A stretch of 64,000 bases of DNA from Alkaliphilus serpentinus (GTDB taxonomy: Bacteria; Bacillota; Clostridia; Peptostreptococcales; Natronincolaceae). Position 1 is the stretch's first letter. Each line of letters opens with the position of its first letter. The notes under the pieces are model-generated. The model worked only from the letters and a program-made list of their open reading frames with translations. It did no database searches and was not told the DNA's origin. This document shows positions 1-64,000 of this stretch, piece after piece. The position numbers and the translations under genes are program-made. The stretch spans positions 62,001 to 126,000 of the forward strand of contig NZ_WBZB01000040.1 of the NCBI RefSeq assembly GCF_009017255.1, in the 5' to 3' direction.

Positions 1-51
1 TTCATTTCCTTCTTCATCAACCAATGTTATTATATTATCTCTTTCTTCCAT
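1..51 (-). CDS. YrzB-type DUF1292 protein, N-terminal fragment
   Basis: This is the first 17 codons of a gene that runs off the left edge of the window. The visible N-terminus reads MEERDNIITLVDEEGNE, the opening typical of the small acidic DUF1292 (YrzB, UPF0473) proteins. A clear AAAGGAGAT ribosome binding site lies 6-15 bases before the ATG at 51. The family has no firmly established function; in Firmicutes it is regularly found directly after ruvX and ireB, which is the order here. The identification rests on a short stretch plus gene order, so it is good but not certain. Confidence 0.75.
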   Translation of the reverse strand, partial: MEERDNIITLVDEEGNE

Positions 52-133
52 TTAATTATCTCCTTTCATTGTGGTTTTGACCATATTTGTATTATATACT
101 ATATTTCGATAAAAAAACACTCTGTCAATGTAA

Positions 134-550
134 TCATTTAGATTTAGCGTCAAGATATCCCTGCAATATATAGACAGCAGCCATTTTGTCAATTACTTCT
201 TTACGTTTTTTTCTACTTACATCCGCTTGGATTAATTGTTTTTCTGCTGCAACAGTAGTTAGCCTTTCATCCCATAGGATGATTTCCTTCATAAATCTTT
301 TTTTTAATCTTTCCGAAAACTCTATTACCTTTTCTCCTTGAGGTCCTATTGTTCCATTCATATTTTTAGGTAGGCCTACAACAATTTTCTCAATTTCATA
401 TTCCTTAATTAGTTCTTCCAACCTTTGTAAGTCTTTTTTAATGCTGGTTCTTAAAATGGTTTCTATTCCTTGAGCAGTCCAGCCTAATAAATCACTTGCA
501 GCAACACCAATGGTTTTATCTCCGACGTCTAAACCCAGGGTTCGTCCCAT
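134..550 (-). CDS. ruvX: RuvX/YqgF-type Holliday junction resolvase-like nuclease
   Basis: The 138-residue product has the RNase-H-like fold signature of the YqgF family: [15 protein letters not shown] near residues 6-20 with the first catalytic Asp, [11 protein letters not shown] in the middle, and LWDERLTT plus [14 protein letters not shown] near the C-terminus carrying the other acidic residues. Family members act in 16S rRNA precursor processing and have been proposed as alternative Holliday-junction resolvases. A longer reading from 571 is possible, but its first codons contain the GAAAGGAG ribosome binding site of the ATG at 550, so 550 is chosen. It lies between the aldo/keto reductase and yrzB on the same strand, and the alaS-ireB-ruvX-yrzB neighbourhood is typical for Clostridia apart from two inserted genes. 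Confidence 0.93.
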
Positions 551-578
551 ATTTAAACCAACTCCTTTCATTTTTACT

Positions 579-1526
579 TTACACTACCTTTATACAAAAA
601 TGAGGGCAATACTTAGAGCAATAGCCGCAAAGGACACATTTGCTATAATCCACCTTCAGTTGATCATTCTGAATGCTCAAAGCCTCATGACTGCAAGCAA
701 ATACACAGTTTCCGCATTTTTCACACCAATGGGCTATGTTTAAAGCTTTGTCAGCCAGCATTTCTTCATCTAATGTAAAATCATCTATACCTTTTTCTAA
801 GATTGAACTATTGATATCTATTTCCTTAGCAGTCTTCATGCCTATTGCTATAGAATGAAGTAAGGGAATATCCAACACAAACTCTAAGCATTCCTTGAAG
901 CTTCTTAGCAAGTTACCTCCACCTAAGGGCTTCATACCGTATATGCCTTTACCAGCTTTATAAGCTTTTTCTAGCTGTAGGAGCATTTCATCAATATTGC
1001 CGTCCTGTATTCCTAAGCCTGCAATATTTACAATGGGATGTAATACCTCTATTTCTTTCATGGTTAGGGTGTCTCTAATAGCGGCAATATGGTGGGTAGA
1101 AATTCCAAGGGCCTTAATATAACCCTTCTCCTTCATCTTTATAAAATATTCCATAGCTTCTTGGTGTCCCCTTAAGGTATATTGGCTTTCCTGCTCGTGA
1201 AGGAGAAATATATCGATATAGTCGACCTTCATTTCGTCGAAGGCTTTCTTAAGACTCTTCTCCGCTGTAGTTGCAGAATATGCATAGGATTTTGTAGCTA
1301 TGACAATATCCTCCCTTTTTATACCCTTCAAGGAGGCTGCAATGTGGGGATAGGTGCCATAAAGCTCTGCTGTATCAACAAAATTAATCCCTTTATCGTA
1401 TCCATGCTTTAACAAATCTCCACCATCTTTAGGGGATAAACAGCCCTGTAGGGGACCCAGGGTCAAACTTCCATAGCATAGTTTAGAGACATAGATTTCC
1501 GTGTTTCCAAGTTTATTCTTTTCCAG
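579..1526 (-). CDS. Aldo/keto reductase with C-terminal 4Fe-4S ferredoxin domain
   Basis: The product is an aldo/keto reductase TIM barrel ([12 protein letters not shown] active-site strand, [25 protein letters not shown]) followed by a C-terminal ferredoxin-like domain with two Cys clusters, [11 protein letters not shown] and [11 protein letters not shown], expected to hold iron-sulfur centres. It probably reduces or oxidises a carbonyl substrate in the cytoplasm with electrons passed through the clusters; the substrate is unknown. The first ATG/GTG/TTG-type codon is the TTG at 1466, but family-like sequence ([18 protein letters not shown]) continues in frame upstream to a CTG at 1524-1526, just after an in-frame stop. 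I therefore place the start at CTG 1526 (about 315 residues), overlapping the upstream gene by 14 bases. If the CTG is wrong, 1466 gives a barrel lacking its first strand. Confidence 0.8.
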
Positions 1527-3726
1527 TTAAATCACAGCCTTCTTTAAAAAGATTATTAGTGGATCCTATAAATAAAGATGCATTCAATACTAGGTATAAT
1601 ATGGAGGTTGTTAGGTATATGGCCGCCATTGCTGCAGTTACAACACCTGAATCATTCACTAAAAATCCAACAACGCAGGCCACTAGAATACCACTCCATC
1701 CAACTACCATACTAGGGAAGGCATCAGCAATCCTTCTAAATAGCCCTACAGGCTTATAAAAGATCACAGTTAAAACACCAATGGCTATTAGTAATACCCT
1801 ACTCCATATGGTGACACCCATTACCCGAATATTCATAGAAACCTTTCTAGTAATGATCCTCACAATTTCAGATGGACCACCCTCTATGATATCTTTTATA
1901 GCCCCTGCTAAATGGCTACTTTTTTCAACTATTAATAAATCGATTAGGGCTAATGTAGTGATTGCACCTACAGCTAATAGAAGAATATAGATCCAGGTTT
2001 TAGGTTGAATAGTTCCACCATAAAGCTTGATTAAAATAAACCCATAGGCAAATATGGCAGTAATTGTAGCTCCAACATTTGCTCCAAGGGTTGGTACTCC
2101 CATTAATAAAATCAAGATGAATACTATTACAGGAATGATAAACTTAAATTTTTTATTTATTTCCATTAAAATAGATATGGCAATTAAACTACAGCCAAGG
2201 AGAATTCCAGCATACTCATTACCAATACCATAATATCTTGCTCCAATAATAGGATCATAGCCCATTATAGATTGCTTTATGAAATTTTGTCCAGTGATGA
2301 TATCAATGGAAAGTCCAATCATCGTAATAGAAGTTGCAATAGCAATGCTTAATAAAGGTTTATATCTAGATAGTCTATAGATGATTATTACCATAATTGT
2401 CGATAAGGCTATTAATAACAAATAAGTATTTATGATTGTTTGATACCCGAAAACAGGTAGTATTAAAAAAACAAAAGGGGGTATGATTGTGGCTAAAAGC
2501 AGGAGATTTATAAGCTCCTTAAAGGGATCCCTTATTTTCCCTTTAAAAATAATTGCCAACAAGGCAATCACAGATGCAAGCATTTCGTATAGAGCAAAGC
2601 TATATAATACTCTATACCTCATTTTTGAAGTATTAACCACCCGATTATTCAAGCTTAAGATATATTCAATATTGTCCTCATCAGGAATCTTTTCAATGAA
2701 CTTACCCGTCATATTTTCTGCTTCTAATCCAAACTCCTTTAGAATATAAGGGGCAACATCAATATTACCGATAATTCCCTTCCTTCTAGTTGTATCTGAA
2801 GTTATGAAACCGCCGCCTTTATCTCCATCATAGAGTACAAGAGGAGTCAGCCTTTCACCATATTCACCTGCATCATCAGAGGGATAAGGTGTTACCAACA
2901 TTAAGCTAGTATTAGAAAAATCTACTATAGCCATTAATTTCTCTAGGAATAGATCTATGTCCCTCAAAATCATTTCTTTATGCTGATTATATTGCTGTTG
3001 ACTTAAGTTTTCTCTATAGGCTTCTAATCGATTCATGTCTCCGGTTTCTATAACAAGGAGATTTATATGGGGGTATAACCCTAAGAAGGAGCTGTAAAGA
3101 TGATTATAGTCTGTTTTTAAACCGAAGGGCCTTGTAGGGTCTTCAAGAAGGTTTTTGCGTCCTATGTCACCATGAGGAATATATCCCTTTGAATTCATGG
3201 CTATGAGACCAACCTCTCTATGTAAATTCTCAGTAGTATCGCTATTGCCCATCACAGCCACTTCAAGGCCTTCATTTAATAAATAATCACCTAATATCCC
3301 TGGCAAGGAATTAAAATCACCCTTTTGATTTTGTTGAATCAATTGATTAATATTAAGGTTGATAACTCCTTTGTTATCAATGGTAGTTCCTGTTCTTCTT
3401 TCAAAGATTTTTACAACCTCGTCATCAACATCACTAAAAATACTCGAGGTCCTTGTTGCCTCTGAACGGGTTCCCCAACCGATGGTGGCATAGGCTTTAT
3501 ACTGGCTATTTCCTCCGGATACTTTAGTATTCATTAAACCAATATAGCCATGGTCAATCAATAGTCTACTTTGATCCATGGCATACAAGTCTAGAAAATC
3601 AACACGATTTATAACAACCATGATGATTTTCTCCTTATTATTCTCTTTTACTTCATTTCCATAGCTAATACAAGTTGTGAACAAAACCATTGTCAAAATA
3701 AGTATAGCTATTTTACTAACCTTCAA
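1513..3726 (-). CDS. Membrane protein with extracytoplasmic alkaline-phosphatase-like domain
   Basis: A 737-residue protein of unknown specific function. Residues 1-23 form a signal peptide or first anchor. Residues about 30-365 look like an alkaline-phosphatase/phosphoglycerate-mutase superfamily domain: an initial strand IIMVVINRVDF, the segment YKAYATIGWGTR typical of the region after the nucleophile, LLVIETGDMNR, LMLVTPYPSDDAGEYGERLTPLVLY and a final GNIDVAPYIL. I cannot confirm every metal ligand. Residues about 370-725 contain ten or so hydrophobic membrane segments. It starts with TTG at 3726 behind a GGAGAG site and follows ireB by 11 bases. Its place between ireB and ruvX is unusual and hints at a cell-envelope role, but that is inference. 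Confidence 0.75.
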   Translation of the reverse strand: MKVSKIAILILTMVLFTTCISYGNEVKENNKEKIIMVVINRVDFLDLYAMDQSRLLIDHGYIGLMNTKVSGGNSQYKAYATIGWGTRSEATRTSSIFSDVDDEVVKIFERRTGTTIDNKGVINLNINQLIQQNQKGDFNSLPGILGDYLLNEGLEVAVMGNSDTTENLHREVGLIAMNSKGYIPHGDIGRKNLLEDPTRPFGLKTDYNHLYSSFLGLYPHINLLVIETGDMNRLEAYRENLSQQQYNQHKEMILRDIDLFLEKLMAIVDFSNTSLMLVTPYPSDDAGEYGERLTPLVLYDGDKGGGFITSDTTRRKGIIGNIDVAPYILKEFGLEAENMTGKFIEKIPDEDNIEYILSLNNRVVNTSKMRYRVLYSFALYEMLASVIALLAIIFKGKIRDPFKELINLLLLATIIPPFVFLILPVFGYQTIINTYLLLIALSTIMVIIIYRLSRYKPLLSIAIATSITMIGLSIDIITGQNFIKQSIMGYDPIIGARYYGIGNEYAGILLGCSLIAISILMEINKKFKFIIPVIVFILILLMGVPTLGANVGATITAIFAYGFILIKLYGGTIQPKTWIYILLLAVGAITTLALIDLLIVEKSSHLAGAIKDIIEGGPSEIVRIITRKVSMNIRVMGVTIWSRVLLIAIGVLTVIFYKPVGLFRRIADAFPSMVVGWSGILVACVVGFLVNDSGVVTAAMAAIYLTTSILYLVLNASLFIGSTNNLFKEGCDLTGKE

Positions 3727-3737
3727 AAAAATCTCTC

Positions 3738-3992
3738 CTATTTCTCCAGATAGGACCTTAAAAGCTCTTCTAAAAGCTCGTCCCTTTCAATTTTTCTGAT
3801 AATACTTCTGGCTTCATTATGATTTGTAATATATGTAGGATCTCCAGATAATATGTATCCAATAAATTGATTTATAGGATTATAGCCTTTTTCTTCTAGG
3901 GCTTTGTAGACACTTGTGATAATTTCACGAGCTTTTTTCTCCTTTTCTTGATCTAGGTTGAACTTCATCGTCATGTTCATTTTATCAGTCAT
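3738..3992 (-). CDS. IreB-family regulatory phosphoprotein (YrzL, DUF965)
   Basis: The 84-residue product matches the IreB/UPF0297 family over its full length, with the hallmark core [34 protein letters not shown]. In Enterococcus IreB is a substrate of the PASTA kinase IreK and negatively regulates cephalosporin tolerance; N-terminal threonines are phosphorylated there, and this protein has Thr at positions 2 and 8. The ATG at 3992 follows a GGGAGAG site. It is the first gene after alaS, separated from it by the alaS terminator hairpin, and a TATAAT-like element near 4040 may give it its own promoter. Confidence 0.92.
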
Positions 3993-4063
3993 TATTTCTC
4001 TCTCCCTTCATCATGAGATTTGGATATCTTTATTTTACCATATTATACCCTATAACCTCAAAT

Positions 4064-4098
4064 TAAATAAATAGGTATGGCAATTAAATGCCATACCT
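4064..4098 (-). terminator. Stem-loop terminator after alaS
   Basis: A perfect 10-bp hairpin, AGGTATGGCA with TGCCATACCT around a TTTAAT loop, lies 6 bases after the alaS stop codon and is followed in transcript sense by ATTTATTT. The U-tract is imperfect, so it may be leaky. Confidence 0.65.
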
Positions 4099-4103
4099 GT
4101 TCA

Positions 4104-6743
4104 TTATTTTATCTGTCCCTCAATAAAGTCCTTTACAAGGGTTAGAGCCTCATGAATTTTTTCAGGATTTTTTCCGCCAGCCTGAGCCATATCAGGTCTG
4201 CCGCCACCACCTCCACCGGTGATTTTAGCAGCCTCTTTAACGATATTTCCAGCATGAAGACCCCTAGAAACTAAATCCTTTGTAACCATGGCTACAAAAT
4301 TGGCCTTTCCTTCCTTTTCAGATGCTAAAAGAATGACTCCACTATCCATTTTCTCTTTTATCGTGTCGGCCATTGTTCTTAAATCATTCATTTCAGCTTC
4401 ACCAATATGATAAAGGATTGTTTTTACATCCTTTATGATAATGCTGTTATCCAATATATTATCGGTTGCGCCTTTAGCTAATTGACTCTTTAATTTAGAA
4501 ATTTCACGATCCTTATCTTTTAACTCCGACATAATAGCCTCAACTCGGTTCAACAACATGGATGGTTGAGTTTTGATGGTCTCTGAGACCTTCACAAGGG
4601 TATCCTGCTGTTGTTTAATATAGTTATAAGCCTCTTTGCCAGTAATGGCTTCAATTCTTCTCACCCCTGCTGCAATGCCCCCTTCACTAAGAATTAAAAG
4701 CATTCCTACTTCACTGGTATTATCGATATGAGTACCTCCGCATAATTCAGTGCTATAGTCTCCAGCCTTAACAACTCTAACGGTTTCACCGTATTTTTCT
4801 CCGAAAAGGGCTTCTGCTCCCATATCCTTGGCTTCTTTTAGGGTGGACTCAAATACTTCCACCGGTAAGGCCTCCATCACCTTATCATTAATAATGTCTT
4901 CAATTCTATTAATCTGATCTTGACTCAGACCTTCAAAATGAGTAAAGTCAAAGCGTAACCTTTCAGGGTTTACCAAAGAGCCTGCCTGCTGAACATGGTC
5001 TCCTACTACTTCCTTTAATGCTTTATGGAGTAGATGGGTAGCAGTATGATTTTTTGCTGTTGCTGCCCTTAAATTATTGGTGACTTTAATTGTTACAGTT
5101 TCTCCATTAGCAATTTTCCCTTCTGTGATCTTCACCACATGGAGGATTCTATTGTTGGCACCTTTCTTGGTATCAATGATATTCCCCTTAAAACCATCGT
5201 TATAAATAAGTCCTTTATCTCCTATTTGTCCACCGCCCTCTGGGTAGCAGGGTGTAGTATTGGTAATAATCATCACCTCATCACCAGCAAAGGCTTCATT
5301 AACTATTTCATTACCTTGAGCAACAGCTAAGATTTCAGCCTTTAGACTAAGCTTACCATAGCCTTCAAAGGTAGTTTTCTTATCTTTACCTAGAGAAGCA
5401 AATATGTCTTCCTTCCAACCTTCAATTTCACCCTCTGCCCTTGCACTTCTTGCCCTTTCCCTTTGATGATTCATTTCTTCTTCAAAGGCATGCTCATCCA
5501 CATCCATCCCTTTTTCTTCAAGGATTTCTTTGGTTAACTCTAAGGGGAAACCAAAGGTATCATATAATTTAAAGGCATGCTCACCCTTGAGGGTTTTTTC
5601 GCCATCATCTTCAAGGTCATTGATATGTTGATTTAAAATTTCTAAACCCTGATTGATGGTTTCCTGGAACCTCTCCTCTTCTACCTTTATAACCTTCACA
5701 ATATATTCCTTTTTATCCCGAAGTTCCTGATAGGTATCACCATAGGATGCAGCTACTGAATCCATTAACTCGTATAGGAAAGGAGTATTTTTTCCTAAAA
5801 GCTTTCCATGGCGGGCTGCTCTTCTAAGTATTCTTCTTAAAACGTAACCTCTACCCTCGTTGCTAGGAATAATTCCGTCACTGATCATAAAGGTAATAGA
5901 CCTTATATGATCTGTTATGATTCTAATGGAAATATCGGTTTTCTTATCAGCTAAATATTTTGCTCCTGTCAGTCTACAAACATTAATTAAGATTTCCACC
6001 ATTGTGTCGATATCAAATATCGATTGAACCTCCTGCATAATACAGGCCACTCGTTCTATACCCATCCCTGTATCTATATTTGGCTTAGGTAGGGGGTTAT
6101 AGTTCCCCTTTTCGTCCTTATCAAATTGTGTAAATACAAGATTCCAAAACTCTATATATCGATCGCAGTCGCAGCCAGGTTTACAATTTTCTGATGAACA
6201 ACCAAATTTTTCTCCACGATCATAATAGATTTCTGAACATGGACCACAAGGACCTGTTCCTATTTCCCAAAAGTTATCCTCTTTACCTAGTCGAACAATT
6301 CTATCGGCTGGTAAACCAACAACCTTATTCCATATATCAAAGGCTTCGTCATCCTCTAGATAGATACTTGCCCAGAGCCTATCTACAGGGAGTTTTAAGT
6401 ATTCCGTTACAAATTCCCAGCCCCATTGTATAGATTCCTTTTTAAAGTAATCTCCAAATGAGAAATTTCCAAGCATTTCAAAAAAAGTACCGTGTCTATC
6501 GGTTTTTCCTACATTCTCAATGTCTCCTGTTCTAATGCATTTTTGACAAGTTGCCATCCTTTTATTAGGGGGTTCCTCTGTACTAGCAAAATAGGGCTTT
6601 AATGGAGCCATACCAGCATTAATTAGTAGCAGACTTTTGTCATTTTGGGGTACTAAAGGATAGCTTGGTACTACCAAATGTTCCTTTGATTTGAAGAACT
6701 CAAGAAATTGTTTTCTTATTTTATTTAAACCTAGCTTTTCCAT
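4104..6743 (-). CDS. alaS: Alanyl-tRNA synthetase
   Basis: An 879-residue, full-length AlaRS that charges tRNA-Ala in the cytoplasm. The class II catalytic core is at the N-terminus (FLEFFKSKEHLVVPSYPLVP, then motif-2 region GDIENVGKTDRHGTFFEMLGNF and motif 3 RGYVLRRILRRAARHG). The editing domain carries the zinc ligands HTATHLLH (about 568-575) and CGGTH (about 668-672), and the C-Ala domain ends in a Gly-rich GGGGGGRPDMAQAGG motif. A GCGAGGAGG site precedes the ATG. Expression is controlled by the alanine T-box leader immediately upstream. It is followed by ireB, the usual Firmicute arrangement. Confidence 0.98.
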   Translation of the reverse strand: MEKLGLNKIRKQFLEFFKSKEHLVVPSYPLVPQNDKSLLLINAGMAPLKPYFASTEEPPNKRMATCQKCIRTGDIENVGKTDRHGTFFEMLGNFSFGDYFKKESIQWGWEFVTEYLKLPVDRLWASIYLEDDEAFDIWNKVVGLPADRIVRLGKEDNFWEIGTGPCGPCSEIYYDRGEKFGCSSENCKPGCDCDRYIEFWNLVFTQFDKDEKGNYNPLPKPNIDTGMGIERVACIMQEVQSIFDIDTMVEILINVCRLTGAKYLADKKTDISIRIITDHIRSITFMISDGIIPSNEGRGYVLRRILRRAARHGKLLGKNTPFLYELMDSVAASYGDTYQELRDKKEYIVKVIKVEEERFQETINQGLEILNQHINDLEDDGEKTLKGEHAFKLYDTFGFPLELTKEILEEKGMDVDEHAFEEEMNHQRERARSARAEGEIEGWKEDIFASLGKDKKTTFEGYGKLSLKAEILAVAQGNEIVNEAFAGDEVMIITNTTPCYPEGGGQIGDKGLIYNDGFKGNIIDTKKGANNRILHVVKITEGKIANGETVTIKVTNNLRAATAKNHTATHLLHKALKEVVGDHVQQAGSLVNPERLRFDFTHFEGLSQDQINRIEDIINDKVMEALPVEVFESTLKEAKDMGAEALFGEKYGETVRVVKAGDYSTELCGGTHIDNTSEVGMLLILSEGGIAAGVRRIEAITGKEAYNYIKQQQDTLVKVSETIKTQPSMLLNRVEAIMSELKDKDREISKLKSQLAKGATDNILDNSIIIKDVKTILYHIGEAEMNDLRTMADTIKEKMDSGVILLASEKEGKANFVAMVTKDLVSRGLHAGNIVKEAAKITGGGGGGRPDMAQAGGKNPEKIHEALTLVKDFIEGQIK

Positions 6744-6773
6744 GTTTTATCCTCCTCGCTTTTATATAAAAAT

Positions 6774-7015
6774 AAAAAAACCACCTTAAAATAATATAGG
6801 GACGAGTTATACCCGCGGTACCACCCTAATTACCATAAAGGTCGCTTTTGGTTACAAACATAACGGTATTTACCGGTAATCTCTACTGTATTCAAGATTA
6901 CAACTCAGAGACTGCTTCATATGATTTTTCTAGAGGCTTCACAGCTACCGCCTCCTCTCTGAAAGAAATCCATCATATTACTACTTCTCATCTTAGTCTT
7001 TACAATATTATATTA
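6774..7015 (-). promoter_or_regulatory. T-box riboswitch of alaS (Ala specifier)
   Basis: The leader contains the canonical T-box AGGGTGGTACCGCGGGT (6811-6827), followed by a GGTGG and seven-U run (6774-6785). A likely stem I hairpin GAGGC...GCCTC lies at about 6940-6960, and an Ala codon GCA (6913-6915) sits in the probable specifier loop, just before the CTCTGAG element. Uncharged tRNA-Ala is expected to bind and switch the terminator off. I could not resolve the exact terminator arms by eye. Confidence 0.92.
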
Positions 7016-7020
7016 TTTGA

Positions 7021-7049
7021 ATTATATATAAACCATCAAAATTTGTCAA
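7021..7049 (-). promoter_or_regulatory. Sigma-A promoter of the alaS leader
   Basis: A perfect -35 TTGACA (7044-7049) and perfect -10 TATAAT (7021-7026) are spaced by 17 bp. Transcription should start near 7014 and run into the T-box leader. Confidence 0.9.
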
Positions 7050-7116
7050 CGGGTAAAATAATAAAAAGCAATGAGTATAAGTAGATAACCCAATCTCCGA
7101 TTGGTGTTAGTCACTT

Positions 7117-7180
7117 AGCTAGGAATTTGACATGAAATCTCATCAACTTATTTCATAATTTCGTGTCAAATTAACTAGCT
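7117..7180 (-). repeat. Large imperfect inverted repeat
   Basis: Two arms of about 22-23 bases (7117-7138 and 7158-7180) are complementary with few mismatches: AGCTAGGAATTTGACATGAA on the left against AGCTAGTTAATTTGACACGA read on the opposite strand. A nested ATGAAAT/ATTTCAT pair lies inside. It sits between the permease gene and the alaS promoter and lacks a U-tract, so it is not an ordinary terminator. Confidence 0.6.
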
Positions 7181-7186
7181 ACCTTA

Positions 7187-7245
7187 ATGTTGAATGTTAA
7201 ATGTCGAATGTTGAATTATTGTATAAACTTGCTGCCAATTTCATA
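7187..7245. repeat. Heptamer array with degenerate palindrome (dispersed repeat copy 1)
   Basis: Four units of ATGTTGA-like heptamers (7187-7214) are followed by a degenerate form of the AAATTTG/CAAATTT palindrome. It is nearly the same as the copy at 62611-62667. The rest of the gap up to 7400 is low-complexity TTTCATT/TTCAATT heptamer-like sequence; I see no gene in it. Confidence 0.7.
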
Positions 7246-7400
7246 GTTTTTATATCTTTTTATTTTCAAGCCATTCACTTTTCACTTTTTATTTTCATTT
7301 TTCATTTTTATCTTTAATTTTCAATTTTCATTTTTCATTTTTCAATTTTTGTGACTCTTAATTCTACATTCTTCATTCTTCATGCTTAATTGCCTTTTTA

Positions 7401-8651
7401 CTACACTCTTACCTTAGTTATATGCTTAATGAAATGCTTCCCTAAGACTTTTATTACTCCTGCAGAGGGAACTGCCAACAAGAGTCCAACTAAGCCAAAA
7501 AGCTGACCCCCTATCAATAGTGATAGCATCACCCAGATAGGATGAATCCCAACACTTTTTCCTACTATTTTAGGAGATATTATCCCACTTTCAACCTGCT
7601 GAATAATGACAAAAATGACAACCACCCAAACCGCCTTGATGGGGCCGTCCATTAGAGCAAATAGAACTCCTGGTATTAAGCCAATAACGGGTCCAAAATA
7701 AGGAATGATATTGGCTACTCCAGCTATAATTCCTACAAGAACTGCAAACTCAATACCTAATATTGACAGGGCAATGGCACTGGCTACTCCGACAATAGCT
7801 GCTACTGTAATTTGCCCTCTGATAAATCCTCCCAAAACAACATCTATATCCTTAAAAACCTCCAATACTCCCCTTCTATATCTACCGGGAATTAGTAGAG
7901 TAGCGGATTTCTTAAACTCCTCAGCATCTTTAAGGAAGTAAAAGCCTAGAATAGGAATCAGAATTAAGCTTACAATCTTTGAAAACATCGATAATATGGT
8001 GTTGGTCACTGAGGTTAGAACACTTACTACTACCTGTTGTACCTTGGTAATATTAATGTTTAGCAAATCCTTAACACCACTGAATTCTTTTGGCAAATTC
8101 TCAATGTTTTGATTATATTTTACAAAGAGCTGATATAAGTAATTATAGGCATCGTTACTATACCTTGGCATTAACTCAATGAGTTTTTTAACCTCTTCGG
8201 TAATTTTAGGGACAATGGTGATTGAGAAGATAAAGATTAGCACACTAAAGGCTAAATAAATAATTAATACTCCCCAAAGCCTACCGATACCCTTTTTATG
8301 TAGCATTCTCACCAATGGATTTAAGGTATAGGCTAAAACTAATGCAACAATAAAGGGTGAAAGTAAGCTGATCAGTAGCTGTCTAAACTGAACCATTATT
8401 AACAATAGAAAAATACCTATAAGCAAAAGAACATAATTAAACACTTTACTTCTATTAATGGTAATTCTTTTATTATTATCTACAAACCTATTGCCTATAT
8501 GTATTAAGTAGTATATGGTAAAGCCTAATAGCAGTAGTAAAAATAAATAAATAAAGAAAACAATAAAGCCTGTTAAATAACCCTGTTCTGCTAAATTTTT
8601 TACGCTTCTTGATATAGCATCGATGGCAGTATTGGTAGTAGTGTTCGCCAC
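7401..8651 (-). CDS. AI-2E family (PerM/YtvI-type) permease
   Basis: A 416-residue integral membrane protein of the AI-2E exporter/PerM superfamily. Hydrophobic segments near the N-terminus are followed by the family core: LLSLLSPFIVALVLAYTLNP, a soluble stretch with KLIELMPRY, then FLKDAEEFKKSATLLIPGRYRR, VLGGFIRGQI and the family-typical NIIPYFGPVIGLIPG and IVGKSVGIHPIWVMLSLL. Members have been linked to autoinducer-2 export, Na+/H+ exchange or sporulation (YtvI), so the substrate is open. A TTG start at 8687 is possible, but the GTG at 8651 has a well placed GAGGGGTGA site and is preferred. It lies between the small protein gene and alaS. Confidence 0.88.
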   Translation of the reverse strand: MANTTTNTAIDAISRSVKNLAEQGYLTGFIVFFIYLFLLLLLGFTIYYLIHIGNRFVDNNKRITINRSKVFNYVLLLIGIFLLLIMVQFRQLLISLLSPFIVALVLAYTLNPLVRMLHKKGIGRLWGVLIIYLAFSVLIFIFSITIVPKITEEVKKLIELMPRYSNDAYNYLYQLFVKYNQNIENLPKEFSGVKDLLNINITKVQQVVVSVLTSVTNTILSMFSKIVSLILIPILGFYFLKDAEEFKKSATLLIPGRYRRGVLEVFKDIDVVLGGFIRGQITVAAIVGVASAIALSILGIEFAVLVGIIAGVANIIPYFGPVIGLIPGVLFALMDGPIKAVWVVVIFVIIQQVESGIISPKIVGKSVGIHPIWVMLSLLIGGQLFGLVGLLLAVPSAGVIKVLGKHFIKHITKVRV

Positions 8652-8757
8652 ATAATCACCCCTCATTCTAAATATATATTTATCCAATCTATTTGTCTAG
8701 TATTATAAAATAAATTTTTTTCTATATATAAATTTATTTTAGATAGAAGAAAACAAT

Positions 8758-8779
8758 AAAAAAGCAGCTGTAAGCTGCT
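8758..8779 (-). terminator. Rho-independent terminator of the small gene at 8783-8944
   Basis: AGCAGCT/AGCTGCT arms (7 bp) around a TAC loop are followed by six U residues in the minus-strand transcript. Confidence 0.85.
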
Positions 8780-8782
8780 CTA

Positions 8783-8944
8783 TTAAAACATACCCATAAC
8801 ATTTGTAGCTCTAGATAAAAGCTTTCTGGTTTGCTTCATTGCCTTCTTTCTTTCTCTTGAACTCATGTTCCTAACTGCATACATACCCATAGTAGCACCC
8901 AGGATGCTTCCAGTTAACAAGCCCATCATCATTGATCTGTTCAT
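8783..8944 (-). CDS. Small YtxH-like membrane protein of unknown function
   Basis: A 53-residue reading frame with an AAAGGAGCTGAT ribosome binding site and its own terminator. The protein begins MNRSMMMGLLTGSILGATMG, a Gly-rich hydrophobic helix (residues 5-24), then has a basic tail rich in Arg and Lys (SSRERKKAMKQTRK). This layout resembles small YtxH-like or DUF3918-like membrane proteins. It sits between the PRC-barrel gene and the permease. Function is unknown; the start, stop and terminator make the gene itself credible. Confidence 0.75.
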   Translation of the reverse strand: MNRSMMMGLLTGSILGATMGMYAVRNMSSRERKKAMKQTRKLLSRATNVMGMF

Positions 8945-8985
8945 TTTTATCAGCTCCTTTAGATATTCGTAATTATTTTTTGCAA

Positions 8986-9528
8986 TTAGTACAAATCTAT
9001 TCCAAGCAATTTTTTCAAACCACCTTGTCTATCAGTAATGATATTTTCTAAACTTTGATTTAACGTTAAAGGACCATCGATAATTTCAAATATTGAATTA
9101 GAAGGTATTAGGCAGTAACCATCCATTAGATCAGTTAAAACCCCTTCACTCATTAGAAATCCTTTAATTCTACCATTTTTATTATCAATTACTGAGTCAA
9201 CAATAGTTCCCACAAGATGTTGATTATTTGAATATACGTCAATTCCAACTATTTGAGTATGATTTTTTATTGACTTCTCTATTTCGGGTATTTGATCATA
9301 GAATATTATATCCTTATAGGAATCAATGGCTATTCCATCCATAGTTAAGCTCTTAATTTTCTTAAAGGGAATTACCAAAGGTTTTTGAGACTTATGTTTA
9401 ATTGAATTTATTTTCATCCCAAGAAGTTTAAAGTCTTCAGTAGAATAAATAATATCCTCAACTATATAATCTGTTAATGAATTTCCAATGTAAAGAGGTT
9501 TGTTCTTTAAGTCAGATTCTTTAATCAT
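8986..9528 (-). CDS. PRC-barrel domain protein
   Basis: A 180-residue soluble protein with two PRC-barrel-like repeats: LKNKPLYIGNSLTDYIVEDI (about 7-26) leading to an IPFKKIKSLTMDGIAI strand, and IVGIDVYSNNQHLVGTIVDS (about 93-112) leading to IKGFLMSEG and YCLIPSNSIFEI. PRC-barrels occur in RimM and photosynthetic reaction-centre H subunits and usually mediate binding. A single PRC-barrel gene after iscU is common in Clostridia, which suggests but does not prove a link with Fe-S assembly. The ATG at 9528 has a GAGGGGTTA site. It is separated from iscU by a terminator. Confidence 0.8.
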   Translation of the reverse strand: MIKESDLKNKPLYIGNSLTDYIVEDIIYSTEDFKLLGMKINSIKHKSQKPLVIPFKKIKSLTMDGIAIDSYKDIIFYDQIPEIEKSIKNHTQIVGIDVYSNNQHLVGTIVDSVIDNKNGRIKGFLMSEGVLTDLMDGYCLIPSNSIFEIIDGPLTLNQSLENIITDRQGGLKKLLGIDLY

Positions 9529-9570
9529 ATTAACCCCTCTTCTTTTCTTATTATTTTTTGCCTATGAAAT

Positions 9571-9594
9571 AAAAAAATGCAGGTAATCCCTGCA
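9571..9594 (-). terminator. Rho-independent terminator of the isc operon
   Basis: ATGCAGG/CCTGCAT arms around a GATTA loop are followed by seven U residues, 24 bases after the iscU stop. Confidence 0.92.
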
Positions 9595-9617
9595 TTTTAA
9601 GTTACATAATTCTTTTT

Positions 9618-10058
9618 TTAATCTTCATGCTCCTCATGATGATGATCATGGTCTTCATTGGGATCAAAACCCTCTAATCCATCAAATTGCAAATTATTTT
9701 TTTGTGCATAATCATAAATGGCTGATTTTACAGCTTGTTCTGCTAAAACTGAGCAATGCATCTTTACAGGAGGTAATCCATCCAGAGCATCAGCTACTGC
9801 TCTGTTGGTTAAGCTTAGAGCTTCATCTATCGTTTTACCCATAATCATTTCTGTAGCCATGCTGGAGGTGGCAATAGCTGAACCACAACCAAAGGTTTTA
9901 AACTTAACATCTACGATTATTCCATCCTCTATCTTTAGGTACATCTTCATAATATCGCCACATTTTGGGTTGCCAACCTGACCAACACCATCGGCATTTT
10001 CAATCTCTCCAACATTCCTTGGATTCATAAAATGCTCCATTACCTTTTCACTATACAT
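9618..10058 (-). CDS. iscU: Iron-sulfur cluster scaffold protein IscU/NifU-type
   Basis: A 146-residue IscU-like scaffold on which Fe-S clusters are built before transfer to apoproteins. The three conserved ligand cysteines are visible in NPKCGD (about 34), TFGCGSA (about 59) and KMHCSVLAE (about 102), with the family stretch AIATSSMATEMIMGK. The C-terminus carries an acidic His-rich tail (EDHDHHHEEHED) that could bind metal. It is translated one base after iscS ends, with an AAAGGAGGAAAT site, and is the last gene of the iscR-iscS-iscU operon. The Clostridial form lacks the NifU C-terminal domain. Confidence 0.96.
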   Translation of the reverse strand: MYSEKVMEHFMNPRNVGEIENADGVGQVGNPKCGDIMKMYLKIEDGIIVDVKFKTFGCGSAIATSSMATEMIMGKTIDEALSLTNRAVADALDGLPPVKMHCSVLAEQAVKSAIYDYAQKNNLQFDGLEGFDPNEDHDHHHEEHED

Positions 10059-10059
10059 T

Positions 10060-11238
10060 TTAATTTCCTCCTTTTACCTTCTCATAAAGTGGAGACATTT
10101 GCCTTAGTCTTTCAACAATTATTGGCAGCTCCTTTAAAACATAATCAACATCCTCTTCTGACGTAAAATCTCCGATTGTAAATCTTAAAGAACCATGGGC
10201 TACCTCATGGGATAAACCAATGGCCATTAAGACATGAGAAGGATCTAGGGAGCCCGATGTGCAAGCTGATCCACTGGAACAAGCAATACCCACCATATCT
10301 AAGCTAAGGAGTAAGGCTTCACCTTCTATATATTCAATAGAGATATTTGCATTGCCTGGTAATCTTTTAGTAGGATGACCATTTAATCGGCTATATGGAA
10401 TTTTCTCCAATAGACCATTGATTAGCTTATCCCTTAAAAATGTCAAATGCTTTACATGACCTTCTAGGTCTTGATAAGCTAGTTCTGCTGCTTTACCAAA
10501 GCCCACAATAGCTGGAACATTCTCTGTTCCTGCCCTTCGTCTTTTCTCTTGGGCACCACCATGAATCAACTGTATAATTTTTGTTCCCTTTTTAATATAT
10601 AAAAGACCTATACCCTTTGGTCCATAAACCTTGTGAGCAGATAAAGATAATAAGTCAATTTTTAGCTCCTGTACATCTATTCTTACATTACCATAGGCCT
10701 GAACTGCATCAACATGAAAGGTTATATTATGCTTCTTAGCCAGTTCACCTATTTCCTTAATGGGTTGAATTGTACCAATTTCATTATTAGCATACATAAT
10801 GGTGATTAATATGGTATCTGGACGAATGGACCTTTGCAATTGGTTTAAATCCACTATACCAAACTCATCTACATCTACAAAGGTTACCTCGAAGCCTTCT
10901 TTTTCTAGAAATTCGCAGGTATGTAACACTGCATGATGTTCGATCTTTGAGGTTATGATATGCTTACCCTTACCCTTCAGAGCGCTGACAACCCCTTTGA
11001 TGGCCCAATTATCTGATTCTGAGCCTCCACCAGTGAAAAACACTTCATCTGCCGAAGCATTGATGGTTTTGGCGATAATTTGTCTTGCTTGGTCTATTAC
11101 AGCCTTATTTTCTCTACCAAAGCAATGAATACTGGATGGATTTCCAAATTGGACATTAAAATGTGGAAGCATAGCATTAAGTACTTCTTGTTTCATTGGA
11201 GTTGTTGCTGAATAATCTAAATAAACTCTTTTTTTCAT
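10060..11238 (-). CDS. iscS: Cysteine desulfurase
   Basis: A 392-residue PLP enzyme of the NifS/IscS class that removes sulfur from cysteine for Fe-S cluster assembly on IscU. It starts with VYLDYSATTP, has the PLP lysine in LSLSAHKVYGPKG and the catalytic loop GIACSSGSACTSG, with Cys at 320 and 326. An AGGAGAGGAT site precedes the ATG at 11238, 44 bases after iscR. The usual Clostridial neighbour mnmA is not present after iscU here. Confidence 0.97.
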   Translation of the reverse strand: MKKRVYLDYSATTPMKQEVLNAMLPHFNVQFGNPSSIHCFGRENKAVIDQARQIIAKTINASADEVFFTGGGSESDNWAIKGVVSALKGKGKHIITSKIEHHAVLHTCEFLEKEGFEVTFVDVDEFGIVDLNQLQRSIRPDTILITIMYANNEIGTIQPIKEIGELAKKHNITFHVDAVQAYGNVRIDVQELKIDLLSLSAHKVYGPKGIGLLYIKKGTKIIQLIHGGAQEKRRRAGTENVPAIVGFGKAAELAYQDLEGHVKHLTFLRDKLINGLLEKIPYSRLNGHPTKRLPGNANISIEYIEGEALLLSLDMVGIACSSGSACTSGSLDPSHVLMAIGLSHEVAHGSLRFTIGDFTSEEDVDYVLKELPIIVERLRQMSPLYEKVKGGN

Positions 11239-11282
11239 CTAATCCTCTCCTCAGAATCTTGTGTTTTGACGTATTACAGTAA

Positions 11283-11732
11283 CTAGATATAATACATATA
11301 ATTTCCCTTGTTCTTAATTTTATAATAATCATCAACCATGTCCTGTAGGGTTATAGAATCTATTACATCGCTGATACTAATTCTAATTTTTTCCCATACT
11401 ATCCTTGTAACACAGCAATCAGCATTATGGCACATAGTCGGATCATCTTCAAGAACGCATTCGGAGGGACCTAATGGGCCTTCTAGGGTTCTTATAATAT
11501 CCCCTACGGTTATATCCTTGGGTTCATTGGCTAACATATAGCCTCCCTGAGCTCCCCTAACACTTTTTACTAAACCAGCCTTTCTTAAGGTTGCAACAAG
11601 CTGCTCAAGATAATGATCAGATATACGTTGCCTCTCAGCTATGTTTTTTAATGCTATTGGACCATCTCCAAAATGTATAGCTAAATCATACATAGCTTTA
11701 AGCCCATATCTCCCTTTTGTTGAAAGCTTCAT
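11283..11732 (-). CDS. iscR: Rrf2-family regulator IscR
   Basis: A 149-residue Rrf2 winged-helix regulator. The N-terminal DNA-binding domain reads MKLSTKGRYGLKAMYDLA with recognition region ISDHYLEQLVATLRKAGLVKSVRGAQGGYML. Cys residues at 92, 101, 106 and 107 fit an iron-sulfur sensing loop, with the first three spaced as in IscR. It heads the isc operon and probably represses it when Fe-S supply is sufficient. A GTG at 11744 is in frame but overlaps the AAAGGAG ribosome binding site, so the ATG at 11732 is chosen. A palindrome in the leader is a candidate operator. Confidence 0.93.
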   Translation of the reverse strand: MKLSTKGRYGLKAMYDLAIHFGDGPIALKNIAERQRISDHYLEQLVATLRKAGLVKSVRGAQGGYMLANEPKDITVGDIIRTLEGPLGPSECVLEDDPTMCHNADCCVTRIVWEKIRISISDVIDSITLQDMVDDYYKIKNKGNYMYYI

Positions 11733-11750
11733 TCTCTTATTCACTCCTTT

Positions 11751-11775
11751 AATTCCAAGTAAAATGATTGGAATT
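11751..11775 (-). promoter_or_regulatory. Candidate IscR operator palindrome
   Basis: A perfect AATTCCAA-N9-TTGGAATT dyad overlaps the predicted transcription start of the isc operon. The TTGGAATT half-site resembles those described for the Rrf2 relative CymR. It could also form a short mRNA hairpin. Binding by this IscR is inference. Confidence 0.5.
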
Positions 11776-11782
11776 CATCCTT

Positions 11783-11811
11783 AGTATATTATACCCTAGT
11801 GCTCTTGTCAA
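11783..11811 (-). promoter_or_regulatory. Sigma-A promoter of the isc operon
   Basis: -35 TTGACA (11806-11811) and -10 TATACT (11783-11788) are spaced by 17 bp upstream of iscR. Confidence 0.85.
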
Positions 11812-11904
11812 GATTCACAAATGTTAAATTTTATCAACTTTTCAAACCAACTTTCTATGATTAAATACCCTCAAGAAAAACTTATAAACTATGTTGTATT
11901 CACA

Positions 11905-11937
11905 TAAAAAAATGTTGGGCTTTTCATCCCAACATTT
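11905..11937 (-). terminator. Rho-independent terminator
   Basis: AAATGTTGGG/CCCAACATTT arms with an 8-base loop and a run of U, 23 bases after the gene at 11960-13291. Confidence 0.9.
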
Positions 11938-11959
11938 CCGTCTCTATACATTCTCTGAT

Positions 11960-13291
11960 CTATTGATCTTTATTATCCTTTACTCGATCCTTCCCAGTGT
12001 AGGTTTTGATTTGTGATAAGACTGAATTTAGCTCTTTAATATCCTTAACGATTTTCTCTGTAGAGGCCTCATGCTTCTTTGTAGATTCCCTTGGCTTTGT
12101 AGGCCTTGGTGATTGAGTAGGATTTAAATTGGGAGGTAACTGAGGTCTCCCATTTTGAGGTGTTGGTCTTTTAAATTGATAAACCGGCATATCACCTGGT
12201 ATCTTCAATGGATAAGGAACATGATAATTATATGAATTTCTTTCGGATTTACTTGTACTTGCTGGTAGATACATAGCCTTCATTTTTCTTCTTCTCTTTC
12301 TTTTTTTACTTGCCTGATCTTTTTTAATACCTTTTTCTATAGTGGAAGGAGTATCATCTATGTCTTTATCTACTGTGTTTTCTTCTTCTAATGATTCACT
12401 TTCATCTATCGTTTCAACTAAAGATACATCCACTTCTTCAATATCTTCTTCAATATCTTTTTCAATATCTTCTTCAAACTCTTGACTTATTGATGTTACA
12501 TCTATTTTTTCCTTCTTTATAATCGATTCAGCAGATTGAATTTTTTTTAAGTCATTTAACTCCTTCTTGCAATCTTCTAGCTTAATATAAATATCCTCTA
12601 ATTCCTCTTCTTCCATCAAAAGCATTCCTTTTATCCTACTAGGTAGGTTATGTAATAACTCTATCGCTTTTTCCTCTTCTTCTTTATTGTTTTTTTTGCC
12701 CATAGCATCGATAATAGCCTTTACAAAACTGTTTTTTAGAAGTTCTTTAAGTTCATCCGTAATGATAGAAGTGGGTATTTCTATTATAATAGAAGGAATT
12801 TTTTTACCGTAAAGATATGTCCAATATCTACTATTGGTTATTTTACTCCATTTACTAGCAATTTTATATGGTAGCTTCAAAGCCGACAGCCTTCTTAATA
12901 AATGTTTTGTAACCACCAAATGTTCCTTTGCCTCTTCTGAGGGAAAATAGATTTTTAAACAGGATTCATCTTCCACAAGATTAAAGGCTACTAGTAACTG
13001 AGGATCAATATATTGAAGGGATGAATTTGAAATACAGCCTTCACCTGTAATTACAACAGCTCCCTCCTTTAAGAGGTCCCCTTCCATCATATCCATTAGA
13101 CTAGCTGTAAAATGATCCTGAGACAAATCCTTTAAGATGATGATTCGATCATATAAAGCTGGATATATTATAATATTTTCATTATCAATTACGCTACTAG
13201 TTCCCAACAATCTACAATATGAAATCATGGTTTCTAATTTATTCTTTTCGAACTCTAAAATTGTTTTGTTATTCCATATTAATCGACCCAT
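11960..13291 (-). CDS. Unknown protein, probably late-sporulation expressed
   Basis: A 443-residue protein I do not recognise. Residues 1-215 look globular. The part with LLRRLSALKLPYKIA, TNSRYWTYLYG and KKIPSIIIEIPTSIITDELK faintly recalls the C-terminal half of N-acetylmuramoyl-L-alanine amidase_3 domains, but the zinc ligands of that fold are not apparent. Residues about 225-330 are highly charged and probably coiled coil, with DI-E repeats (FEEDIEKDIEEDIEE). Then come a basic patch (KKRKRRRKMK) and a Pro-rich tail (PPNLNPTQSPRPTKP). No signal peptide is seen. The start has a GGTGGG site, and a strong sigma-K-like promoter lies 41 bases upstream, so a mother-cell spore-coat role is my inference. 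Confidence 0.6.
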   Translation of the reverse strand: MGRLIWNNKTILEFEKNKLETMISYCRLLGTSSVIDNENIIIYPALYDRIIILKDLSQDHFTASLMDMMEGDLLKEGAVVITGEGCISNSSLQYIDPQLLVAFNLVEDESCLKIYFPSEEAKEHLVVTKHLLRRLSALKLPYKIASKWSKITNSRYWTYLYGKKIPSIIIEIPTSIITDELKELLKNSFVKAIIDAMGKKNNKEEEEKAIELLHNLPSRIKGMLLMEEEELEDIYIKLEDCKKELNDLKKIQSAESIIKKEKIDVTSISQEFEEDIEKDIEEDIEEVDVSLVETIDESESLEEENTVDKDIDDTPSTIEKGIKKDQASKKRKRRRKMKAMYLPASTSKSERNSYNYHVPYPLKIPGDMPVYQFKRPTPQNGRPQLPPNLNPTQSPRPTKPRESTKKHEASTEKIVKDIKELNSVLSQIKTYTGKDRVKDNKDQ

Positions 13292-13331
13292 GACGCTCTA
13301 TCCCACCTTATTAATAAAAATTGTATAATAC

Positions 13332-13359
13332 TATACTATGCCTTTTAATAAAAAGTGTG
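13332..13359 (-). promoter_or_regulatory. Sigma-K-like promoter of the gene at 11960-13291
   Basis: A -35 CACA (13356-13359), a 15-bp spacer and a -10 CATAGTATA (13332-13340) fit the sigma-K consensus mACm-N15/16-CATAnnnTA exactly. It lies 41 bases upstream of the ATG. Confidence 0.65.
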
Positions 13360-13382
13360 TGTTTCTTTGGAAAAAAACCTAT

Positions 13383-13410
13383 AAAAAAAGAACCCTTTTA
13401 TAAAGGGCTC
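13383..13410 (-). terminator. Rho-independent terminator of the first CAP-domain gene
   Basis: CCCTTT/AAAGGG arms (extended by G-U and A-U pairs) are followed by seven U residues, about 45 bases after the stop at 13457. Confidence 0.85.
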
Positions 13411-13456
13411 CGATAAAAATATTTAACAGTAGATGTTCATCCACCTTTAACGAATT

Positions 13457-14275
13457 CTATTTAATAAATAATTGAGTTACAACTACTCCATAACCATCAT
13501 GGGAAATGCCAATTCCAATATGGGTAAAGTTTGAACTAAGGATGTTGTTTCGATGACCTTCACTTGCCATTAATAGAGCATGAGCTTTTTTTACATCCCT
13601 TGCCTTAGCCAGATTCTCGCCTATCTGAGAATAAGATATTCCTTGATTCCTAACCATAGAATAAAAACCTCCATAGGTAGGGGATGTATGACTGAAGTAA
13701 TTATTGGCTATCATATCCTTGGTCTTTAGATCAGCCACTCCTGCAAGATTTGAATGCCATTGAAGGGGTTTAAGTCCCTTTGCTTGTCTTTCATTATTAA
13801 TAAGTAATAACATTTCCTCTTCTTGACTTGTATGTTGTGTATTGGTGTTTTCTGTAGATTTAGTCGGAGCAGTAGTATTGTTATTAGCATCAGTATTGGT
13901 ATTGGTATTGGTATTAGTAGTGGTATTAGTAGTGGTATTGGTATTAGTAGTGGTATTAGTAGTGGTATTGGTATTGCTATTAGCTGTAGATGTAGTGTTG
14001 GAGCTATTGGTTACACTAGGATATCTTCGCTGATTTCTTAAACTAAGTATATAATTTGCAGTAGAATTATTGGTATTGGAAGATGGCACAATTATGTTGG
14101 AGGACTGAGGATATGAAGTGGTTTGTTGGTTAGTGGTTTGTTGGTTAGTATTTTGTGGTGGCTGTTGTTGTTTTAATCTTGCTAAGCCCCACGACCCATA
14201 AGCAACTGTTGTACTTTGTAGAAGAAATATTGAAGCAACACCAAATATGCAAGCATTTTTGAGAATCTTTTTCAT
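13457..14275 (-). CDS. Secreted CAP/SCP-domain protein (YkwD-like) with Asn/Thr linker
   Basis: A 272-residue secreted protein. Residues 1-27 form a signal peptide (basic MKKILKN, hydrophobic core, then VAYGS). Residues about 30-150 are low complexity, rich in Thr, Asn and Gln, built on ACN and AAY codons. Residues 151-272 are a CAP (SCP/PR1) domain with EEEMLLLINNERQAKGLKPL, NYFSHTSPTYGG, IGENLA and SEGHRNNILSSNFTHIGIG, including the His and Glu residues of the CAP cavity. Bacterial YkwD-type CAP proteins are extracellular and several are associated with spores; the biochemical activity is not settled. A paralogue with a different linker lies at 15507-16343, on the other side of the RmlD-like gene. 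Confidence 0.9.
   Translation of the reverse strand: MKKILKNACIFGVASIFLLQSTTVAYGSWGLARLKQQQPPQNTNQQTTNQQTTSYPQSSNIIVPSSNTNNSTANYILSLRNQRRYPSVTNSSNTTSTANSNTNTTTNTTTNTNTTTNTTTNTNTNTNTDANNNTTAPTKSTENTNTQHTSQEEEMLLLINNERQAKGLKPLQWHSNLAGVADLKTKDMIANNYFSHTSPTYGGFYSMVRNQGISYSQIGENLAKARDVKKAHALLMASEGHRNNILSSNFTHIGIGISHDGYGVVVTQLFIK
13865..13990 (-). repeat. Coding hexanucleotide-type repeat in the CAP protein linker
   Basis: Tandem ATTGGT, ATTAGT and AGTGGT units, all multiples of three bases, encode a (T/N)-rich tract. Copy-number change here would alter linker length without shifting the frame. Confidence 0.8.
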
Positions 14276-14324
14276 AGCTTTTCCTCTCCTTACTTTTTAT
14301 TGTATAGTGTGAAAATTTATAATC

Positions 14325-14353
14325 ATTATACTTTACATAAAAAGTAATGTCCA
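14325..14353 (-). promoter_or_regulatory. Sigma-A promoter of the CAP gene at 13457-14275
   Basis: -35 TGGACA (14348-14353) and -10 TATAAT (14325-14330) are spaced by 17 bp, 50 bases upstream of the start codon. Confidence 0.8.
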
Positions 14354-14435
14354 AAGGATATATTTGGTTTTTTCATGACTTCAGCTATTTCTATGGTTTA
14401 CATATATTTGTTTATAATTAACAATTTTCTTTTGC

Positions 14436-15281
14436 TTATATTGTAACCTCATGATACCTATATTCTATTGAATAGAGATATTCATCAAGGGCATCCTTCC
14501 AATGCTTTAATTTAATAGAGCTGCTATTACATAAGATGGAATTTTTAGGTTTTTTTGCCTTCCCTATTAACTGACTAGATTTTATGGGGTAAACCTTAGC
14601 ATTTATTCCCTTCAGCCTACATATTTCCTGAGCAAATTCAAACCAACTGCAGCTACCTTCGTTAACGAAGTGATACTTACCATAGCTTTCTCCATCCATA
14701 AGCTTAAGAATGGCCTCAGCTAAATGGAACCCATAAGTAGTTGAGGCCCTTTGATCCTCTATAGCGTTAATAAGACTATTGGACTTTGTTAGGTTTAATA
14801 ATGCCTTCACCAGACTTTTACCATAATCACCATATAAGCCTGCAGTTCTAACGATGAAATATTTATCCATTAATTTTTCAACTTCCTGTTCTCCTAAGTA
14901 TTTGGACAACCCATAGACATTAATAGGATTCGGTTTGTCTTCAATATTATAGGGGCTACCTTTCAGACCATCAAAAACATGGTCTGAGCTTACATAGAGA
15001 AGCTTTGCATTAAGGTCAGCTGCCAGCTTAGCAACATTGGCTGTTCCTGTAGCATTAACCCTTATGGCATGCTCTTTTCTACTTTCACAGTGATCAATAT
15101 CTGTATAGGCAGCAGCATGAATAATGATCTTCGGTTTCATATCAGAGAGTATCTGATATAATTTATCTATTTCTGTGATATCTACATCTTTTCGTCCTAA
15201 AAAATAAGCTTTTTTATCATATAACAACTTCTTCATCTCGTGACCTAACAATCCTGTACCACCTAAAACACATATACTCAT
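14436..15281 (-). CDS. RmlD-like dTDP-4-dehydrorhamnose reductase family protein
   Basis: A 281-residue short-chain dehydrogenase of the RmlD substrate-binding family. It has the N-terminal nucleotide motif GGTGLLG (7-13), the acidic strand DVDITEIDKLYQIL, the family block IIHAAAYTDIDHCE, YVSSDHVFDG and the catalytic YGLSKYLGE. RmlD makes dTDP-L-rhamnose for cell-surface glycans. No rmlA, rmlB or rmlC lies nearby, so the substrate could be another nucleotide sugar. A GGGGAAGGGG site precedes the ATG. It lies between two CAP-domain genes and is divergent from the one at 15507. Confidence 0.88.
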   Translation of the reverse strand: MSICVLGGTGLLGHEMKKLLYDKKAYFLGRKDVDITEIDKLYQILSDMKPKIIIHAAAYTDIDHCESRKEHAIRVNATGTANVAKLAADLNAKLLYVSSDHVFDGLKGSPYNIEDKPNPINVYGLSKYLGEQEVEKLMDKYFIVRTAGLYGDYGKSLVKALLNLTKSNSLINAIEDQRASTTYGFHLAEAILKLMDGESYGKYHFVNEGSCSWFEFAQEICRLKGINAKVYPIKSSQLIGKAKKPKNSILCNSSSIKLKHWKDALDEYLYSIEYRYHEVTI

Positions 15282-15454
15282 AGCATAACCCCTTCCCCTT
15301 TATTCTATATGAGTAAATCATCTCTTTTTTGTTTATATAAGTAGAATATATTATTTTATAAATTTGATTATGCTTTTTAACAATTATTCTCCACTAAAAT
15401 TCCAGCCCTACCTTTATTTTTTTTATATACCATTTATTGTGGATTGATATCAAT

Positions 15455-15470
15455 GTTACAATCCTGTAAC
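15455..15470. promoter_or_regulatory. Candidate operator upstream of the second CAP gene
   Basis: A perfect dyad GTTACA-ATCC-TGTAAC lies 37 bases before the start at 15507. The TACA/TGTA halves recall BlaI/MecI-type operators, but the spacer differs. It could also be a small RNA hairpin. Confidence 0.35.
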
Positions 15471-15506
15471 ATAATAATCAAGCCTAAAGAAATGGAGGAG
15501 ATATAT

Positions 15507-16343
15507 ATGACATTAAATAAGGTGAATAAGAAAATAGTAGTTCCAGCATTGGTGGCTTTGTTATTTTTCTCAGCTACACCAACAGCTAGTGCTTATACTG
15601 TAAACTATCAAACGAGAGTAATCCCTTTTAATACAAATGTTATGAGTAATCTAACTCAAGGATTAAATGTTAGATTTGTGAACTTCACTCAAAATGGTTC
15701 TAATTTTACTTTCGTAAAAAGATACTTCACAAGGAAACCAGTAGCTACTAATCCAGCTACCAAAGCTCCTGTGGCTACACCTGAAGCAGCTCCAGCCCCA
15801 GCTCCAAAGCCTGAGCCTGCTCCAGCACCGGCACCAAAGCCTGAGCCAGCACCTGCTCCAGCACCGGCTCCAAAGCCTGAGCCTGCACCAGCACCGGCTC
15901 CAGCACCGGCTCCAAAGCCTGAGCCTGCACCAGCACCTGCTCCAAAGCCTGTTACGGAAAATGGCAAGCATGCATTAACAGCGGATGAAATTAGAATGGT
16001 TGAGATGGTCAATGCTGAAAGAACGAAAGCAGGAGTAGCACCATTACAAATTGATGTTGACTTAGCCTCTGTTGCTAGGGTGAAATCTAAAGACATGCAC
16101 GATAACAAATATTTCTCACATAAATCGCCAACCTATGGGTCACCATTTGATATGATGCGTGCCTTTGGTATCAATTATAAAAGTGCAGGCGAGAACCTTG
16201 CTATGCATAGCAGTGTTGAATCTGCCCATATCGGATTAATGAATTCTGAAGGGCATAGAAAGAACATCCTTAATCCAGGATTTACTCATATAGGAATAGG
16301 GATTCATAATGGATACTACACTCAAATGTTCATAAGTAAATAA
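15507..16343 (+). CDS. Secreted CAP/SCP-domain protein (YkwD-like) with Pro/Ala linker
   Basis: A 278-residue secreted protein. Residues 1-29 are a signal peptide ending in TASA. A globular N-terminal part (30-90) is followed by a repetitive linker (about 90-150) of PAPAPKPEPAPAPA type and then a CAP domain (158-278) with IRMVEMVNAERTKAGVAPL, KYFSHKSPTYGS, AGENLAMHSSVESAH and SEGHRKNILNPGFTHIGIG. An in-frame ATG at 15444 exists, but the TGGAGGAGATAT site is placed for the ATG at 15507. It is paralogous to the gene at 13457-14275. The Pro-rich linker resembles cell-wall-spanning spacers; no anchor motif is seen. Confidence 0.92.
   Translation: MTLNKVNKKIVVPALVALLFFSATPTASAYTVNYQTRVIPFNTNVMSNLTQGLNVRFVNFTQNGSNFTFVKRYFTRKPVATNPATKAPVATPEAAPAPAPKPEPAPAPAPKPEPAPAPAPAPKPEPAPAPAPAPAPKPEPAPAPAPKPVTENGKHALTADEIRMVEMVNAERTKAGVAPLQIDVDLASVARVKSKDMHDNKYFSHKSPTYGSPFDMMRAFGINYKSAGENLAMHSSVESAHIGLMNSEGHRKNILNPGFTHIGIGIHNGYYTQMFISK
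15785..15955 (+). repeat. Coding repeat for the Pro/Ala/Lys/Glu linker
   Basis: Near-identical units encoding PAPAPKPEPA recur about five times. The GC-rich composition (GCTCCAGCACCGGCTCC) is unlike the surrounding AT-rich sequence. Confidence 0.85.
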
Positions 16344-16355
16344 AGTATTATAGTA

Positions 16356-16382
16356 TAAAAACTGCCATTGGCAGTTTTTATG
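16356..16382. terminator. Bidirectional rho-independent terminator
   Basis: ACTGCC/GGCAGT arms are flanked by an A-run on the left and a T-run on the right. It serves the CAP gene (plus) and the gene at 16421-17002 (minus), which converge here. Confidence 0.9.
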
Positions 16383-16420
16383 CTTTATATCCTTTTGTTA
16401 TTCATTAATCTCCCCTCTGA

Positions 16421-17002
16421 TTAACTTGGTATAAACTCTTCGCACTCTAAAGGCTCTGGACAAAAATCAAAGACTGGTATTAAAAGTTGTATCCTTCCAA
16501 CAACCTTAAAGATTATTAATATAGCTGATAGAAATTTTAATTGAGTATCTTCTATTATCGGTTCAGCCATTAGACGAGAAGTGGTGTCTACAGCAATATC
16601 ATATGTAAATTCGTCATTGGCTTCTGGGATAAACATGACCATATCTTTATGTAGAATGGGTAATTTTCCATTGATCAAAATTGCTTCACCATTTTCCTTC
16701 TGTTTTACCTCCAGCTTATAGGAAATGGTTATACTAAGCTGTACCCTTTTGAAATTTGGCCTATTGCTTAAATTTGAAATAATTAATGAGGCAGGCTTTA
16801 TATTTCCATTACTAAATTTAATATTGGAAAATTCAAAGGTGCCTTCATCTGGAAGCTCAATAATTGTTTCCTCTAGTCTATTCTGCTGATAATGGGCAAA
16901 AACCTTATGTCCAATGATACATTCAGCCTTTAAATCAGGAAGGAATGTTTCACTTTTATTATAGGTAGCTTGAAATTTAGAAGGATCATAATCTGTTACC
17001 AT
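16421..17002 (-). CDS. Beta-rich protein of unknown function, family member 1
   Basis: A 193-residue protein without signal peptide or membrane segment. It ends in RIQLLIPVFDFCPEPLECEE, which matches the ends of two other proteins in this window (VQLLVPSYGFCVPAPC at 20651-21328 and VPVQLCVLSTGFCEQEPR at 24071-24985). This places it in a three-member local family, here the shortest and with few cysteines. Its neighbour on the other strand is the Asp-box protein at 17237, repeated in the second divergent pair. A sigma-K-like promoter lies 49 bases upstream. Spore-surface function is inference; a relation to SPOCS/DUF3794-type domains is possible but I could not establish it. Confidence 0.6.
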   Translation of the reverse strand: MVTDYDPSKFQATYNKSETFLPDLKAECIIGHKVFAHYQQNRLEETIIELPDEGTFEFSNIKFSNGNIKPASLIISNLSNRPNFKRVQLSITISYKLEVKQKENGEAILINGKLPILHKDMVMFIPEANDEFTYDIAVDTTSRLMAEPIIEDTQLKFLSAILIIFKVVGRIQLLIPVFDFCPEPLECEEFIPS

Positions 17003-17050
17003 CTACTATTCTCCTCTCTATACAAATCCTTGCTTATTGCTACATATTAT

Positions 17051-17078
17051 TAATATATGTTCTAATGCACAATGTGTT
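17051..17078 (-). promoter_or_regulatory. Sigma-K-like promoter of the gene at 16421-17002
   Basis: -35 AACA (17075-17078), 15-bp spacer and -10 CATATATTA (17051-17059) fit mACm-N15/16-CATAnnnTA. Confidence 0.6.
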
Positions 17079-17236
17079 AATGTTTTTCTTTCATTTTCTA
17101 TATTAATTTCAAGTTCCTTGATAAATCTAGCCTCAATAGATTTCTTTTAAATTTATTAATAAAATCTATAGCTTATTCATAATATGAAGTATAGTCTGAT
17201 AAATAGCTATAATTTTGAATAAAGGATGGGAAAAAG

Positions 17237-18793
17237 ATGCTATTTCCAGCTTCTCAGCATACTATTATCAAAACTAAAGATCAATTAAGCTACCATTTTT
17301 ATCTATCCGGTGATGGTGGGATCTGTTACAACATCTTCGATGAAAATAATCTTTTGATTGGAAATGAAAGGGTTGGTCGAGATTTAATATTAGATTTTTC
17401 TGTTTCTCTAAATAGTAGGGATCATATGCTTTTAACCTGTATCACAACAAATGGATTGATGGATTACTATTTGTACAAGGATAAAAAGTGGATTAAAAAG
17501 ACCATCTCAAGGCTGGATATAAAATCCAATAGGTTTGGAAATTTGCTTTTAATTGCTTCAAATAAATATACCCATATACTCTTCAATAAATCTAACCTAG
17601 TCAATACTAGAGTAACTACCATTGAGCATATCTATTGGAATGATGAGTCAATAAATAAATCTACCATTACAAGTTATCTATCCTTAGATTTACATAGTCC
17701 CTTTCAGGTTTCTATTGATGATGCTCATAATCTACATTTATTATATAAGGCTTTTCACATGGAAAATAACCAATTGTTTTATAAGTTCTATAATGCAGAC
17801 AGCAATAGATGGAGTAGCTGCGAACTTGTGTCTAACCTCACAGAGGATAATTGTCATCCCCATATTCATATTGATACCATGGGACATCTACACATGGTTT
17901 GGTCAACAATAGAAGGAAATGACTTTACCATCAAACATAGAAGAAAAAGTGAAGTATCCAAAAGAAGAAATAGCTGGTCTGAGATCAAGACCATATCCGA
18001 GAAAAAAAACAATTGTGTATCCCCAATTATTATTCAAATAGGTGATAAAATGGTAACCCTATGTAAGCAAGGATCGGTTATTAGTGAAATTGTCTCTGAC
18101 GATTATGGATTAAGCTGGAGTTCACCTTCTAAAGAGAAGGGATATGTAATACAGAATCCATTACTAATGAAGTATATCACAAATGAAGATAAGGTTAACT
18201 ATAATATATCAAAGCTTTATGGTGAAATTGATCAACAGGTTAGGATTATTGGGATCAACCTTGATAAAGAAAATAAGGAGTTGGATGAAGATGCTATCCA
18301 TTCTGGAGATCATATCGAAGAGAGATTAGGAGAAAGAATTACAGATATAGAGGTTCTGGCTACACCCATGGAGATCCCCCAGGATAGCAAAGCAGAGTCA
18401 AATCTTAAAGTAGAAATGGATGATAATTTATATAAGCTTATTGAAGAGGTGCAGCATTATATAGATAAAATCGCAGATGAAGTAGAAAAATTTGAAAAAT
18501 CAAGGCAGCTATCAGAGGCAAAAAGTCATGAATCCTTTGACATAATTGACTCTAAAGCTACCTTTGATGAGTTTATGGATAAAATATCCAACTTAATAAC
18601 AAGAATTCAGAGTTTAGAGGATGAACAGCTTCATCTCCATTGTGAATTAGAGGATTATCAGAAAAAGTTATTTCTTATTGAGGAAAAATTAATTGGTGTT
18701 AAGAAAAACACATTGGAGCTGGAAGAAACACTTATAGATGTCTATGGTGATCATTATGGAATCGTCAATAAATTTAAAAATATATTTAAATAA
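17237..18793 (+). CDS. Asp-box (BNR) propeller-like protein with C-terminal coiled coil
   Basis: A 518-residue protein of unknown function without a signal peptide. Residues about 1-330 show repeated beta-strand blocks with sialidase-like features: IDDAHNLHLLYK, IDTMGHLHMVWS and an Asp-box SDDYGLSWSSP (about 286-296). After LYGEIDQQVRIIGIN the sequence becomes charged and helical (about 395-518), probably a coiled coil. The protein at 25136-26185 shares the same segments in the same order (DGEDHLQLVWS, SRDLGESWSNP, LYGSTYPQIQFLGLG), so the two are paralogues. It is divergent from the beta-rich gene at 16421-17002, as in the second pair. The ATG has a GGATGGG site. No enzyme active site is evident; binding or scaffolding is my guess. 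Confidence 0.65.
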   Translation: MLFPASQHTIIKTKDQLSYHFYLSGDGGICYNIFDENNLLIGNERVGRDLILDFSVSLNSRDHMLLTCITTNGLMDYYLYKDKKWIKKTISRLDIKSNRFGNLLLIASNKYTHILFNKSNLVNTRVTTIEHIYWNDESINKSTITSYLSLDLHSPFQVSIDDAHNLHLLYKAFHMENNQLFYKFYNADSNRWSSCELVSNLTEDNCHPHIHIDTMGHLHMVWSTIEGNDFTIKHRRKSEVSKRRNSWSEIKTISEKKNNCVSPIIIQIGDKMVTLCKQGSVISEIVSDDYGLSWSSPSKEKGYVIQNPLLMKYITNEDKVNYNISKLYGEIDQQVRIIGINLDKENKELDEDAIHSGDHIEERLGERITDIEVLATPMEIPQDSKAESNLKVEMDDNLYKLIEEVQHYIDKIADEVEKFEKSRQLSEAKSHESFDIIDSKATFDEFMDKISNLITRIQSLEDEQLHLHCELEDYQKKLFLIEEKLIGVKKNTLELEETLIDVYGDHYGIVNKFKNIFK

Positions 18794-19084
18794 TTATTCA
18801 TTTATTTGAATTTTACTAATTTGTCTCCTACCGTTGATGCTTTCAATCTGGTATAAAGAGGCAATTTTTTTATGGATAAGCGTGGCTTCCCTTTCCAAGG
18901 TATAATAATCGTCAAAATTTAAAAATTTAATTGAATAGCTACAACCCGCCTTAATTACACAAGGTGTTGGCACTAAATCATAATGATAGAGTTTTTTATT
19001 GTTTAGGTGCTGATATAGATGTAATGCATGATTTCTTGATTCGAATACCGCAATGTAATAGTTTTTATTTGGTATATCCCTCAT
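18794..19084 (-). CDS. DUF3343 family protein
   Basis: A 96-residue protein with the DUF3343 layout: YYIAVFESRNHALHLYQHL at the N-terminus, then LVPTPCVIKAGCSYSIKF with two Cys in the place where family members carry their conserved pocket. The family is often annotated as putative Se/S carrier-like but function is not established. An AAAGGAGGAGGT site precedes the ATG. It converges with the Asp-box gene, whose stop codon abuts it with no gap, so the two transcripts must overlap at their ends. Confidence 0.78.
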   Translation of the reverse strand: MRDIPNKNYYIAVFESRNHALHLYQHLNNKKLYHYDLVPTPCVIKAGCSYSIKFLNFDDYYTLEREATLIHKKIASLYQIESINGRRQISKIQINE

Positions 19085-19173
19085 TCTTTACCTCCTCCTT
19101 TTGATCTTCCTTACTAGTACTATATGATGTATAAGATAAAGAGTTCCTTGGAGAACTACCTACACCTCTAAAC

Positions 19174-19210
19174 AAAAAGCCCTTATAGATTATACTCTAC
19201 TAGGGCTTTT
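19174..19210 (-). terminator. Rho-independent terminator of rarA
   Basis: Long arms AAAAGCCCTAGTAGA and TCTATAAGGGCTTTT (two mismatches) fold immediately after the rarA stop codon, ending in UUUU. Confidence 0.85.
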
Positions 19211-19213
19211 GAT

Positions 19214-20527
19214 TTATTTGTGAATCTCTTCTAAATATTTTTTAATCTTTTTTTCATATCCATTCTCAGTGGGCAAGTAGTATTTATGATTGATTATTTC
19301 TTGGGGTAAATATTGCTGTTCAACATAATTATGATCATAATTGTGGGGATACAAGTAATCTATACCATTGCCCATCTCCTTTCCCCCTCTATAGCTGGCA
19401 TCTCTCAGATGCTTTGGTACAGTGGTATTTATTCTACCAACATCCTCTATAGCTTCATCAAGGCCTTTATAGGAGGAATTGCTCTTTGGCGCCGAGGCTA
19501 GATAGGTTGTTGCTTGAGCCAATGGGATTCTTCCTTCTCGCATCCCAATTATTATAAAGGCATTATGGGCAGAAAGAGCCACCTGTAAAGCAAGGGGGTC
19601 TGCATTTCCAATATCCTCTGAAGCCGAAATGATTAGTCTTCTGGCAATAAACTCAGGATCCTCACCACTATAGATCATTTTTGCTAGATAATGTAATGCT
19701 GCATCAGGATCGCTGCCCCGAATGCTCTTTATAAAGGCAGAAATCACATCATAGTGCTGATCCCCATTTTTATCATATTGAACCCCCTTTTTTTGAATGG
19801 ATTCCTCAGCAATGGACAAATCAATGATGATTTTCATTTCTTGATTATAGGGAGTACTTAAAGTAGCAATCTCTAGGGCATTTAAAGCCCTTCTAGCATC
19901 TCCTCCTGAATAAGCAGCTATATGCGCAATGGCTTCATCGGTTATTTCAACATCATAGCTTCCTAATCCATGTTGCGGATCTTTTAAGGCCCTATTCATT
20001 AAAGTAATAATATCAGCTTCCTGTAATAATTCAAGCTTTAGAACAGTTGTCCTTGATAGCAGTGCACCATTAACTTGGAAGTAGGGGTTCTCTGTGGTAG
20101 CTCCAATCAGAGTTATGAGTCCCTTTTCCACATGAGGTAACAAGGCGTCCTGTTGATTTTTAGAAAATCTATGAATCTCATCTATAAAGAGAATACTCTT
20201 TTTCTGATACATTCCCAAAAGCCCCTCTGCCTTTTCAACGATATCCCTTATTTCCTTCACTCCTGAAGTAACAGCATTTAACTGAAAAAACTCTCCTTCA
20301 ATTTCCTGGGAGATGGCTTTGGCAACAGTGGTTTTTCCTGTCCCTGGTGGTCCATATAGGATAATTGAGGGTAATCTCTTAGCTGCTACACATCTGTTTA
20401 AAAACTTTCCCTTCCCTAAAATATGATCTTGTCCAAGAATATCACTTAATTTTTTAGGTCTCATTTTATCAGCCAAGGGGCTCTGGTTATCCAGTTGTTT
20501 ATCCTTTACAATATCAAATAAATCCAT
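19214..20527 (-). CDS. rarA: Replication-associated recombination protein RarA (MgsA)
   Basis: A 437-residue AAA+ ATPase that acts at stalled replication forks. The Walker A GPPGTGKTT is at 59-67, Walker B is SILFIDEIHRF, sensor 1 is GATTENP, and the clade-specific part follows (SGGDARRALNALE, then the MgsA C-terminal block IRGSDPDAALHYLAKMIYSGEDPEFIARRL). Length and motifs are normal. The start has an AAGGTGAAT site. In Bacillus the orthologue yrvN lies near yrvM and aspS; here those genes are 23 kb away, so the block has been rearranged. Confidence 0.97.
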   Translation of the reverse strand: MDLFDIVKDKQLDNQSPLADKMRPKKLSDILGQDHILGKGKFLNRCVAAKRLPSIILYGPPGTGKTTVAKAISQEIEGEFFQLNAVTSGVKEIRDIVEKAEGLLGMYQKKSILFIDEIHRFSKNQQDALLPHVEKGLITLIGATTENPYFQVNGALLSRTTVLKLELLQEADIITLMNRALKDPQHGLGSYDVEITDEAIAHIAAYSGGDARRALNALEIATLSTPYNQEMKIIIDLSIAEESIQKKGVQYDKNGDQHYDVISAFIKSIRGSDPDAALHYLAKMIYSGEDPEFIARRLIISASEDIGNADPLALQVALSAHNAFIIIGMREGRIPLAQATTYLASAPKSNSSYKGLDEAIEDVGRINTTVPKHLRDASYRGGKEMGNGIDYLYPHNYDHNYVEQQYLPQEIINHKYYLPTENGYEKKIKKYLEEIHK

Positions 20528-20650
20528 ATATTCACCTTATTTCTAATTAATAGCTTCTTTATTCTTCTATTATAAAATATTATTTCCCTATTTCCAACCT
20601 CAATAAAAAGAAAAAAGAGCCATCTTAGATGACTCTAAAAATTGATTCTT

Positions 20651-21328
20651 CTAGAAGCACTGCTCTGGTGGTAATGGAGGGCAAACTCCTGGAAGTGTAA
20701 CACAAGGAGCTGGTACACAGAAGCCATAGCTAGGTACTAATAATTGTACTCTAAGTATGGTTTTTACAACTAAGCAAACTTGTATATCACAGGAGATTGT
20801 GTAGTCAAGCACTCTATCTCCCTCATCTAACTCATCTTCATCTTCCTCGTCTACATCGGTTACTACGCAGTTGCAGGATAATAATGTACTTTCACTGCAA
20901 TCAACATTCACTCCTGCAGGTGCACATAGGGTTACAGTTTTACTAAATGTAAATATTCTTTCAATTTCGTCCTCTTCTCTATTAGCTGCTTCTGGGTTTC
21001 TTAAAGTAACTGGAACACTTACTGATAAAACGATTGTAAAAAATCCATCACCTACAGGTGTACGGCTTATTTCTGTACAAGTAATTTCTGCATCATCTGC
21101 TAATGAACAGATGATAGGATCCCCCTGCTCTAAGCCAGTTCCAAATTCGTCAGAGTCGGTTATTACGTTTCTAGTTCTATCATCGATTTGGAAACAGCTA
21201 TCGTATACCTTATCTACTACTATACACTCAATTCTATCAGGGGGTGGGCACACAGGCACGCCATCTATAATGGGACATTGACCTGGTTGAATCTGATTTG
21301 GTATTTGTTTTCTGTCGACTTCAGCCAT
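20651..21328 (-). CDS. Cys-rich beta protein of unknown function, family member 2
   Basis: A 225-residue acidic protein with 18 or so cysteines and no signal peptide. It begins with a Pro/Cys-rich segment (CPIIDGVPVCPPPDRIEC), has the family block VDKVYDSCFQID and ends with LRVQLLVPSYGFCVPAPC and CPPLPPEQCF. VDKVYDS recurs in the 304-residue protein at 24071. A longer frame from 21370 exists, but the AAAAGGAGGAAAAAAAG site fixes the start at 21328. Cysteine richness and neighbours suggest a cross-linked spore or surface protein. I found no clear sigma-K promoter before it, unlike its two relatives. Confidence 0.6.
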   Translation of the reverse strand: MAEVDRKQIPNQIQPGQCPIIDGVPVCPPPDRIECIVVDKVYDSCFQIDDRTRNVITDSDEFGTGLEQGDPIICSLADDAEITCTEISRTPVGDGFFTIVLSVSVPVTLRNPEAANREEDEIERIFTFSKTVTLCAPAGVNVDCSESTLLSCNCVVTDVDEEDEDELDEGDRVLDYTISCDIQVCLVVKTILRVQLLVPSYGFCVPAPCVTLPGVCPPLPPEQCF

Positions 21329-21497
21329 TTCTTTTTTTCCTCCTTTTATTTTTTTACTTTTAAATCTCAAAATTCTTCTAATGTATCTTCTATTTTATTC
21401 TATTAATTTGTTGGAATATTTGTTACAGGTTAAACACTTTAAATTGCTATTATTTAATTTTCTTTTTTCTAAGGCCAACTAGCCCTTAACACTTTTT

Positions 21498-21839
21498 TCA
21501 GAATCGATTTACATATCTGTATCCTAGCTTTGAAATATGATAAACAATGGACTCTAAACCAATTTGATATTTATTATATGCAACAGTTAGCTTTTGGGGA
21601 TGAAAATTACTAACCCCGACAATTCCATTCATATTGCTGAGATGCTGAGCAATAGTATCATGGTCCTGCTGAGTGTGTAAATTGGTTATAATCATATTAA
21701 AGGAGACAGTAGAATGGTTTTTATAATACTGCTCTTCCCTTTTTATGATTTCACTATACTTTGGTGGTACTTGAAATTGCATCATTCTCTCCTCTAGCTT
21801 AGAGCTTAACTCCGATAATTTGCTTCTATATAAACTCAT
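21498..21839 (-). CDS. Small HMA-like protein lacking the CxxC motif (1)
   Basis: A 113-residue protein. Its C-terminal 70 residues resemble the beta-alpha-beta-beta-alpha-beta heavy-metal-associated fold: FNMIITNLHTQQDHDTIAQHLSNMNGIVGV, then a strand KLTVAYN and a final helix and strand ESIVYHISKLGYRYV. The metal-binding CxxC of true HMA domains is absent (LHTQQD stands in that loop), so metal transport by the usual route is not expected. The N-terminal 40 residues are helical. The start at 21839 fits the GGAGGAG site better than the ATG at 21845. It is the last of three similar genes in a row. Confidence 0.6.
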   Translation of the reverse strand: MSLYRSKLSELSSKLEERMMQFQVPPKYSEIIKREEQYYKNHSTVSFNMIITNLHTQQDHDTIAQHLSNMNGIVGVSNFHPQKLTVAYNKYQIGLESIVYHISKLGYRYVNRF

Positions 21840-21893
21840 CTTCATCTCCTCCTATACTTTAAGGCAGCCTGCCTAATGTTTGTTATTGGTGCA

Positions 21894-22193
21894 TCAGCCA
21901 CCCTTTTTGTTTTCATTAGAAGATTTAATGACATGTAAATTTTCCTGATGGTTTAGACCATAGCCTAATCTACGTAGAGTATACAACAATTTTTCTCTTT
22001 TAAAGGTATGACTGATGTATCTAAGCTTTAATATTTTGTTAGTATAGGGGGCAATCTCTTTGATCCCTTCAACTTTTAACAGTTCTTGGGCTATGATATC
22101 ATAGTCCTCCTTAGTATCCATCCCCTTTACCGATAATCTCATCCAGTTTGTGTAATTGTCCAATTCCATTGTAATTCTTTTATAAATTGACAA
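21894..22193 (-). CDS. Small HMA-like protein lacking the CxxC motif (2)
   Basis: A 99-residue protein with an HMA-like plan: WMRLSVKGMDTKEDYDIIAQELLKVEGIKEIAPY, a middle strand ILKLRYIS and an end KLLYTLRRLGYGLN. GMDTKED occupies the loop that holds CxxC in copper chaperones. It starts with TTG behind an AAGGAGG site. It shares DYDIIAQ/DHDTIAQ and LRRLGYG/ISKLGYR with the gene downstream, so the two are paralogues. Confidence 0.6.
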   Translation of the reverse strand: MSIYKRITMELDNYTNWMRLSVKGMDTKEDYDIIAQELLKVEGIKEIAPYTNKILKLRYISHTFKREKLLYTLRRLGYGLNHQENLHVIKSSNENKKGG

Positions 22194-22227
22194 TTTTGAT
22201 CCTCCTTATTGATTAATTTTCCTTAAA

Positions 22228-22503
22228 TCATTGTTCATTCTCCCTCGTAAACTCAATACCCTTTAGTTGAAAGAGGTAGTCAATAAAGGTTGGAGTAATG
22301 ACATTTTTAAAATATGTTATATTAACCTTTTCAGTTGAGGGAATAACCTCTATTTTGATTGCATGTAGTCCTACTGCAGTGGTAATTTTTTCTTTAATGA
22401 TGTCGTCATTAACTCCTTTTATTGAATATGTTACCTTCTTTGCATCACCTATGCTAAACTTTTCCTGCCTTGCATCAATATACATTCTTTCCTTTACCTT
22501 CAA
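22228..22503 (-). CDS. Small HMA-like protein lacking the CxxC motif (3)
   Basis: A 91-residue protein, first of the three-gene run, with KVTYSIKGVNDDIIKEKITTAVGLHAIKIEV, a strand KVNITYF and a final IDYLFQLKGIEF. The pattern again suggests a ferredoxin-like HMA fold without cysteines. A TTG start at 22503 follows a GGAGGTGGAGGA site; an internal ATG 6 codons on is an alternative. A sigma-K-like promoter 70 bases upstream suggests late-sporulation expression of all three. Confidence 0.55.
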   Translation of the reverse strand: MKVKERMYIDARQEKFSIGDAKKVTYSIKGVNDDIIKEKITTAVGLHAIKIEVIPSTEKVNITYFKNVITPTFIDYLFQLKGIEFTRENEQ

Positions 22504-22572
22504 TCCTCCACCTCCATAATGACATGGATGAACTTTTTAGCAGTTCTTCCATTTTTAGTTTTTAACATAGTA

Positions 22573-22600
22573 CATATTATGCCTTCCTTCAATATGGGTG
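22573..22600 (-). promoter_or_regulatory. Sigma-K-like promoter of the HMA-like gene run
   Basis: -35 CACC (22597-22600), 15-bp spacer and -10 CATAATATG (22573-22581). The last base departs from CATAnnnTA. Confidence 0.5.
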
Positions 22601-22723
22601 AATATTTTCAAGGGTATTCTTAAATTTTATCTATCACTTTTATCTTAATTATACGCTAGAAAGGATATCCTAAAATACAGATCAATCTTTTAGAGTATGG
22701 GTTATCTTTGATTAAGTAAATAT

Positions 22724-22860
22724 TTTATCCAGACTGTTCAAAAACTGTTAGAGTCGAGACGCAAGGAAACCCAGCGGTTGCAGCGTATACTGAAATACGC
22801 AAGAGTGCTGGGTTTTTGAAGCAACAAAGAATATGATAGCTTTTCAACAGTCTGAATAAA
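22724..22860. mobile_element. 137-bp palindromic MITE-like element
   Basis: The ends are inverted copies of about 23 bases, TTTTATCCAGACTGTTCAAA on the left against CTTTATTCAGACTGTTGAAA read from the right. Inside, AAACCCAGC pairs with GCTGGGTTT, and the tip is the hairpin GCGTAT-ACTGA-AATACGC. The whole forms one long imperfect palindrome with no reading frame. The 381-base gap 22504-22884 holds this element, the sigma-K-like promoter and the terminator of the threonine aldolase gene. No target duplication is evident. Confidence 0.65.
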
Positions 22861-22881
22861 GAACCCAAAATGGGTTCTTAT
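22858..22881 (-). terminator. Rho-independent terminator of threonine aldolase
   Basis: AAGAACCCA/TGGGTTCTT arms with a TTT loop lie just after the gene and abut the MITE-like element. Confidence 0.75.
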
Positions 22882-22884
22882 ATT

Positions 22885-23919
22885 CTATCCCTTTAAAATT
22901 TCCTTAACCACTTCTACTGCTGACGCCACTTCTTCCTTCCCTACTCCACGATGGGTTACAAATCGGATAACTCTATCATTTCTTGGATTGACCAACAGCC
23001 CCTTATCCTTCATTTTAGATGCTAAGCCAGGAGCTTTAAAACCCGTTTCATAAAAATCTACATTGATAATATTGGAGTGAACCTTTTCTAAGTCAACTGA
23101 TACCCCCTTGATGGAGTTCAATTCCTTAGCCAAAAGAAGGGCATTTACGTGGTCCTCAGCAAGCCTATCTACCATTCCCTCAAGGGCAACAATGCCTGCT
23201 GCAGCAATTACACCAGCTTGTCGCATACCTCCACCAAGCATTTTTCTTAGCTTTCTAGCCTTCACGATAAAATCCTGTGTACCTGCTAATATGCTTCCTA
23301 CAGGAGCACTTAAGCCTTTAGAAAGACAAAACATGACAGAATCAGTATAGCGAGTGATTTCCTTTGCTTCCACCTGAAGATGCTTGGCTGCATTAAACAA
23401 CCTTGCACCATCTAAATGAACTGGAATCCCCTTCTCCTTAGCGAAGTGATATATAGACGCCATTTCTTTCAGGGGTAATGTCATCCCCCCAGACATATTA
23501 TGGGTACTTTCTAAAGATATTAGTCCCGTTTCTGGAAAGTGAATATTCTCCTGTCTAACGGCATTTTTAATGGCTTCCAATGGAGGTAGTCCATTAATTC
23601 CTGGGATGGTCCTTGCCTGAACTCCGGCTAATCTTGCTATACCAGCTACCTCATATAAATAGATATGACAGCTTTCCTCAAGAATAATCTCCTGACCCGG
23701 GGTTGTATGGGCCATAACTGCAATTAAATTCCCCATAGTCCCAGATGGTACAAATAAAGCTGCCTCCTTACCGATCTTTTCTGCAGCTAGGAGTTCTAAT
23801 CTATTGATGGTTTCATCATCTCCGTATACATCATCCCCTAGCTTTGCATGAGTCATTGCTTCCAGCATTTCTTTAGTAGGCAATGTTACGGTATCGCTTC
23901 TAAAATCTAAGATCTTCAT
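22885..23919 (-). CDS. ltaE: Low-specificity L-threonine aldolase
   Basis: A 344-residue PLP enzyme of the LtaE/beta-eliminating lyase fold that splits threonine or allo-threonine into glycine and acetaldehyde. It starts with the family signature DFRSDTVTLPTKEM, contains GDDVYGDDETINRLE, HNMSGG, PVHLDGARLFNA and the PLP lysine in FCLSKGLSAPVGS. A frame from 23934 is possible, but the GGAGGATG site serves the ATG at 23919. It stands alone with its own terminator. Glycine made here could feed serine hydroxymethyltransferase or glycine reductase; the latter is not in this window. Confidence 0.93.
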   Translation of the reverse strand: MKILDFRSDTVTLPTKEMLEAMTHAKLGDDVYGDDETINRLELLAAEKIGKEAALFVPSGTMGNLIAVMAHTTPGQEIILEESCHIYLYEVAGIARLAGVQARTIPGINGLPPLEAIKNAVRQENIHFPETGLISLESTHNMSGGMTLPLKEMASIYHFAKEKGIPVHLDGARLFNAAKHLQVEAKEITRYTDSVMFCLSKGLSAPVGSILAGTQDFIVKARKLRKMLGGGMRQAGVIAAAGIVALEGMVDRLAEDHVNALLLAKELNSIKGVSVDLEKVHSNIINVDFYETGFKAPGLASKMKDKGLLVNPRNDRVIRFVTHRGVGKEEVASAVEVVKEILKG

Positions 23920-24026
23920 TCTTTCATCCTCCATCTCATAGTATATGTTTTATTATAGATGATTTTTTCGGTGATTCCAACTTCCTTTTAGGATTTTCTT
24001 ATCTGTATTGTAAGGCATATTTTTTC

Positions 24027-24058
24027 AAAAAAAAATAGCTGATGTATACACATCAGCC
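24027..24058 (-). terminator. Rho-independent terminator of the 304-residue protein gene
   Basis: AGGCTGATG paired with CATCAGCT around a short loop is followed by a nine-base U-run. Confidence 0.9.
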
Positions 24059-24070
24059 TATTCTTAAAAT

Positions 24071-24985
24071 TTATTCTTGATTCATATAAACAAATGGTTC
24101 ATTAACCTGAGGTGGGAATAATGGTGGGAACTCATCTCCACATATAGGTCTTTGTCTAGGCTCTTGCTCACAGAAACCAGTACTTAATACACATAATTGA
24201 ACAGGAACCTTAATTTTCTTCTCGCAAGTAATGCATAGAGCTGTAATTAGATTGAAAAATATTTCTCCTGTTACGGGGTTAAATTGTATGTCTCTTTGTA
24301 TGCTTTGTGTAGCTAAGCGGGTAATAAACAAAGCATTACAGAATTCTGTAAACTGTGGTAGGAATGAAGAATCAAATACCGATGGCATACACAACTCAAA
24401 GAAATTTGTTAGTACCTGGTTTATAGGAACCTTACCCCTTAAAGTAGCTATCTGAGGGTTTCCATTGGCGTCTAGGTATTCTACATCGATTTCCACAAGC
24501 ACAGCGCCTCTTACGGTGATTTCCTGTGAACCAAATATAGGAGTTCCTCTACCGATTTCATCGCACTCACTGGTATCAGTGTAGATTAAGTATTGCAATA
24601 GCCCTGCTGGCCCTGGAACCACCACTGGGCAGCCCTTTTCATCTGTTACAAATTGAGCACCTGATAATGTAGTCTTTGGTGTTATCGTAAGGTTTTTGGG
24701 ATCATTAATGTTATTGGGATTAAAGAACTTTTTACTTCTAATATCCAATACTCTAACAATCCTAGATTTGGGCCCACATTTAGCCACTGGTAAGCAGCCA
24801 AAGGGTACCCTTGACGCTGGTTGAAGCCCCTGTAAATTAAATGTCACTGAATCATAAACCTTGTCAACAAAAATACATTCTCCCACAACTTTATCTAAGC
24901 AACCATCAAAGGTGCAACCGGTTTGGGCAATACAGCATGTATCTTGAATTGACATTTGTTCAATGGTAAGTTGGTTTTTTGACAT
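24071..24985 (-). CDS. Cys-containing beta protein of unknown function, family member 3
   Basis: A 304-residue protein without signal peptide. It begins with a Cys-rich segment (DTCCIAQTGCTFDGCLDK), carries the family block FVDKVYDSVTFNL shared with the 225-residue protein, and ends with VPVQLCVLSTGFCEQEPR. The central part has many short beta-like blocks. It is divergent from the Asp-box gene at 25136, exactly as family member 1 is divergent from the gene at 17237. A sigma-K-like promoter lies 55 bases upstream and the start has an AAAGGAGATGAT site. I infer a spore-surface protein; the fold and partners are unproven. Confidence 0.62.
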   Translation of the reverse strand: MSKNQLTIEQMSIQDTCCIAQTGCTFDGCLDKVVGECIFVDKVYDSVTFNLQGLQPASRVPFGCLPVAKCGPKSRIVRVLDIRSKKFFNPNNINDPKNLTITPKTTLSGAQFVTDEKGCPVVVPGPAGLLQYLIYTDTSECDEIGRGTPIFGSQEITVRGAVLVEIDVEYLDANGNPQIATLRGKVPINQVLTNFFELCMPSVFDSSFLPQFTEFCNALFITRLATQSIQRDIQFNPVTGEIFFNLITALCITCEKKIKVPVQLCVLSTGFCEQEPRQRPICGDEFPPLFPPQVNEPFVYMNQE

Positions 24986-25039
24986 TGTATCATCTCCTTT
25001 ATCATAATATGAAAATAAAAATAAATTACTCGCTTACTG

Positions 25040-25068
25040 TAAAATATGAAAATACTTTTGTATAGGTG
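25040..25068 (-). promoter_or_regulatory. Sigma-K-like promoter of the gene at 24071-24985
   Basis: -35 CACC (25065-25068), 16-bp spacer and -10 CATATTTTA (25040-25048) match the sigma-K consensus. Confidence 0.62.
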
Positions 25069-25135
25069 CTACTTATCTGTAATTTTTATTTGATAAATGC
25101 ATATATTTTACTAAAAATGTATAGGATGTGATAGC

Positions 25136-26185
25136 TTGCCTTTAATAGGGAGAATTGAAAATCTAGTTACAACAACTAAGGAGGAAATTTACAATTTTTT
25201 TATCGATGATAAGCAAAGATTAAATTACATTTACTCATTAAAAAGGAAATGGCTCTCTCAAGAGACCCTCAACACCTCTTCTGTTATGGCCATCGATATA
25301 GAAATTGACGTTAATGATGATATACACGTTGTGACAATCGGCAGTGATCATTCAGTAAAATATTATAACATTAGTAATAATCAAATTAAGAAAACTGTAG
25401 TATTACAAAAAAATGTCAAAGGGATAAACCTCTTCTATCCGAAAATTCACCTAAGGGATTCTTTAATAGATATCTATTTTTATCAACAGTTAAGTGACAG
25501 GAAATGCCAGTTGGTTCATTTAGTTCTTAAAGAGGAAGTCACAAAAGCAGAAATCGTAACGGAATCCACCTTTAATAAATACATTAATCCCTTTAAAATC
25601 TTCCATTACAATAATATAGTGTATGTACTATACCTAGATTTTGTTAATGATTCTGAAGAGATTTTTTGCAAATCCTATTCTTTGGAAGATAATCAAATGA
25701 CTTTCATGCTTCAACTGACCAACACCGGTATAAGAAAGCTTTATCTAGATGGTCTAATTGATGGAGAGGATCATCTACAATTGGTATGGAGTAATTTTAC
25801 AGAAGATCGTTTGCAAATATCCCATTGTAAATACAGCCTAAAAGATTTAAGATCAGAGATGGATACGAAGGCAAAGGTTACCCTATTATCAGAGCCACTT
25901 AATGCCTCCTTCCCCTATTTATTGCTGTATAATGATACCTTGAAGGTAATCTGGTATCAATATAATAACCTTGCAGCCTCCACATCTAGGGATTTAGGAG
26001 AAAGCTGGTCAAACCCCTTTATGATTTCAGAAAGTAAAGGGAAACCCTTTAAAAGATACAAATATAGAGTTTTAAATCCTACCAATGGGTTTATTGGGGA
26101 TGTCCTCTACGGAAGCACCTATCCTCAAATTCAATTTTTAGGTCTCGGAGGTGATAATAATGATGAAGTATCTACACAATCATAA
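25136..26185 (+). CDS. Asp-box (BNR) propeller-like protein, paralogue without coiled coil
   Basis: A 349-residue protein of unknown function, paralogous to residues 1-350 of the protein at 17237. Shared landmarks are DVNDDIHVVTIG against IDDAHNLHLLYK, DGEDHLQLVWS against DTMGHLHMVWS, the Asp-box SRDLGESWSNP (about 283-293) and LYGSTYPQIQFLGLG. It ends where the paralogue continues into its coiled coil. The start is a TTG behind AGGATGTGAT, so the exact N-terminus is less certain. The coiled-coil gene follows with a 26-base overlap. No signal peptide is seen. Confidence 0.65.
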   Translation: MPLIGRIENLVTTTKEEIYNFFIDDKQRLNYIYSLKRKWLSQETLNTSSVMAIDIEIDVNDDIHVVTIGSDHSVKYYNISNNQIKKTVVLQKNVKGINLFYPKIHLRDSLIDIYFYQQLSDRKCQLVHLVLKEEVTKAEIVTESTFNKYINPFKIFHYNNIVYVLYLDFVNDSEEIFCKSYSLEDNQMTFMLQLTNTGIRKLYLDGLIDGEDHLQLVWSNFTEDRLQISHCKYSLKDLRSEMDTKAKVTLLSEPLNASFPYLLLYNDTLKVIWYQYNNLAASTSRDLGESWSNPFMISESKGKPFKRYKYRVLNPTNGFIGDVLYGSTYPQIQFLGLGGDNNDEVSTQS

Positions 26186-26660
26186 TTTTGTTCCAAAGAT
26201 TGAAGAGGTAGAAGATCTGGATTTCCATCGTCAGGAGGAAGGTGTAGAAGAGACCCTCGAAGGTCTGATGGAAGGGGTTGAGGCAAAAGACGAAGTGGAT
26301 AATAGTCAAATCAGCGTAAGAGATATGGAGAAGGAGATGGAGATTAATTATCTAAAGAGTGAGCTAGAAGAACTTAGAGAAAGGCTAAATCATACTGATA
26401 AGCAATTAATGACAAAGGAGCATGAACTTTTATCCTCTAATAATCAGATTTACAATTTAGAGAGTCAACTTCAAAAATATGAGGCCTTCCAAAGTGATAT
26501 TGCCTATTTAGATAAGATCAAATCAGAAATTGATCAATTAACCCAAGAGAAAGAGCATCTTTCTGAAGAAAATAAAAGACTAGTTGAAGAAGTTCAACAG
26601 TATCACGGCCATGTTCAAACATTATATTTAATCTTAATTGTTTTGTTAATCATTAATTAA
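26160..26660 (+). CDS. Coiled-coil protein with C-terminal membrane anchor
   Basis: A 166-residue protein. After a short acidic N-terminal part, residues about 50-145 are a heptad-patterned coiled coil (INYLKSELEELRERLNH, ESQLQKYEAFQS, IKSEIDQLTQEKEHLSEENK), and residues 150-166 are a hydrophobic tail (LYLILIVLLIIN). It overlaps the end of the Asp-box gene by 26 bases in the +1 frame. A strong GGAGGTGAT site lies 8 bases before the ATG at 26160, so this is a separate, translationally coupled gene and not a frameshift. In the other module the equivalent coiled coil is fused to the Asp-box domain. The tail anchor could tether the partner to a membrane. Confidence 0.7.
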   Translation: MMKYLHNHNFVPKIEEVEDLDFHRQEEGVEETLEGLMEGVEAKDEVDNSQISVRDMEKEMEINYLKSELEELRERLNHTDKQLMTKEHELLSSNNQIYNLESQLQKYEAFQSDIAYLDKIKSEIDQLTQEKEHLSEENKRLVEEVQQYHGHVQTLYLILIVLLIIN

Positions 26661-26690
26661 AGGGCGAAGCAAAGCTTCACCCTTTTTTTT
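26659..26690 (+). terminator. Rho-independent terminator of the second Asp-box module
   Basis: AAGGGCGAAGC and GCTTCACCCTT arms with an AAA loop are followed by eight T residues. Confidence 0.93.
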
Positions 26691-26756
26691 AAAATTAGTC
26701 CCCTTCGATATATCGAAACATCATGAACTCAAGATTTAACATTCAACATTCAATAT

Positions 26757-27818
26757 TTATGTTACCAGTTTTCTAAACCAATAGACCACCTCAAACTCAG
26801 CAACCTGCTCTTTAAAGTACTTAAGAGTTTCCAAAGGGATGGGAAGTTTTATAAGAACTTTCTTTTTATGGGATACTAGCTTATTTAGAATTTGCTGAAT
26901 TACCTCTTTAACCATCAAATCATCGAAAGCATAAATAGGGTCAAGCAATACTAGCAATTTAATAGCTCCTTCTTTATTCTCCTCCTTAATGAATAGTACG
27001 TCAATGATCTCTCCATTTATTGTTATGTTGGCTTTATATACTTGAGAATCCTTTGATGTAAACCAAGCATTTAACATCAGCTTAAAGGGAAGATTTCTTC
27101 CTATAGGGATTTTCCCAAGCTTTAATAAGTTTTCCTCATCTATAACAATCTTTTCCAGGAATAGATCCTCCATATTTTGCGAGTTTTTTAGAAAGGGATT
27201 CTCCTTTAATTCTATAAAACAAGAGGTTGTATGTTTGCTAAAGCCCATACTTCTAAGGTCCTCCATACTGAAATCAGAGTTTTGAGGAGTTATGTCAATA
27301 CTATAATATTCTTCTTGCTTGGCTACAGCTTCTATAAAACCACCGATATACTCTAAATTTTCTCTGTTATGATAGTCTTTTAAGAGCTTTAAAGCATAAA
27401 TATAAAGGTATCTACCAAAGGGCAATTCCTCCTCTTGCTTATTGATACCAATGAACCCCACAATCTCTCTTTTATCAGCTATTAGAAAGAATAAGTCTTC
27501 ATGAAAAAAACCTTTTTCTTGATATTTAATGATTGCCTCTTTAGTCCTAGAGGATAAGGGAGAAGTATATTTACTATAGGAGTAAATAATTAGACGTTTT
27601 TTTCTTCTGGCTTCTCTATCCTCAAGAATTTCGTCTGTTTTCAATTTTTTCACTATTTCATTAAGTTCCTTAATCACCCAGCTTTTTATATCCTCCCTTG
27701 CCATATCCTCTTCAAATATCTTAATATGAAGATATTCATCCAAGGTAACTTCTTTGTTTCTAGCTCTTTTTTCTAATTCTTTTAATTCATGGTCAGAGAC
27801 CTCTATAGAAATTATCAT
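26757..27818 (-). CDS. Unknown protein with GNAT-like domain and RHH-like N-terminus
   Basis: A 353-residue soluble protein I cannot assign. Residues 1-40 (MIISIEVSDHELKELEKRAR, then TLDEYLHIKIFEED) resemble a ribbon-helix-helix or anti-repressor-type segment. Residues about 105-210 look like an acetyltransferase fold: FFLIADKREIVGFIGINKQ as the central strands, LYIYALKLLKDYHNRENLEYIGGFIEAV as the CoA-binding region, and MEDLRSMGFSKHTTSCFIEL as the end. A second alpha/beta part follows to the C-terminus. The ribosome binding site GGGGGTGA lies inside a 9-bp inverted repeat that could hide it. No operon partner is evident. Confidence 0.5.
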   Translation of the reverse strand: MIISIEVSDHELKELEKRARNKEVTLDEYLHIKIFEEDMAREDIKSWVIKELNEIVKKLKTDEILEDREARRKKRLIIYSYSKYTSPLSSRTKEAIIKYQEKGFFHEDLFFLIADKREIVGFIGINKQEEELPFGRYLYIYALKLLKDYHNRENLEYIGGFIEAVAKQEEYYSIDITPQNSDFSMEDLRSMGFSKHTTSCFIELKENPFLKNSQNMEDLFLEKIVIDEENLLKLGKIPIGRNLPFKLMLNAWFTSKDSQVYKANITINGEIIDVLFIKEENKEGAIKLLVLLDPIYAFDDLMVKEVIQQILNKLVSHKKKVLIKLPIPLETLKYFKEQVAEFEVVYWFRKLVT

Positions 27819-27825
27819 AAAATCA

Positions 27826-27859
27826 CCCCCATATAGAATTTTATTTTCAAATATGGGGG
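27826..27859 (-). promoter_or_regulatory. Hairpin covering the ribosome binding site of the 26757-27818 gene
   Basis: Perfect 9-bp arms CCCCCATAT and ATATGGGGG flank a 16-base loop. The 3' arm contains the GGGGG of the ribosome binding site, 7 bases before the ATG, so folding would block translation. Confidence 0.55.
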
Positions 27860-27937
27860 TTTATACAACATTTCTCTTTTATAATATATGTTAGGTGTGT
27901 TATTTGAGAGTCAATCTGAGCTGTTAGCTTGCTTTAT

Positions 27938-28654
27938 TTACTTCAAGCTTGGTAAACCCACAACAAATTCGTAGAATTTCTTATAGTCTCCCTTATAATC
28001 AATTCCCTCAAGGGATGTTCCTCTATGGATGATACAGTCCTCTATTAAAAAGGTTGTTAACCCAAGCTGTTTTGCTACCATATCCTCCTCCACATCATTG
28101 CCAACCATCAGACAGTCCTCAGGCTTACCACCGATATTTTCTAAAACCTCTTGGTAAAACTCTACATTAGGTTTACAGAAATGCATCTTTTCAAAGGTGG
28201 TTATAAAATCAAAATCTTCTATTTCAAAGCCAGCCCATTTAATTCTTTGATGGATTGCAATCTCAGGGAATATAGGATTTGTAGCTACTACAACCTTATA
28301 GCCCTTATCCTTTAATTGTCTTACTGCTTTTACCATTAATTCCTCTTGTCTAGTTGCATCTTGAACTTTACAAAAATCCTTTATATAGTACTCCTCAAAT
28401 AATGGATTCATAACCTCTGGCTTATGATGAACTCTCTTATAAAAGTCTTCGAAGAAGGCCTCTTCATTGGTTTTAGAAGCCTCTTTATTTTCTACCATGT
28501 ATTTGGTAGATGCCCATACAATTGAAGAAAGCTCCTCACCCTTTATCATATCCTTAAACTTTACTGTCAATCCACCAAAATATCTTTTTATAAACTCATT
28601 CATATCTAAGGGCAATAGGGTACCATCTAAATCAAACAAAACGGTCTTTATCAT
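27938..28654 (-). CDS. HAD-superfamily hydrolase
   Basis: A 238-residue HAD phosphatase-like enzyme. Motif I is LFDLDGTLLP (6-15), motif II VVATNPIF, motif III lysine in FCKPNVEFYQ, and motif IV CLMVGNDVEEDMVA. The cap between motifs I and II is helical (subclass I). The natural substrate cannot be told from sequence; phosphoglycolate-like or nucleotide phosphatase activity are options. The ATG has an AAAGGAGTG site. It stands alone, with a heptamer repeat array upstream of the following gene. Confidence 0.9.
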   Translation of the reverse strand: MIKTVLFDLDGTLLPLDMNEFIKRYFGGLTVKFKDMIKGEELSSIVWASTKYMVENKEASKTNEEAFFEDFYKRVHHKPEVMNPLFEEYYIKDFCKVQDATRQEELMVKAVRQLKDKGYKVVVATNPIFPEIAIHQRIKWAGFEIEDFDFITTFEKMHFCKPNVEFYQEVLENIGGKPEDCLMVGNDVEEDMVAKQLGLTTFLIEDCIIHRGTSLEGIDYKGDYKKFYEFVVGLPSLK

Positions 28655-28760
28655 CTCTTCACTCCTTTGCTATTTAATACTATTATATAATAACACAGGA
28701 GTTGCCTATATAGTTACTAATTCTACCAAGTCTTTTTATAGGGTCTTTTTTGATCGTTAA

Positions 28761-28819
28761 GAATGTAGAATTTAGAATGTAGAATGTAGAATTGATGTAG
28801 AAATTTGATTGCAAATTTC
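28761..28819. repeat. Heptamer array with AAATTTG palindrome (copy 2)
   Basis: Five GAATGTA-like heptamers (28761-28795) are followed by the perfect palindrome GAAATTTG-ATTG-CAAATTTC (28800-28819). Further TTAATTCT heptamers lie at about 28868-28893. Confidence 0.75.
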
Positions 28820-28891
28820 TATTCTATACTTCAATGATTAGTAATTCCTCTTAGTTCCTAAGTCTTTGTTTTTAATCTTAATTCTTAATTC

Positions 28892-29962
28892 TTAATTTCC
28901 TTTAATAAAATTCTTTGTTACATAGCTACTGGTCATTAATGCTAGCATGGATCCATATCCAAGTAGGAATTTCATTTCATCTCCCACCTTATAATCAACA
29001 TCACTATGGGTAATATCCATTATCAGATGATCACTACTACCGCCTAAAATCTCTACCTTATCATCTGTGGGGGTGATTGGATGGGTGGCTAAATCCTGTT
29101 TACCAACTGCCAGTATTGCCCTTTTCATCATCCCTTTATCCTCAAAGGAGGGAACATTCCCGAAGGCATCTAGGCCTATTTCACCAATGGGTATTGAAGG
29201 TTTTTCTTTAATTTCAATGATTTCCGCCACCAACTGGAAGGTATCAATAAAGCAGTCTTTTATTTTTCCACCATAAGTTGTTTCTCCACCTAAAAGGATG
29301 GATTCACCAAGTCTAAGATTGTTGATTCCTGGTGGGATTCTACCTTCTTCAATAAGATAAATACTACTAGAGTTTCCACCACTGATGATTTCTATAGGTT
29401 TACCAGTTAATTTTTCCACCATTTTGGCTGTATCCAAAAGAATTTGAAGATTTTTTTCCGTTGGTATAACTCCGCCATAACAGGTTAGATTTGTTCCTAT
29501 TCCAACTATTTCAATGTTTCGAAGGTTAATTACCTCTTTTACAGTCTCAATGAGGTCTTTTTCATCAAAAAACCCTTCCCTTAGATCTCCTAAATCCCTC
29601 ATTAAGATAACCTTGTGAAGCTTATTTGCTTCGGCAGCTGCACTGTCTAAGGCCCTTAGGGTTGCTATTTCAGAGTTTAAGCTAATATCCGCATACTTTA
29701 TTACCTCTTTTGCCATGCTGATCATGGGTAATCTTAGAAGGATTTTTTCAACAGGAAAATGCTGAAGCTTTTCAAGGTTTTCGATACGGGAATCTGCAAG
29801 ATATTTAACTCCAGCCTCCACCAATTCATGGGCAATTTCTGGATAACCGCAAAAACCCTTGGTGACAGCAGTAACACTTATGTCGTATTTATTGCACTTT
29901 TCAACTAGAACCTTTGTATTGCTCCTGAGCTTATCTAGATATATATCTATTCTAGGATTCAT
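28892..29962 (-). CDS. orr: Ornithine racemase
   Basis: A 356-residue PLP enzyme with the alanine-racemase-type N-terminal TIM barrel. The PLP lysine is K35 in ISVTAVTKGFCGY, and the family stretches SGGNSSSIYL, INNLRLGESILLG and EILGGSSDHLIMD are present. It interconverts L- and D-ornithine, supplying the D-ornithine needed by the OraS/OraE aminomutase. The assignment over other group III alanine racemases rests on its place as last gene of the ornithine operon. The ATG at 29962 is chosen because the AAAGGAG site, itself the end of the glmL gene, overlaps the GTG at 29971. Confidence 0.92.
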   Translation of the reverse strand: MNPRIDIYLDKLRSNTKVLVEKCNKYDISVTAVTKGFCGYPEIAHELVEAGVKYLADSRIENLEKLQHFPVEKILLRLPMISMAKEVIKYADISLNSEIATLRALDSAAAEANKLHKVILMRDLGDLREGFFDEKDLIETVKEVINLRNIEIVGIGTNLTCYGGVIPTEKNLQILLDTAKMVEKLTGKPIEIISGGNSSSIYLIEEGRIPPGINNLRLGESILLGGETTYGGKIKDCFIDTFQLVAEIIEIKEKPSIPIGEIGLDAFGNVPSFEDKGMMKRAILAVGKQDLATHPITPTDDKVEILGGSSDHLIMDITHSDVDYKVGDEMKFLLGYGSMLALMTSSYVTKNFIKGN

Positions 29963-29967
29963 ATGAT

Positions 29968-31329
29968 TCACTCCTTTAGCCTTAGGCTTTCCATCATAAG
30001 AAGCAAGGCTGCTTCAGGATATCTTTTGGATAGAACTCCTAAAGATGCCATAATATAATCATGATCAACTAAAACCACCGCATCCTCTGTTGGATTTAAT
30101 TTGTTTTGAAGATTCTTTAAGGTGGCTTCCTTCAAAATTTCCACACCCCTCGGTAATCTCGTTAATGCCCCTCCTGTTCCAACGATATATTTGACGCTGG
30201 AAAGGTCCTTACCTTCAGCGATGGTAGTCTTTCCTCCAGGACCGTATAAATGTCTTATTTTACCAACATGTCGATCCAGGGCAGATAACACAGCTTCCCT
30301 AGTTAAAACCTCAACAAATTTCTTTTGAACAGGGGTCTTAGGTATGGGCTCATGGTTTTCTATAAGCTCTTCAATATCTGTTGATAGCTCTTCTTTGAGC
30401 TTTTCTTTTCCAATTCTTTCAACGATATTTAGCATATTGACATAGACCCCAAGGTCTCCCTCTACGGTTCTTTTGGCAATTGGTTCTGGACTGATGAGGA
30501 TACGGCTAATTTCTTCACTACCCTCCGTCACTGAATGTAAGTCAGTTGTTGCACCACCAACATCAAAGGTTATTAAATCTCCTAACTTCTCCTTTAATAG
30601 CTTAGATGCCTCCATAACTGCTCCTGGGGTGGGTATAATGGGTCCATTCACCAAATTTCTTACTTTTGTCATACCTGGAGCATGGATAATATGCTCCTCA
30701 AAAACATCCTGTATAACCCTTCTTGTTGGTTCAATATTTAATTGATCAATTTTAGGATATACATTTTCAACAAGATAGAGCTTTACCTCTGTGTCTTGGA
30801 ATATTTCTTTAATTTCCTCTTGATTCTCTACATTGCCGGCATAAATCACAGGGATCCTTAAATTAAGCTCAGCAATCTTCTCAGCATTATAGATTGCTGT
30901 GTCCCTTTCACCATAGTCTACTCCACCAGCAATTAAAATGATGTTGGGCTTTATTTCTTGTATTCTTTTTAAATCTGTTCTCTTTAATCTACCAGCTGTT
31001 ACTTGATGAATGATTGCCCCAGCTCCTAAAGCCGCTTCCTTGGCTGCCCTTACTGTCATATCATAAACCAAACCATGGACCGTCATCTTTAAACCGCCGG
31101 CTGCACTGCTGGTGGCCAGCATCTCATCATATTGAAGTTCCTCAACACCTAGATTTTTTGCTAAATCATCAATGGCTGCCTTTAATCCGATATTAACATC
31201 ACCAGCAGCTACTGATGTTGGTGCTTGCCCCTGCCCTAAAAATTTAGGGCAGGAGCTGTGTATATCTTGAAATCCATTCACTACTGTTGTTGTACTGCCT
31301 ATTTCTGCAACCAGTACATTAATTTTCAT
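29968..31329 (-). CDS. GlmL/MutL-family protein, probable aminomutase reactivation factor
   Basis: A 453-residue ASKHA-type ATPase-like protein of the GlmL/MutL family. It opens with the phosphate-binding-like VLVAEIGSTTTVVNGF, has ILIAGGVDYGERD in the middle, DLITFDVGGATTDLHSV (second nucleotide-binding signature) and YIVGTGGALTRLP. GlmL lies beside B12-dependent glutamate mutase genes, and homologues in ornithine clusters are thought to re-activate or chaperone the cobalamin enzyme. It overlaps the end of oraE by 11 bases, which supports a role with OraSE. The biochemical role is inferred. Confidence 0.88.
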   Translation of the reverse strand: MKINVLVAEIGSTTTVVNGFQDIHSSCPKFLGQGQAPTSVAAGDVNIGLKAAIDDLAKNLGVEELQYDEMLATSSAAGGLKMTVHGLVYDMTVRAAKEAALGAGAIIHQVTAGRLKRTDLKRIQEIKPNIILIAGGVDYGERDTAIYNAEKIAELNLRIPVIYAGNVENQEEIKEIFQDTEVKLYLVENVYPKIDQLNIEPTRRVIQDVFEEHIIHAPGMTKVRNLVNGPIIPTPGAVMEASKLLKEKLGDLITFDVGGATTDLHSVTEGSEEISRILISPEPIAKRTVEGDLGVYVNMLNIVERIGKEKLKEELSTDIEELIENHEPIPKTPVQKKFVEVLTREAVLSALDRHVGKIRHLYGPGGKTTIAEGKDLSSVKYIVGTGGALTRLPRGVEILKEATLKNLQNKLNPTEDAVVLVDHDYIMASLGVLSKRYPEAALLLMMESLRLKE

Positions 31330-33535
31330 TGTTCATTTCCTTTCTTTTATTTACAAAGAATGTGGCAACGTGAACTCCTTTCGTACCTCTTCCAAAACCG
31401 GCATCTACTCCCTGCTGAACAGCTATTTCGGGAGTAACCTGAGTACCTCCACAAGCTATGATCATTTTATCTCTGATACCCTTTTCAACACAGTACTCAT
31501 GGATTCTTTTCATGTTTTTGTAGTGAATATCGTCATGACTAATGATTGTAGAGGCTAAAATACCATCAGCATTCACCTCGATAGCTGCGTCTACCAGCTT
31601 TTCAATTGGGCAGGAGGTTCCCAAGTACTCAACCTCTATACCCCATTTTTCAATCCCACCATGTTTAATATCAATTACTTCTCTAAGACCTACGGAATGC
31701 TCATCTTGACCTACTGTGGCTGCTACAACCTTCATTGGTATTTTTTCCATCTCTTCCCAAAGTTCTTCATCACTTAGTACTTCTGGTTCCTCTGGAATAT
31801 CCAAGGTGGTGATATCAAGGTCAAACTCCACCTTACCCTTTACCTGTACTCTGGTTCCCTCTGATGGGTGAAGAACCTCTAAGTGGATAACCTCTGGATC
31901 CTTCAGGTTCATTTTCTTTGCAAATTGAATTGCTGCAAACTCAGCAGTTCTTTTAGTTGTTGGAAGGAATAACTCAACCTGAACCGTTCCATCAGCAAGC
32001 CATTCTACCTCTGGCTTAATTAGGTTGGTATTTCGATATTTTTCCTTTTCCTCTAAGCGATTATTCACATTGTCATTTTCATCTAATTCATCAATAAATA
32101 TGATTTTTTCTGGCTTTTCAAAGGTACAGCCATCAATAAGTCTGGAAGGATTATCGACCGCAGCTGAATCATACTGAGCAACATTGTTGTATCCGAAGTG
32201 GGCGGTTACAGGAGCCATATAATCTTCATCTCTTTCAAATACAGTGCCAGCACCTATTCCACTATCCATCTTTCTACCAATACCATCACCGTTTCTTTCT
32301 GGATACATTCCTGAATCTACAAAGAAGCCCATCTCAACCGCTTGGAAATATCCCCCTACCTCAAGAAGCTCTTCTAAGTAGAGCACTGCCCTTTCTTGAA
32401 GCTCTCTAACCTGTTGTGGTAAAAAACCATCCCTCTTAAGCTCAACCATATCCAATAGTCCATCAAGACCAACTAAGGTTTGCTTAGCAGTATCACAAGC
32501 TTCGATGTTATACATATGCCAAGGAACATTTCTTCCCTCATCAGGAGTAATGGTTGATTGAATATCTGCGCTGGTAAGCTTAGAGATCATCATGTTTAAT
32601 ACATGGGTTACTGTAGCCTCCCTTGAAGAAGAGGTGATGTATTTAGTATTTTGTTGAGCCCTCATTCTATACTCATCGAAAAAGCCTCTAAGAGCAACCG
32701 CGTAGGGTAGGTCATACTTTGTAGCTGGCACCGGTGCAGCTGATGGAGGTACTGTAGAAAGACAAATATTTTCTTTCTTCATGCCAACCTTATGGGAGAA
32801 GATGGCATTAATACCATGTTGAACAATTAACTCTGGCATAACCTTCCATGCATCTCTAGCAGTAGCATTGGCGTTATGGGCACCATCTATTTGCGCAATA
32901 TCTGCCCATGCCATTACCTTTTTAGATTCCGCAGCATCTACAAAGGATCGAATCATATTGATATTTCTGTATAAAACGTTATACTGTGGATCTTGGTGGG
33001 CACCATTAACCCCTTCCTCGGCAAACATCACGGCAATGTCTGGACCAGCAACCCCGGATACATAGGAATGGTAGTTAATTGGTCTGCCTACTTCTTCTTC
33101 AATAAAGTCTAGTGCTTTTCTTTGGGCTCTAACCTGTTTTCTGGTTACAGGAATACCACCTATACCCTGAGGTGACCCTTCTATTAGTCCGTCATAGTGG
33201 GATTGTCCAGCAGTTCTAATAACCATAATATGATCAGAACCATGCCAAGCAGCCATTCTCATCCTTCTGATGTCATCCTCAAACCTTCCTGAGGCAATCT
33301 CAGTTGTAATGGTTTGTACTGGTTGAGGGTCTAAATTATCAAAGTATTGAACAGCTGCAGGAATACCTATGGAGTTTTTTAGAGGCTCTGAACAATCTGA
33401 ATATTGATGAGGCCCTATTTTTAAATTTTCTACAGGCTTTCTCCAGGTCCAACCCCTTCTTTTAGGTCTATAGTTTTCAAGGTCACTCAATATATCATTG
33501 ATATCCATCTTTTGATTAATATCAACTTTTTTCAT
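31319..33535 (-). CDS. oraE: D-ornithine 4,5-aminomutase, large subunit
   Basis: A 738-residue adenosylcobalamin- and PLP-dependent subunit that converts D-ornithine to 2,4-diaminopentanoate with OraS. The C-terminal part carries the base-off B12 motif DEHSVG (DxHxxG), followed by ILASTIIS and ACGGTQVTPE in the SxL and GG positions. The N-terminal barrel holds the residues for PLP and radical chemistry, for example HGSDHIMVIRTAGQSHYDG. Length is as expected for the family. Its ATG overlaps the oraS stop in a TAATG, behind a GGGAGGT site, so the two subunits are translationally coupled. Confidence 0.97.
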   Translation of the reverse strand: MKKVDINQKMDINDILSDLENYRPKRRGWTWRKPVENLKIGPHQYSDCSEPLKNSIGIPAAVQYFDNLDPQPVQTITTEIASGRFEDDIRRMRMAAWHGSDHIMVIRTAGQSHYDGLIEGSPQGIGGIPVTRKQVRAQRKALDFIEEEVGRPINYHSYVSGVAGPDIAVMFAEEGVNGAHQDPQYNVLYRNINMIRSFVDAAESKKVMAWADIAQIDGAHNANATARDAWKVMPELIVQHGINAIFSHKVGMKKENICLSTVPPSAAPVPATKYDLPYAVALRGFFDEYRMRAQQNTKYITSSSREATVTHVLNMMISKLTSADIQSTITPDEGRNVPWHMYNIEACDTAKQTLVGLDGLLDMVELKRDGFLPQQVRELQERAVLYLEELLEVGGYFQAVEMGFFVDSGMYPERNGDGIGRKMDSGIGAGTVFERDEDYMAPVTAHFGYNNVAQYDSAAVDNPSRLIDGCTFEKPEKIIFIDELDENDNVNNRLEEKEKYRNTNLIKPEVEWLADGTVQVELFLPTTKRTAEFAAIQFAKKMNLKDPEVIHLEVLHPSEGTRVQVKGKVEFDLDITTLDIPEEPEVLSDEELWEEMEKIPMKVVAATVGQDEHSVGLREVIDIKHGGIEKWGIEVEYLGTSCPIEKLVDAAIEVNADGILASTIISHDDIHYKNMKRIHEYCVEKGIRDKMIIACGGTQVTPEIAVQQGVDAGFGRGTKGVHVATFFVNKRKEMNNEN

Positions 33536-33912
33536 TACTTTTTACCTCCCTTAAAGATCCCTTCAATTGTATCCCAATGCTTGCCATCAATCATTTCTAA
33601 TCCGGCTTGTCTCAATGGGATATTAAGCTCTTTAGAGATTCTATATACAAGGTGGCCAACACCCTTTCCTATTAAGCCTCTATCTATTGCAGTTTGAACC
33701 AGAGGCTTAGCTTCTAAGCTTGAGAAGCCCATTCTTAAAAGAATGGAACGCTCTACAGCTGGAGTAGTATGGGTTCTTGCAAGCTCTAGCAATGGATCAA
33801 CTGCCTTTTCTGCCAGCTGCCAAAATCTTTGCTTTAACTCCTCATCAGTTAGGTTTGCTAGATGCTGTCTTCTTTGATTAAAATCATCTTCTCTTTTAAT
33901 GTAGCCTTTCAT
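33535..33912 (-). CDS. oraS: D-ornithine 4,5-aminomutase, small subunit
   Basis: A 125-residue helical subunit matching OraS: RREDDFNQRR-like start (KREDDFNQRRQHLANLTDEEL), LLELARTHTTPAVERSILLRMGF and GLIGKGVGHLVYRI. It supports the large subunit in the cobalamin aminomutase. The order oraS-oraE with overlapping stop and start is the standard one. A GGGAGGAAGAG site precedes the ATG. Confidence 0.96.
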   Translation of the reverse strand: MKGYIKREDDFNQRRQHLANLTDEELKQRFWQLAEKAVDPLLELARTHTTPAVERSILLRMGFSSLEAKPLVQTAIDRGLIGKGVGHLVYRISKELNIPLRQAGLEMIDGKHWDTIEGIFKGGKK

Positions 33913-33938
33913 TCTCTTCCTCCCTATATATTAACTTA

Positions 33939-35345
33939 TTATAATTCTTCCATCACCTTTTTAACAAATTCCACAGTGGTTTTGGTTTCAACCGCCATGA
34001 ATTGTATATCCTCATCCTTTATGTTCTGAATACCATTGGTTTCTATAGAATTCTTAATATAGGATCTCCTTATTTTATCCATTTCTAAATCTATGGCTTT
34101 AATGAATGAAGGATCCTTTGGCAATATGATATTCTTCCCTTGAATTTCTTCTTGAGGATTACCAAACTGAATCTCAATTCCATTTTCCCTTGCAAAGGAC
34201 AATTGTGGCTGTATATGCTTTCCAGCCCCAGTGTATTCAGTTTCCTGAACTACAATAATTTGATCCTTTTCCATTTCCTGGGCAATGCTAAAGGCTGCAG
34301 CCAAGGACGTATTCCCTGCAGGGCCTCGTTCTAATCCTTCCAGTTGCGCCAAGGCCTCCGTCATGTAGAAGACTTCTCCTTGATTTACCAATACATAGCG
34401 ATCCATATATCTTAAGGGCCTAGCTGCGGATCTTGGTACATCAGAACGGTCTGGCCAGGTTGAGAAGGGTATCCCAAAGCCTGTATGGCCTGTAGTAAAG
34501 GATTTTTTATTGAAGTCCTTATCGCTTGCCATATGTAAACCCTTTAAATTTACACTTGCTCCAACTATGATGGTGTCATTGGCACCTGCCTTGATTAAGC
34601 CTCTAGCAGTACCAGTAAGATTCCCTCCACCGGCATTGGTGCAAACCACAACATCAGGGTCTTTGCCTTCCCTTTCCCTAAACTGCATAGCCAATTCGTA
34701 TCCAAGGGTTTCAACCCCAGCTATACCAAAGGGAGTATATAGAGATGCATTAAAGTAGCCAGTTTCCTCTAATAGCTTTAGAAAGGTATAGAAAAGTTCT
34801 GGGCCTACTGTTAGTTGGATCACCTCTGCTCCATAGGCTTCACACTTTCTTGCCTTTTCTATGATTTCTGGTTGACCCTTACCAGTGCTGTCGTAGCATT
34901 CCTGGACAATGATACACTTTAATCCGTGGATGGCTGCCTGACTGGCAACTGCTGCTCCATAGTTCCCACTGGTGGCTGCAATAACACCTTTATTACCAAG
35001 CTTTTTTGCATGGTATACTGCATTAGCAGCTCTCCTTGCCTTAAAGCTTCCTGATGGATTAGATGCTTCATCCTTCATAAAAATCCTAGCACCCTTTTTC
35101 TCAGGAGCCAGCTTTCTGGCTAGAGCTGTAAGATTCTTAAGCTCTAGTAACGGGGTATTTCCAACCCCAGCCTCACCTTGAATAGTTTGCATTTCTTGCA
35201 AAGTATAGCCAGTTTCCCTCATCATTCTCTCGTAATCGAAGGCTATTTTGCCATACTCAAATACACTATAATCGATTCCTACAGCCTTCTTCATAATTTC
35301 ACTTTTTCTAGACATTACTGCCTGAAAGCTCATATCCCTATTCAT
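33939..35345 (-). CDS. ortB: 2-amino-4-ketopentanoate thiolase, beta subunit
   Basis: A 468-residue fold-type II PLP protein that with OrtA splits 2-amino-4-oxopentanoate and CoA into alanine and acetyl-CoA. The PLP lysine is K102 in NPSGSFKARRA, followed by the phosphate-cradle motif ATSGNYGAAVA and a Gly-rich NAGGGNLTG. The start at ATG 35345 follows a GGGGTGG site; an upstream GTG at 35357 is in frame but overlaps that site. It overlaps the end of ortA by 8 bases, so the subunits are coupled. Confidence 0.95.
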   Translation of the reverse strand: MNRDMSFQAVMSRKSEIMKKAVGIDYSVFEYGKIAFDYERMMRETGYTLQEMQTIQGEAGVGNTPLLELKNLTALARKLAPEKKGARIFMKDEASNPSGSFKARRAANAVYHAKKLGNKGVIAATSGNYGAAVASQAAIHGLKCIIVQECYDSTGKGQPEIIEKARKCEAYGAEVIQLTVGPELFYTFLKLLEETGYFNASLYTPFGIAGVETLGYELAMQFREREGKDPDVVVCTNAGGGNLTGTARGLIKAGANDTIIVGASVNLKGLHMASDKDFNKKSFTTGHTGFGIPFSTWPDRSDVPRSAARPLRYMDRYVLVNQGEVFYMTEALAQLEGLERGPAGNTSLAAAFSIAQEMEKDQIIVVQETEYTGAGKHIQPQLSFARENGIEIQFGNPQEEIQGKNIILPKDPSFIKAIDLEMDKIRRSYIKNSIETNGIQNIKDEDIQFMAVETKTTVEFVKKVMEEL

Positions 35346-35646
35346 GATCGTCACCACCCCAAAGTAGTTCCTTTAGCTGAAGGCCTATTTCCAATATTTC
35401 AGGTACAAATCTTCCATAATCGTGATCATAATGGGGGTTGGCTTCTACAAGCTTGCCCTTTACATCTCTACCGGTTATGGTCCTTACCTTCACCACATCC
35501 CCTACCACTGCATCTCCTTGTAGAAATCCCTTCGTCCACATTTCTAAAGGAACTTCCTTTGTATCCTCTGGAATATTAGGCGACCTTTCTGCGGAGGTTA
35601 GAACTATATCATGAATTCTAACCCATGTACCCTTCTTTACCATCAT
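35338..35646 (-). CDS. ortA: 2-amino-4-ketopentanoate thiolase, alpha subunit
   Basis: A 102-residue protein matching OrtA: KKGTWVRIHDIVLTSAERSP at the start, PLEMWTKGFLQ and GKLVEANPHYDHDYGRFVPE near the end. It is the small subunit of the thiolase that yields alanine and acetyl-CoA, the energy-gaining step of oxidative ornithine breakdown. It lies 8 bases after ord and overlaps ortB. Confidence 0.95.
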   Translation of the reverse strand: MMVKKGTWVRIHDIVLTSAERSPNIPEDTKEVPLEMWTKGFLQGDAVVGDVVKVRTITGRDVKGKLVEANPHYDHDYGRFVPEILEIGLQLKELLWGGDDHE

Positions 35647-35654
35647 TATAATCC

Positions 35655-36701
35655 CTACCTTTGTATTAATTCTCTCATATCTCCCATAATGGCTCTTGGA
35701 ACTGGTAAATCTAACATAGTCTTTAAGCCTGGGTTTGCATTAATCACATGAGGAATCATATTTACACACATAGCAATTGTACCTAGACCACCCTCTACTT
35801 CAGGTCTGTTTGCCATATTAATTGGTGGTGTACCCTGAATAACGATGTAGTCACCGGTTTCTGTTCCTTCCATCTCTGGCTCAATTTGCTGTGGATGAAT
35901 CATATCGATTTTAACCTCACCATCTACCCAGCCTTGGCCAGTCATATTCACACCTGCTACATTTCCAGCTGCTGCAAAGCCATAGGGTGATTTTCTATCT
36001 ATCGTTGTAACAATTGGCTTCATTTGTTGCTCAAACTTGTCAACCTTCCAACCAATCGCATCGGCGATCATTCCTACGGATTCATGGAAGCCTACATGTC
36101 CTGCTAAGGTACCCTCACTAACTCCCTTATCAAACTCTTCTACTGTTATACCAACACCTTGCTCCTCCATAACTGCTGGTCCAAAGGGTGAAAGGCTATT
36201 CACTCTTTTTGCTTCAATATGCTCAACATCCACCATACAGCCTGTTAAACAAACAACCAATAAATCCATCATTAATCCTGGATTAATCCCTGTTCCTAAA
36301 ATAGATACTCCATTTTCCTTAGCAATTCTATCTAGCTCTGCTGCTAATTCAGGATTTTGAGCCTTTGGATAAGCCATTTCTTCTGCTGTAGAGATAACAT
36401 TTACCTTCTTCTCTAGGGCTTGCTTTAATCTTGGGAAAGCAGCCTTCGTAAAGGAATCAGTTGCACATAAGCATACATCACAGGAACCCTCAGTTAATAC
36501 CTCATCAATATTGGGGTTTATAATAACCTCAGGTCTATTTTCTCGATCCATTCCTAATACTTCATACATACTCTTTCCTATTCTAGCTTCATTCCTGTCG
36601 CAAACACCTACAATTTCAACACCCTTTTTCTTAAGAAGCATTTTAGCCATTCCGCTACCCATGGCGCCAAAGCCCCATATAACTACCTTAACATTTTCCA
36701 T
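35655..36701 (-). CDS. ord: 2,4-diaminopentanoate dehydrogenase
   Basis: A 348-residue NAD(P)-dependent dehydrogenase of the DapB-like fold with the nucleotide-binding motif WGFGAMGSGM at 9-18. It oxidatively deaminates 2,4-diaminopentanoate to 2-amino-4-oxopentanoate. ILGTGINPGLMMDLL and the end block TMLDLPVPRAIMGD are family features. It is the first gene of the ornithine operon, with a GGAGGTTTT site and a sigma-54 promoter 51 bases upstream. Confidence 0.95.
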   Translation of the reverse strand: MENVKVVIWGFGAMGSGMAKMLLKKKGVEIVGVCDRNEARIGKSMYEVLGMDRENRPEVIINPNIDEVLTEGSCDVCLCATDSFTKAAFPRLKQALEKKVNVISTAEEMAYPKAQNPELAAELDRIAKENGVSILGTGINPGLMMDLLVVCLTGCMVDVEHIEAKRVNSLSPFGPAVMEEQGVGITVEEFDKGVSEGTLAGHVGFHESVGMIADAIGWKVDKFEQQMKPIVTTIDRKSPYGFAAAGNVAGVNMTGQGWVDGEVKIDMIHPQQIEPEMEGTETGDYIVIQGTPPINMANRPEVEGGLGTIAMCVNMIPHVINANPGLKTMLDLPVPRAIMGDMRELIQR

Positions 36702-36751
36702 TGTAAAACCTCCATCTTTATAGATTTTTAAAAAGCTTAAACTAATATTAT

Positions 36752-36767
36752 TGCAAGTCTCTTGCCA
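36752..36767 (-). promoter_or_regulatory. Sigma-54 promoter of the ornithine operon
   Basis: TGGCAAGAGACTTGCA matches the -24/-12 consensus TGGCAC-N5-TTGCA, with GG and GC separated by the required 10 bases. It lies 51 bases before the ord ATG and downstream of a sigma-54 activator gene. Confidence 0.88.
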
Positions 36768-36970
36768 ATTTTATTGTTATTGTTTAAAATATTTAGAATT
36801 GTATAAAGATGCAACTCTCTATTAGTTTTGCAGAACTAAAAGCACATCTTTGTTGACAAAAGAGGGCTATCCTATTTCCTACTATTCTAAAGAATCGGAT
36901 AACTATTCGGTTTATTTTTCCAAATTCATGATAGGTTTTATACACGATATTAAAATTGAAAAAATCATGA

Positions 36971-37018
36971 TAAAAACGCAATTATATTTGCGCTTTTATG
37001 CAAATATATTTGCGTTTT
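36971..37018. promoter_or_regulatory. Nested inverted repeat: regulator terminator and/or activator binding sites
   Basis: AAAACGCAA...TTGCGTTTT outer arms enclose TTTGC...GCAAA inner arms. Three TATAWTTGCG-like blocks result. In minus-strand RNA it folds as a hairpin ending in five U, just after the activator gene, so it may terminate that gene. At about 210-250 bp upstream of the sigma-54 promoter it also fits an enhancer. The rest of the 326-base gap shows no gene. Confidence 0.5.
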
Positions 37019-37027
37019 CAATTATAA

Positions 37028-38434
37028 CTAACTTAATTTTTTAAGCTTATGCTGTAGGGTTTGTCTTTTTAATCCTAAGGCCTCTGCTGCCTTACTAATG
37101 TTCCCATTATACCTTTTAAGGCTATCCTCAATCATTTGCTTTTCGATGTTCTCCAGAGTGGTTTTTAAGCATCCCTCTAGCTTAATATGGGTGATGTACT
37201 GATGATGCTTATTTCTTTCATCCATAATAAACTCTAGAAAACTTTCTGAGAAGTGTTCTTCTTTTAATATATGCTCATCTTGAATCATATTGATGGCTCC
37301 CTCAATGATGTTTTTCAGTTCCCTTACATTTCCTGGCCACCAATACTCTTTAAAAACCATTTGCATACTTTCTGATAGAAGCCAAACATCTTTCCTTAAG
37401 GATTTATTAAATTTATTGATGAAGTACTCCGTTAAGAATAATATGTCCTCCTGCCGGTCCCGCAGGGGTGGTATGACGATGTTGATAACATTTAAGCGAT
37501 AAAACAAATCCTTCCTTAATAATCCTTCTTCAATGGCAATATGAGGATCTTCATTGGTTGTTGCAATAATTCGAACATCTATAGGGATATCCTTTAATCC
37601 ACCGATTCTTCTGACATATCCCTCCTGCAAAACCCTCAATAGCTTAGCCTGAAGCTGAATTCCCATTGAATTAATTTCATCTAATAATATTGTTCCGCCA
37701 TTGGCTTGTTCAAAGATCCCTGGTCTATCTATAGCTCCAGTAAAGCTTCCCTTTGTCGTTCCAAAAAGAATTCCCTCTAATAGGCTTTCAGGTAGGGCTG
37801 CACAGTTTTGAGCTAAAAAGGCCTTATCCCTTCTATTGCTATGATAATGAATACTTTGGGCAAAGAGCTCTTTTCCTGTACCGGTTTCACCATAGATTAA
37901 AACACTTGATGAGGAGGATGCAGCCTTTCTTGCCATCTTCAGGGCTTCTAAAAAGGATGGACTTCTACCCTTTAAATCTTCAAAGGTGTATCTTTTGATT
38001 TCCTTCTTTTTAATATCAGCCTCTGGAATAAGCTGTTGTTGGAGACGTAATATTTCCTCCGATAAGCTTTGGATTTTGGTAATATTCTTAGCAATTTCCA
38101 ATGCTCCAATTACCTCGTCCATATAGTATAGAGGTATGGTAGTATTTATGGTTGTTATATTTCTCCCTCTGTTGTTTAAGTAGCTCTGGCTTTGATTATA
38201 AATTGGTCTTTGAGTTTTCAGCACATTTAAAAGGGTACTGGTTTCCTCATTAAGACTTGTAAATACCTCCAGTAGGCTCTTATCCATTACATCCTCTATA
38301 GTCATCCCTTCAAGCTCTGCCATAGCTTCATTGTAAAGGATGGTTCTACCCTCATTATCAACTACATGAACTCCCTCGTCTATGGTCTGCAAAATTTTTT
38401 GCAGTATAACCATTAAGATTTTTTTTGAGATCAA
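37028..38434 (-). CDS. Sigma-54-dependent transcriptional activator with PAS domain
   Basis: A 468-residue enhancer-binding protein. Residues about 10-120 are a PAS sensor domain (GVHVVDNEGRTILYNEAM...IGALEIAKNIT), 150-385 the AAA+ core with Walker A GETGTGKE (182-189), the sigma-54 contact loop GSFTGA (229-234, usual form GAFTGA) and Walker B GGTILLDEI (246-254), and about 425-468 a Fis-type helix-turn-helix (NISKAAEALGLKRQTLQHKL). It resembles RocR-type regulators of amino-acid catabolism. The TTG start follows a GGGGGG site. Its place directly upstream of a sigma-54-driven ornithine operon makes it the likely regulator; the signal (ornithine or arginine) is inferred. Confidence 0.92.
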   Translation of the reverse strand: MISKKILMVILQKILQTIDEGVHVVDNEGRTILYNEAMAELEGMTIEDVMDKSLLEVFTSLNEETSTLLNVLKTQRPIYNQSQSYLNNRGRNITTINTTIPLYYMDEVIGALEIAKNITKIQSLSEEILRLQQQLIPEADIKKKEIKRYTFEDLKGRSPSFLEALKMARKAASSSSSVLIYGETGTGKELFAQSIHYHSNRRDKAFLAQNCAALPESLLEGILFGTTKGSFTGAIDRPGIFEQANGGTILLDEINSMGIQLQAKLLRVLQEGYVRRIGGLKDIPIDVRIIATTNEDPHIAIEEGLLRKDLFYRLNVINIVIPPLRDRQEDILFLTEYFINKFNKSLRKDVWLLSESMQMVFKEYWWPGNVRELKNIIEGAINMIQDEHILKEEHFSESFLEFIMDERNKHHQYITHIKLEGCLKTTLENIEKQMIEDSLKRYNGNISKAAEALGLKRQTLQHKLKKLS

Positions 38435-38460
38435 ATGTAAAACCCCCCAGAAAACTTTAG

Positions 38461-38489
38461 TTAAAAGTGTAAAGTGAAAAGTGAAAAGT
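38461..38489. repeat. AAAAGTG heptamer array
   Basis: About four imperfect AAAAGTG units upstream of the activator gene. A separate TTTCATT/TTTTAAT array lies at 38642-38695 after glyA. The gap 38435-38698 otherwise holds only the glyA terminator. Confidence 0.6.
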
Positions 38490-38602
38490 CTAAAAAATCT
38501 CGAAAATATCTTCTATATCTAGTGTAATATTCATCTAGCTCCAAATGATTAACTCTTTATGAACATTTTTATTATATCATTTAAAGTCTTTTAATTATAG
38601 AC

Positions 38603-38628
38603 AAAAAAGAAGTGGGTAACCCACTCCT
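38603..38628 (-). terminator. Rho-independent terminator of glyA
   Basis: GGAGTGGG/CCCACTTC arms (AGTGGG-TT-ACCCACT core) are followed by six U residues. Confidence 0.88.
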
Positions 38629-38698
38629 TAGTTTGCTTCAATACTTTTAACTTTTCATTTTTCATTTTTAATTTTTCATTTTTAATTTTTCACTGACT

Positions 38699-39931
38699 TT
38701 ACTCATATAGCTTAAACTGACTACATAAACCCTCTACCAACTTTTCAGCTTCTGTCTTCTTTTCAGGGTTATCAATGATCATTGCAATAATCTCAGCTAT
38801 AGTAGCCATATCCTCTTCCTTCATTCCTCTAGTGGTTACAGCGGGTGTACCAATTCGGATTCCACTTGTAACAAATGGACTTTGAGGATCGAAGGGGATG
38901 GTATTTTTGTTAACTGTAATACCAATCTCATCAAGAAGATGCTCTGCATCCTTACCAGTAATATCTTTATTTCTTAAATCAATTAATAGTAAATGGGTAT
39001 CTGTTCCTCCAGACACGATATTAAAGCCCCTCTTTGTAAGTTCATCTCCAAGACGTTTTGCATTTTTAATTACCTGATGCTGATACTCTTTAAACTCAGG
39101 CTTTAAAGCCTCTAAAAATGAAACCGCCTTTGCTGCTATAACATGCATTAGGGGTCCACCCTGAATGCCTGGGAATATAGCCTTATCAATTTTCTTTGCA
39201 TACTTCTCTTTACAAAGAATTGCTCCACCCCTAGGCCCCCTTAGGGTTTTATGGGTAGTGGTGGTTACGAAATCTGCATAATCACATGGATTAGGGTGAA
39301 GTCCTGCTGCAACCAAACCAGCTATGTGGGCCATATCCACCATTAAGTATGCTCCTACCTCGTCTGCTATTTCTCTAAACTTTTTAAAGTCAATGGTTCT
39401 AGGATAGGCACTGGCACCAGCAACAATCAGCTTTGGCTTTGCTTCCTTAGCAATTTTCCTTACCTCTTCATAATCTAATAGCTGGGTTTTTTCGTCAACT
39501 CCATAGGCCACAAAATTATAGTATGTACCAGATATATTCACAGGACTTCCATGGGTTAAATGTCCTCCGTGGGAAAGATTCATCCCCAACACTGTATCAC
39601 CAGGCTCTAGAACAGTAAAATACACACCTAAATTGGCATTTGAGCCTGAATGGGGTTGTACATTGGCATGTTCACAGTTGAACAATTTCTTCATTCTCTC
39701 TCTTGCCAGATTCTCAGCTACATCAACCTCTTCACAACCACCATAATAGCGCTTATCTGGGTAGCCCTCAGCATATTTATTTGTTAATTGACTCCCCATT
39801 GCTTCCATAACCGATACAGAAACAAAGTTTTCTGAGGCAATCAGCTCAATGTTTTTTCTTTGTCTAGCGGTTTCCTTTTGAATTACTTCGAAAATTTCTG
39901 GATCTGTTGTTTTTAATGGATCAAAGTTCAT
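38699..39931 (-). CDS. glyA: Serine hydroxymethyltransferase
   Basis: A 410-residue PLP enzyme that interconverts serine and glycine with tetrahydrofolate. Motifs are complete: [46 protein letters not shown] and the PLP lysine in [14 protein letters not shown]. The start has a TAGGAGGGAT site. It is divergent from the exporter gene pair at 40121 and stands alone. Serine/glycine metabolism and one-carbon supply are the expected roles. Confidence 0.98.
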
Positions 39932-40065
39932 AGGTTATCCCTCCTATTAAATTACACACAAGAATATTATAGTCATTCTACATATAATTTACAACATTAA
40001 ACATAATTTAAGTATATCATAATTCATAGCATATTATAGTTATTACCCAAATTTCTATAAAAATC

Positions 40066-40094
40066 TTACAAATTGTTAAAATATCTGTTATAAT
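40066..40094 (+). promoter_or_regulatory. Probable promoter of the split exporter operon
   Basis: -35-like TTACAA (40066-40071) and perfect -10 TATAAT (40089-40094) are spaced by 17 bp. Confidence 0.65.
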
Positions 40095-40120
40095 GGATTT
40101 ATTTTGGAGGTGACGGTTAG

Positions 40121-40906
40121 ATGGAGGTTAATGAAAAAAAGCTTCTCAATATGGCTATCTTTGCTGGGGAAATCATGCTTAAGAATGGAGCTGAAACCTA
40201 TCGAGTTGAAGATACTATATTTAGGCTTTGTAGATCAAGGAATGTTAGTGAGGTAGAGGTTTTTGTAACTCCAACAGGAATATTTGCTTCCATAAATCCT
40301 GGGGTTGAAAATAACGAAAACATTATAACCTATGTTAAAAGAATAAAGTCAAGGGCCATTGATTTAAATAAGGTAAGTGAAGTAAATGATTTTTCTAGAA
40401 GATTCGTTGAAGCTGAAATTTCCATAGATGAAGCTATGTCACAGCTTAAAAAAATTGACCTTTTACCCCATTACCCACTGGAATTACAGGCTCTTTTTGG
40501 TGGTGTTGCAAGTGGTTTCTTTGCCCTCCTCTTTGGAGCAAATTCTATGGAGTTTATTGCCGCCCTTGTTACCAGTATTGTTGTCACTCTTTCGGTACAC
40601 TTCCTAATAAAGATGGAGTTTAACCTGTTTATAACAAATATAGCTGGAGGTGCCATGTCGGCCCTGATAGCCATATTGCTAAGCCTTGTACTACCCTTTA
40701 CAGAGGTGGATAAGGTTGTTACAGGAGCCATCATGGTTATGGTACCTGGAGTTGCAATGACCAATGCCGTTAGAGATTCTATAGCCGGGGATCTTGTTTC
40801 AGGTTTGGCCAGAGGGGCAGAAGCTCTATTAATTGCTGTATCTATCGCCTTTGGAGTAGGTTTTATTCTAAGGGCATGGATGTTTATAAAGGGGGTAGGA
40901 TTGTAA
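40121..40906 (+). CDS. ThrE-type threonine/serine exporter, N-terminal-type subunit (DUF1212)
   Basis: A 261-residue membrane protein of the YjjP/ThrE N-terminal family. The soluble N-terminal part has the signature AGEIMLKNGAETYRVEDTI and VFVTPTGIF, followed from about 120 by five hydrophobic segments (LQALFGGVASGFFALLFG, FIAALVTSIVVTLSVHFLI and others) and VPGVAMTNAVRDSIAGDLVSGLARG. In Corynebacterium ThrE both parts are fused; here they are two coupled genes. Export of threonine, serine or a similar small molecule is inferred from the family. A TTTGGAGGTGACGG site precedes the ATG. Confidence 0.9.
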   Translation: MEVNEKKLLNMAIFAGEIMLKNGAETYRVEDTIFRLCRSRNVSEVEVFVTPTGIFASINPGVENNENIITYVKRIKSRAIDLNKVSEVNDFSRRFVEAEISIDEAMSQLKKIDLLPHYPLELQALFGGVASGFFALLFGANSMEFIAALVTSIVVTLSVHFLIKMEFNLFITNIAGGAMSALIAILLSLVLPFTEVDKVVTGAIMVMVPGVAMTNAVRDSIAGDLVSGLARGAEALLIAVSIAFGVGFILRAWMFIKGVGL

Positions 40907-41349
40907 TGTTATTATACTTAAAGCACTTTATCTTTGCTTTTATAGCTACAATAGGTTTTGCTTTTCTGTTTAATACCCCAAAATCAGCCCTTTTAAAATC
41001 AGCCTTGGCTGGAGCCTTTGGTTGGCTTTTATTCATAGCAAGTGATACCAAGACTGGCTCTGTCGTAGTATCTACCTTTTTAGCCTCCTTATTAATTGGC
41101 TTAATTGGAGAGGTATATGCAATAACTGATAAAAAGCCTATTACTGTTTTTATTATTCCCGGCATTATCCCCTTAGTTCCTGGGTTTAAGCTCTATTATA
41201 CAATGATCTCTATTCTTGAAGGGGATTTATTAAAGGCTTCAAGTTTCGGCAGCGAAGCCCTAATGATTACCATAGCCATATCCGGAGCCTTAACGGTGGT
41301 ATTATCCATTAACTCCTTTAGAAAGAGGATCATGGCCAAGAGGATTTAA
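40906..41349 (+). CDS. ThrE-type exporter, C-terminal-type subunit (DUF3815)
   Basis: A 147-residue membrane protein of the YjjB/DUF3815 family with four to five hydrophobic segments and the family sequence IIPGIIPLVPGFKLYYTM. Its ATG overlaps the preceding stop codon as TAATG, so it is coupled to the DUF1212 subunit. The two are expected to form one transporter. A reading from 40876 is in frame but has no better ribosome binding site. Confidence 0.9.
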   Translation: MLLYLKHFIFAFIATIGFAFLFNTPKSALLKSALAGAFGWLLFIASDTKTGSVVVSTFLASLLIGLIGEVYAITDKKPITVFIIPGIIPLVPGFKLYYTMISILEGDLLKASSFGSEALMITIAISGALTVVLSINSFRKRIMAKRI

Positions 41350-41419
41350 AAAAGAAGGAATGGTACTTTAAAGATTCATATATATAGGGACATTGCGTAA
41401 ACCTTTATATATTTTTTGG

Positions 41420-41448
41420 TTGACATTTATAACCTTGATGTTTATAAT
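41420..41448 (+). promoter_or_regulatory. Sigma-A promoter of bioY
   Basis: Perfect -35 TTGACA (41420-41425) and -10 TATAAT (41443-41448) are spaced by 17 bp. No obvious BirA-type dyad is present. Confidence 0.88.
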
Positions 41449-41480
41449 ACAATTGAGATAAATTTCAAGGAGGACATCAA

Positions 41481-42029
41481 ATGTTTAAAAACCTAAGTCT
41501 TAGAGATATTACCTACTCAGCAGTTTTTGCAGCACTAATTTGTATACTAAGCTATGTTTACCTACCAATACCCTTTTCCACAGTTCCTATCACTGGCCAA
41601 ACCCTTGGAATAATGCTGGCGGGTTCCCTTTTAAAAACACGTCAGGCTGTTTTAAGTGTACTAATATTTTTAATTATTGGTTTTATAGGAATCCCCGTTT
41701 TTGCTGGCGGTGCATCGGGAATCAGTGTTTTAATGGGGCCTACAGGTGGATACTTAATTGGTTTTTTAATAGGAGTAATGGTAATCGGATTATTAAAGGG
41801 GAGTAAAAATCAGCTGGTTAGAATTACAGCTGCTAATATCATTGGTGGAATTATCGTTGTTTATGTTTTGGGAGTATCTTGGTTAAGCTATTCAACTGGC
41901 ATGGATTTAAAGAGTGCCTTTGTAGCAGGTGCCTTATATTTTCTTATTGGTGACATAGTAAAGGTGGCAATTGCTTCAACCTTGGCGGTTACCCTGAATA
42001 AACAGCTAAAAAAAATATTAACCAATTAA
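41481..42029 (+). CDS. bioY: Biotin transporter substrate-binding subunit BioY
   Basis: A 182-residue integral membrane S-component of the ECF-type biotin transporter. It has six hydrophobic segments and the BioY features PIPFSTVPITGQTLGIMLAG and GPTGGYLIGFLIG. It captures biotin at the membrane and pairs with the shared EcfAA'T module, which is not in this window. The TCAAGGAGGACAT site and a consensus promoter imply good expression. No biotin synthesis genes lie nearby. Confidence 0.95.
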   Translation: MFKNLSLRDITYSAVFAALICILSYVYLPIPFSTVPITGQTLGIMLAGSLLKTRQAVLSVLIFLIIGFIGIPVFAGGASGISVLMGPTGGYLIGFLIGVMVIGLLKGSKNQLVRITAANIIGGIIVVYVLGVSWLSYSTGMDLKSAFVAGALYFLIGDIVKVAIASTLAVTLNKQLKKILTN

Positions 42030-42055
42030 AAAACGTGCCCTTCGGCACGTTTTTT
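42028..42055. terminator. Bidirectional rho-independent terminator
   Basis: ACGTGCC/GGCACGT arms with a CTTC-type loop lie between A- and T-runs, separating the converging bioY and rseC-like genes. Confidence 0.93.
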
Positions 42056-42058
42056 CAT

Positions 42059-42493
42059 CTATTCATTTGTTTCTACAATCTCTGTTATCACAGGAAGAAA
42101 TTTTTTGCTTTCCTTAAAGGCACCTTCTTTTGTACGGATTGCTAAGAAGGTTAGCGCCATAACTGCAAAGCCTATTATGGCTACATAAATGTCCTTTTGA
42201 GGTCCTATGTTCATTGATACTAAAATCCTATTACCGGCAAAAATTCCTACCAATAGGGCAATAAGGGGTATTACATAAACAATAAAGGCTGCTGATAAAA
42301 CATCCTGACTTTCCATATCTACAGATACCCGATCTCCAATCTTAGCATTAATTCCATTTATAGCTTCTATTGCAAATTTATTTTCCTCTTCTCCCATCTT
42401 GCAGGCATTACAGCTGCCACAGCTGGAGTGTCTTTGCATAACAACCTTTGCATGCTGGCCCTTTACCTCTGTTACAACACCACATTGCTTCAT
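42059..42493 (-). CDS. RseC/SoxR-reducing-system family protein
   Basis: A 144-residue membrane protein with the RseC layout: an N-terminal domain with the Cys motif SSCGSCNACKMG (about 23-34), then two hydrophobic helices (VLSAAFIVYVIPLIALLVGIF and IYVAIIGFAVMALTFLAI). Homologues work with Rnf-type electron-transfer complexes or in reducing SoxR and tuning sigma-E in Proteobacteria. In an anaerobe a link with Rnf is most plausible, but rnf genes are not here. It follows tcdA by 35 bases. Confidence 0.87.
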   Translation of the reverse strand: MKQCGVVTEVKGQHAKVVMQRHSSCGSCNACKMGEEENKFAIEAINGINAKIGDRVSVDMESQDVLSAAFIVYVIPLIALLVGIFAGNRILVSMNIGPQKDIYVAIIGFAVMALTFLAIRTKEGAFKESKKFLPVITEIVETNE

Positions 42494-42528
42494 CCATATC
42501 CCTCCTTTAAAAAATGAATCCTTTTTAT

Positions 42529-43284
42529 CTATTTAATACCCAATAAATCTCGAACCACAACAGAAGCGATAATTAATCCTACTGCAGATGGTACAAAGGC
42601 AACACTACCTGGAATTTGATGTCTTACTGTACAGGTTCGATCTTTGTTAGGGCATATACAATCTGTTTTACAATCGCTATCGATCTTCAAGGGTGTTAAA
42701 GGTTCCTCCTGTGAATATACAACCTTTAACCTATCCACCCCTCTTTTCCTAAGTTCCTTCCTCATAACCTTGGCTAGAGGGCATATAGAGGTTTTGTAAA
42801 TGTCTGTTACTTCAAAACGGGTAGGATCTAATTTGTTTCCTGCCCCCATACTACTGATAATTGGTATCCCCCTCTTACTACACCTTTCAGCAAGGTCTAG
42901 CTTAGCAGTTACCATATCTATTGCATCCACAACATAGTCATAATCATTGCTTAATAACCTTTCGGCACTTTCACTGTTATAAAGCTCCTTATAGGTTATA
43001 ACCTCTGCCTTCGGATTAATATCCAAAATTCTATCCTTCATTACCTCCACTTTAGCTTTACCAATGGTACTTCTAGCTGCATGTATCTGACGGTTAATAT
43101 TGGTAAGACATATATCATCATCATCCACTAGAATAAATTTCCCAACAGCAGTTCTGGCTAAGGCTTCGGCTACAAAGGTACCCACACCACCAATACCAAA
43201 AATTGCAATTTTACTATCCTTTAATTTATTTAAACCCTCTGTTCCAATGAGGATTTCACTCCTTGAAAAAGCATGTAGAGCCAT
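42529..43284 (-). CDS. tcdA: tRNA threonylcarbamoyladenosine dehydratase (TcdA/YrvM)
   Basis: A 251-residue E1/ThiF-like enzyme that cyclises t6A37 in tRNA to ct6A. The nucleotide loop is FGIGGVGTFVAEALAR, followed by LVDDDDICLTNINRQIHA, DYVVDAIDMVTAKLDL and a Cys-rich segment CKTDCICPNKDRTC. The ATG at 43284 has an AGAGGAGGATG site and replaces a longer reading from 43302. Next to it is the 6S RNA gene and then aspS, the same order (yrvM-bsrA-aspS) as in Bacillus subtilis. Confidence 0.95.
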   Translation of the reverse strand: MALHAFSRSEILIGTEGLNKLKDSKIAIFGIGGVGTFVAEALARTAVGKFILVDDDDICLTNINRQIHAARSTIGKAKVEVMKDRILDINPKAEVITYKELYNSESAERLLSNDYDYVVDAIDMVTAKLDLAERCSKRGIPIISSMGAGNKLDPTRFEVTDIYKTSICPLAKVMRKELRKRGVDRLKVVYSQEEPLTPLKIDSDCKTDCICPNKDRTCTVRHQIPGSVAFVPSAVGLIIASVVVRDLLGIK

Positions 43285-43370
43285 AGGCATCCTCCTCTTC
43301 ATTACACTAAAAATAATACTAACTTAATTATTCCCCTATGTCAACTCTTTACCCGCCATGAATGTCAAGA

Positions 43371-43434
43371 TGTTGAATGTTGAATGTTGAATGTTGAATG
43401 TTGAATTAATGGCGAAATTTGCATAACAAATTTC
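43371..43434. repeat. Perfect heptamer array with AAATTTG palindrome (copy 3)
   Basis: Five perfect TGTTGAA units (43371-43405) are followed by GAAATTTG-CATAA-CAAATTTC (43414-43434). The 461-base gap 43285-43745 contains this repeat and the 6S RNA gene. Confidence 0.9.
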
Positions 43435-43498
43435 AATCATTGTAGAGAGTTTATCAAAACCTTCCTGAAATATGGAATTTTTCCAATTTCCATAATAA

Positions 43499-43697
43499 AA
43501 ACCTCCCAACTAGGGGAGGTTTTTATTTCAGTGACCCGCCATGCCGTTTATCGATTGTTTTGAAACCTGCCTCAGCAGGTGGGTATCCTGTTACTGAGTT
43601 CCGAAGTCCTCTCTGTAGGAGGCTTTTCTTCCATCAATAAACCCAGATTCCCGTATAAGTGATGTTGGCTCAAAACGTGATCGAGTCTACGTACACA
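43499..43697 (-). ncRNA. ssrS: 6S RNA
   Basis: The minus strand here reads like a Firmicute 6S RNA: a closing stem between the 5' part (AATCCTGCTGTGTACGTAG) and the 3' part (GGCATGGCGGGTCACTG), a TTTTGAGCC element and a central open region. It ends in a strong terminator AAACCTCCC-CTAGTT-GGGAGGTTTTT (43497-43524). A TATAAT lies at 43702-43707, just before the proposed 5' end. The position between tcdA (yrvM) and aspS equals that of bsrA in Bacillus subtilis. 6S RNA binds RNA polymerase holoenzyme and tunes transcription in stationary phase. The 5' end is approximate. Confidence 0.88.
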
Positions 43698-43745
43698 GCA
43701 GGATTGTTACTATTATAATAGCATATTATATCCTATTTTTCAAAT

Positions 43746-44054
43746 TTAATTATTGGGAAATTTGCATAAGTTACAATCCTTACAGTTATTTAGCCTCATT
43801 GTTAAATCACTACAGGCCCTTTTTGAGAAAATACAGGGTATTTGATTTTGCTTTGCCTTGCTTTTGATTATATCAGTAATATTATGCTCAATAAAATCAT
43901 AAAAAACAATCACTAAATCTAAATCCTCAGGCATGTCTAGTTTCCGCATACCCTTTTTTCGTCCTGTCCAATGTATGTATTCTTTAATTCCATGGTTTTC
44001 TAATGTGGTTGGTATATTCCCTAATCTATCTGCTCCAACTAATAATGCCTTCAT
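43746..44054 (-). CDS. DUF2325 family protein
   Basis: A 102-residue protein with the DUF2325 pattern: ALLVGADRLGNIPTTLENHGI at the start, DLVIVFYDFIEHN in the middle and a C-terminal Cys cluster (CSDLTMRLNNCKDCNLC). The four cysteines could bind metal or an Fe-S centre. A Fur-type box overlaps the promoter, which suggests iron-controlled expression. It sits between aspS and the 6S RNA gene. Function is otherwise unknown. Confidence 0.82.
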   Translation of the reverse strand: MKALLVGADRLGNIPTTLENHGIKEYIHWTGRKKGMRKLDMPEDLDLVIVFYDFIEHNITDIIKSKAKQNQIPCIFSKRACSDLTMRLNNCKDCNLCKFPNN

Positions 44055-44094
44055 CCTATTAACCTCCTATTATCTAATTCCTTTGTATGTAATT

Positions 44095-44113
44095 GATATT
44101 GATTATCATTATT
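44095..44113 (-). promoter_or_regulatory. Fur box
   Basis: GATATTGATTATCATTATT matches the 19-bp Fur consensus GATAATGATAATCATTATC at 16 positions and overlaps the -10 region of the DUF2325 gene. Confidence 0.75.
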
Positions 44114-44139
44114 ATACATCAATCGTATATTCTTGTCAA
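44111..44139 (-). promoter_or_regulatory. Sigma-A promoter of the DUF2325 gene
   Basis: -35 TTGACA (44134-44139) and -10 TATAAT (44111-44116) with a 17-bp spacer, overlapping the Fur box. Confidence 0.88.
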
Positions 44140-44190
44140 TAATGTCCAATAAAATAAAAAATCTATTATGTTCCAACGCTCCTATTAAAT

Positions 44191-44217
44191 AAAAAAACTG
44201 CCCCTATTCAGAGGCAG
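44191..44217 (-). terminator. Rho-independent terminator of hisS-aspS
   Basis: CTGCCTC/GGGGCAG arms with a short loop are followed by seven U residues, about 50 bases after aspS. Confidence 0.88.
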
Positions 44218-44264
44218 ATACATCAGCAAATCCCTTTTATATATCAATTTTTAATATTCTATCT

Positions 44265-46034
44265 TTAACTCTTACTAACTTCTATACTTAATTCCTTTAG
44301 CTGCTTTTCATCTGCTACTGATGGAGCATTTGTCATAGGGCAGCTGGCATTTTGAGTTTTGGGGAAGGCTATAACCTGCCGAATATTCTCCTCTTTTGTT
44401 AAAAGCATCATAAGTCTATCTAAGCCAAAGGCAATTCCACCATGGGGAGGTGTACCATATTTAAAGGCTTCTAATAGGAAACCAAATTTATCCCATGCTT
44501 CCTCTTCGCTAAAGCCTAAAGCTTTAAACATCCTCTGTTGCACATCGGAGGAGTAGATTCTAATACTGCCTCCACCCACCTCATAGCCATTAATCACAAG
44601 GTCATAGGCCTTTGCCCGAACCTTTTCTGGCTCTGTCTCAAGAAGTTCTAAATCTTCATCCATTGGTGAGGTGAAGGGATGATGCTTTGCTACATATCTA
44701 TCATCTTCCTCATCATACTCAAATAACGGAAAATCTGTTACCCATAAGGCTTTATACTCATCCTTATTCACTAGGTTTAGTCTCTTTGCTACCTCTCCCC
44801 TCAGATGACCAAGGGAGTCATATACCACTGAGTTTTTATCGGCTACAAATAACAGAAGGTCACCCTCTGCGGCATCGCCTCGTTTTAAGATTCCCTGCAT
44901 TTCCTCCTCAGAGAAAAACTTTGCTATTGGGGAAATAACCCCTTCCGCTGTAACCTTAATCCAAGCTAGACCCTTGGCCCCATAGGTTTTAGTATAGTCC
45001 TCTAGGGCTGTAATATCTTTTCTGCTGAATTGATCCCCATATCCCTTAACATTAATGCCCCGTACAGAGCCTCCAGCTTCCACAGCACCAGAGAAGACCT
45101 TGAAGGATGAGGAACTTACTAAATCAGAAACATCAAATAACTCAAAGCCAAAGCGTATATCTGGCTTATCAATGCCATAGCGTTCCATAGCTTCCTTATA
45201 GGTTGTTCGGGGAATTGGTAGGGGAATTTCAACATTAATAACCTCTTTAAATACTTTATGAACCAGACGTTGATTTATATCAATTACATCTTCAGCATCC
45301 ACAAAGGACATCTCGCAGTCTATTTGAGTGAACTCTGGTTGTCTATCGGCCCTTAAATCTTCATCTCTGAAGCATTTTACGATTTGAAAATATCGATCCA
45401 TTCCTGAAACCATCAAAAGCTGCTTAAATAACTGAGGTGACTGGGGTAAGGCGTAGAACTTTCCTGGGTTAACCCTGCTGGGTACTAAGTAGTCTCTTGC
45501 TCCCTCTGGTGTGGTTTTTGTTAAAACCGGGGTTTCTACTTCTATGAAACCCTCCTCTGATAGGAAGTTTCTTACGATACCTGCTGTTTTATGTCTTAAT
45601 ATAAGGTTCTTCTGCATTGTGGACTTTCTTAAGTCAAGATATCGATATTTTAATCGTAGATTCTCGGAAACATCATCGTCGTCCTTAATATATATGGGAG
45701 GTGTGTCAGATGTATTTAACACATCTAAAATCTCTGCGAAAACTTCAATTTCTCCAGTTGGTATATTGGGATTCACCGATTGTCTTTTATGAACCTTCCC
45801 CTTAACTGCAATTACATATTCTGCTCCAATGTCATTGGCCTGATTAAAGGCTTCCATCGAAACCTCCTTATCAAATATAATCTGTACGAACCCTGTTCTA
45901 TCCCTCATATCAGCAAAAATCAAACCACCAAGGTCTCTTCTTTTTTGTACCCATCCCATAAGGGTTACCTCTTCACCGATATTGCTGCTATTTAAAACAC
46001 CACACATATGACTTCTTTTTAGCTTTGTTTTCAT
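44265..46034 (-). CDS. aspS: Aspartyl-tRNA synthetase
   Basis: A 589-residue bacterial-type AspRS. The N-terminal OB domain ([24 protein letters not shown]) binds the anticodon, the core has motif 2 [20 protein letters not shown], the bacterial GAD insertion (about 290-420), [10 protein letters not shown] and motif 3 [13 protein letters not shown]. It follows hisS by 26 bases and shares its T-box leader. Without an AsnRS in view I cannot say whether it is discriminating. Confidence 0.98.
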
Positions 46035-46060
46035 TGTTAAACCTCCTTCGTCTAAACTGA

Positions 46061-47323
46061 TTACTCTTCTAATAAGGAAACCAAATCTCTGACTTCCCCT
46101 CCATCCATAATGCCATAATAATTAAAGCCTTGCTTCTGAAGATTGTTAATTTGCTTACCAAACTTTTTTGCCTTTGGATAGATACTTACAATTTTATCTT
46201 CTTTCCTTAGGCTATCAGCCCAATCAAAAACTGGATTAATATCCTCATCAGAATTAAAAAGTAGGGCTACCTTTGTGGTAGGGTCTGGGATGGTAAAGCC
46301 CTTTTCCATTAAAATAGAAAAGATTCTTTCAAAGCCTATAGAAAAGCCCACCGCTGGAACATCCTCCTTTTGGAATCGGCCAATCATCTTATCGTAGCGT
46401 CCACCACCAGCTATGGAGCTACCGAATTCATTGCTTACAATTTCGAAAATCTGGCCTGTGTAATAGCCCATACCCCTTATTAGGGTTACATCAAACTCAA
46501 TGTTGTACTCTCCATTAGATTGTCTGGTTACAACATCCATAACCCTTTTTAGGGATGTTAACACCTCTTCATCTATATTGTACTTTATAAAGGAATCCTT
46601 ATTTAAGGTCTTTAGCTCAGTTAATGCCTTGAGAAGCTCTTTAGATTTAGCCTCATCATAATCTTTTTCAATAAGCTCCTTTTCAACCCCATTTTGACCG
46701 ATTTTATCCATCTTATCAAGGGTTATACAAATGGTTTCCACCTGATTTTCATCGAAGCCAATAGCGGTAATCAAAAACTTTAAAAGACGTCTATCATTGA
46801 TTTTAACGGTAAAGCTTCTAAAGGATAAAGCTTGTAAAGCTTTAGCCGTGGTTGTTATTAGATCTATTTCCGCTATATCAGAGGCTTCTCCCATGATATC
46901 TATATCACATTGAGTAAACTGTCTAAACCTTCCCTTTTGAGGCTTTTCTGCCCTCCATACCCATCCAATTTGAATTGATTTAAAGGGGTTGGGTAAAGCC
47001 TCTCTGTTATTGGTATAAAATCTACTTAAGGGTAGGGTCAAATCGTAGCGTAATCCTAAATCACACAAATCATCCTCTGTTATATTCTCTTGCTGAAGAT
47101 TTAATTTTTCTCCACGCTTTAAAATTTTAAATAAGAGATTCAGGTTTTCTCCACCTTCGCTCTTGGTTAATAACTCTAAGTTCTCAATGGAAGGTGTTTC
47201 GATCTGTTGAAAACCACTTTGCTTGTATACCTTAATAACGGTATTTTTCATCCATTCCCTTAGTTCCATATCTACTGGGATAATGTCAAAGGTTCCCTTT
47301 GCAGTTGATGTTCTTATTTTCAT
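46061..47323 (-). CDS. hisS: Histidyl-tRNA synthetase, atypical type
   Basis: A 420-residue class II synthetase for histidine. The core motifs are present but differ from the common bacterial His[17 protein letters not shown], motif 2 [24 protein letters not shown] (usual bacterial form FRYERPQ...GRYRQFHQFGVE), [19 protein letters not shown] and [13 protein letters not shown], then [11 protein letters not shown] as motif 3. The QCDIDI form recalls eukaryote-like HisRS lineages. The ATG at 47323 with a GGAGGCAGAGCT site replaces a longer reading from 47344. It is the first gene behind the T-box. Confidence 0.95.
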
Positions 47324-47360
47324 AGCTCTGCCTCCATTCCTCATTTTATTTTTAAATACA

Positions 47361-47590
47361 AAAAACCCCCGTCCCTAGAAGGGACGAGAGTTGAATTTCC
47401 CGCGGTACCACCCTGATTGGATATGCTCCCACTTAAGCCTTAACGCAGCCTCACGTATCCCTCTACTGTTTTCAAAGGATAAGCTCCAAGGTGTCTTCAA
47501 GGTACTCTAGCCTGTCGAGCTTCCACCATCCTCGACTCGCTTAAAGGGTAATATCTTTACTACTCCTCTTCGACGCTTTTTATTGAATTG
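47361..47590 (-). promoter_or_regulatory. T-box riboswitch of hisS-aspS with GACAC specifier
   Basis: The leader has the T-box AGGGTGGTACCGCGGG (47399-47414), a terminator CGTCCCTTCTAGGGACG (47370-47386) followed by GGGGGTTTTTT, and a stem I upstream. The probable specifier loop holds GACAC (47491-47495), which contains both the Asp codon GAC and the His codon CAC overlapping by one base. As the operon encodes both synthetases, one leader may sense both tRNAs. Confidence 0.92.
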
Positions 47591-47595
47591 GTAAT

Positions 47596-47624
47596 ATTAT
47601 AATTCTTTTCCATTGTTGTGTCAA
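47596..47624 (-). promoter_or_regulatory. Sigma-A promoter of the hisS-aspS leader
   Basis: Perfect -35 TTGACA (47619-47624) and -10 TATAAT (47596-47601) with a 17-bp spacer. Confidence 0.92.
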
Positions 47625-47679
47625 CTATATATTAAAAATGAATCTATTTAAATTATAACCAAATATATCATGCTAAAAC

Positions 47680-49152
47680 CTATGGAAAATAAACTTTCTT
47701 TCTCTCAACCATTTCTCCTACTCTTTCTATGTAATCCTGTAGATTTTTTACATTTGGGACTCTTTCTAAACGATTCTCTGAAGGATACACCATTTTGGAT
47801 ACAGCTCCTGCTCCTAGGGCTATAATGGTTTGCTTCTCCTCCATGATCTGTATATTGTAAATACCCTCATAACCATCTTTACAATAGCCTATGTTCTCTA
47901 GATGCCCCAGCATGTGTTTTTGCCTATACATGTAATAGGGCTTTAACTCCATCATAGCAGCGTAGCTTTTGGTAATTTCCAACATCCTTTGGCCTTCCCC
48001 TTCACTAACTTCATGGGAATTGATTTCTTCCTTCAGCTTAGAAGCCCTTTTAAGGGCAAGGGTATGTACAGTTAAGCTTACGGGATTTAGTTTCTGAATC
48101 CTCTCCATGGTTTTTTCAATCATTGTTGGATTCTCTCCTGGAAGCCCAATGATTAAATCCATATTGATGTTGTCAAAGCCCACCCTTTTTGCTAGATGAT
48201 AAGCCTCCTCCAGCTCCTTAACTGTATGATTCCGTCCCACTGCCTGCAGGGTGCCATCATTCATGGTTTGGGGATTAATACTAATTCTTGTTATTCCCAT
48301 ATCCCTTAAGGCTATAAGCTTTTCTTCATTAATGGTGTCGGGCCTACCAGCCTCAAAGGTAAATTCCTTTAGTTCAGATAGATTAAAGGAGTTCTGTATA
48401 GCCTTTAGAAGCTGTTGAATTTTTACTACTGTTAGAGTTGAAGGAGTACCTCCTCCCACGTAAATGGTTTGCAGTCTTTTACCATGGTTATTTACCATAG
48501 CTGCTACCTGTTCTAACTCATAAATTAAAGCATCCAAATAGGGCTGCTGTAGATCTTTAGACTTCTCTAAGATGTTTGATGGAAAGGAGCAATAGGTACA
48601 TCTTGAGGGGCAAAAAGGAATGCTAATATAGAGGCTTATAAGATCCTCTCTGATTGGATAGATAATAGGATGCTCCCTTTTAGCCACATCTAATAGGAGG
48701 TTAGCCTTATCCATCTCAAGGAAATACTGGCCCAACAGTTTTTCCGTAATAGCCTTTTCATCATTGCCCTTTTCCATTAAGTCATGGACAATCTTAGTGG
48801 GTCTTATACCAGTAAGAATTCCCCAGGGTAAAGTCTTATTGGTAAAGCTACTGAATAGCTTATAAGTCAATCTCTTTAATAATAGCTTGCATTCTTTTTT
48901 CATGGTATGAGGATCTTCTTCTGTAATAAAGAAGCTCTCCTTCAGTGCTTGATTATAGCCCTCTGCCATAAGGGTGGCACTAACAGAGATTTTCTCCTTT
49001 TCTCTTTTAATGATAGTCTTAAGAAAAGTCTCACCCCTGACTAAGCCTTCATATGAATCTAAAAGAATTATTTCATCTGGCCTATAAGACAGCTTTAGCA
49101 GCTCTATAAGCTCATAGCTATAATCATGACCTATACAAACAACGTTAATCAT
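47680..49152 (-). CDS. hemZ: Radical-SAM coproporphyrinogen III oxidase-like protein HemZ
   Basis: A 490-residue radical SAM protein of the HemZ branch. The cluster motif CPSRCTYCSFPS lies at about 180-191, preceded by an N-terminal domain of some 160 residues typical of HemZ, and followed by TIYVGGGTPSTL, FTFEAGRPDTI and NMDLIIGLPGE. Oxygen-independent oxidation of coproporphyrinogen is the family role, though many Clostridial copies lack a haem pathway. A start at 49188 is possible but lies within the preceding gene; ATG 49152 has a GGGAG site and leaves a 15-base overlap instead of 23. Confidence 0.9.
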   Translation of the reverse strand: MINVVCIGHDYSYELIELLKLSYRPDEIILLDSYEGLVRGETFLKTIIKREKEKISVSATLMAEGYNQALKESFFITEEDPHTMKKECKLLLKRLTYKLFSSFTNKTLPWGILTGIRPTKIVHDLMEKGNDEKAITEKLLGQYFLEMDKANLLLDVAKREHPIIYPIREDLISLYISIPFCPSRCTYCSFPSNILEKSKDLQQPYLDALIYELEQVAAMVNNHGKRLQTIYVGGGTPSTLTVVKIQQLLKAIQNSFNLSELKEFTFEAGRPDTINEEKLIALRDMGITRISINPQTMNDGTLQAVGRNHTVKELEEAYHLAKRVGFDNINMDLIIGLPGENPTMIEKTMERIQKLNPVSLTVHTLALKRASKLKEEINSHEVSEGEGQRMLEITKSYAAMMELKPYYMYRQKHMLGHLENIGYCKDGYEGIYNIQIMEEKQTIIALGAGAVSKMVYPSENRLERVPNVKNLQDYIERVGEMVERKKVYFP

Positions 49153-49165
49153 CCTAAAGCTCCCA

Positions 49166-49348
49166 TCAATAATCTTTGGTAATTTCATTTCCTAAGTGAA
49201 GAACTAAGCTTCTGCTAATCCCTAGCTCTGAAGCGATTTCTCCATCACTTAACCCTGCCTCCTTCATCTCTATAAAATCATGAAGGTTTAGTTCTAATAA
49301 TTCCTTCCCTCTTTTTTCTTGAAGGATATCACTTAATTTTCTTCTCAT
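49166..49348 (-). CDS. Small helix-turn-helix protein
   Basis: A 60-residue protein ending in a helix-turn-helix-like segment, MKEAGLSDGEIASELGISRSL, after a basic amphipathic N-terminal helix. It overlaps the hemZ 5' end, so the two are co-translated. Its ribosome binding site CAGGAGG is the 3' arm of a strong hairpin that also looks like a terminator. DNA binding is plausible but unproven. Confidence 0.7.
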   Translation of the reverse strand: MRRKLSDILQEKRGKELLELNLHDFIEMKEAGLSDGEIASELGISRSLVLHLGNEITKDY

Positions 49349-49401
49349 AAAAAAACCTCCTGGAAAATGGTTTACCTTATTTTTCCCCCTTTTTCCAGGA
49401 G
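49349..49401 (-). terminator. Terminator hairpin that contains the next gene's ribosome binding site
   Basis: Perfect 11-bp arms CTCCTGGAAAA and TTTTCCAGGAG flank a 23-base loop and are followed by G and seven U. The AGGAGG in the 3' arm is the ribosome binding site for the ATG at 49348, with the U-run as spacer. Confidence 0.8.
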
Positions 49402-49408
49402 TATTCTT

Positions 49409-50029
49409 TTAACCAATGAATGGATTCGTCAATTTTTCAATTCCAATTCGGGAAGCCGGCCCATGTCCAGGAAGTACTGTAATTTCATCATCTAGCACCA
49501 TCAGTTTATCTTTTATGGACTGGATTAGTTGATTATGATTGCCTCCCTCTAAGTCTGAACGTCCGATGGAGTTTGCGAAGAGGGTATCCCCAGTGAATAG
49601 ATAATGATCTACTAAAATACATACCCCCCCCGGGGTGTGACCAGGAGTATGGAAAATTTTTAAGTCCAAATTTCCTAATTTTATTAAATCACCATCGATC
49701 AGGAAGTTTTCAGCATCCAATTCTACAGGGTTAGTTCCCATCCTAGAAGAATAGTTCTTATCTTTATCTTGAATAATATATAAATCATCCCGGTGAATAT
49801 AAAGGGGGACATTGGTTTCATCCATCAGGCCCTTTACACCTCCAATATGATCTCCATGTCCATGGGTAAGAATTATGAAACTGAGATCCAGTTCATTTTC
49901 CTCTAATACCTTCAGGATTTTATCTGAATCTCCACCTGGATCGATGACTGTAGCCTTTCCAGTAGCATCATCAGCGATGATATAACAGTTCACTCCATAT
50001 ATACCTACCGATAATTTTTCTAAAAACAT
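49409..50029 (-). CDS. Glyoxalase II-like metallo-beta-lactamase-fold hydrolase
   Basis: A 206-residue MBL-fold enzyme. The metal motif is THGHGDHIGG (about 55-64), with FHTPGHTPGG, LFTGDTLF and LPGHGPAS supplying the remaining His and Asp ligands. It resembles the hydroxyacylglutathione hydrolase-like proteins that often follow dtd and relA in Firmicutes; the substrate is unknown. An AGGGAGGTGC site precedes the ATG. It is 11 bases after dtd in the relA-dtd cluster. Confidence 0.9.
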   Translation of the reverse strand: MFLEKLSVGIYGVNCYIIADDATGKATVIDPGGDSDKILKVLEENELDLSFIILTHGHGDHIGGVKGLMDETNVPLYIHRDDLYIIQDKDKNYSSRMGTNPVELDAENFLIDGDLIKLGNLDLKIFHTPGHTPGGVCILVDHYLFTGDTLFANSIGRSDLEGGNHNQLIQSIKDKLMVLDDEITVLPGHGPASRIGIEKLTNPFIG

Positions 50030-50040
50030 TCTGCACCTCC

Positions 50041-50490
50041 CTAAAAGGTTTTTCTACTATCTACCATAATGGTAACAGGTCCATCATTAATCGAATGAAC
50101 CATCATATGGGCTTGGAAAACACCGGTTTCTACCTGTATTCCCATACTCTTTACCAATTTAATAAACTCCATATAAAGGTTATCAGCAATATCAGGCTTT
50201 GCAGCCTCTGTAAAATTGGGTCTTCTACCCTTTCTACAATCCCCCAATAGGGTAAACTGAGAAACCACCAGCATTTCACCTTGAATATCTATTAGGGATA
50301 AATTCATTTTCTCATTTTCATCCTCAAAAATCCTCAGATTTGTCAGTTTATCAGCCATATATTTTACATCCTCTAGGGTATCTCTATCTGCTACACCTAA
50401 ATAGATTAAAAGGCCATTTTTTATTTCTCCTGTAGTAGAACCCTCTACTACAACCCTTCCATCCTTTATTCTCTGAACAACTGCCCTCAT
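50041..50490 (-). CDS. dtd: D-aminoacyl-tRNA deacylase
   Basis: A 149-residue DTD that hydrolyses D-aminoacyl-tRNA (and Gly-tRNA-Ala). The two active-site motifs are [15 protein letters not shown] and the C-terminal [11 protein letters not shown]. It lies 11 bases after relA, the conserved Firmicute arrangement, and has a GAGGAGG site. The D-ornithine pathway in this genome makes such proofreading of interest, though the pairing is not specific. Confidence 0.97.
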
Positions 50491-50501
50491 AATAACCTCC
50501 T

Positions 50502-52688
50502 CTATGTGGTTACACGATGAACATCAATTACACCTTGAACATTTTTAAATTTCTGCATGAGCTTGTCCAGCTGATCAATGTCATCAACCTCTACCGTTAA
50601 GTTTATTACCGCCATTCTTTCTTTATTGGTTCTTGCATTTAATGCACAAACCGTCGACTTGTTATCTGCCAATATTCTAGTAAATTCAGATAGTAAACCC
50701 TTTCTATCGTTGGCCTTTACCTGGATTTCAGCATTAAAGGCAATGGGCTTAGTGGTATCCCATTCCACCTCAATTAGACGATCAGCCGATTCGATGTTAT
50801 CAATAAGATTTAGACAATCCCTTCGATGGACAGAGACACCTCTTCCTCTGGTTATATAGCCAACAATGTCATCTCCTGGTACAGGATTGCAACACTTAGA
50901 GAATCGCACCATGATATTGTCAATCCCCTTTACTGTTATACCCTGACTTTGTCTCGAGGCCTTCTTCTTGCTTTCTGCAGTTTGCTGATACTGTCTTTCT
51001 GTTTCAATAACATCCTTAACAGGTTCCTTTTTGATTTGTTCCTTTTTTATAACATCCCGAATTTTAGGGATAATTTGACTTAAGGCTATCCCGCCGTAGC
51101 CTATTGCTGCATATAAGTCCTCTTCTGTATTTAAGCCTAAGCGTTTGGCAATTTGGATTAAGAGCTTTGATTGAAGGGCTTCTTGCTGATTAAAACCCTG
51201 TCTGCGTACCTCCCTTTCTAAAATCTCCATACCTTTTTCAATATTCTCTTCTCTTCTCTCCCGCTTAAACCACTGCTTAATTTTATTTTTCGCCTGAGAG
51301 CTTTTTACAATTTTAAGCCAATCCCTACTGGGGCCATTACTATTGGAAGAGGTTAGAATTTCAACAATGTTGCCATTCTTGAGTTTGAAATCTAAGGGTA
51401 CAATTCTGCCATCAGCCTTAGCACCTACACACTTATTTCCAATATCAGAGTGTATCCTATAGGCGAAATCAATTGGTGTGGATCCAGCAGGTAAATTGAT
51501 TACTTCCCCCTTTGGGGTAAAAACAAATACCTCATTGGTAAATAAATCTATTTTTAAGGACTCCATGAATTCTCTAGGGTCCTTCATTTCCTTCTCCAAT
51601 TCCATCATTTGACCTAACCAACTAAGCTTGTGGCTAAGGCCGTCATGATCCTGGTTATTTCTCCCCTCTTTATATTTCCAGTGGGCAGCAATACCATATT
51701 CAGCAATTTGATGCATTTCATAGGTTCTAATTTGAATTTCTACAGGTTCTCCCTTTGGTCCAATAACTGTAGTATGTAATGATTGATATAGATTGGGCTT
51801 GGGCATAGCGATATAATCCTTAAATCTGCCAGGTATGGGCTTCCATAGGGTATGTACAATTCCCAAAACCCCATAACAATCCTTGATATTGTCAACAATA
51901 ACCCTTACAGCAAGGAAATCAAAAATTTCATCAAAGGATTTTCCCTGATAAGTCATTTTTCTATAGATACTATAGAAATGCTTAGGCCTACCTGAAATAT
52001 CTCCATCAATGGCGAACTCCTCTAACTTCTCATTAAGGGTGTTTATAACATCATTAATATATTTTTCTCGATCCTGACGTTTAATAGCTACCTTTTCTAC
52101 TAAATCATAGTAGCCTTCTGGGTCAAGATATCTTAAGCATATATCCTCTAGCTCCCATTTAATTCTAGATATCCCTAGACGATGGGCAATAGGTGCATAA
52201 ATTTCAAGGGTCTCAGAAGCCTTTTCCTTCTTCTTTTCATCCGTCTGAAACCTTAGGGTTCTCATATTATGAAGCCGATCCGCAAGCTTAATAAGAATTA
52301 CTCTAATATCCTTAGCCATTGCTATAAACATTTTTCTAAGGTTTTCAGCTTGGCGTTCCTCCTTAGATTCAAAGGACAATCTGGTAAGCTTCGTTACTCC
52401 CTCCACCAGTTGAGCAATTTCTTCTCCAAATTCAGACTTTATCAGTCCATAGCTTCTGTCTGTGTCCTCAAGTACATCATGTAAAAGGGCAGCAGCAATA
52501 GTGCTGCTGTCCATTTTTAGCTCAATCAGAATTTTTGCCACTTCAACTGGGTGTATAAAGTATCTTTCGCCTGATTTTCGATATTGACCTTCATGAGCAT
52601 TTTCAGCAAAATTGTATGCCCGAATCACTAACTCCACATCACATTGAGGGTTATATTCTTCTATCATAGCTATTAATTTTTCCAGCAC
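50502..52688 (-). CDS. relA: Bifunctional (p)ppGpp synthetase/hydrolase RelA/SpoT
   Basis: A long RSH enzyme of about 728 residues. Order of domains: HD hydrolase ([41 protein letters not shown]), synthetase ([37 protein letters not shown]), TGS ([23 protein letters not shown]), a zinc-finger/CC region ([13 protein letters not shown]) and ACT at the end. Both catalytic halves look intact, as in single-RSH Firmicutes. A GTG at 52697 is in frame, but the GTG at 52688 suits the GAGAGGG site better. It is followed by dtd and preceded by apt. Confidence 0.97.
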
Positions 52689-52711
52689 AGCAATCACCCT
52701 CTCTGTTAAGG

Positions 52712-52750
52712 TAATGAAATTTAAATGTAAATGTTAAATGTTGAATGTAT
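52712..52750. repeat. ATGTTAA heptamer array
   Basis: About four ATGTAAA/ATGTTAA/ATGTTGA units in the apt-relA gap, without the AAATTTG palindrome. Confidence 0.6.
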
Positions 52751-52817
52751 TCTTAATACTCACTTATTACTTATTACCCTTATTCTCCTTGTTCAACTCT
52801 CAATTTTCAATTTTCTA

Positions 52818-53339
52818 CTATTCTTCATCATATTGTACTAATGTCTCAACATGGTAGTCCTTTAAGGTTTCACGGCCCTTTAGGAAGCTTAATTCAATTA
52901 AGAAGTTTAAAGAGATCACCTGACCACCTAATTCTTCTATAAGCTTTGCAGCAGCTAAAACAGTACCGCCTGTAGCCAGTAAATCATCTAAAATTGCAAC
53001 CCGATCACCAGGCTTTATAGCATCCTTATGTATTTCTAATGCATCAGTTCCATACTCTAGCTTGTACTCATATCTTGCAGTTTCTGCAGGTAGCTTTCCA
53101 GGCTTTCTAACTGGAACAAAGGCCTTGTTCAGTTTATAAGCAACAGGAGCCCCCATTAAAAATCCCCTTGCCTCTGGTCCAACAATAACATCGACATTTA
53201 GGTCCTTTAATTGCTCAGATAATTGGTCTATTACATATTTGAAGGCATCCTTATTGTTAAGGACAGTGGTAATATCCTTAAAGCTTATCCCTTCCTTTGG
53301 AAAATCTTGAATCTCTCTTATCAAACTTTTTAAATCCAT
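52818..53339 (-). CDS. apt: Adenine phosphoribosyltransferase
   Basis: A 173-residue phosphoribosyltransferase that salvages adenine to AMP. It shows [46 protein letters not shown] and the PRPP motif [13 protein letters not shown]. It is 2 bases after recJ, in the recJ-apt-relA order typical of Gram-positives. An AAGGAGGAAGT site precedes the ATG. Confidence 0.97.
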
Positions 53340-53341
53340 AC

Positions 53342-55861
53342 TTACTTCCTCCTTAAATATATTTGACTAATGTGTTTTTTATATTTTTCATGCTGTAAAA
53401 ACAACTTTTGTTGGCTTTTATAGGCTTCTAAATCCTCTATATTTATTTTACCACGAACCTTTAAGGGTATGAGCTTTACATAGCTATCCGTCAATAAATA
53501 ATTTAATAATTCTCCTTCATGAAATAATTCTAATGCATTAAGTATCAATTTTTCATTAACGGAAAAGTTGACTCTTTTTATAATTTCATCAATTAATTTC
53601 TCCATAGGTAGTTCTTCTGACCCTTTACCAAGCTCCATAAAGATCTTATATAGGTCTATTAACCTTCGTCTGCATGGTATAGTTTCTTCAAGAATCTTAT
53701 AATTATAAGCTTCATCATTTTCCCTATAGAAAAAGTAGGTTCTTTCTAGGTCAGTTGATGCTACAAAGCAGTTGAAATCAGCAGGTGAAAAAAATTGGTC
53801 ATATAGAATAATTTTATTATATCTTCTAAAATCAATTTTTTCAATATTGGGATTAATGATTACATGAACATCCCCTAACACTGGAGATTTATTTATGTGC
53901 TCAAAATCTAAGGTGAATTGCTTTTTAGTTCCTCTTCTTCTTATCCCTGTTAAATAATAAAGATTATAAGCCTTCTCTAGGGTGTTGCAAAGAATCAGGA
54001 TTGGCGGATCATCAGAATTTAACAAATCAAGGAGAATACTGTCATTCGTATCATTCACTACAATATTTTGAACATCAACTGCAAGGTTTTCTTCCTTACA
54101 TTCCTTATCTTGAACTTGGAGGCTTTTATAGTATTTCCTTTGTATGGTGGAGCTTTCTGCCACTTCCCTTGCTGCCATATCCTTTAAATTTAATTGTATG
54201 GTTTTGCTTCCATTATAATAATTGTATTCTGGTGTAAACAATACATCCACAATCTCTTGTGCTTGAATATTTTCTGTTAAAGGTCCTAGTCCAAAACCAA
54301 TGGCCGAGAGCTTTTTGTTACCGCCCTCATATTCAGCCCTTAGATGTTTTCCATCGGTGCCAACTGCCTTAAGATAGGTAGTTTTTAGATTCCGAGCTAT
54401 GAACTTTGGGCTAGGATTCCCCATCCCGTGGGGCTCCAAAATCTTTAACTCCTCCAAAAGTTTGTCGCAAACATCTTCAGTATTAAGGATATCGTCAAAG
54501 GATAGCTCCTTTAAAAAATCCTCTTCTGTCAATAAAGAATTTGTTACTTGATTAATTCTAGCTTTAAAATCCTCCAGATGATGGACTTCCATTGATAAAC
54601 CAGCAGCCTGTTCATGACCTCCAAATTTTTGAAAAAGGTCCTTACACTGATTAAGGGCTTCAAAAATATTTAAGCTGGCTATGCTTCTGGCAGACCCCTT
54701 AGCTACCCCGTCCTCTATAGATAAGATAACCGTAGGTTTATAGTATTTTTCAACAATCCTTGATGCCACTATTCCTATTACTCCATGATGCCAGCCATCA
54801 TTATGGAGTACAAAAAAGCTTCTATTGTTATTTTCTTCATTCTCCACCATCTCTACTGCCTGGTTGTAGATTTCCATCTCCAGCTGTTGTCGCTGTTTGT
54901 TTTCTCTATCCAATAAATTTGCCAATTCCATAGCCTCAATGGGGTCTTCAGTTGTTAATAGCTTAACTCCAACCTCTGCATGGCCCATTCTCCCTGCAGC
55001 ATTGATTCTGGGAGCCAGCATAAATCCAATATGACCTGCATGAATACTCTTTCCCTTTAGCCCAGAAATTTCGATTAAGGCCCTTATCCCGTTATTGGTA
55101 GTATTGGCTATAACCTCCAGACCATTCTTTACAATAATTCGATTTTCGTCAACTAAGGGGACAATATCCGCCACAGTGGCAAGGGCTGCTATATCAATAT
55201 ATTGATCAACTCTTTTCATAAATTCCTCTTTGGGGGTAAGGGCTTGAACTAGCTTTAATGCAATTCCACAGCCACAAAGAGCCTTATAGGGATATTGACA
55301 ATCTGTTTGCTTTGGATTAATAATTCCATAGGCCCTTGGAAGCTCACCTTGACACTCATGATGATCTGTAATAATTACATCCATCCCCAGCTCCTTGGCA
55401 TAATCAACCTCCTGAACAGAGGTAATGCCACAATCTACAGTAATGATCAGCTTTCCCCCCTGATTATGTATTTCATTAAAGGCATCGGTGTTTAGTCCAT
55501 AGCCCTCCTCCATCCTGTGGGGTATATAATAATGGACAGGATAATGGAAATCTTTAAAATATTTAAGGAGCAAAGCTGTACTAGAGACTCCGTCAACATC
55601 GTAATCCCCATATATCCAAATGGATTCCTTATTAATGATGGCTTTTTTAATCCTTTCTACTACTTTTAACATATCCTTCAGAAGAAAGGGATCATAAAGC
55701 TGATTTAGGGTGGGCTCTAAGAATAATTTGGCTGCAGCCACCTCTTCAACTCCCCTATTCATTAGAACCTTCGCTGTTATTGGGCTGATGTTTAACTCCT
55801 CTATAAGGGTTCTTTGCTTTTCTATATTCACTTTATTATAGGTCCATCTTCTTCCCTTCAT
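53342..55861 (-). CDS. recJ: Single-stranded-DNA exonuclease RecJ
   Basis: An 839-residue RecJ. The DHH core has [36 protein letters not shown] and [18 protein letters not shown]1 has [19 protein letters not shown] with [12 protein letters not shown]. An OB domain and a long C-terminal extension of some 250 residues, as in Firmicute RecJ, follow. It degrades single-stranded DNA 5' to 3' in repair. The ATG at 55861 has a GAGGTG site; a TTG one codon earlier is less likely. Confidence 0.96.
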
Positions 55862-55887
55862 CAAATAACACCTCAGTTTTTCAATTG

Positions 55888-55923
55888 AAAAAAGGACAAT
55901 AAATTCTTATTATTGCCCTTTTA
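55888..55923 (-). terminator. Rho-independent terminator of secDF
   Basis: AAAAGGGCAATAA and TTATTGTCCTTTT arms fold just after secF and end in U residues. Confidence 0.85.
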
Positions 55924-55935
55924 TTTTAATTCCTA

Positions 55936-56835
55936 TTACTTTGTTTCAGGACTCTGCTTAAAGGAAGTTTTTTTGTGCTGTCTTTCCTTTATCATTACCC
56001 ATACCGGACTGGCAATGAATAGTGATGAATAGGTACCCCCTACTACACCAGCCATAAGTGGCAAGGCAAATTGCTTAATCTGCTCTACTCCTAAAACATA
56101 TAATGCTACAATTGTGATTAAAGTGGTTAAAGAAGTATTTATTGATCTAACAATTGTTTGATTAATACTGTCATTAGCCACCTGAGCATAATCGTTTTTC
56201 TTTAAGAATCTAAGATTTTCCCTTACTCTATCGAAAATAACGATGGTATCGTTTATTGAATATCCTAGTATTGTTAAGATGGCAGCTACAAAGGGGCCAT
56301 TAATTGGAATCCTGAATAAAGAATAAATTGTAAATACCACTAAAACGTCGTGGATAAGAGCTACTATAGCCGCCAGACCAAAGCTTATCTCAAATCTGAA
56401 GGTGATATAGATAAGCATACCAATAACTGCTATACCAATGCTCAATAAGGCTTTTCTCTGAATTTCCTTTCCTACTGATGGCCCAAATTGTTCCGATAGC
56501 AGGAAGTTTTTACTAGTGCTTTCTAGCTGGTATTTTTCTTGAAAAACACTGAAAATTTCAAGTCTTTCACTGTTGCTAAAGTCCACTTTACTACGAATTT
56601 GTACAATGGTTCTTTCTTCACCTAAAAGATTGATATTTGCTTCAGAATCGAAATCCTTTAAGAGTTCCCTTACCTCCGGAACTTCTGGTGTTTGATTCAA
56701 CTCTATTTCCATTAATGTTCCACCGGTAAAGTCTATTCCAAAATTTACTCCTCCTACTAAAGACATCACTAAGCCTGATGCAATAAATAGGATAGAGAGG
56801 GTAAACCATAATTTGCGTTTTTCAATAATATTCAT
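55936..56835 (-). CDS. secF: Protein translocase subunit SecF
   Basis: A 299-residue membrane protein with six hydrophobic helices: one at the N-terminus, the motif GGVNFGIDFTGGTLMEIEL, an extracytoplasmic loop, and five near the C-terminus including LGYSINDTIVIFDRVREN. It works with SecD to pull preproteins out of the Sec channel using ion flow. SecD and SecF are separate genes here, 14 bases apart. Confidence 0.97.
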   Translation of the reverse strand: MNIIEKRKLWFTLSILFIASGLVMSLVGGVNFGIDFTGGTLMEIELNQTPEVPEVRELLKDFDSEANINLLGEERTIVQIRSKVDFSNSERLEIFSVFQEKYQLESTSKNFLLSEQFGPSVGKEIQRKALLSIGIAVIGMLIYITFRFEISFGLAAIVALIHDVLVVFTIYSLFRIPINGPFVAAILTILGYSINDTIVIFDRVRENLRFLKKNDYAQVANDSINQTIVRSINTSLTTLITIVALYVLGVEQIKQFALPLMAGVVGGTYSSLFIASPVWVMIKERQHKKTSFKQSPETK

Positions 56836-56849
56836 CTTCTCTAACCCCC

Positions 56850-58106
56850 CTATGCTCCAAATAGTTTGCTGTTCTTAGTTAGGTTCATTCCAACAAATAG
56901 CTTTAAAATAAATCTGGTAACTACAACAGCAGTAAACATACTTGCTAAAATACCTATAATTAAGGTTAGCGCGAATCCTCTAATTGGACCTGTTCCAAAT
57001 TGATATAGAACTCCACCTGCAATAAGGGTAGTTACATTTGAATCAAGTATTGCCTTAAAGGCCCTCTTAAAGCCTGAGTCGATGGCAGCTCTCACGGTTT
57101 TACCAGCTCTAAGCTCCTCTTTAAGCCTTTCAAATATGATTACATTGGCATCAACGGCCATACCCACTGATAGAATTAAGGCTGCTATACCTGGAAGGGT
57201 TAGGGTAGCATTTAGGGCTACAAAAACTCCAAGAACAATGAGAATATAAACTGTTAGGGCAATATTTGCCACTAATCCAGGTAATCTATAATAGATCAAC
57301 ATAAATAGCAACACTAAGGTTATACCAATTTTTGCAGCATCAATACTTCTATTTAAAGCATTCACTCCAAGGGTTGCTGTAATTGTTGAACTTTGAATCT
57401 CATCCAGTTTAACGGGTAGAGCACCTCCACGAATGAGGGTAGCTAAATATGAGGCAGATTCAACGGTATAATTCCCTGAAATACGAGACATACCAACTAA
57501 TATTTTATCTTGAACTGCAGGGTAAGAAATAATCTCGTCATCCAGCATAATATAGATAATTCTACCATCATCCTGAGGACCATACTCATCTACTAGCCTG
57601 GTAGTTACTTCAGCAAATCGCTTGGTACCTTCACCATCGAATTCTAGGCTAACTCCAGGCCTGCCCTCTTCAATGGTAACCTCAGCACCTTTAACATTTT
57701 TACCAGTTAAGACGTCTTCCCCATCGAAGGTTACAAACTTTAATTGGGCCGTCTTACCAATCATATCAATGGCTTCTTGAGCATTTTCTACACCTGGAAG
57801 CTCAACTCGAATACGCTTGTCTCCTTCTCTGACAATCGTTGGTTCTGTTAAGCCTATGGAGTTAATTCTATGGTTGAAGATTCCAATGGTTTGTTCCATC
57901 ATTCTATCTAACTCCTCACCGGTTGCATCGGTGTCGGCTTCATAAACCACATATACTCCACCCCTAAGGTCTAATCCCTGTCTAATTGAATCTTTCATAG
58001 GCTTAATAGAATAATCGCCTATTTCTAACCCATTAATAGCTGTAAAGACGGATATTCCTACAACTGCTAAGAGTAGTATAAAAATGATTACGTTTTTTAT
58101 TTTCAT
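56850..58106 (-). CDS. secD: Protein translocase subunit SecD
   Basis: A 418-residue SecD with an N-terminal helix, the conserved IRQGLDLRGGVYVVYE, the P1-type periplasmic domain, LIRGGALPVKL and the membrane motif GMAVDANVIIFERLKEELRAG. It forms the SecDF complex for protein export. A TTAGGGGGAAT site precedes the ATG. Confidence 0.97.
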   Translation of the reverse strand: MKIKNVIIFILLLAVVGISVFTAINGLEIGDYSIKPMKDSIRQGLDLRGGVYVVYEADTDATGEELDRMMEQTIGIFNHRINSIGLTEPTIVREGDKRIRVELPGVENAQEAIDMIGKTAQLKFVTFDGEDVLTGKNVKGAEVTIEEGRPGVSLEFDGEGTKRFAEVTTRLVDEYGPQDDGRIIYIMLDDEIISYPAVQDKILVGMSRISGNYTVESASYLATLIRGGALPVKLDEIQSSTITATLGVNALNRSIDAAKIGITLVLLFMLIYYRLPGLVANIALTVYILIVLGVFVALNATLTLPGIAALILSVGMAVDANVIIFERLKEELRAGKTVRAAIDSGFKRAFKAILDSNVTTLIAGGVLYQFGTGPIRGFALTLIIGILASMFTAVVVTRFILKLFVGMNLTKNSKLFGA

Positions 58107-58186
58107 CCGTTAATTCCCCCTAACCTAATTATCACAATTTTAATTATATACGCAATATACCATAGAGTCAACCTTTCTCAAAAGGG

Positions 58187-58693
58187 TTATTCTACCTTAT
58201 GGATATTACCATAGTCGACATATTTTTCAGCTGATATTAAGAGACTCTTCTTTTCTTCATCAGTTAATTCTCGAATTACTTTGGCAGGGGAACCTACTGC
58301 CAATACACCGGATGGGATTTTTTTACCCGGTGGAACCAGTGAGCCTGCTCCAATGATGGTGTCATCCCCTACCTCTGCTCCATCTAAGATGATTGCCCCC
58401 ATGCCTATAAGAGTGTTGTTACCTACCTTGCAAGCATGGACGATGGCGCTATGGCCAATGGTTACATGATCTCCGATAATGGTTGAGTAGAGATGACTTA
58501 TATGGATAACCGCGTTATCTTGGATATTGGTATTTTTTCCTATGGTGATATTTTGATCGTCCCCTCTTATTACAGCCTTATACCATATACTGCTATTTTC
58601 TCCGATTTTTACATCACCTATTATATCTGCAGTTTCTGCTACAAAGCAACTTTCATGGATTTCTGGAATTCGATTTTTTAATGCCTTGATCAT
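58187..58693 (-). CDS. Gamma-class carbonic anhydrase family protein
   Basis: A 168-residue left-handed beta-helix protein with hexapeptide repeats. The metal His residues appear in NAVIHISHLYSTIIGDHVTIGHSAIVHAC, cut into DNAVIHIS, GDHVTIGHSAIVHAC. Family members (YrdA, PaaY, CamH) may be carbonic anhydrases or acyl transferase-like. Its ATG directly follows the scfB stop, with the GAGGAGG site inside scfB, so the two are coupled although no functional link is known. Confidence 0.88.
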   Translation of the reverse strand: MIKALKNRIPEIHESCFVAETADIIGDVKIGENSSIWYKAVIRGDDQNITIGKNTNIQDNAVIHISHLYSTIIGDHVTIGHSAIVHACKVGNNTLIGMGAIILDGAEVGDDTIIGAGSLVPPGKKIPSGVLAVGSPAKVIRELTDEEKKSLLISAEKYVDYGNIHKVE

Positions 58694-60052
58694 TTAATCT
58701 TCCTCCTCTAATAATCGAGCTTGAATATACAAAGCACATTCAACCCTCTTTTTCTCCATTTCACAGCCTATATCATAGGGGACCATGATATCGTTGTTGA
58801 AGTTATAGGCATTGGCATGACAACCACCGCTACAGTAGAACTTTGCCCAACATTGGGTGCATTTTTCTTTATTATATACATGGGCCTCAGAAAAACTATG
58901 ATACATGTCCCTATTTAATTCACCAGTAACAACACTTCCGATCTTAAAGTCTTCATTGCCAACAAACTGGTGACAGGGATATAAATCTCCCTCTGGTGTT
59001 ACAGCAATATATTCAGCACCTGCTCCACAGCCTACTATCCGCTTAATAACACAGGGCCCTTGATTTAAATCAATCATAAAGTGAAAGAAGTTAAAGTCCC
59101 TTCCCTCCTTCTTCCTTTTTACATATTCCTCTGCTAGTTGTTCATAATGGTTAAATACCGTAGGTAAATCCTCTTCTTTGATAGCATAATCCTGGTTTGC
59201 TTCTGCCACCACAGGTTCTACTGAGATGTTTTTAAAGCCTAAATCAGCTAAATGTAACACATCCTTAGAAAAATCTAGATTAAAGCTGGTGAAGGTTCCT
59301 CTAACATAATAGCCCTCATGATTTCTGATCTCAGCCATTTTTTTAAGCTTTGGAAGAATTACATCATAAGTACCCTTTCCCTTTACTGTGTATCTCATAG
59401 TATCATTTACTTCTTCTCTGCCATCTATACTAAGGACTACATTATGCATATTCTTATTAATATAATCCATTTTTTCATCATCCAATAAAACTCCATTGGT
59501 GGTCATGGTGAAGCGAAGATTCTTTCCGTATTCCTTCTCCCTTTCCCTACCATAATCCACAATCTCCTTAACCATCTCAAAGTTTAGTAATGGCTCTCCT
59601 CCAAAGAAATCCACCTCTAGGTTTCTTCGATTGCCAGAATGGGTTAATAGAAAATCAATTGCTTTTTTTCCTATTTCGCTATCCATCAAGGTTCTCTGAC
59701 CTTTAAAATCTCCCTGGGATGCAAAGCAGTACTTACATCTGATATTACAATCGTGGGAAACATGAAGGCACAGGGCCTTAACCACAGGCTTTTTGTTCTT
59801 AAAGCTTTCATGCTGATGATAGTGATCTTCCTTATACAACAATCCATTTTGAACCAATAGATGAATTTCCTCTAGGGCTTCTTTAACCTCTGAGACAGTA
59901 AATTCATTGGAAAGGATCTCTACAATTTCTGCTTCACCCTTATCTGGATAATAATCAAGTATTTTATATACAAGCTTATCTATAAGATGGACCCCTCCAC
60001 TGTTAACATCCATTAAAATATATCTGCCACCCTGTTGAAACTTATGAATCAT
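58694..60052 (-). CDS. scfB: SCIFF peptide radical-SAM maturase
   Basis: A 452-residue radical SAM/SPASM protein that installs thioether links in the SCIFF peptide. The N-terminal part resembles a RiPP recognition element (residues about 1-80), the SAM cluster is CNIRCKYC within HVSHDCNIRCKYCFASQGD, and the SPASM region carries CGAGAEYIAVTPEGDLYPC and CTQCWAKFYCSGGC for auxiliary clusters. The precursor gene scfA lies 123 bases upstream on the same strand. A GGAAGGAGAT site precedes the ATG. Confidence 0.97.
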   Translation of the reverse strand: MIHKFQQGGRYILMDVNSGGVHLIDKLVYKILDYYPDKGEAEIVEILSNEFTVSEVKEALEEIHLLVQNGLLYKEDHYHQHESFKNKKPVVKALCLHVSHDCNIRCKYCFASQGDFKGQRTLMDSEIGKKAIDFLLTHSGNRRNLEVDFFGGEPLLNFEMVKEIVDYGREREKEYGKNLRFTMTTNGVLLDDEKMDYINKNMHNVVLSIDGREEVNDTMRYTVKGKGTYDVILPKLKKMAEIRNHEGYYVRGTFTSFNLDFSKDVLHLADLGFKNISVEPVVAEANQDYAIKEEDLPTVFNHYEQLAEEYVKRKKEGRDFNFFHFMIDLNQGPCVIKRIVGCGAGAEYIAVTPEGDLYPCHQFVGNEDFKIGSVVTGELNRDMYHSFSEAHVYNKEKCTQCWAKFYCSGGCHANAYNFNNDIMVPYDIGCEMEKKRVECALYIQARLLEEED

Positions 60053-60126
60053 AAATAAATCTCCTTCCTACTTACTCAAGTATTATACTTTATCTTAAGG
60101 TTATTTAATTTAACCTAAAATCATCG

Positions 60127-60152
60127 AAAAACAGCAGTGATTGTCACTGCTG
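60127..60152 (-). terminator. Hairpin terminator between scfA and scfB
   Basis: CAGCAGTGA/TCACTGCTG arms with a CAA loop are followed by five U. Partial read-through would give more precursor peptide than maturase. Confidence 0.88.
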
Positions 60153-60175
60153 CTGTTATGTAGATGCCTTTTAAA

Positions 60176-60316
60176 TTACTTGTTTTCGCATTCTTGATTT
60201 GCTACAGTACAGGATGTTTTACAGGCTGATTGACATGAGGTTTGGCATTCTCCACAACCGCCCTTTGCTGCACTATTAGCCAATGTTGCGCCGCTTAGAG
60301 TTTTTATGTGCTTCAT
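60176..60316 (-). CDS. scfA: Six-cysteine peptide SCIFF precursor
   Basis: A 46-residue RiPP precursor, MKHIKTLSGATLANSAAKGG followed by a core with exactly six Cys (CGECQTSCQSACKTSCTVAN, then QEC). It matches the SCIFF family (six cysteines in forty-five residues), nearly universal in Clostridia. The maturase ScfB forms Cys-Thr thioether bonds in this family. A reading from 60409 is in frame, but the AAAGGGGTCTACTG site and family length set the start at 60316. The biological role of the mature peptide is unknown. Confidence 0.96.
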   Translation of the reverse strand: MKHIKTLSGATLANSAAKGGCGECQTSCQSACKTSCTVANQECENK

Positions 60317-60411
60317 CAGTAGACCCCTTTCCAAAAGATATATCATAAAAATTATAACACAAAGGAGTAGGAAACGAAAGGAAAAAATGATGCAATTTGA
60401 AAGTGACAAAA

Positions 60412-60448
60412 TGGAAAGTTGAAAGTTGAAAGTTGAAAGTTGAAAATT
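60412..60448. repeat. AAAGTTG heptamer array
   Basis: Four GAAAGTT-type units in the gap between the TIGR04086 gene and scfA. Related TTTTCAATTCTC units lie at 60540-60566 next to the other gene end. Confidence 0.65.
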
Positions 60449-60568
60449 AACTACATCATAAACTTAAGAAATCTTATAAAGATAGAGTGGCTTTCTTGAA
60501 TCCCAAAAATTTCAATGTCAGTATAGCGATTCTGATAATTCTCCATTTTCAATTCTCAATTTACAATT

Positions 60569-60967
60569 TTATTTTACATTGATCCCAATCATACCGCCTA
60601 TAAACCCTGTTGCTACGCTTATCAAGATTCTATAGGATACATACTTATCAAAAGAGAATTCAGATATGAATAGCTTACTGAAGAAAACCAAAATTAATAT
60701 ATAGGCTAATCCAACAATTGCGCCATGGAGCCATCCTCTAGAGCCTATTTTAGCTGCAATATAAATAGCACCATAGGCTACGCTCAGAATCAGAATTATT
60801 GAAGTAATAATGGAAATGATCCCTTCTCCCAATGATGTAAAGGCAATCAGGGCTCCTGATACTAAAAATAATATTAACGATAATAAATATCCTCTAATCA
60901 AGGCTCTACAATATATCCATAGGTTTAGGGGACCTGCAGATTTACTTATATTTCTTTTAGTGGACAT
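60569..60967 (-). CDS. TIGR04086 family (YrzE-like) membrane protein
   Basis: A 132-residue membrane protein with four hydrophobic segments: GYLLSLILFLVSGALIAF, IISIITSIILILSVAYGAIYI, GAIVGLAYILILVFF and ILISVATGFIGGMIGI. The segment AAKIGSRGWLHGAIVG is family typical. It recurs between yajC and scfA in Clostridia. Function is unknown. A TTGGAGGTGAAAT site precedes the ATG. Confidence 0.85.
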   Translation of the reverse strand: MSTKRNISKSAGPLNLWIYCRALIRGYLLSLILFLVSGALIAFTSLGEGIISIITSIILILSVAYGAIYIAAKIGSRGWLHGAIVGLAYILILVFFSKLFISEFSFDKYVSYRILISVATGFIGGMIGINVK

Positions 60968-61031
60968 TATAATTTCACCTCCAAGCTCTTTATAGTCAAT
61001 AATTATGCATTTTATTCAGTTTTATGCCAAT

Positions 61032-61062
61032 AAAAAAAGATACGATTCTTAATCGTATCTTT
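61032..61062 (-). terminator. Rho-independent terminator of the queA-tgt-yajC operon
   Basis: AAAGATACGATT/AATCGTATCTTT arms are followed by a U-run, 7 bases after yajC. Confidence 0.92.
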
Positions 61063-61068
61063 CAATTT

Positions 61069-61353
61069 CTAATTTTCGTCAGCTGACTTATTAACGATAT
61101 TTCCGATTGCCCATCTTGCCATTGAAAGCTTGGTTTTATCTGCGCCTACTTCAATAGTAATGATGTCTTCCTTAATCTTGGCGATTTTCCCATGAATACC
61201 ACCAATAGTGATCACATCATCTCCTATTTTAAGATTATTTCTCATTTCCTTAATCTTTTTATCCTTCTTCTGTTGGGGTCTGATAATTAGAAAGTAAAAA
61301 ATGGCAAGAAACCCCAAAGGAATTATCAATCCTTGTAAATTAGCTAAATTCAT
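61069..61353 (-). CDS. yajC: Preprotein translocase accessory subunit YajC
   Basis: A 94-residue protein with one membrane helix (IIPLGFLAIFYFLIIRPQQKK) and a cytoplasmic domain IGDDVITIGGIHGKIAKI. It associates with SecDF. The queA-tgt-yajC-secD-secF order is conserved in many bacteria; here the SCIFF genes are inserted between yajC and secD. Confidence 0.96.
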   Translation of the reverse strand: MNLANLQGLIIPLGFLAIFYFLIIRPQQKKDKKIKEMRNNLKIGDDVITIGGIHGKIAKIKEDIITIEVGADKTKLSMARWAIGNIVNKSADEN

Positions 61354-61455
61354 ATGTACCCTCCTAACCCTATGTTTTTATTCACTCAATATTAATTCAA
61401 CATAATATACAAATTTCCTCTTAATTATTTAGAATTATTTTATTTTTCACCTAAC

Positions 61456-62577
<1,122 letters not shown>

Positions 62578-62610
62578 TTAATCACCTTTCTAAATTCAGT
62601 TAATACATTA

Positions 62611-62667
62611 ATGTTGAATGTTAAATGTTGAATGTTGAATTAATGTAGAAATTTGCTTTGCAAATTT
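62611..62667. repeat. Heptamer array with AAATTTG palindrome (copy 4)
   Basis: Four ATGTTGA-like units (62611-62638) are followed by AAATTTGC-TTT-GCAAATTT (62649-62667). It is nearly identical to copy 1 at 7187. The adjoining stretch 62700-62802 is a run of ATTCTCA/ATTCTTA/ATTCAAC heptamers. Confidence 0.88.
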
Positions 62668-62805
62668 AAATACATTTATTATCTAGAATCTCTTACCTGT
62701 ATTTTCAATTACTCATTACTAATTACTAATTGAATTTCTAATTCTAAATTCTCAATTCTTGATTCTCAATTCTTAATTCTCCATTCAGCATTCAACATTA
62801 ATCAT

Positions 62806-63831
62806 TTACTTAATAAGCATACTATCCCCAAAGCTAAAAAATCTATATTTTTCTCTAACAGCGGTATGATAGGCCTCCATGATAAAGTTACTTCCTGCAA
62901 GGGCAGAAACCAGCATAATGAGGGTAGATTCTGGTAGGTGAAAGTTTGTAATTAGCCAGTCTACCATTTTAAAGTCATATCCAGGATAGATAAAAATATC
63001 CGTCCAGCCATTACCGGCTCTTAGTATGCCATCCTCACCAGTGGCAGCTTCAAGGGTTCTACAACAGGTGGTTCCTACTGTTACAACCTTCCCACCATCC
63101 TTCTTTACTTTATTAATTTTACTAGCAGCCTCTTCTTCAATCATATAAAACTCAGAATGCATTTTATGATCGTTTACATCTTCAACCTTTACAGGTCTGA
63201 AGGTTCCAAGGCCCACATGTAGGGTTATATAAACAATGGATACTCCCTTATCTTCAATTTTCTTTAAAAGATCCTTAGTGAAGTGTAGTCCTGCTGTAGG
63301 TGCTGCAGCTGAACCCTTATGCTTTGAATATACCGTTTGATATCTTTCAGCATCCTCCAGCGTAGCTGTTATATATGGAGGTAGAGGCATATTCCCTAGC
63401 TGGTCTAAAATCTCCTCAAATACACCATTATAATGGAATTCAACAATCCTACCTCCATCATCGGTTACTTCCTTCACCTGTGCCCTTAAGGCACCTTCTC
63501 CAAAGGTAAACCAGTTTCCTGGTTTCGCCTTCTTTCCGGGTTTCACCAGTACCTCCCAGGTATCTAGCTTGATTTGCTTTAATAGTAAGAACTCAATCTT
63601 CCCTTTAGTTCCTTCCTTTTCACCAAATAGTCTAGCTGGAATTACTCTAGTATTATTCAGCACTAGACAATCCCCTGAACTTAGATAATCAATAATATCA
63701 CTAAAAATTTTATGATCAATATTGCTACTTTTTCTATCTAGAACCATTAGCCTTGATTGATCCCTCTCTTTAAGGGGTGTTTGAGCAATCAGCTCCTGGG
63801 GCAAGTCAAAATTAAAATCTGAGGTTTTCAT
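62806..63831 (-). CDS. queA: S-adenosylmethionine:tRNA ribosyltransferase-isomerase
   Basis: A 341-residue QueA that transfers and isomerises ribose from SAM onto preQ1 in tRNA to give epoxyqueuosine. It has [58 protein letters not shown] and [15 protein letters not shown]. It starts 2 bases after the SpoIID/LytB-like gene ends, behind an AAAGGTGGAAT site, so it may be in that gene's transcript. Confidence 0.98.
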
Positions 63832-63833
63832 AT

Positions 63834-64000
63834 CTATTCCACCTTTATACCTGTATAGTAATGCAATAATATCTCCTTATATGAAAAACTTAATTCCGCC
63901 ATCGTCATTGCACCATACTGGCTCATACCCAAGCCATGTCCGTATCCCTTTCCATTAAAGACAAAGGAATTTGCTGTACCGTGAAACTCCTTATTGGTTT
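63834..64000 (-). CDS. SpoIID/LytB domain protein, C-terminal fragment
   Basis: The last 54 codons of a gene entering from the right edge. The visible part reads [19 protein letters not shown] and then [18 protein letters not shown], the characteristic end of SpoIID/LytB domains. SpoIID is a peptidoglycan lytic transglycosylase needed for engulfment, and LytB-type relatives modify autolysin activity. In Clostridia a SpoIID-family gene next to queA is common. The upstream part is outside the window, so the exact subtype cannot be given. Confidence 0.88.

Follow-up and report, generated by a model that had tools for sequence, protein, structure and literature searches.

A T-box leader with overlapping GAC and CAC codons ahead of hisS-aspS is best called an Asp T-box

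Results

The RNA leader that precedes hisS and aspS in the window (the whole stretch of 64,000 nucleotides of DNA that was analysed) is best read as an ordinary, well-formed T-box, and is best called an Asp T-box. Judging from its anatomy, specifier register, terminator and comparative pattern, it is probably a transcription-attenuating element, and we infer that it binds uncharged tRNA-Asp and responds to it. The features of the locus are the following.

47596..47624, minus strand: promoter-like site of the leader, TTGACA-17-TATAAT, 12/12 consensus positions (a consensus match only)
47377..47582, minus strand: T-box leader RNA, stem I to antiterminator (RF00230, 130.1 bits, E 1.4e-28, model positions 1-219, full length)
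47565..47568, minus strand: 5′ strand of the lower stem, GAGG, which pairs with CCUU of 47488-47491
47493..47495, minus strand: GAC (Asp), specifier codon in the canonical register (Rfam alignment and MAFFT alignment of 15 T-boxes of the genome)
47491..47493, minus strand: overlapping CAC (His), two bases downstream of the GAC register; its third base, C47491, pairs with G47565
47488..47491, minus strand: 3′ strand of the lower stem, including the last base of CAC (Rfam alignment)
47407..47410, minus strand: UGGU of the T-box bulge, whose expected partner is the tRNA 3′ end (read from the sequence)
47364..47392, minus strand: intrinsic terminator, 13 pairs and a T run, overlapping the 3′ end of the T-box match
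46061..47344, minus strand: hisS, histidine--tRNA ligase of a divergent type (NCBIfam, 320.8 bits, cut-off 286.75)
44265..46034, minus strand: aspS, aspartate--tRNA ligase (named by NCBIfam)

On the minus strand the promoter-like site is thus followed by the T-box leader, the intrinsic terminator, hisS and aspS. The covariance model was matched over its full length at 130.1 bits, to be compared with a gathering score of 93 for RF00230. Two properties expected of a T-box were found: an intrinsic terminator that competes with the antiterminator (47392-47364), and a codon in the canonical slot, GAC, that matches a downstream gene, aspS. In the mechanism that these elements suggest, the GUC anticodon of tRNA-Asp would pair with the GAC of the specifier loop, while UGGU would take up the tRNA 3′ end. 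The antiterminator would then form and RNA polymerase would continue into hisS-aspS.

A first-pass annotation of this DNA had pointed to the pentamer GACAC at positions 47491-47495, in which the codons for Asp and His overlap, and to an operon with HisRS and AspRS genes. The sequence and the NCBIfam matches bore this out: the minus strand reads GACAC from 47495 to 47491 (GTGTC at 47491-47495 of the plus strand), inside the RF00230 match (47582..47377). The placement of the whole pentamer in the specifier loop held for four of its bases. In the RF00230 alignment GACA is the unpaired 3′ side of the loop, whereas the CC that follows belongs to the lower stem, in which C47491 pairs with G47565. 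The Rfam alignment and one made with MAFFT from 15 T-boxes of this genome, the window leader included, agree on these columns: a codon, then mostly A and then the lower stem. RNAalifold, run unprompted on these 15 sequences, returned the same four-pair lower stem with a weak energy of -1.0.

The pair at the top of this stem, which holds the last base of CAC, was formed in 55/55, 35/43 and 40/43 of the rows with letters in three sets of hisS leaders and unformed in 8/43 and 3/43 rows of the last two. These counts lean towards the model and contain a small number of spurious second matches as well as the His control. The pair appeared as an A-U double change from G-C in 8, 16 and 1 rows of the 55-, 43- and 43-row sets. 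When the base at the end of CAC was U, its partner was A in 23/23 cases, and when it was C the partner was G in 102/108. Since the top pair covaries, pairing accounts at least in part for the C or U in the third position of the apparent His codon. The first-pass annotation had held that a helix at these bases would speak against the use of both codons; only the last C of CAC lies in one, in a pair that covaries in the homologues. The two overlapping codons are therefore not both free in the specifier loop of the predicted fold, as they would be in a T-box of the type described by Saad 2013, because the third base of CAC is paired and covarying. Crude constrained folds of stem I with ViennaRNA gave -24.0 for the canonical register and -22.2 and -21.4 for the shifted one, a cost of 1.8 or 2.6 kcal/mol; the unconstrained fold of stem I (-27.4) pairs otherwise than the constrained ones.

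For the most part, the overlapping His codon seems to be a by-product of T-box architecture. Nine other T-boxes of this genome have a C-ending specifier, and six of these nine read NNCAC as well; the codons of the six, assigned by alignment alone, are those of Ile, Phe, Cys, Arg, Tyr and Gly. The family consensus is NNN-a-CC, which explains why NNCAC is common in this genome: C-ending codons here often precede an A and a paired C or U, and so CAC falls two bases past GAC. NNCAC being frequent among other T-boxes, the GACAC overlap alone is unremarkable. Nonetheless, CAC overlaps the specifier in 114/163 hisS leaders, more often than in the other NNC T-boxes of 21 genomes (NNCAC in 10/55, the best-scoring among the matches listed). 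Some bias thus exists in the hisS leaders that is not fully explained, and some relatives may really use CAC.

The comparison was based on hisS loci drawn, with their flanks, from the genome_contigs collection, from the order and phylum of this genome, and from those genomes that share an order or class with genome G325. The loci examined numbered 244, 75 and 64, and a T-box core lay upstream in 61, 57 and 55 of them (173 in total); because the core was searched for as a regular expression, T-boxes of atypical form may have escaped. Four duplicate leaders (L018-L021, duplicates of L083-L086), two core matches judged to be no leaders (L217, L307), two leaders with an unresolved specifier (L195, L205) and two His controls (L262, L263) were excluded, which leaves 163 leaders. 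The pentamers of 137 are the letters of the model R1 alignment itself (74 GAC, 63 AAC). The other 26 (L083, L119, L125, L129, L131, L169, L204, L207, L209, L219, L221, L252, L266, L433, L434, L443, L457, L463, L464, L469, L473, L482, L484-L486 and L488) were assigned by visual inspection or from Rfam alignments, in part with the aid of a pattern expecting [AG]AC; in L083, L482 and L486 the model alignment is one or two bases off the assigned reading.

The canonical triplet was GAC (90) or AAC (73) in 163/163 resolved leaders. The pentamers were AACAC (67), GACAC (47), GACAU (18), GACAA (6), GACAG (5), GACCU (5), GACGC (4) and others (11). GAC was followed in the overlapping register by CAC in 47 leaders, by CAU in 18 and by no His codon in 25; the corresponding numbers for AAC were 67, 2 and 4 (CAC in GAC versus AAC leaders, Fisher p 2e-8, kinship ignored). 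The conservation of GACAC across hisS leaders, which the first-pass annotation had proposed as a check, was not borne out, since the pentamer occurred in 47/163 leaders overall, though in 5/5 when the window leader is taken with its four nearest relatives, all of them with UGGU. The two codons are thus not conserved together as a leader of the Saad type would have them. Homologues keeping GAC alone, which the same annotation had named as evidence against its proposal, do exist (43/90 GAC leaders are without CAC, 25 of these without any His codon), and another 73/163 leaders have AAC instead of GAC. The closest named relatives by HisS are four Alkaliphilus loci with 74-76% identity.

The last base of UGGN was C or U in 90/90 GAC leaders and 62/73 AAC leaders. 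The remaining 11 AAC leaders have UGGA and are all 11 resolved leaders of one genome family, f93 (L139, L437, L445, L449, L451-L457), each of which combines UGGA with AACAC or AACAU (11/11). In two f93 genomes, the genes for tRNA-Asp and tRNA-Asn carry G73 (GCCA ends) and those for tRNA-His carry C73 with G-1; tRNA-His of the window's genome also has C73 and G-1, and no tRNA-Asp gene was found among the 26 tRNA loci scanned in this draft genome. The UGGU at 47407-47410 could wobble-pair with G73, as read for tRNA-Asp in two other genomes, but not with C73, and the UGGA of f93 does not fit the G73 of tRNA-Asp or tRNA-Asn. Since UGGA is shared with the hisS leader of Tetragenococcus and mismatches G73, f93 may be, judging from the sequences, a His-reading group. 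However, two leaders of this family with other specifiers, one a Cys codon and one a Leu codon, also have UGGA, which therefore does not prove His reading. As described in a passage of PMC7778990, the T-box database TBDB does not apply a discriminator match in the case of His, as this base can be paired, and its alternative frames are shifts of one base only.

From the canonical codons GAC and AAC together with a UGGY that fits G73 and not C73, we infer that the leaders sense tRNAs that an AspRS can charge. Across the relatives the leader seems to track such tRNAs (tRNA-Asp, and tRNA-Asn where the enzyme accepts it) and not tRNA-His. The presence of AAC ahead of hisS-aspS would make sense if AspRS charges tRNA-Asn. 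In work on other species, the residue that follows RRD in AspRS (L or H) is taken as a sign of a discriminating or a non-discriminating enzyme. This residue, by which the L-type and H-type rows below are named, was judged unsafe as a marker of specificity, given that the AspRS of S. aureus is described in a passage of PMC4206432 as non-discriminating, charging tRNA-Asn although the species has AsnRS, and that the AspRS enzymes of B. subtilis and B. halodurans retain recognition of tRNA-Asn according to a title listed in PMC5919687.

It would be very surprising if the alternation of GAC and AAC merely separated genomes with and without AsnRS, the AAC leaders reporting the indirect Asn pathway only. 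The asnS gene was absent for 15/22 AAC versus 13/32 GAC leaders in the phylum and order samples (asnS was searched for in the genomes of the first two of the three sets of leaders), and the p value of 0.057 (Fisher, kinship ignored) is suggestive. This explanation fails in the order of G325, where asnS is present in 51/52 genomes and yet 34/52 leaders have AAC; the presence of AsnRS is therefore not the general rule. An AspRS that still charges tRNA-Asn may be the rule behind the AAC leaders. A separate T-box, L009 (G000:C78:26248-26502), has a canonical AAC and UGGC and lies just upstream of an AsnRS-like gene, the second in that genome (218.9 bits, below the cut-off).

Correlated evolution between the loss of GAC and the keeping of CAC was evaluated on a HisS tree (FastTree, own likelihood script, median-scaled branches) and was not significant. 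For the rows with an L-type AspRS p was 0.38 (full) and 0.22 (CAC given codon), or 0.45 and 0.23 when CAC and CAU were pooled; the values were 0.67 and 0.89 for H-type rows and 0.12 and 0.18 for all rows. A rule by which AAC leaders must keep CAC was discarded because only 67/73 do, and L433 (AACGC) and L488 (AACAA) break it even among leaders with an L-type AspRS.

Discussion

Both the idea that one leader might sense tRNA-His and tRNA-Asp and the GACAC hallmark are already published. According to a passage of PMC5313534, GACAC characterizes the T-boxes of hisS-aspS, and Gutierrez-Preciado 2009 is cited there for binding of mainly tRNA-Asp; the same work is cited in a passage of PMC4342826 for two alternative structures that sense tRNA-His and tRNA-Asp. 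Elsewhere the hisS-aspS T-box is treated as the histidine one (in part of PMC7927825), and synthetase genes located second in an operon are marked as being under a T-box of another specificity (in part of PMC2494555). The operon, the pentamer and the proposed ambiguity of the leaders described in those passages of PMC5313534 and PMC4342826 are the same as in the window, and nothing found here sets the window leader apart. The alternation of GAC and AAC and the UGGA family are absent from the passages just cited.

The precedent invoked by the first-pass annotation, a T-box of Clostridium acetobutylicum that binds two tRNAs, is documented (Saad 2013, as cited in a passage of PMC4052509). It has overlapping codons in one specifier loop and an operon for two amino acids, as here, and the passage states that tRNA-Asn and tRNA-Glu bind in vitro and in vivo. 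Unlike it, the window leader has one codon partly in a predicted helix and is known from sequence alone. Another point of reference is provided by the Tetragenococcus pHDC plasmids, on which the hisS of histidine decarboxylase (L262, L263) is also preceded by a T-box. This leader was taken as a His one because a passage of PMC5313534 gives CAC as the specifier proposed for hisS of histidine decarboxylase clusters. It differs from the window leader in having CAC, one A and then the stem (the usual layout), in its UGGA, and in that no aspS is annotated in the stretch; Rfam sets the A after CAC as an insert, which puts its columns one off.

Several observations run counter to the Asp reading. CAC is commoner in hisS leaders (114/163) than in other NNC T-boxes (10/55, the best-scoring among the matches listed), and AAC leaders keep it more often than GAC leaders do (67/73 versus 47/90). 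The UGGA of f93 (11/11) is unfit for G73, the top pair is unformed in 8/43 and 3/43 rows, the tRNA-Asp gene was not found among the 26 tRNA loci of the draft genome, and control of hisS by Asp only would leave His starvation unsensed. A rival reading is a leader in which tRNA-Asp reads GAC and tRNA-His reads CAC once the top one or two lower-stem pairs open, so that a shortage of either induces both genes. We consider this unlikely. Both hisS and aspS are in the operon, a register shift costs 1.8 or 2.6 kcal/mol in the constrained ViennaRNA folds, CAC is enriched in hisS leaders and the AAC leaders seldom lose it (67/73 keep it). On the other hand, the third base of CAC is paired and covarying, 25/90 GAC leaders are without any His codon, UGGY suits G73 and not C73, and the link between loss of GAC and keeping of CAC is not significant on the HisS tree (p 0.38 and 0.22 for rows with an L-type AspRS). 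The proposal of the first-pass annotation that one leader could read either tRNA by a two-base shift is therefore weakened for the window leader by the paired base, by UGGU, which does not suit C73, and by the free loss of CAC beside GAC; the cost of the shift (1.8-2.6 kcal/mol), the CAC bias and f93, which may read His, keep it alive.

Far less probable than either is a leader that ignores GAC and, with its loop shifted, uses CAC as the specifier. The place of hisS as first gene of the operon and the AACAC or AACAU with UGGA of f93, as in the Tetragenococcus His leader, agree with it, but the window leader and its four nearest relatives have GAC in the canonical slot with UGGU, and a first triplet that is GAC or AAC in 163/163 leaders would be needless if only His were read. 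A broader and more tentative idea, which we regard as somewhat doubtful, is that the hisS-aspS T-boxes are one lineage drifting among tRNA-Asp, tRNA-Asn and, in one family at least (f93 with its UGGA and AACAC), tRNA-His two bases out of register. GACAC as found in the window would then be a bridge state in which one leader can read Asp and His.

The identity of the tRNA that controls hisS-aspS goes back to the 2009 suggestion cited in a passage of PMC4342826, and our literature searches found no later test of it. The comparison sharpens the question, as leaders with GAC or AAC and with UGGY or UGGA predict different tRNAs. A response of AAC leaders to tRNA-Asn would mean that the leader reports the whole tRNA set of AspRS, and a response of f93 leaders to tRNA-His would mean that the shifted register is real.

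Other elements were observed in the course of the analysis. The HisS of the window is divergent, with 320.8 bits to TIGR00442 versus about 490-550 among the matches listed, and its identity to one other HisS type found in its order is 31-34%. In the order of G325, 15 genomes have a second hisS copy (L297-L311); a credible T-box core was found for 0/15 of these copies within roughly 660 bases upstream, one pattern match being judged false. A tRNA gene with anticodon GUG (His) is located on a Tetragenococcus histidine decarboxylase plasmid (L263:3788-3862, minus strand), and a weak second T-box-like stem I (18.3 bits) lies downstream of a Cys-codon T-box (L007:1356-1468, minus strand). On the minus strand of the window there are also a second T-box with the canonical codon GCA (Ala) at 6795-7003 (151 bits) and a 6S RNA at 43529-43707 (RF00013, 89.3 bits), about 560 bases downstream of aspS.
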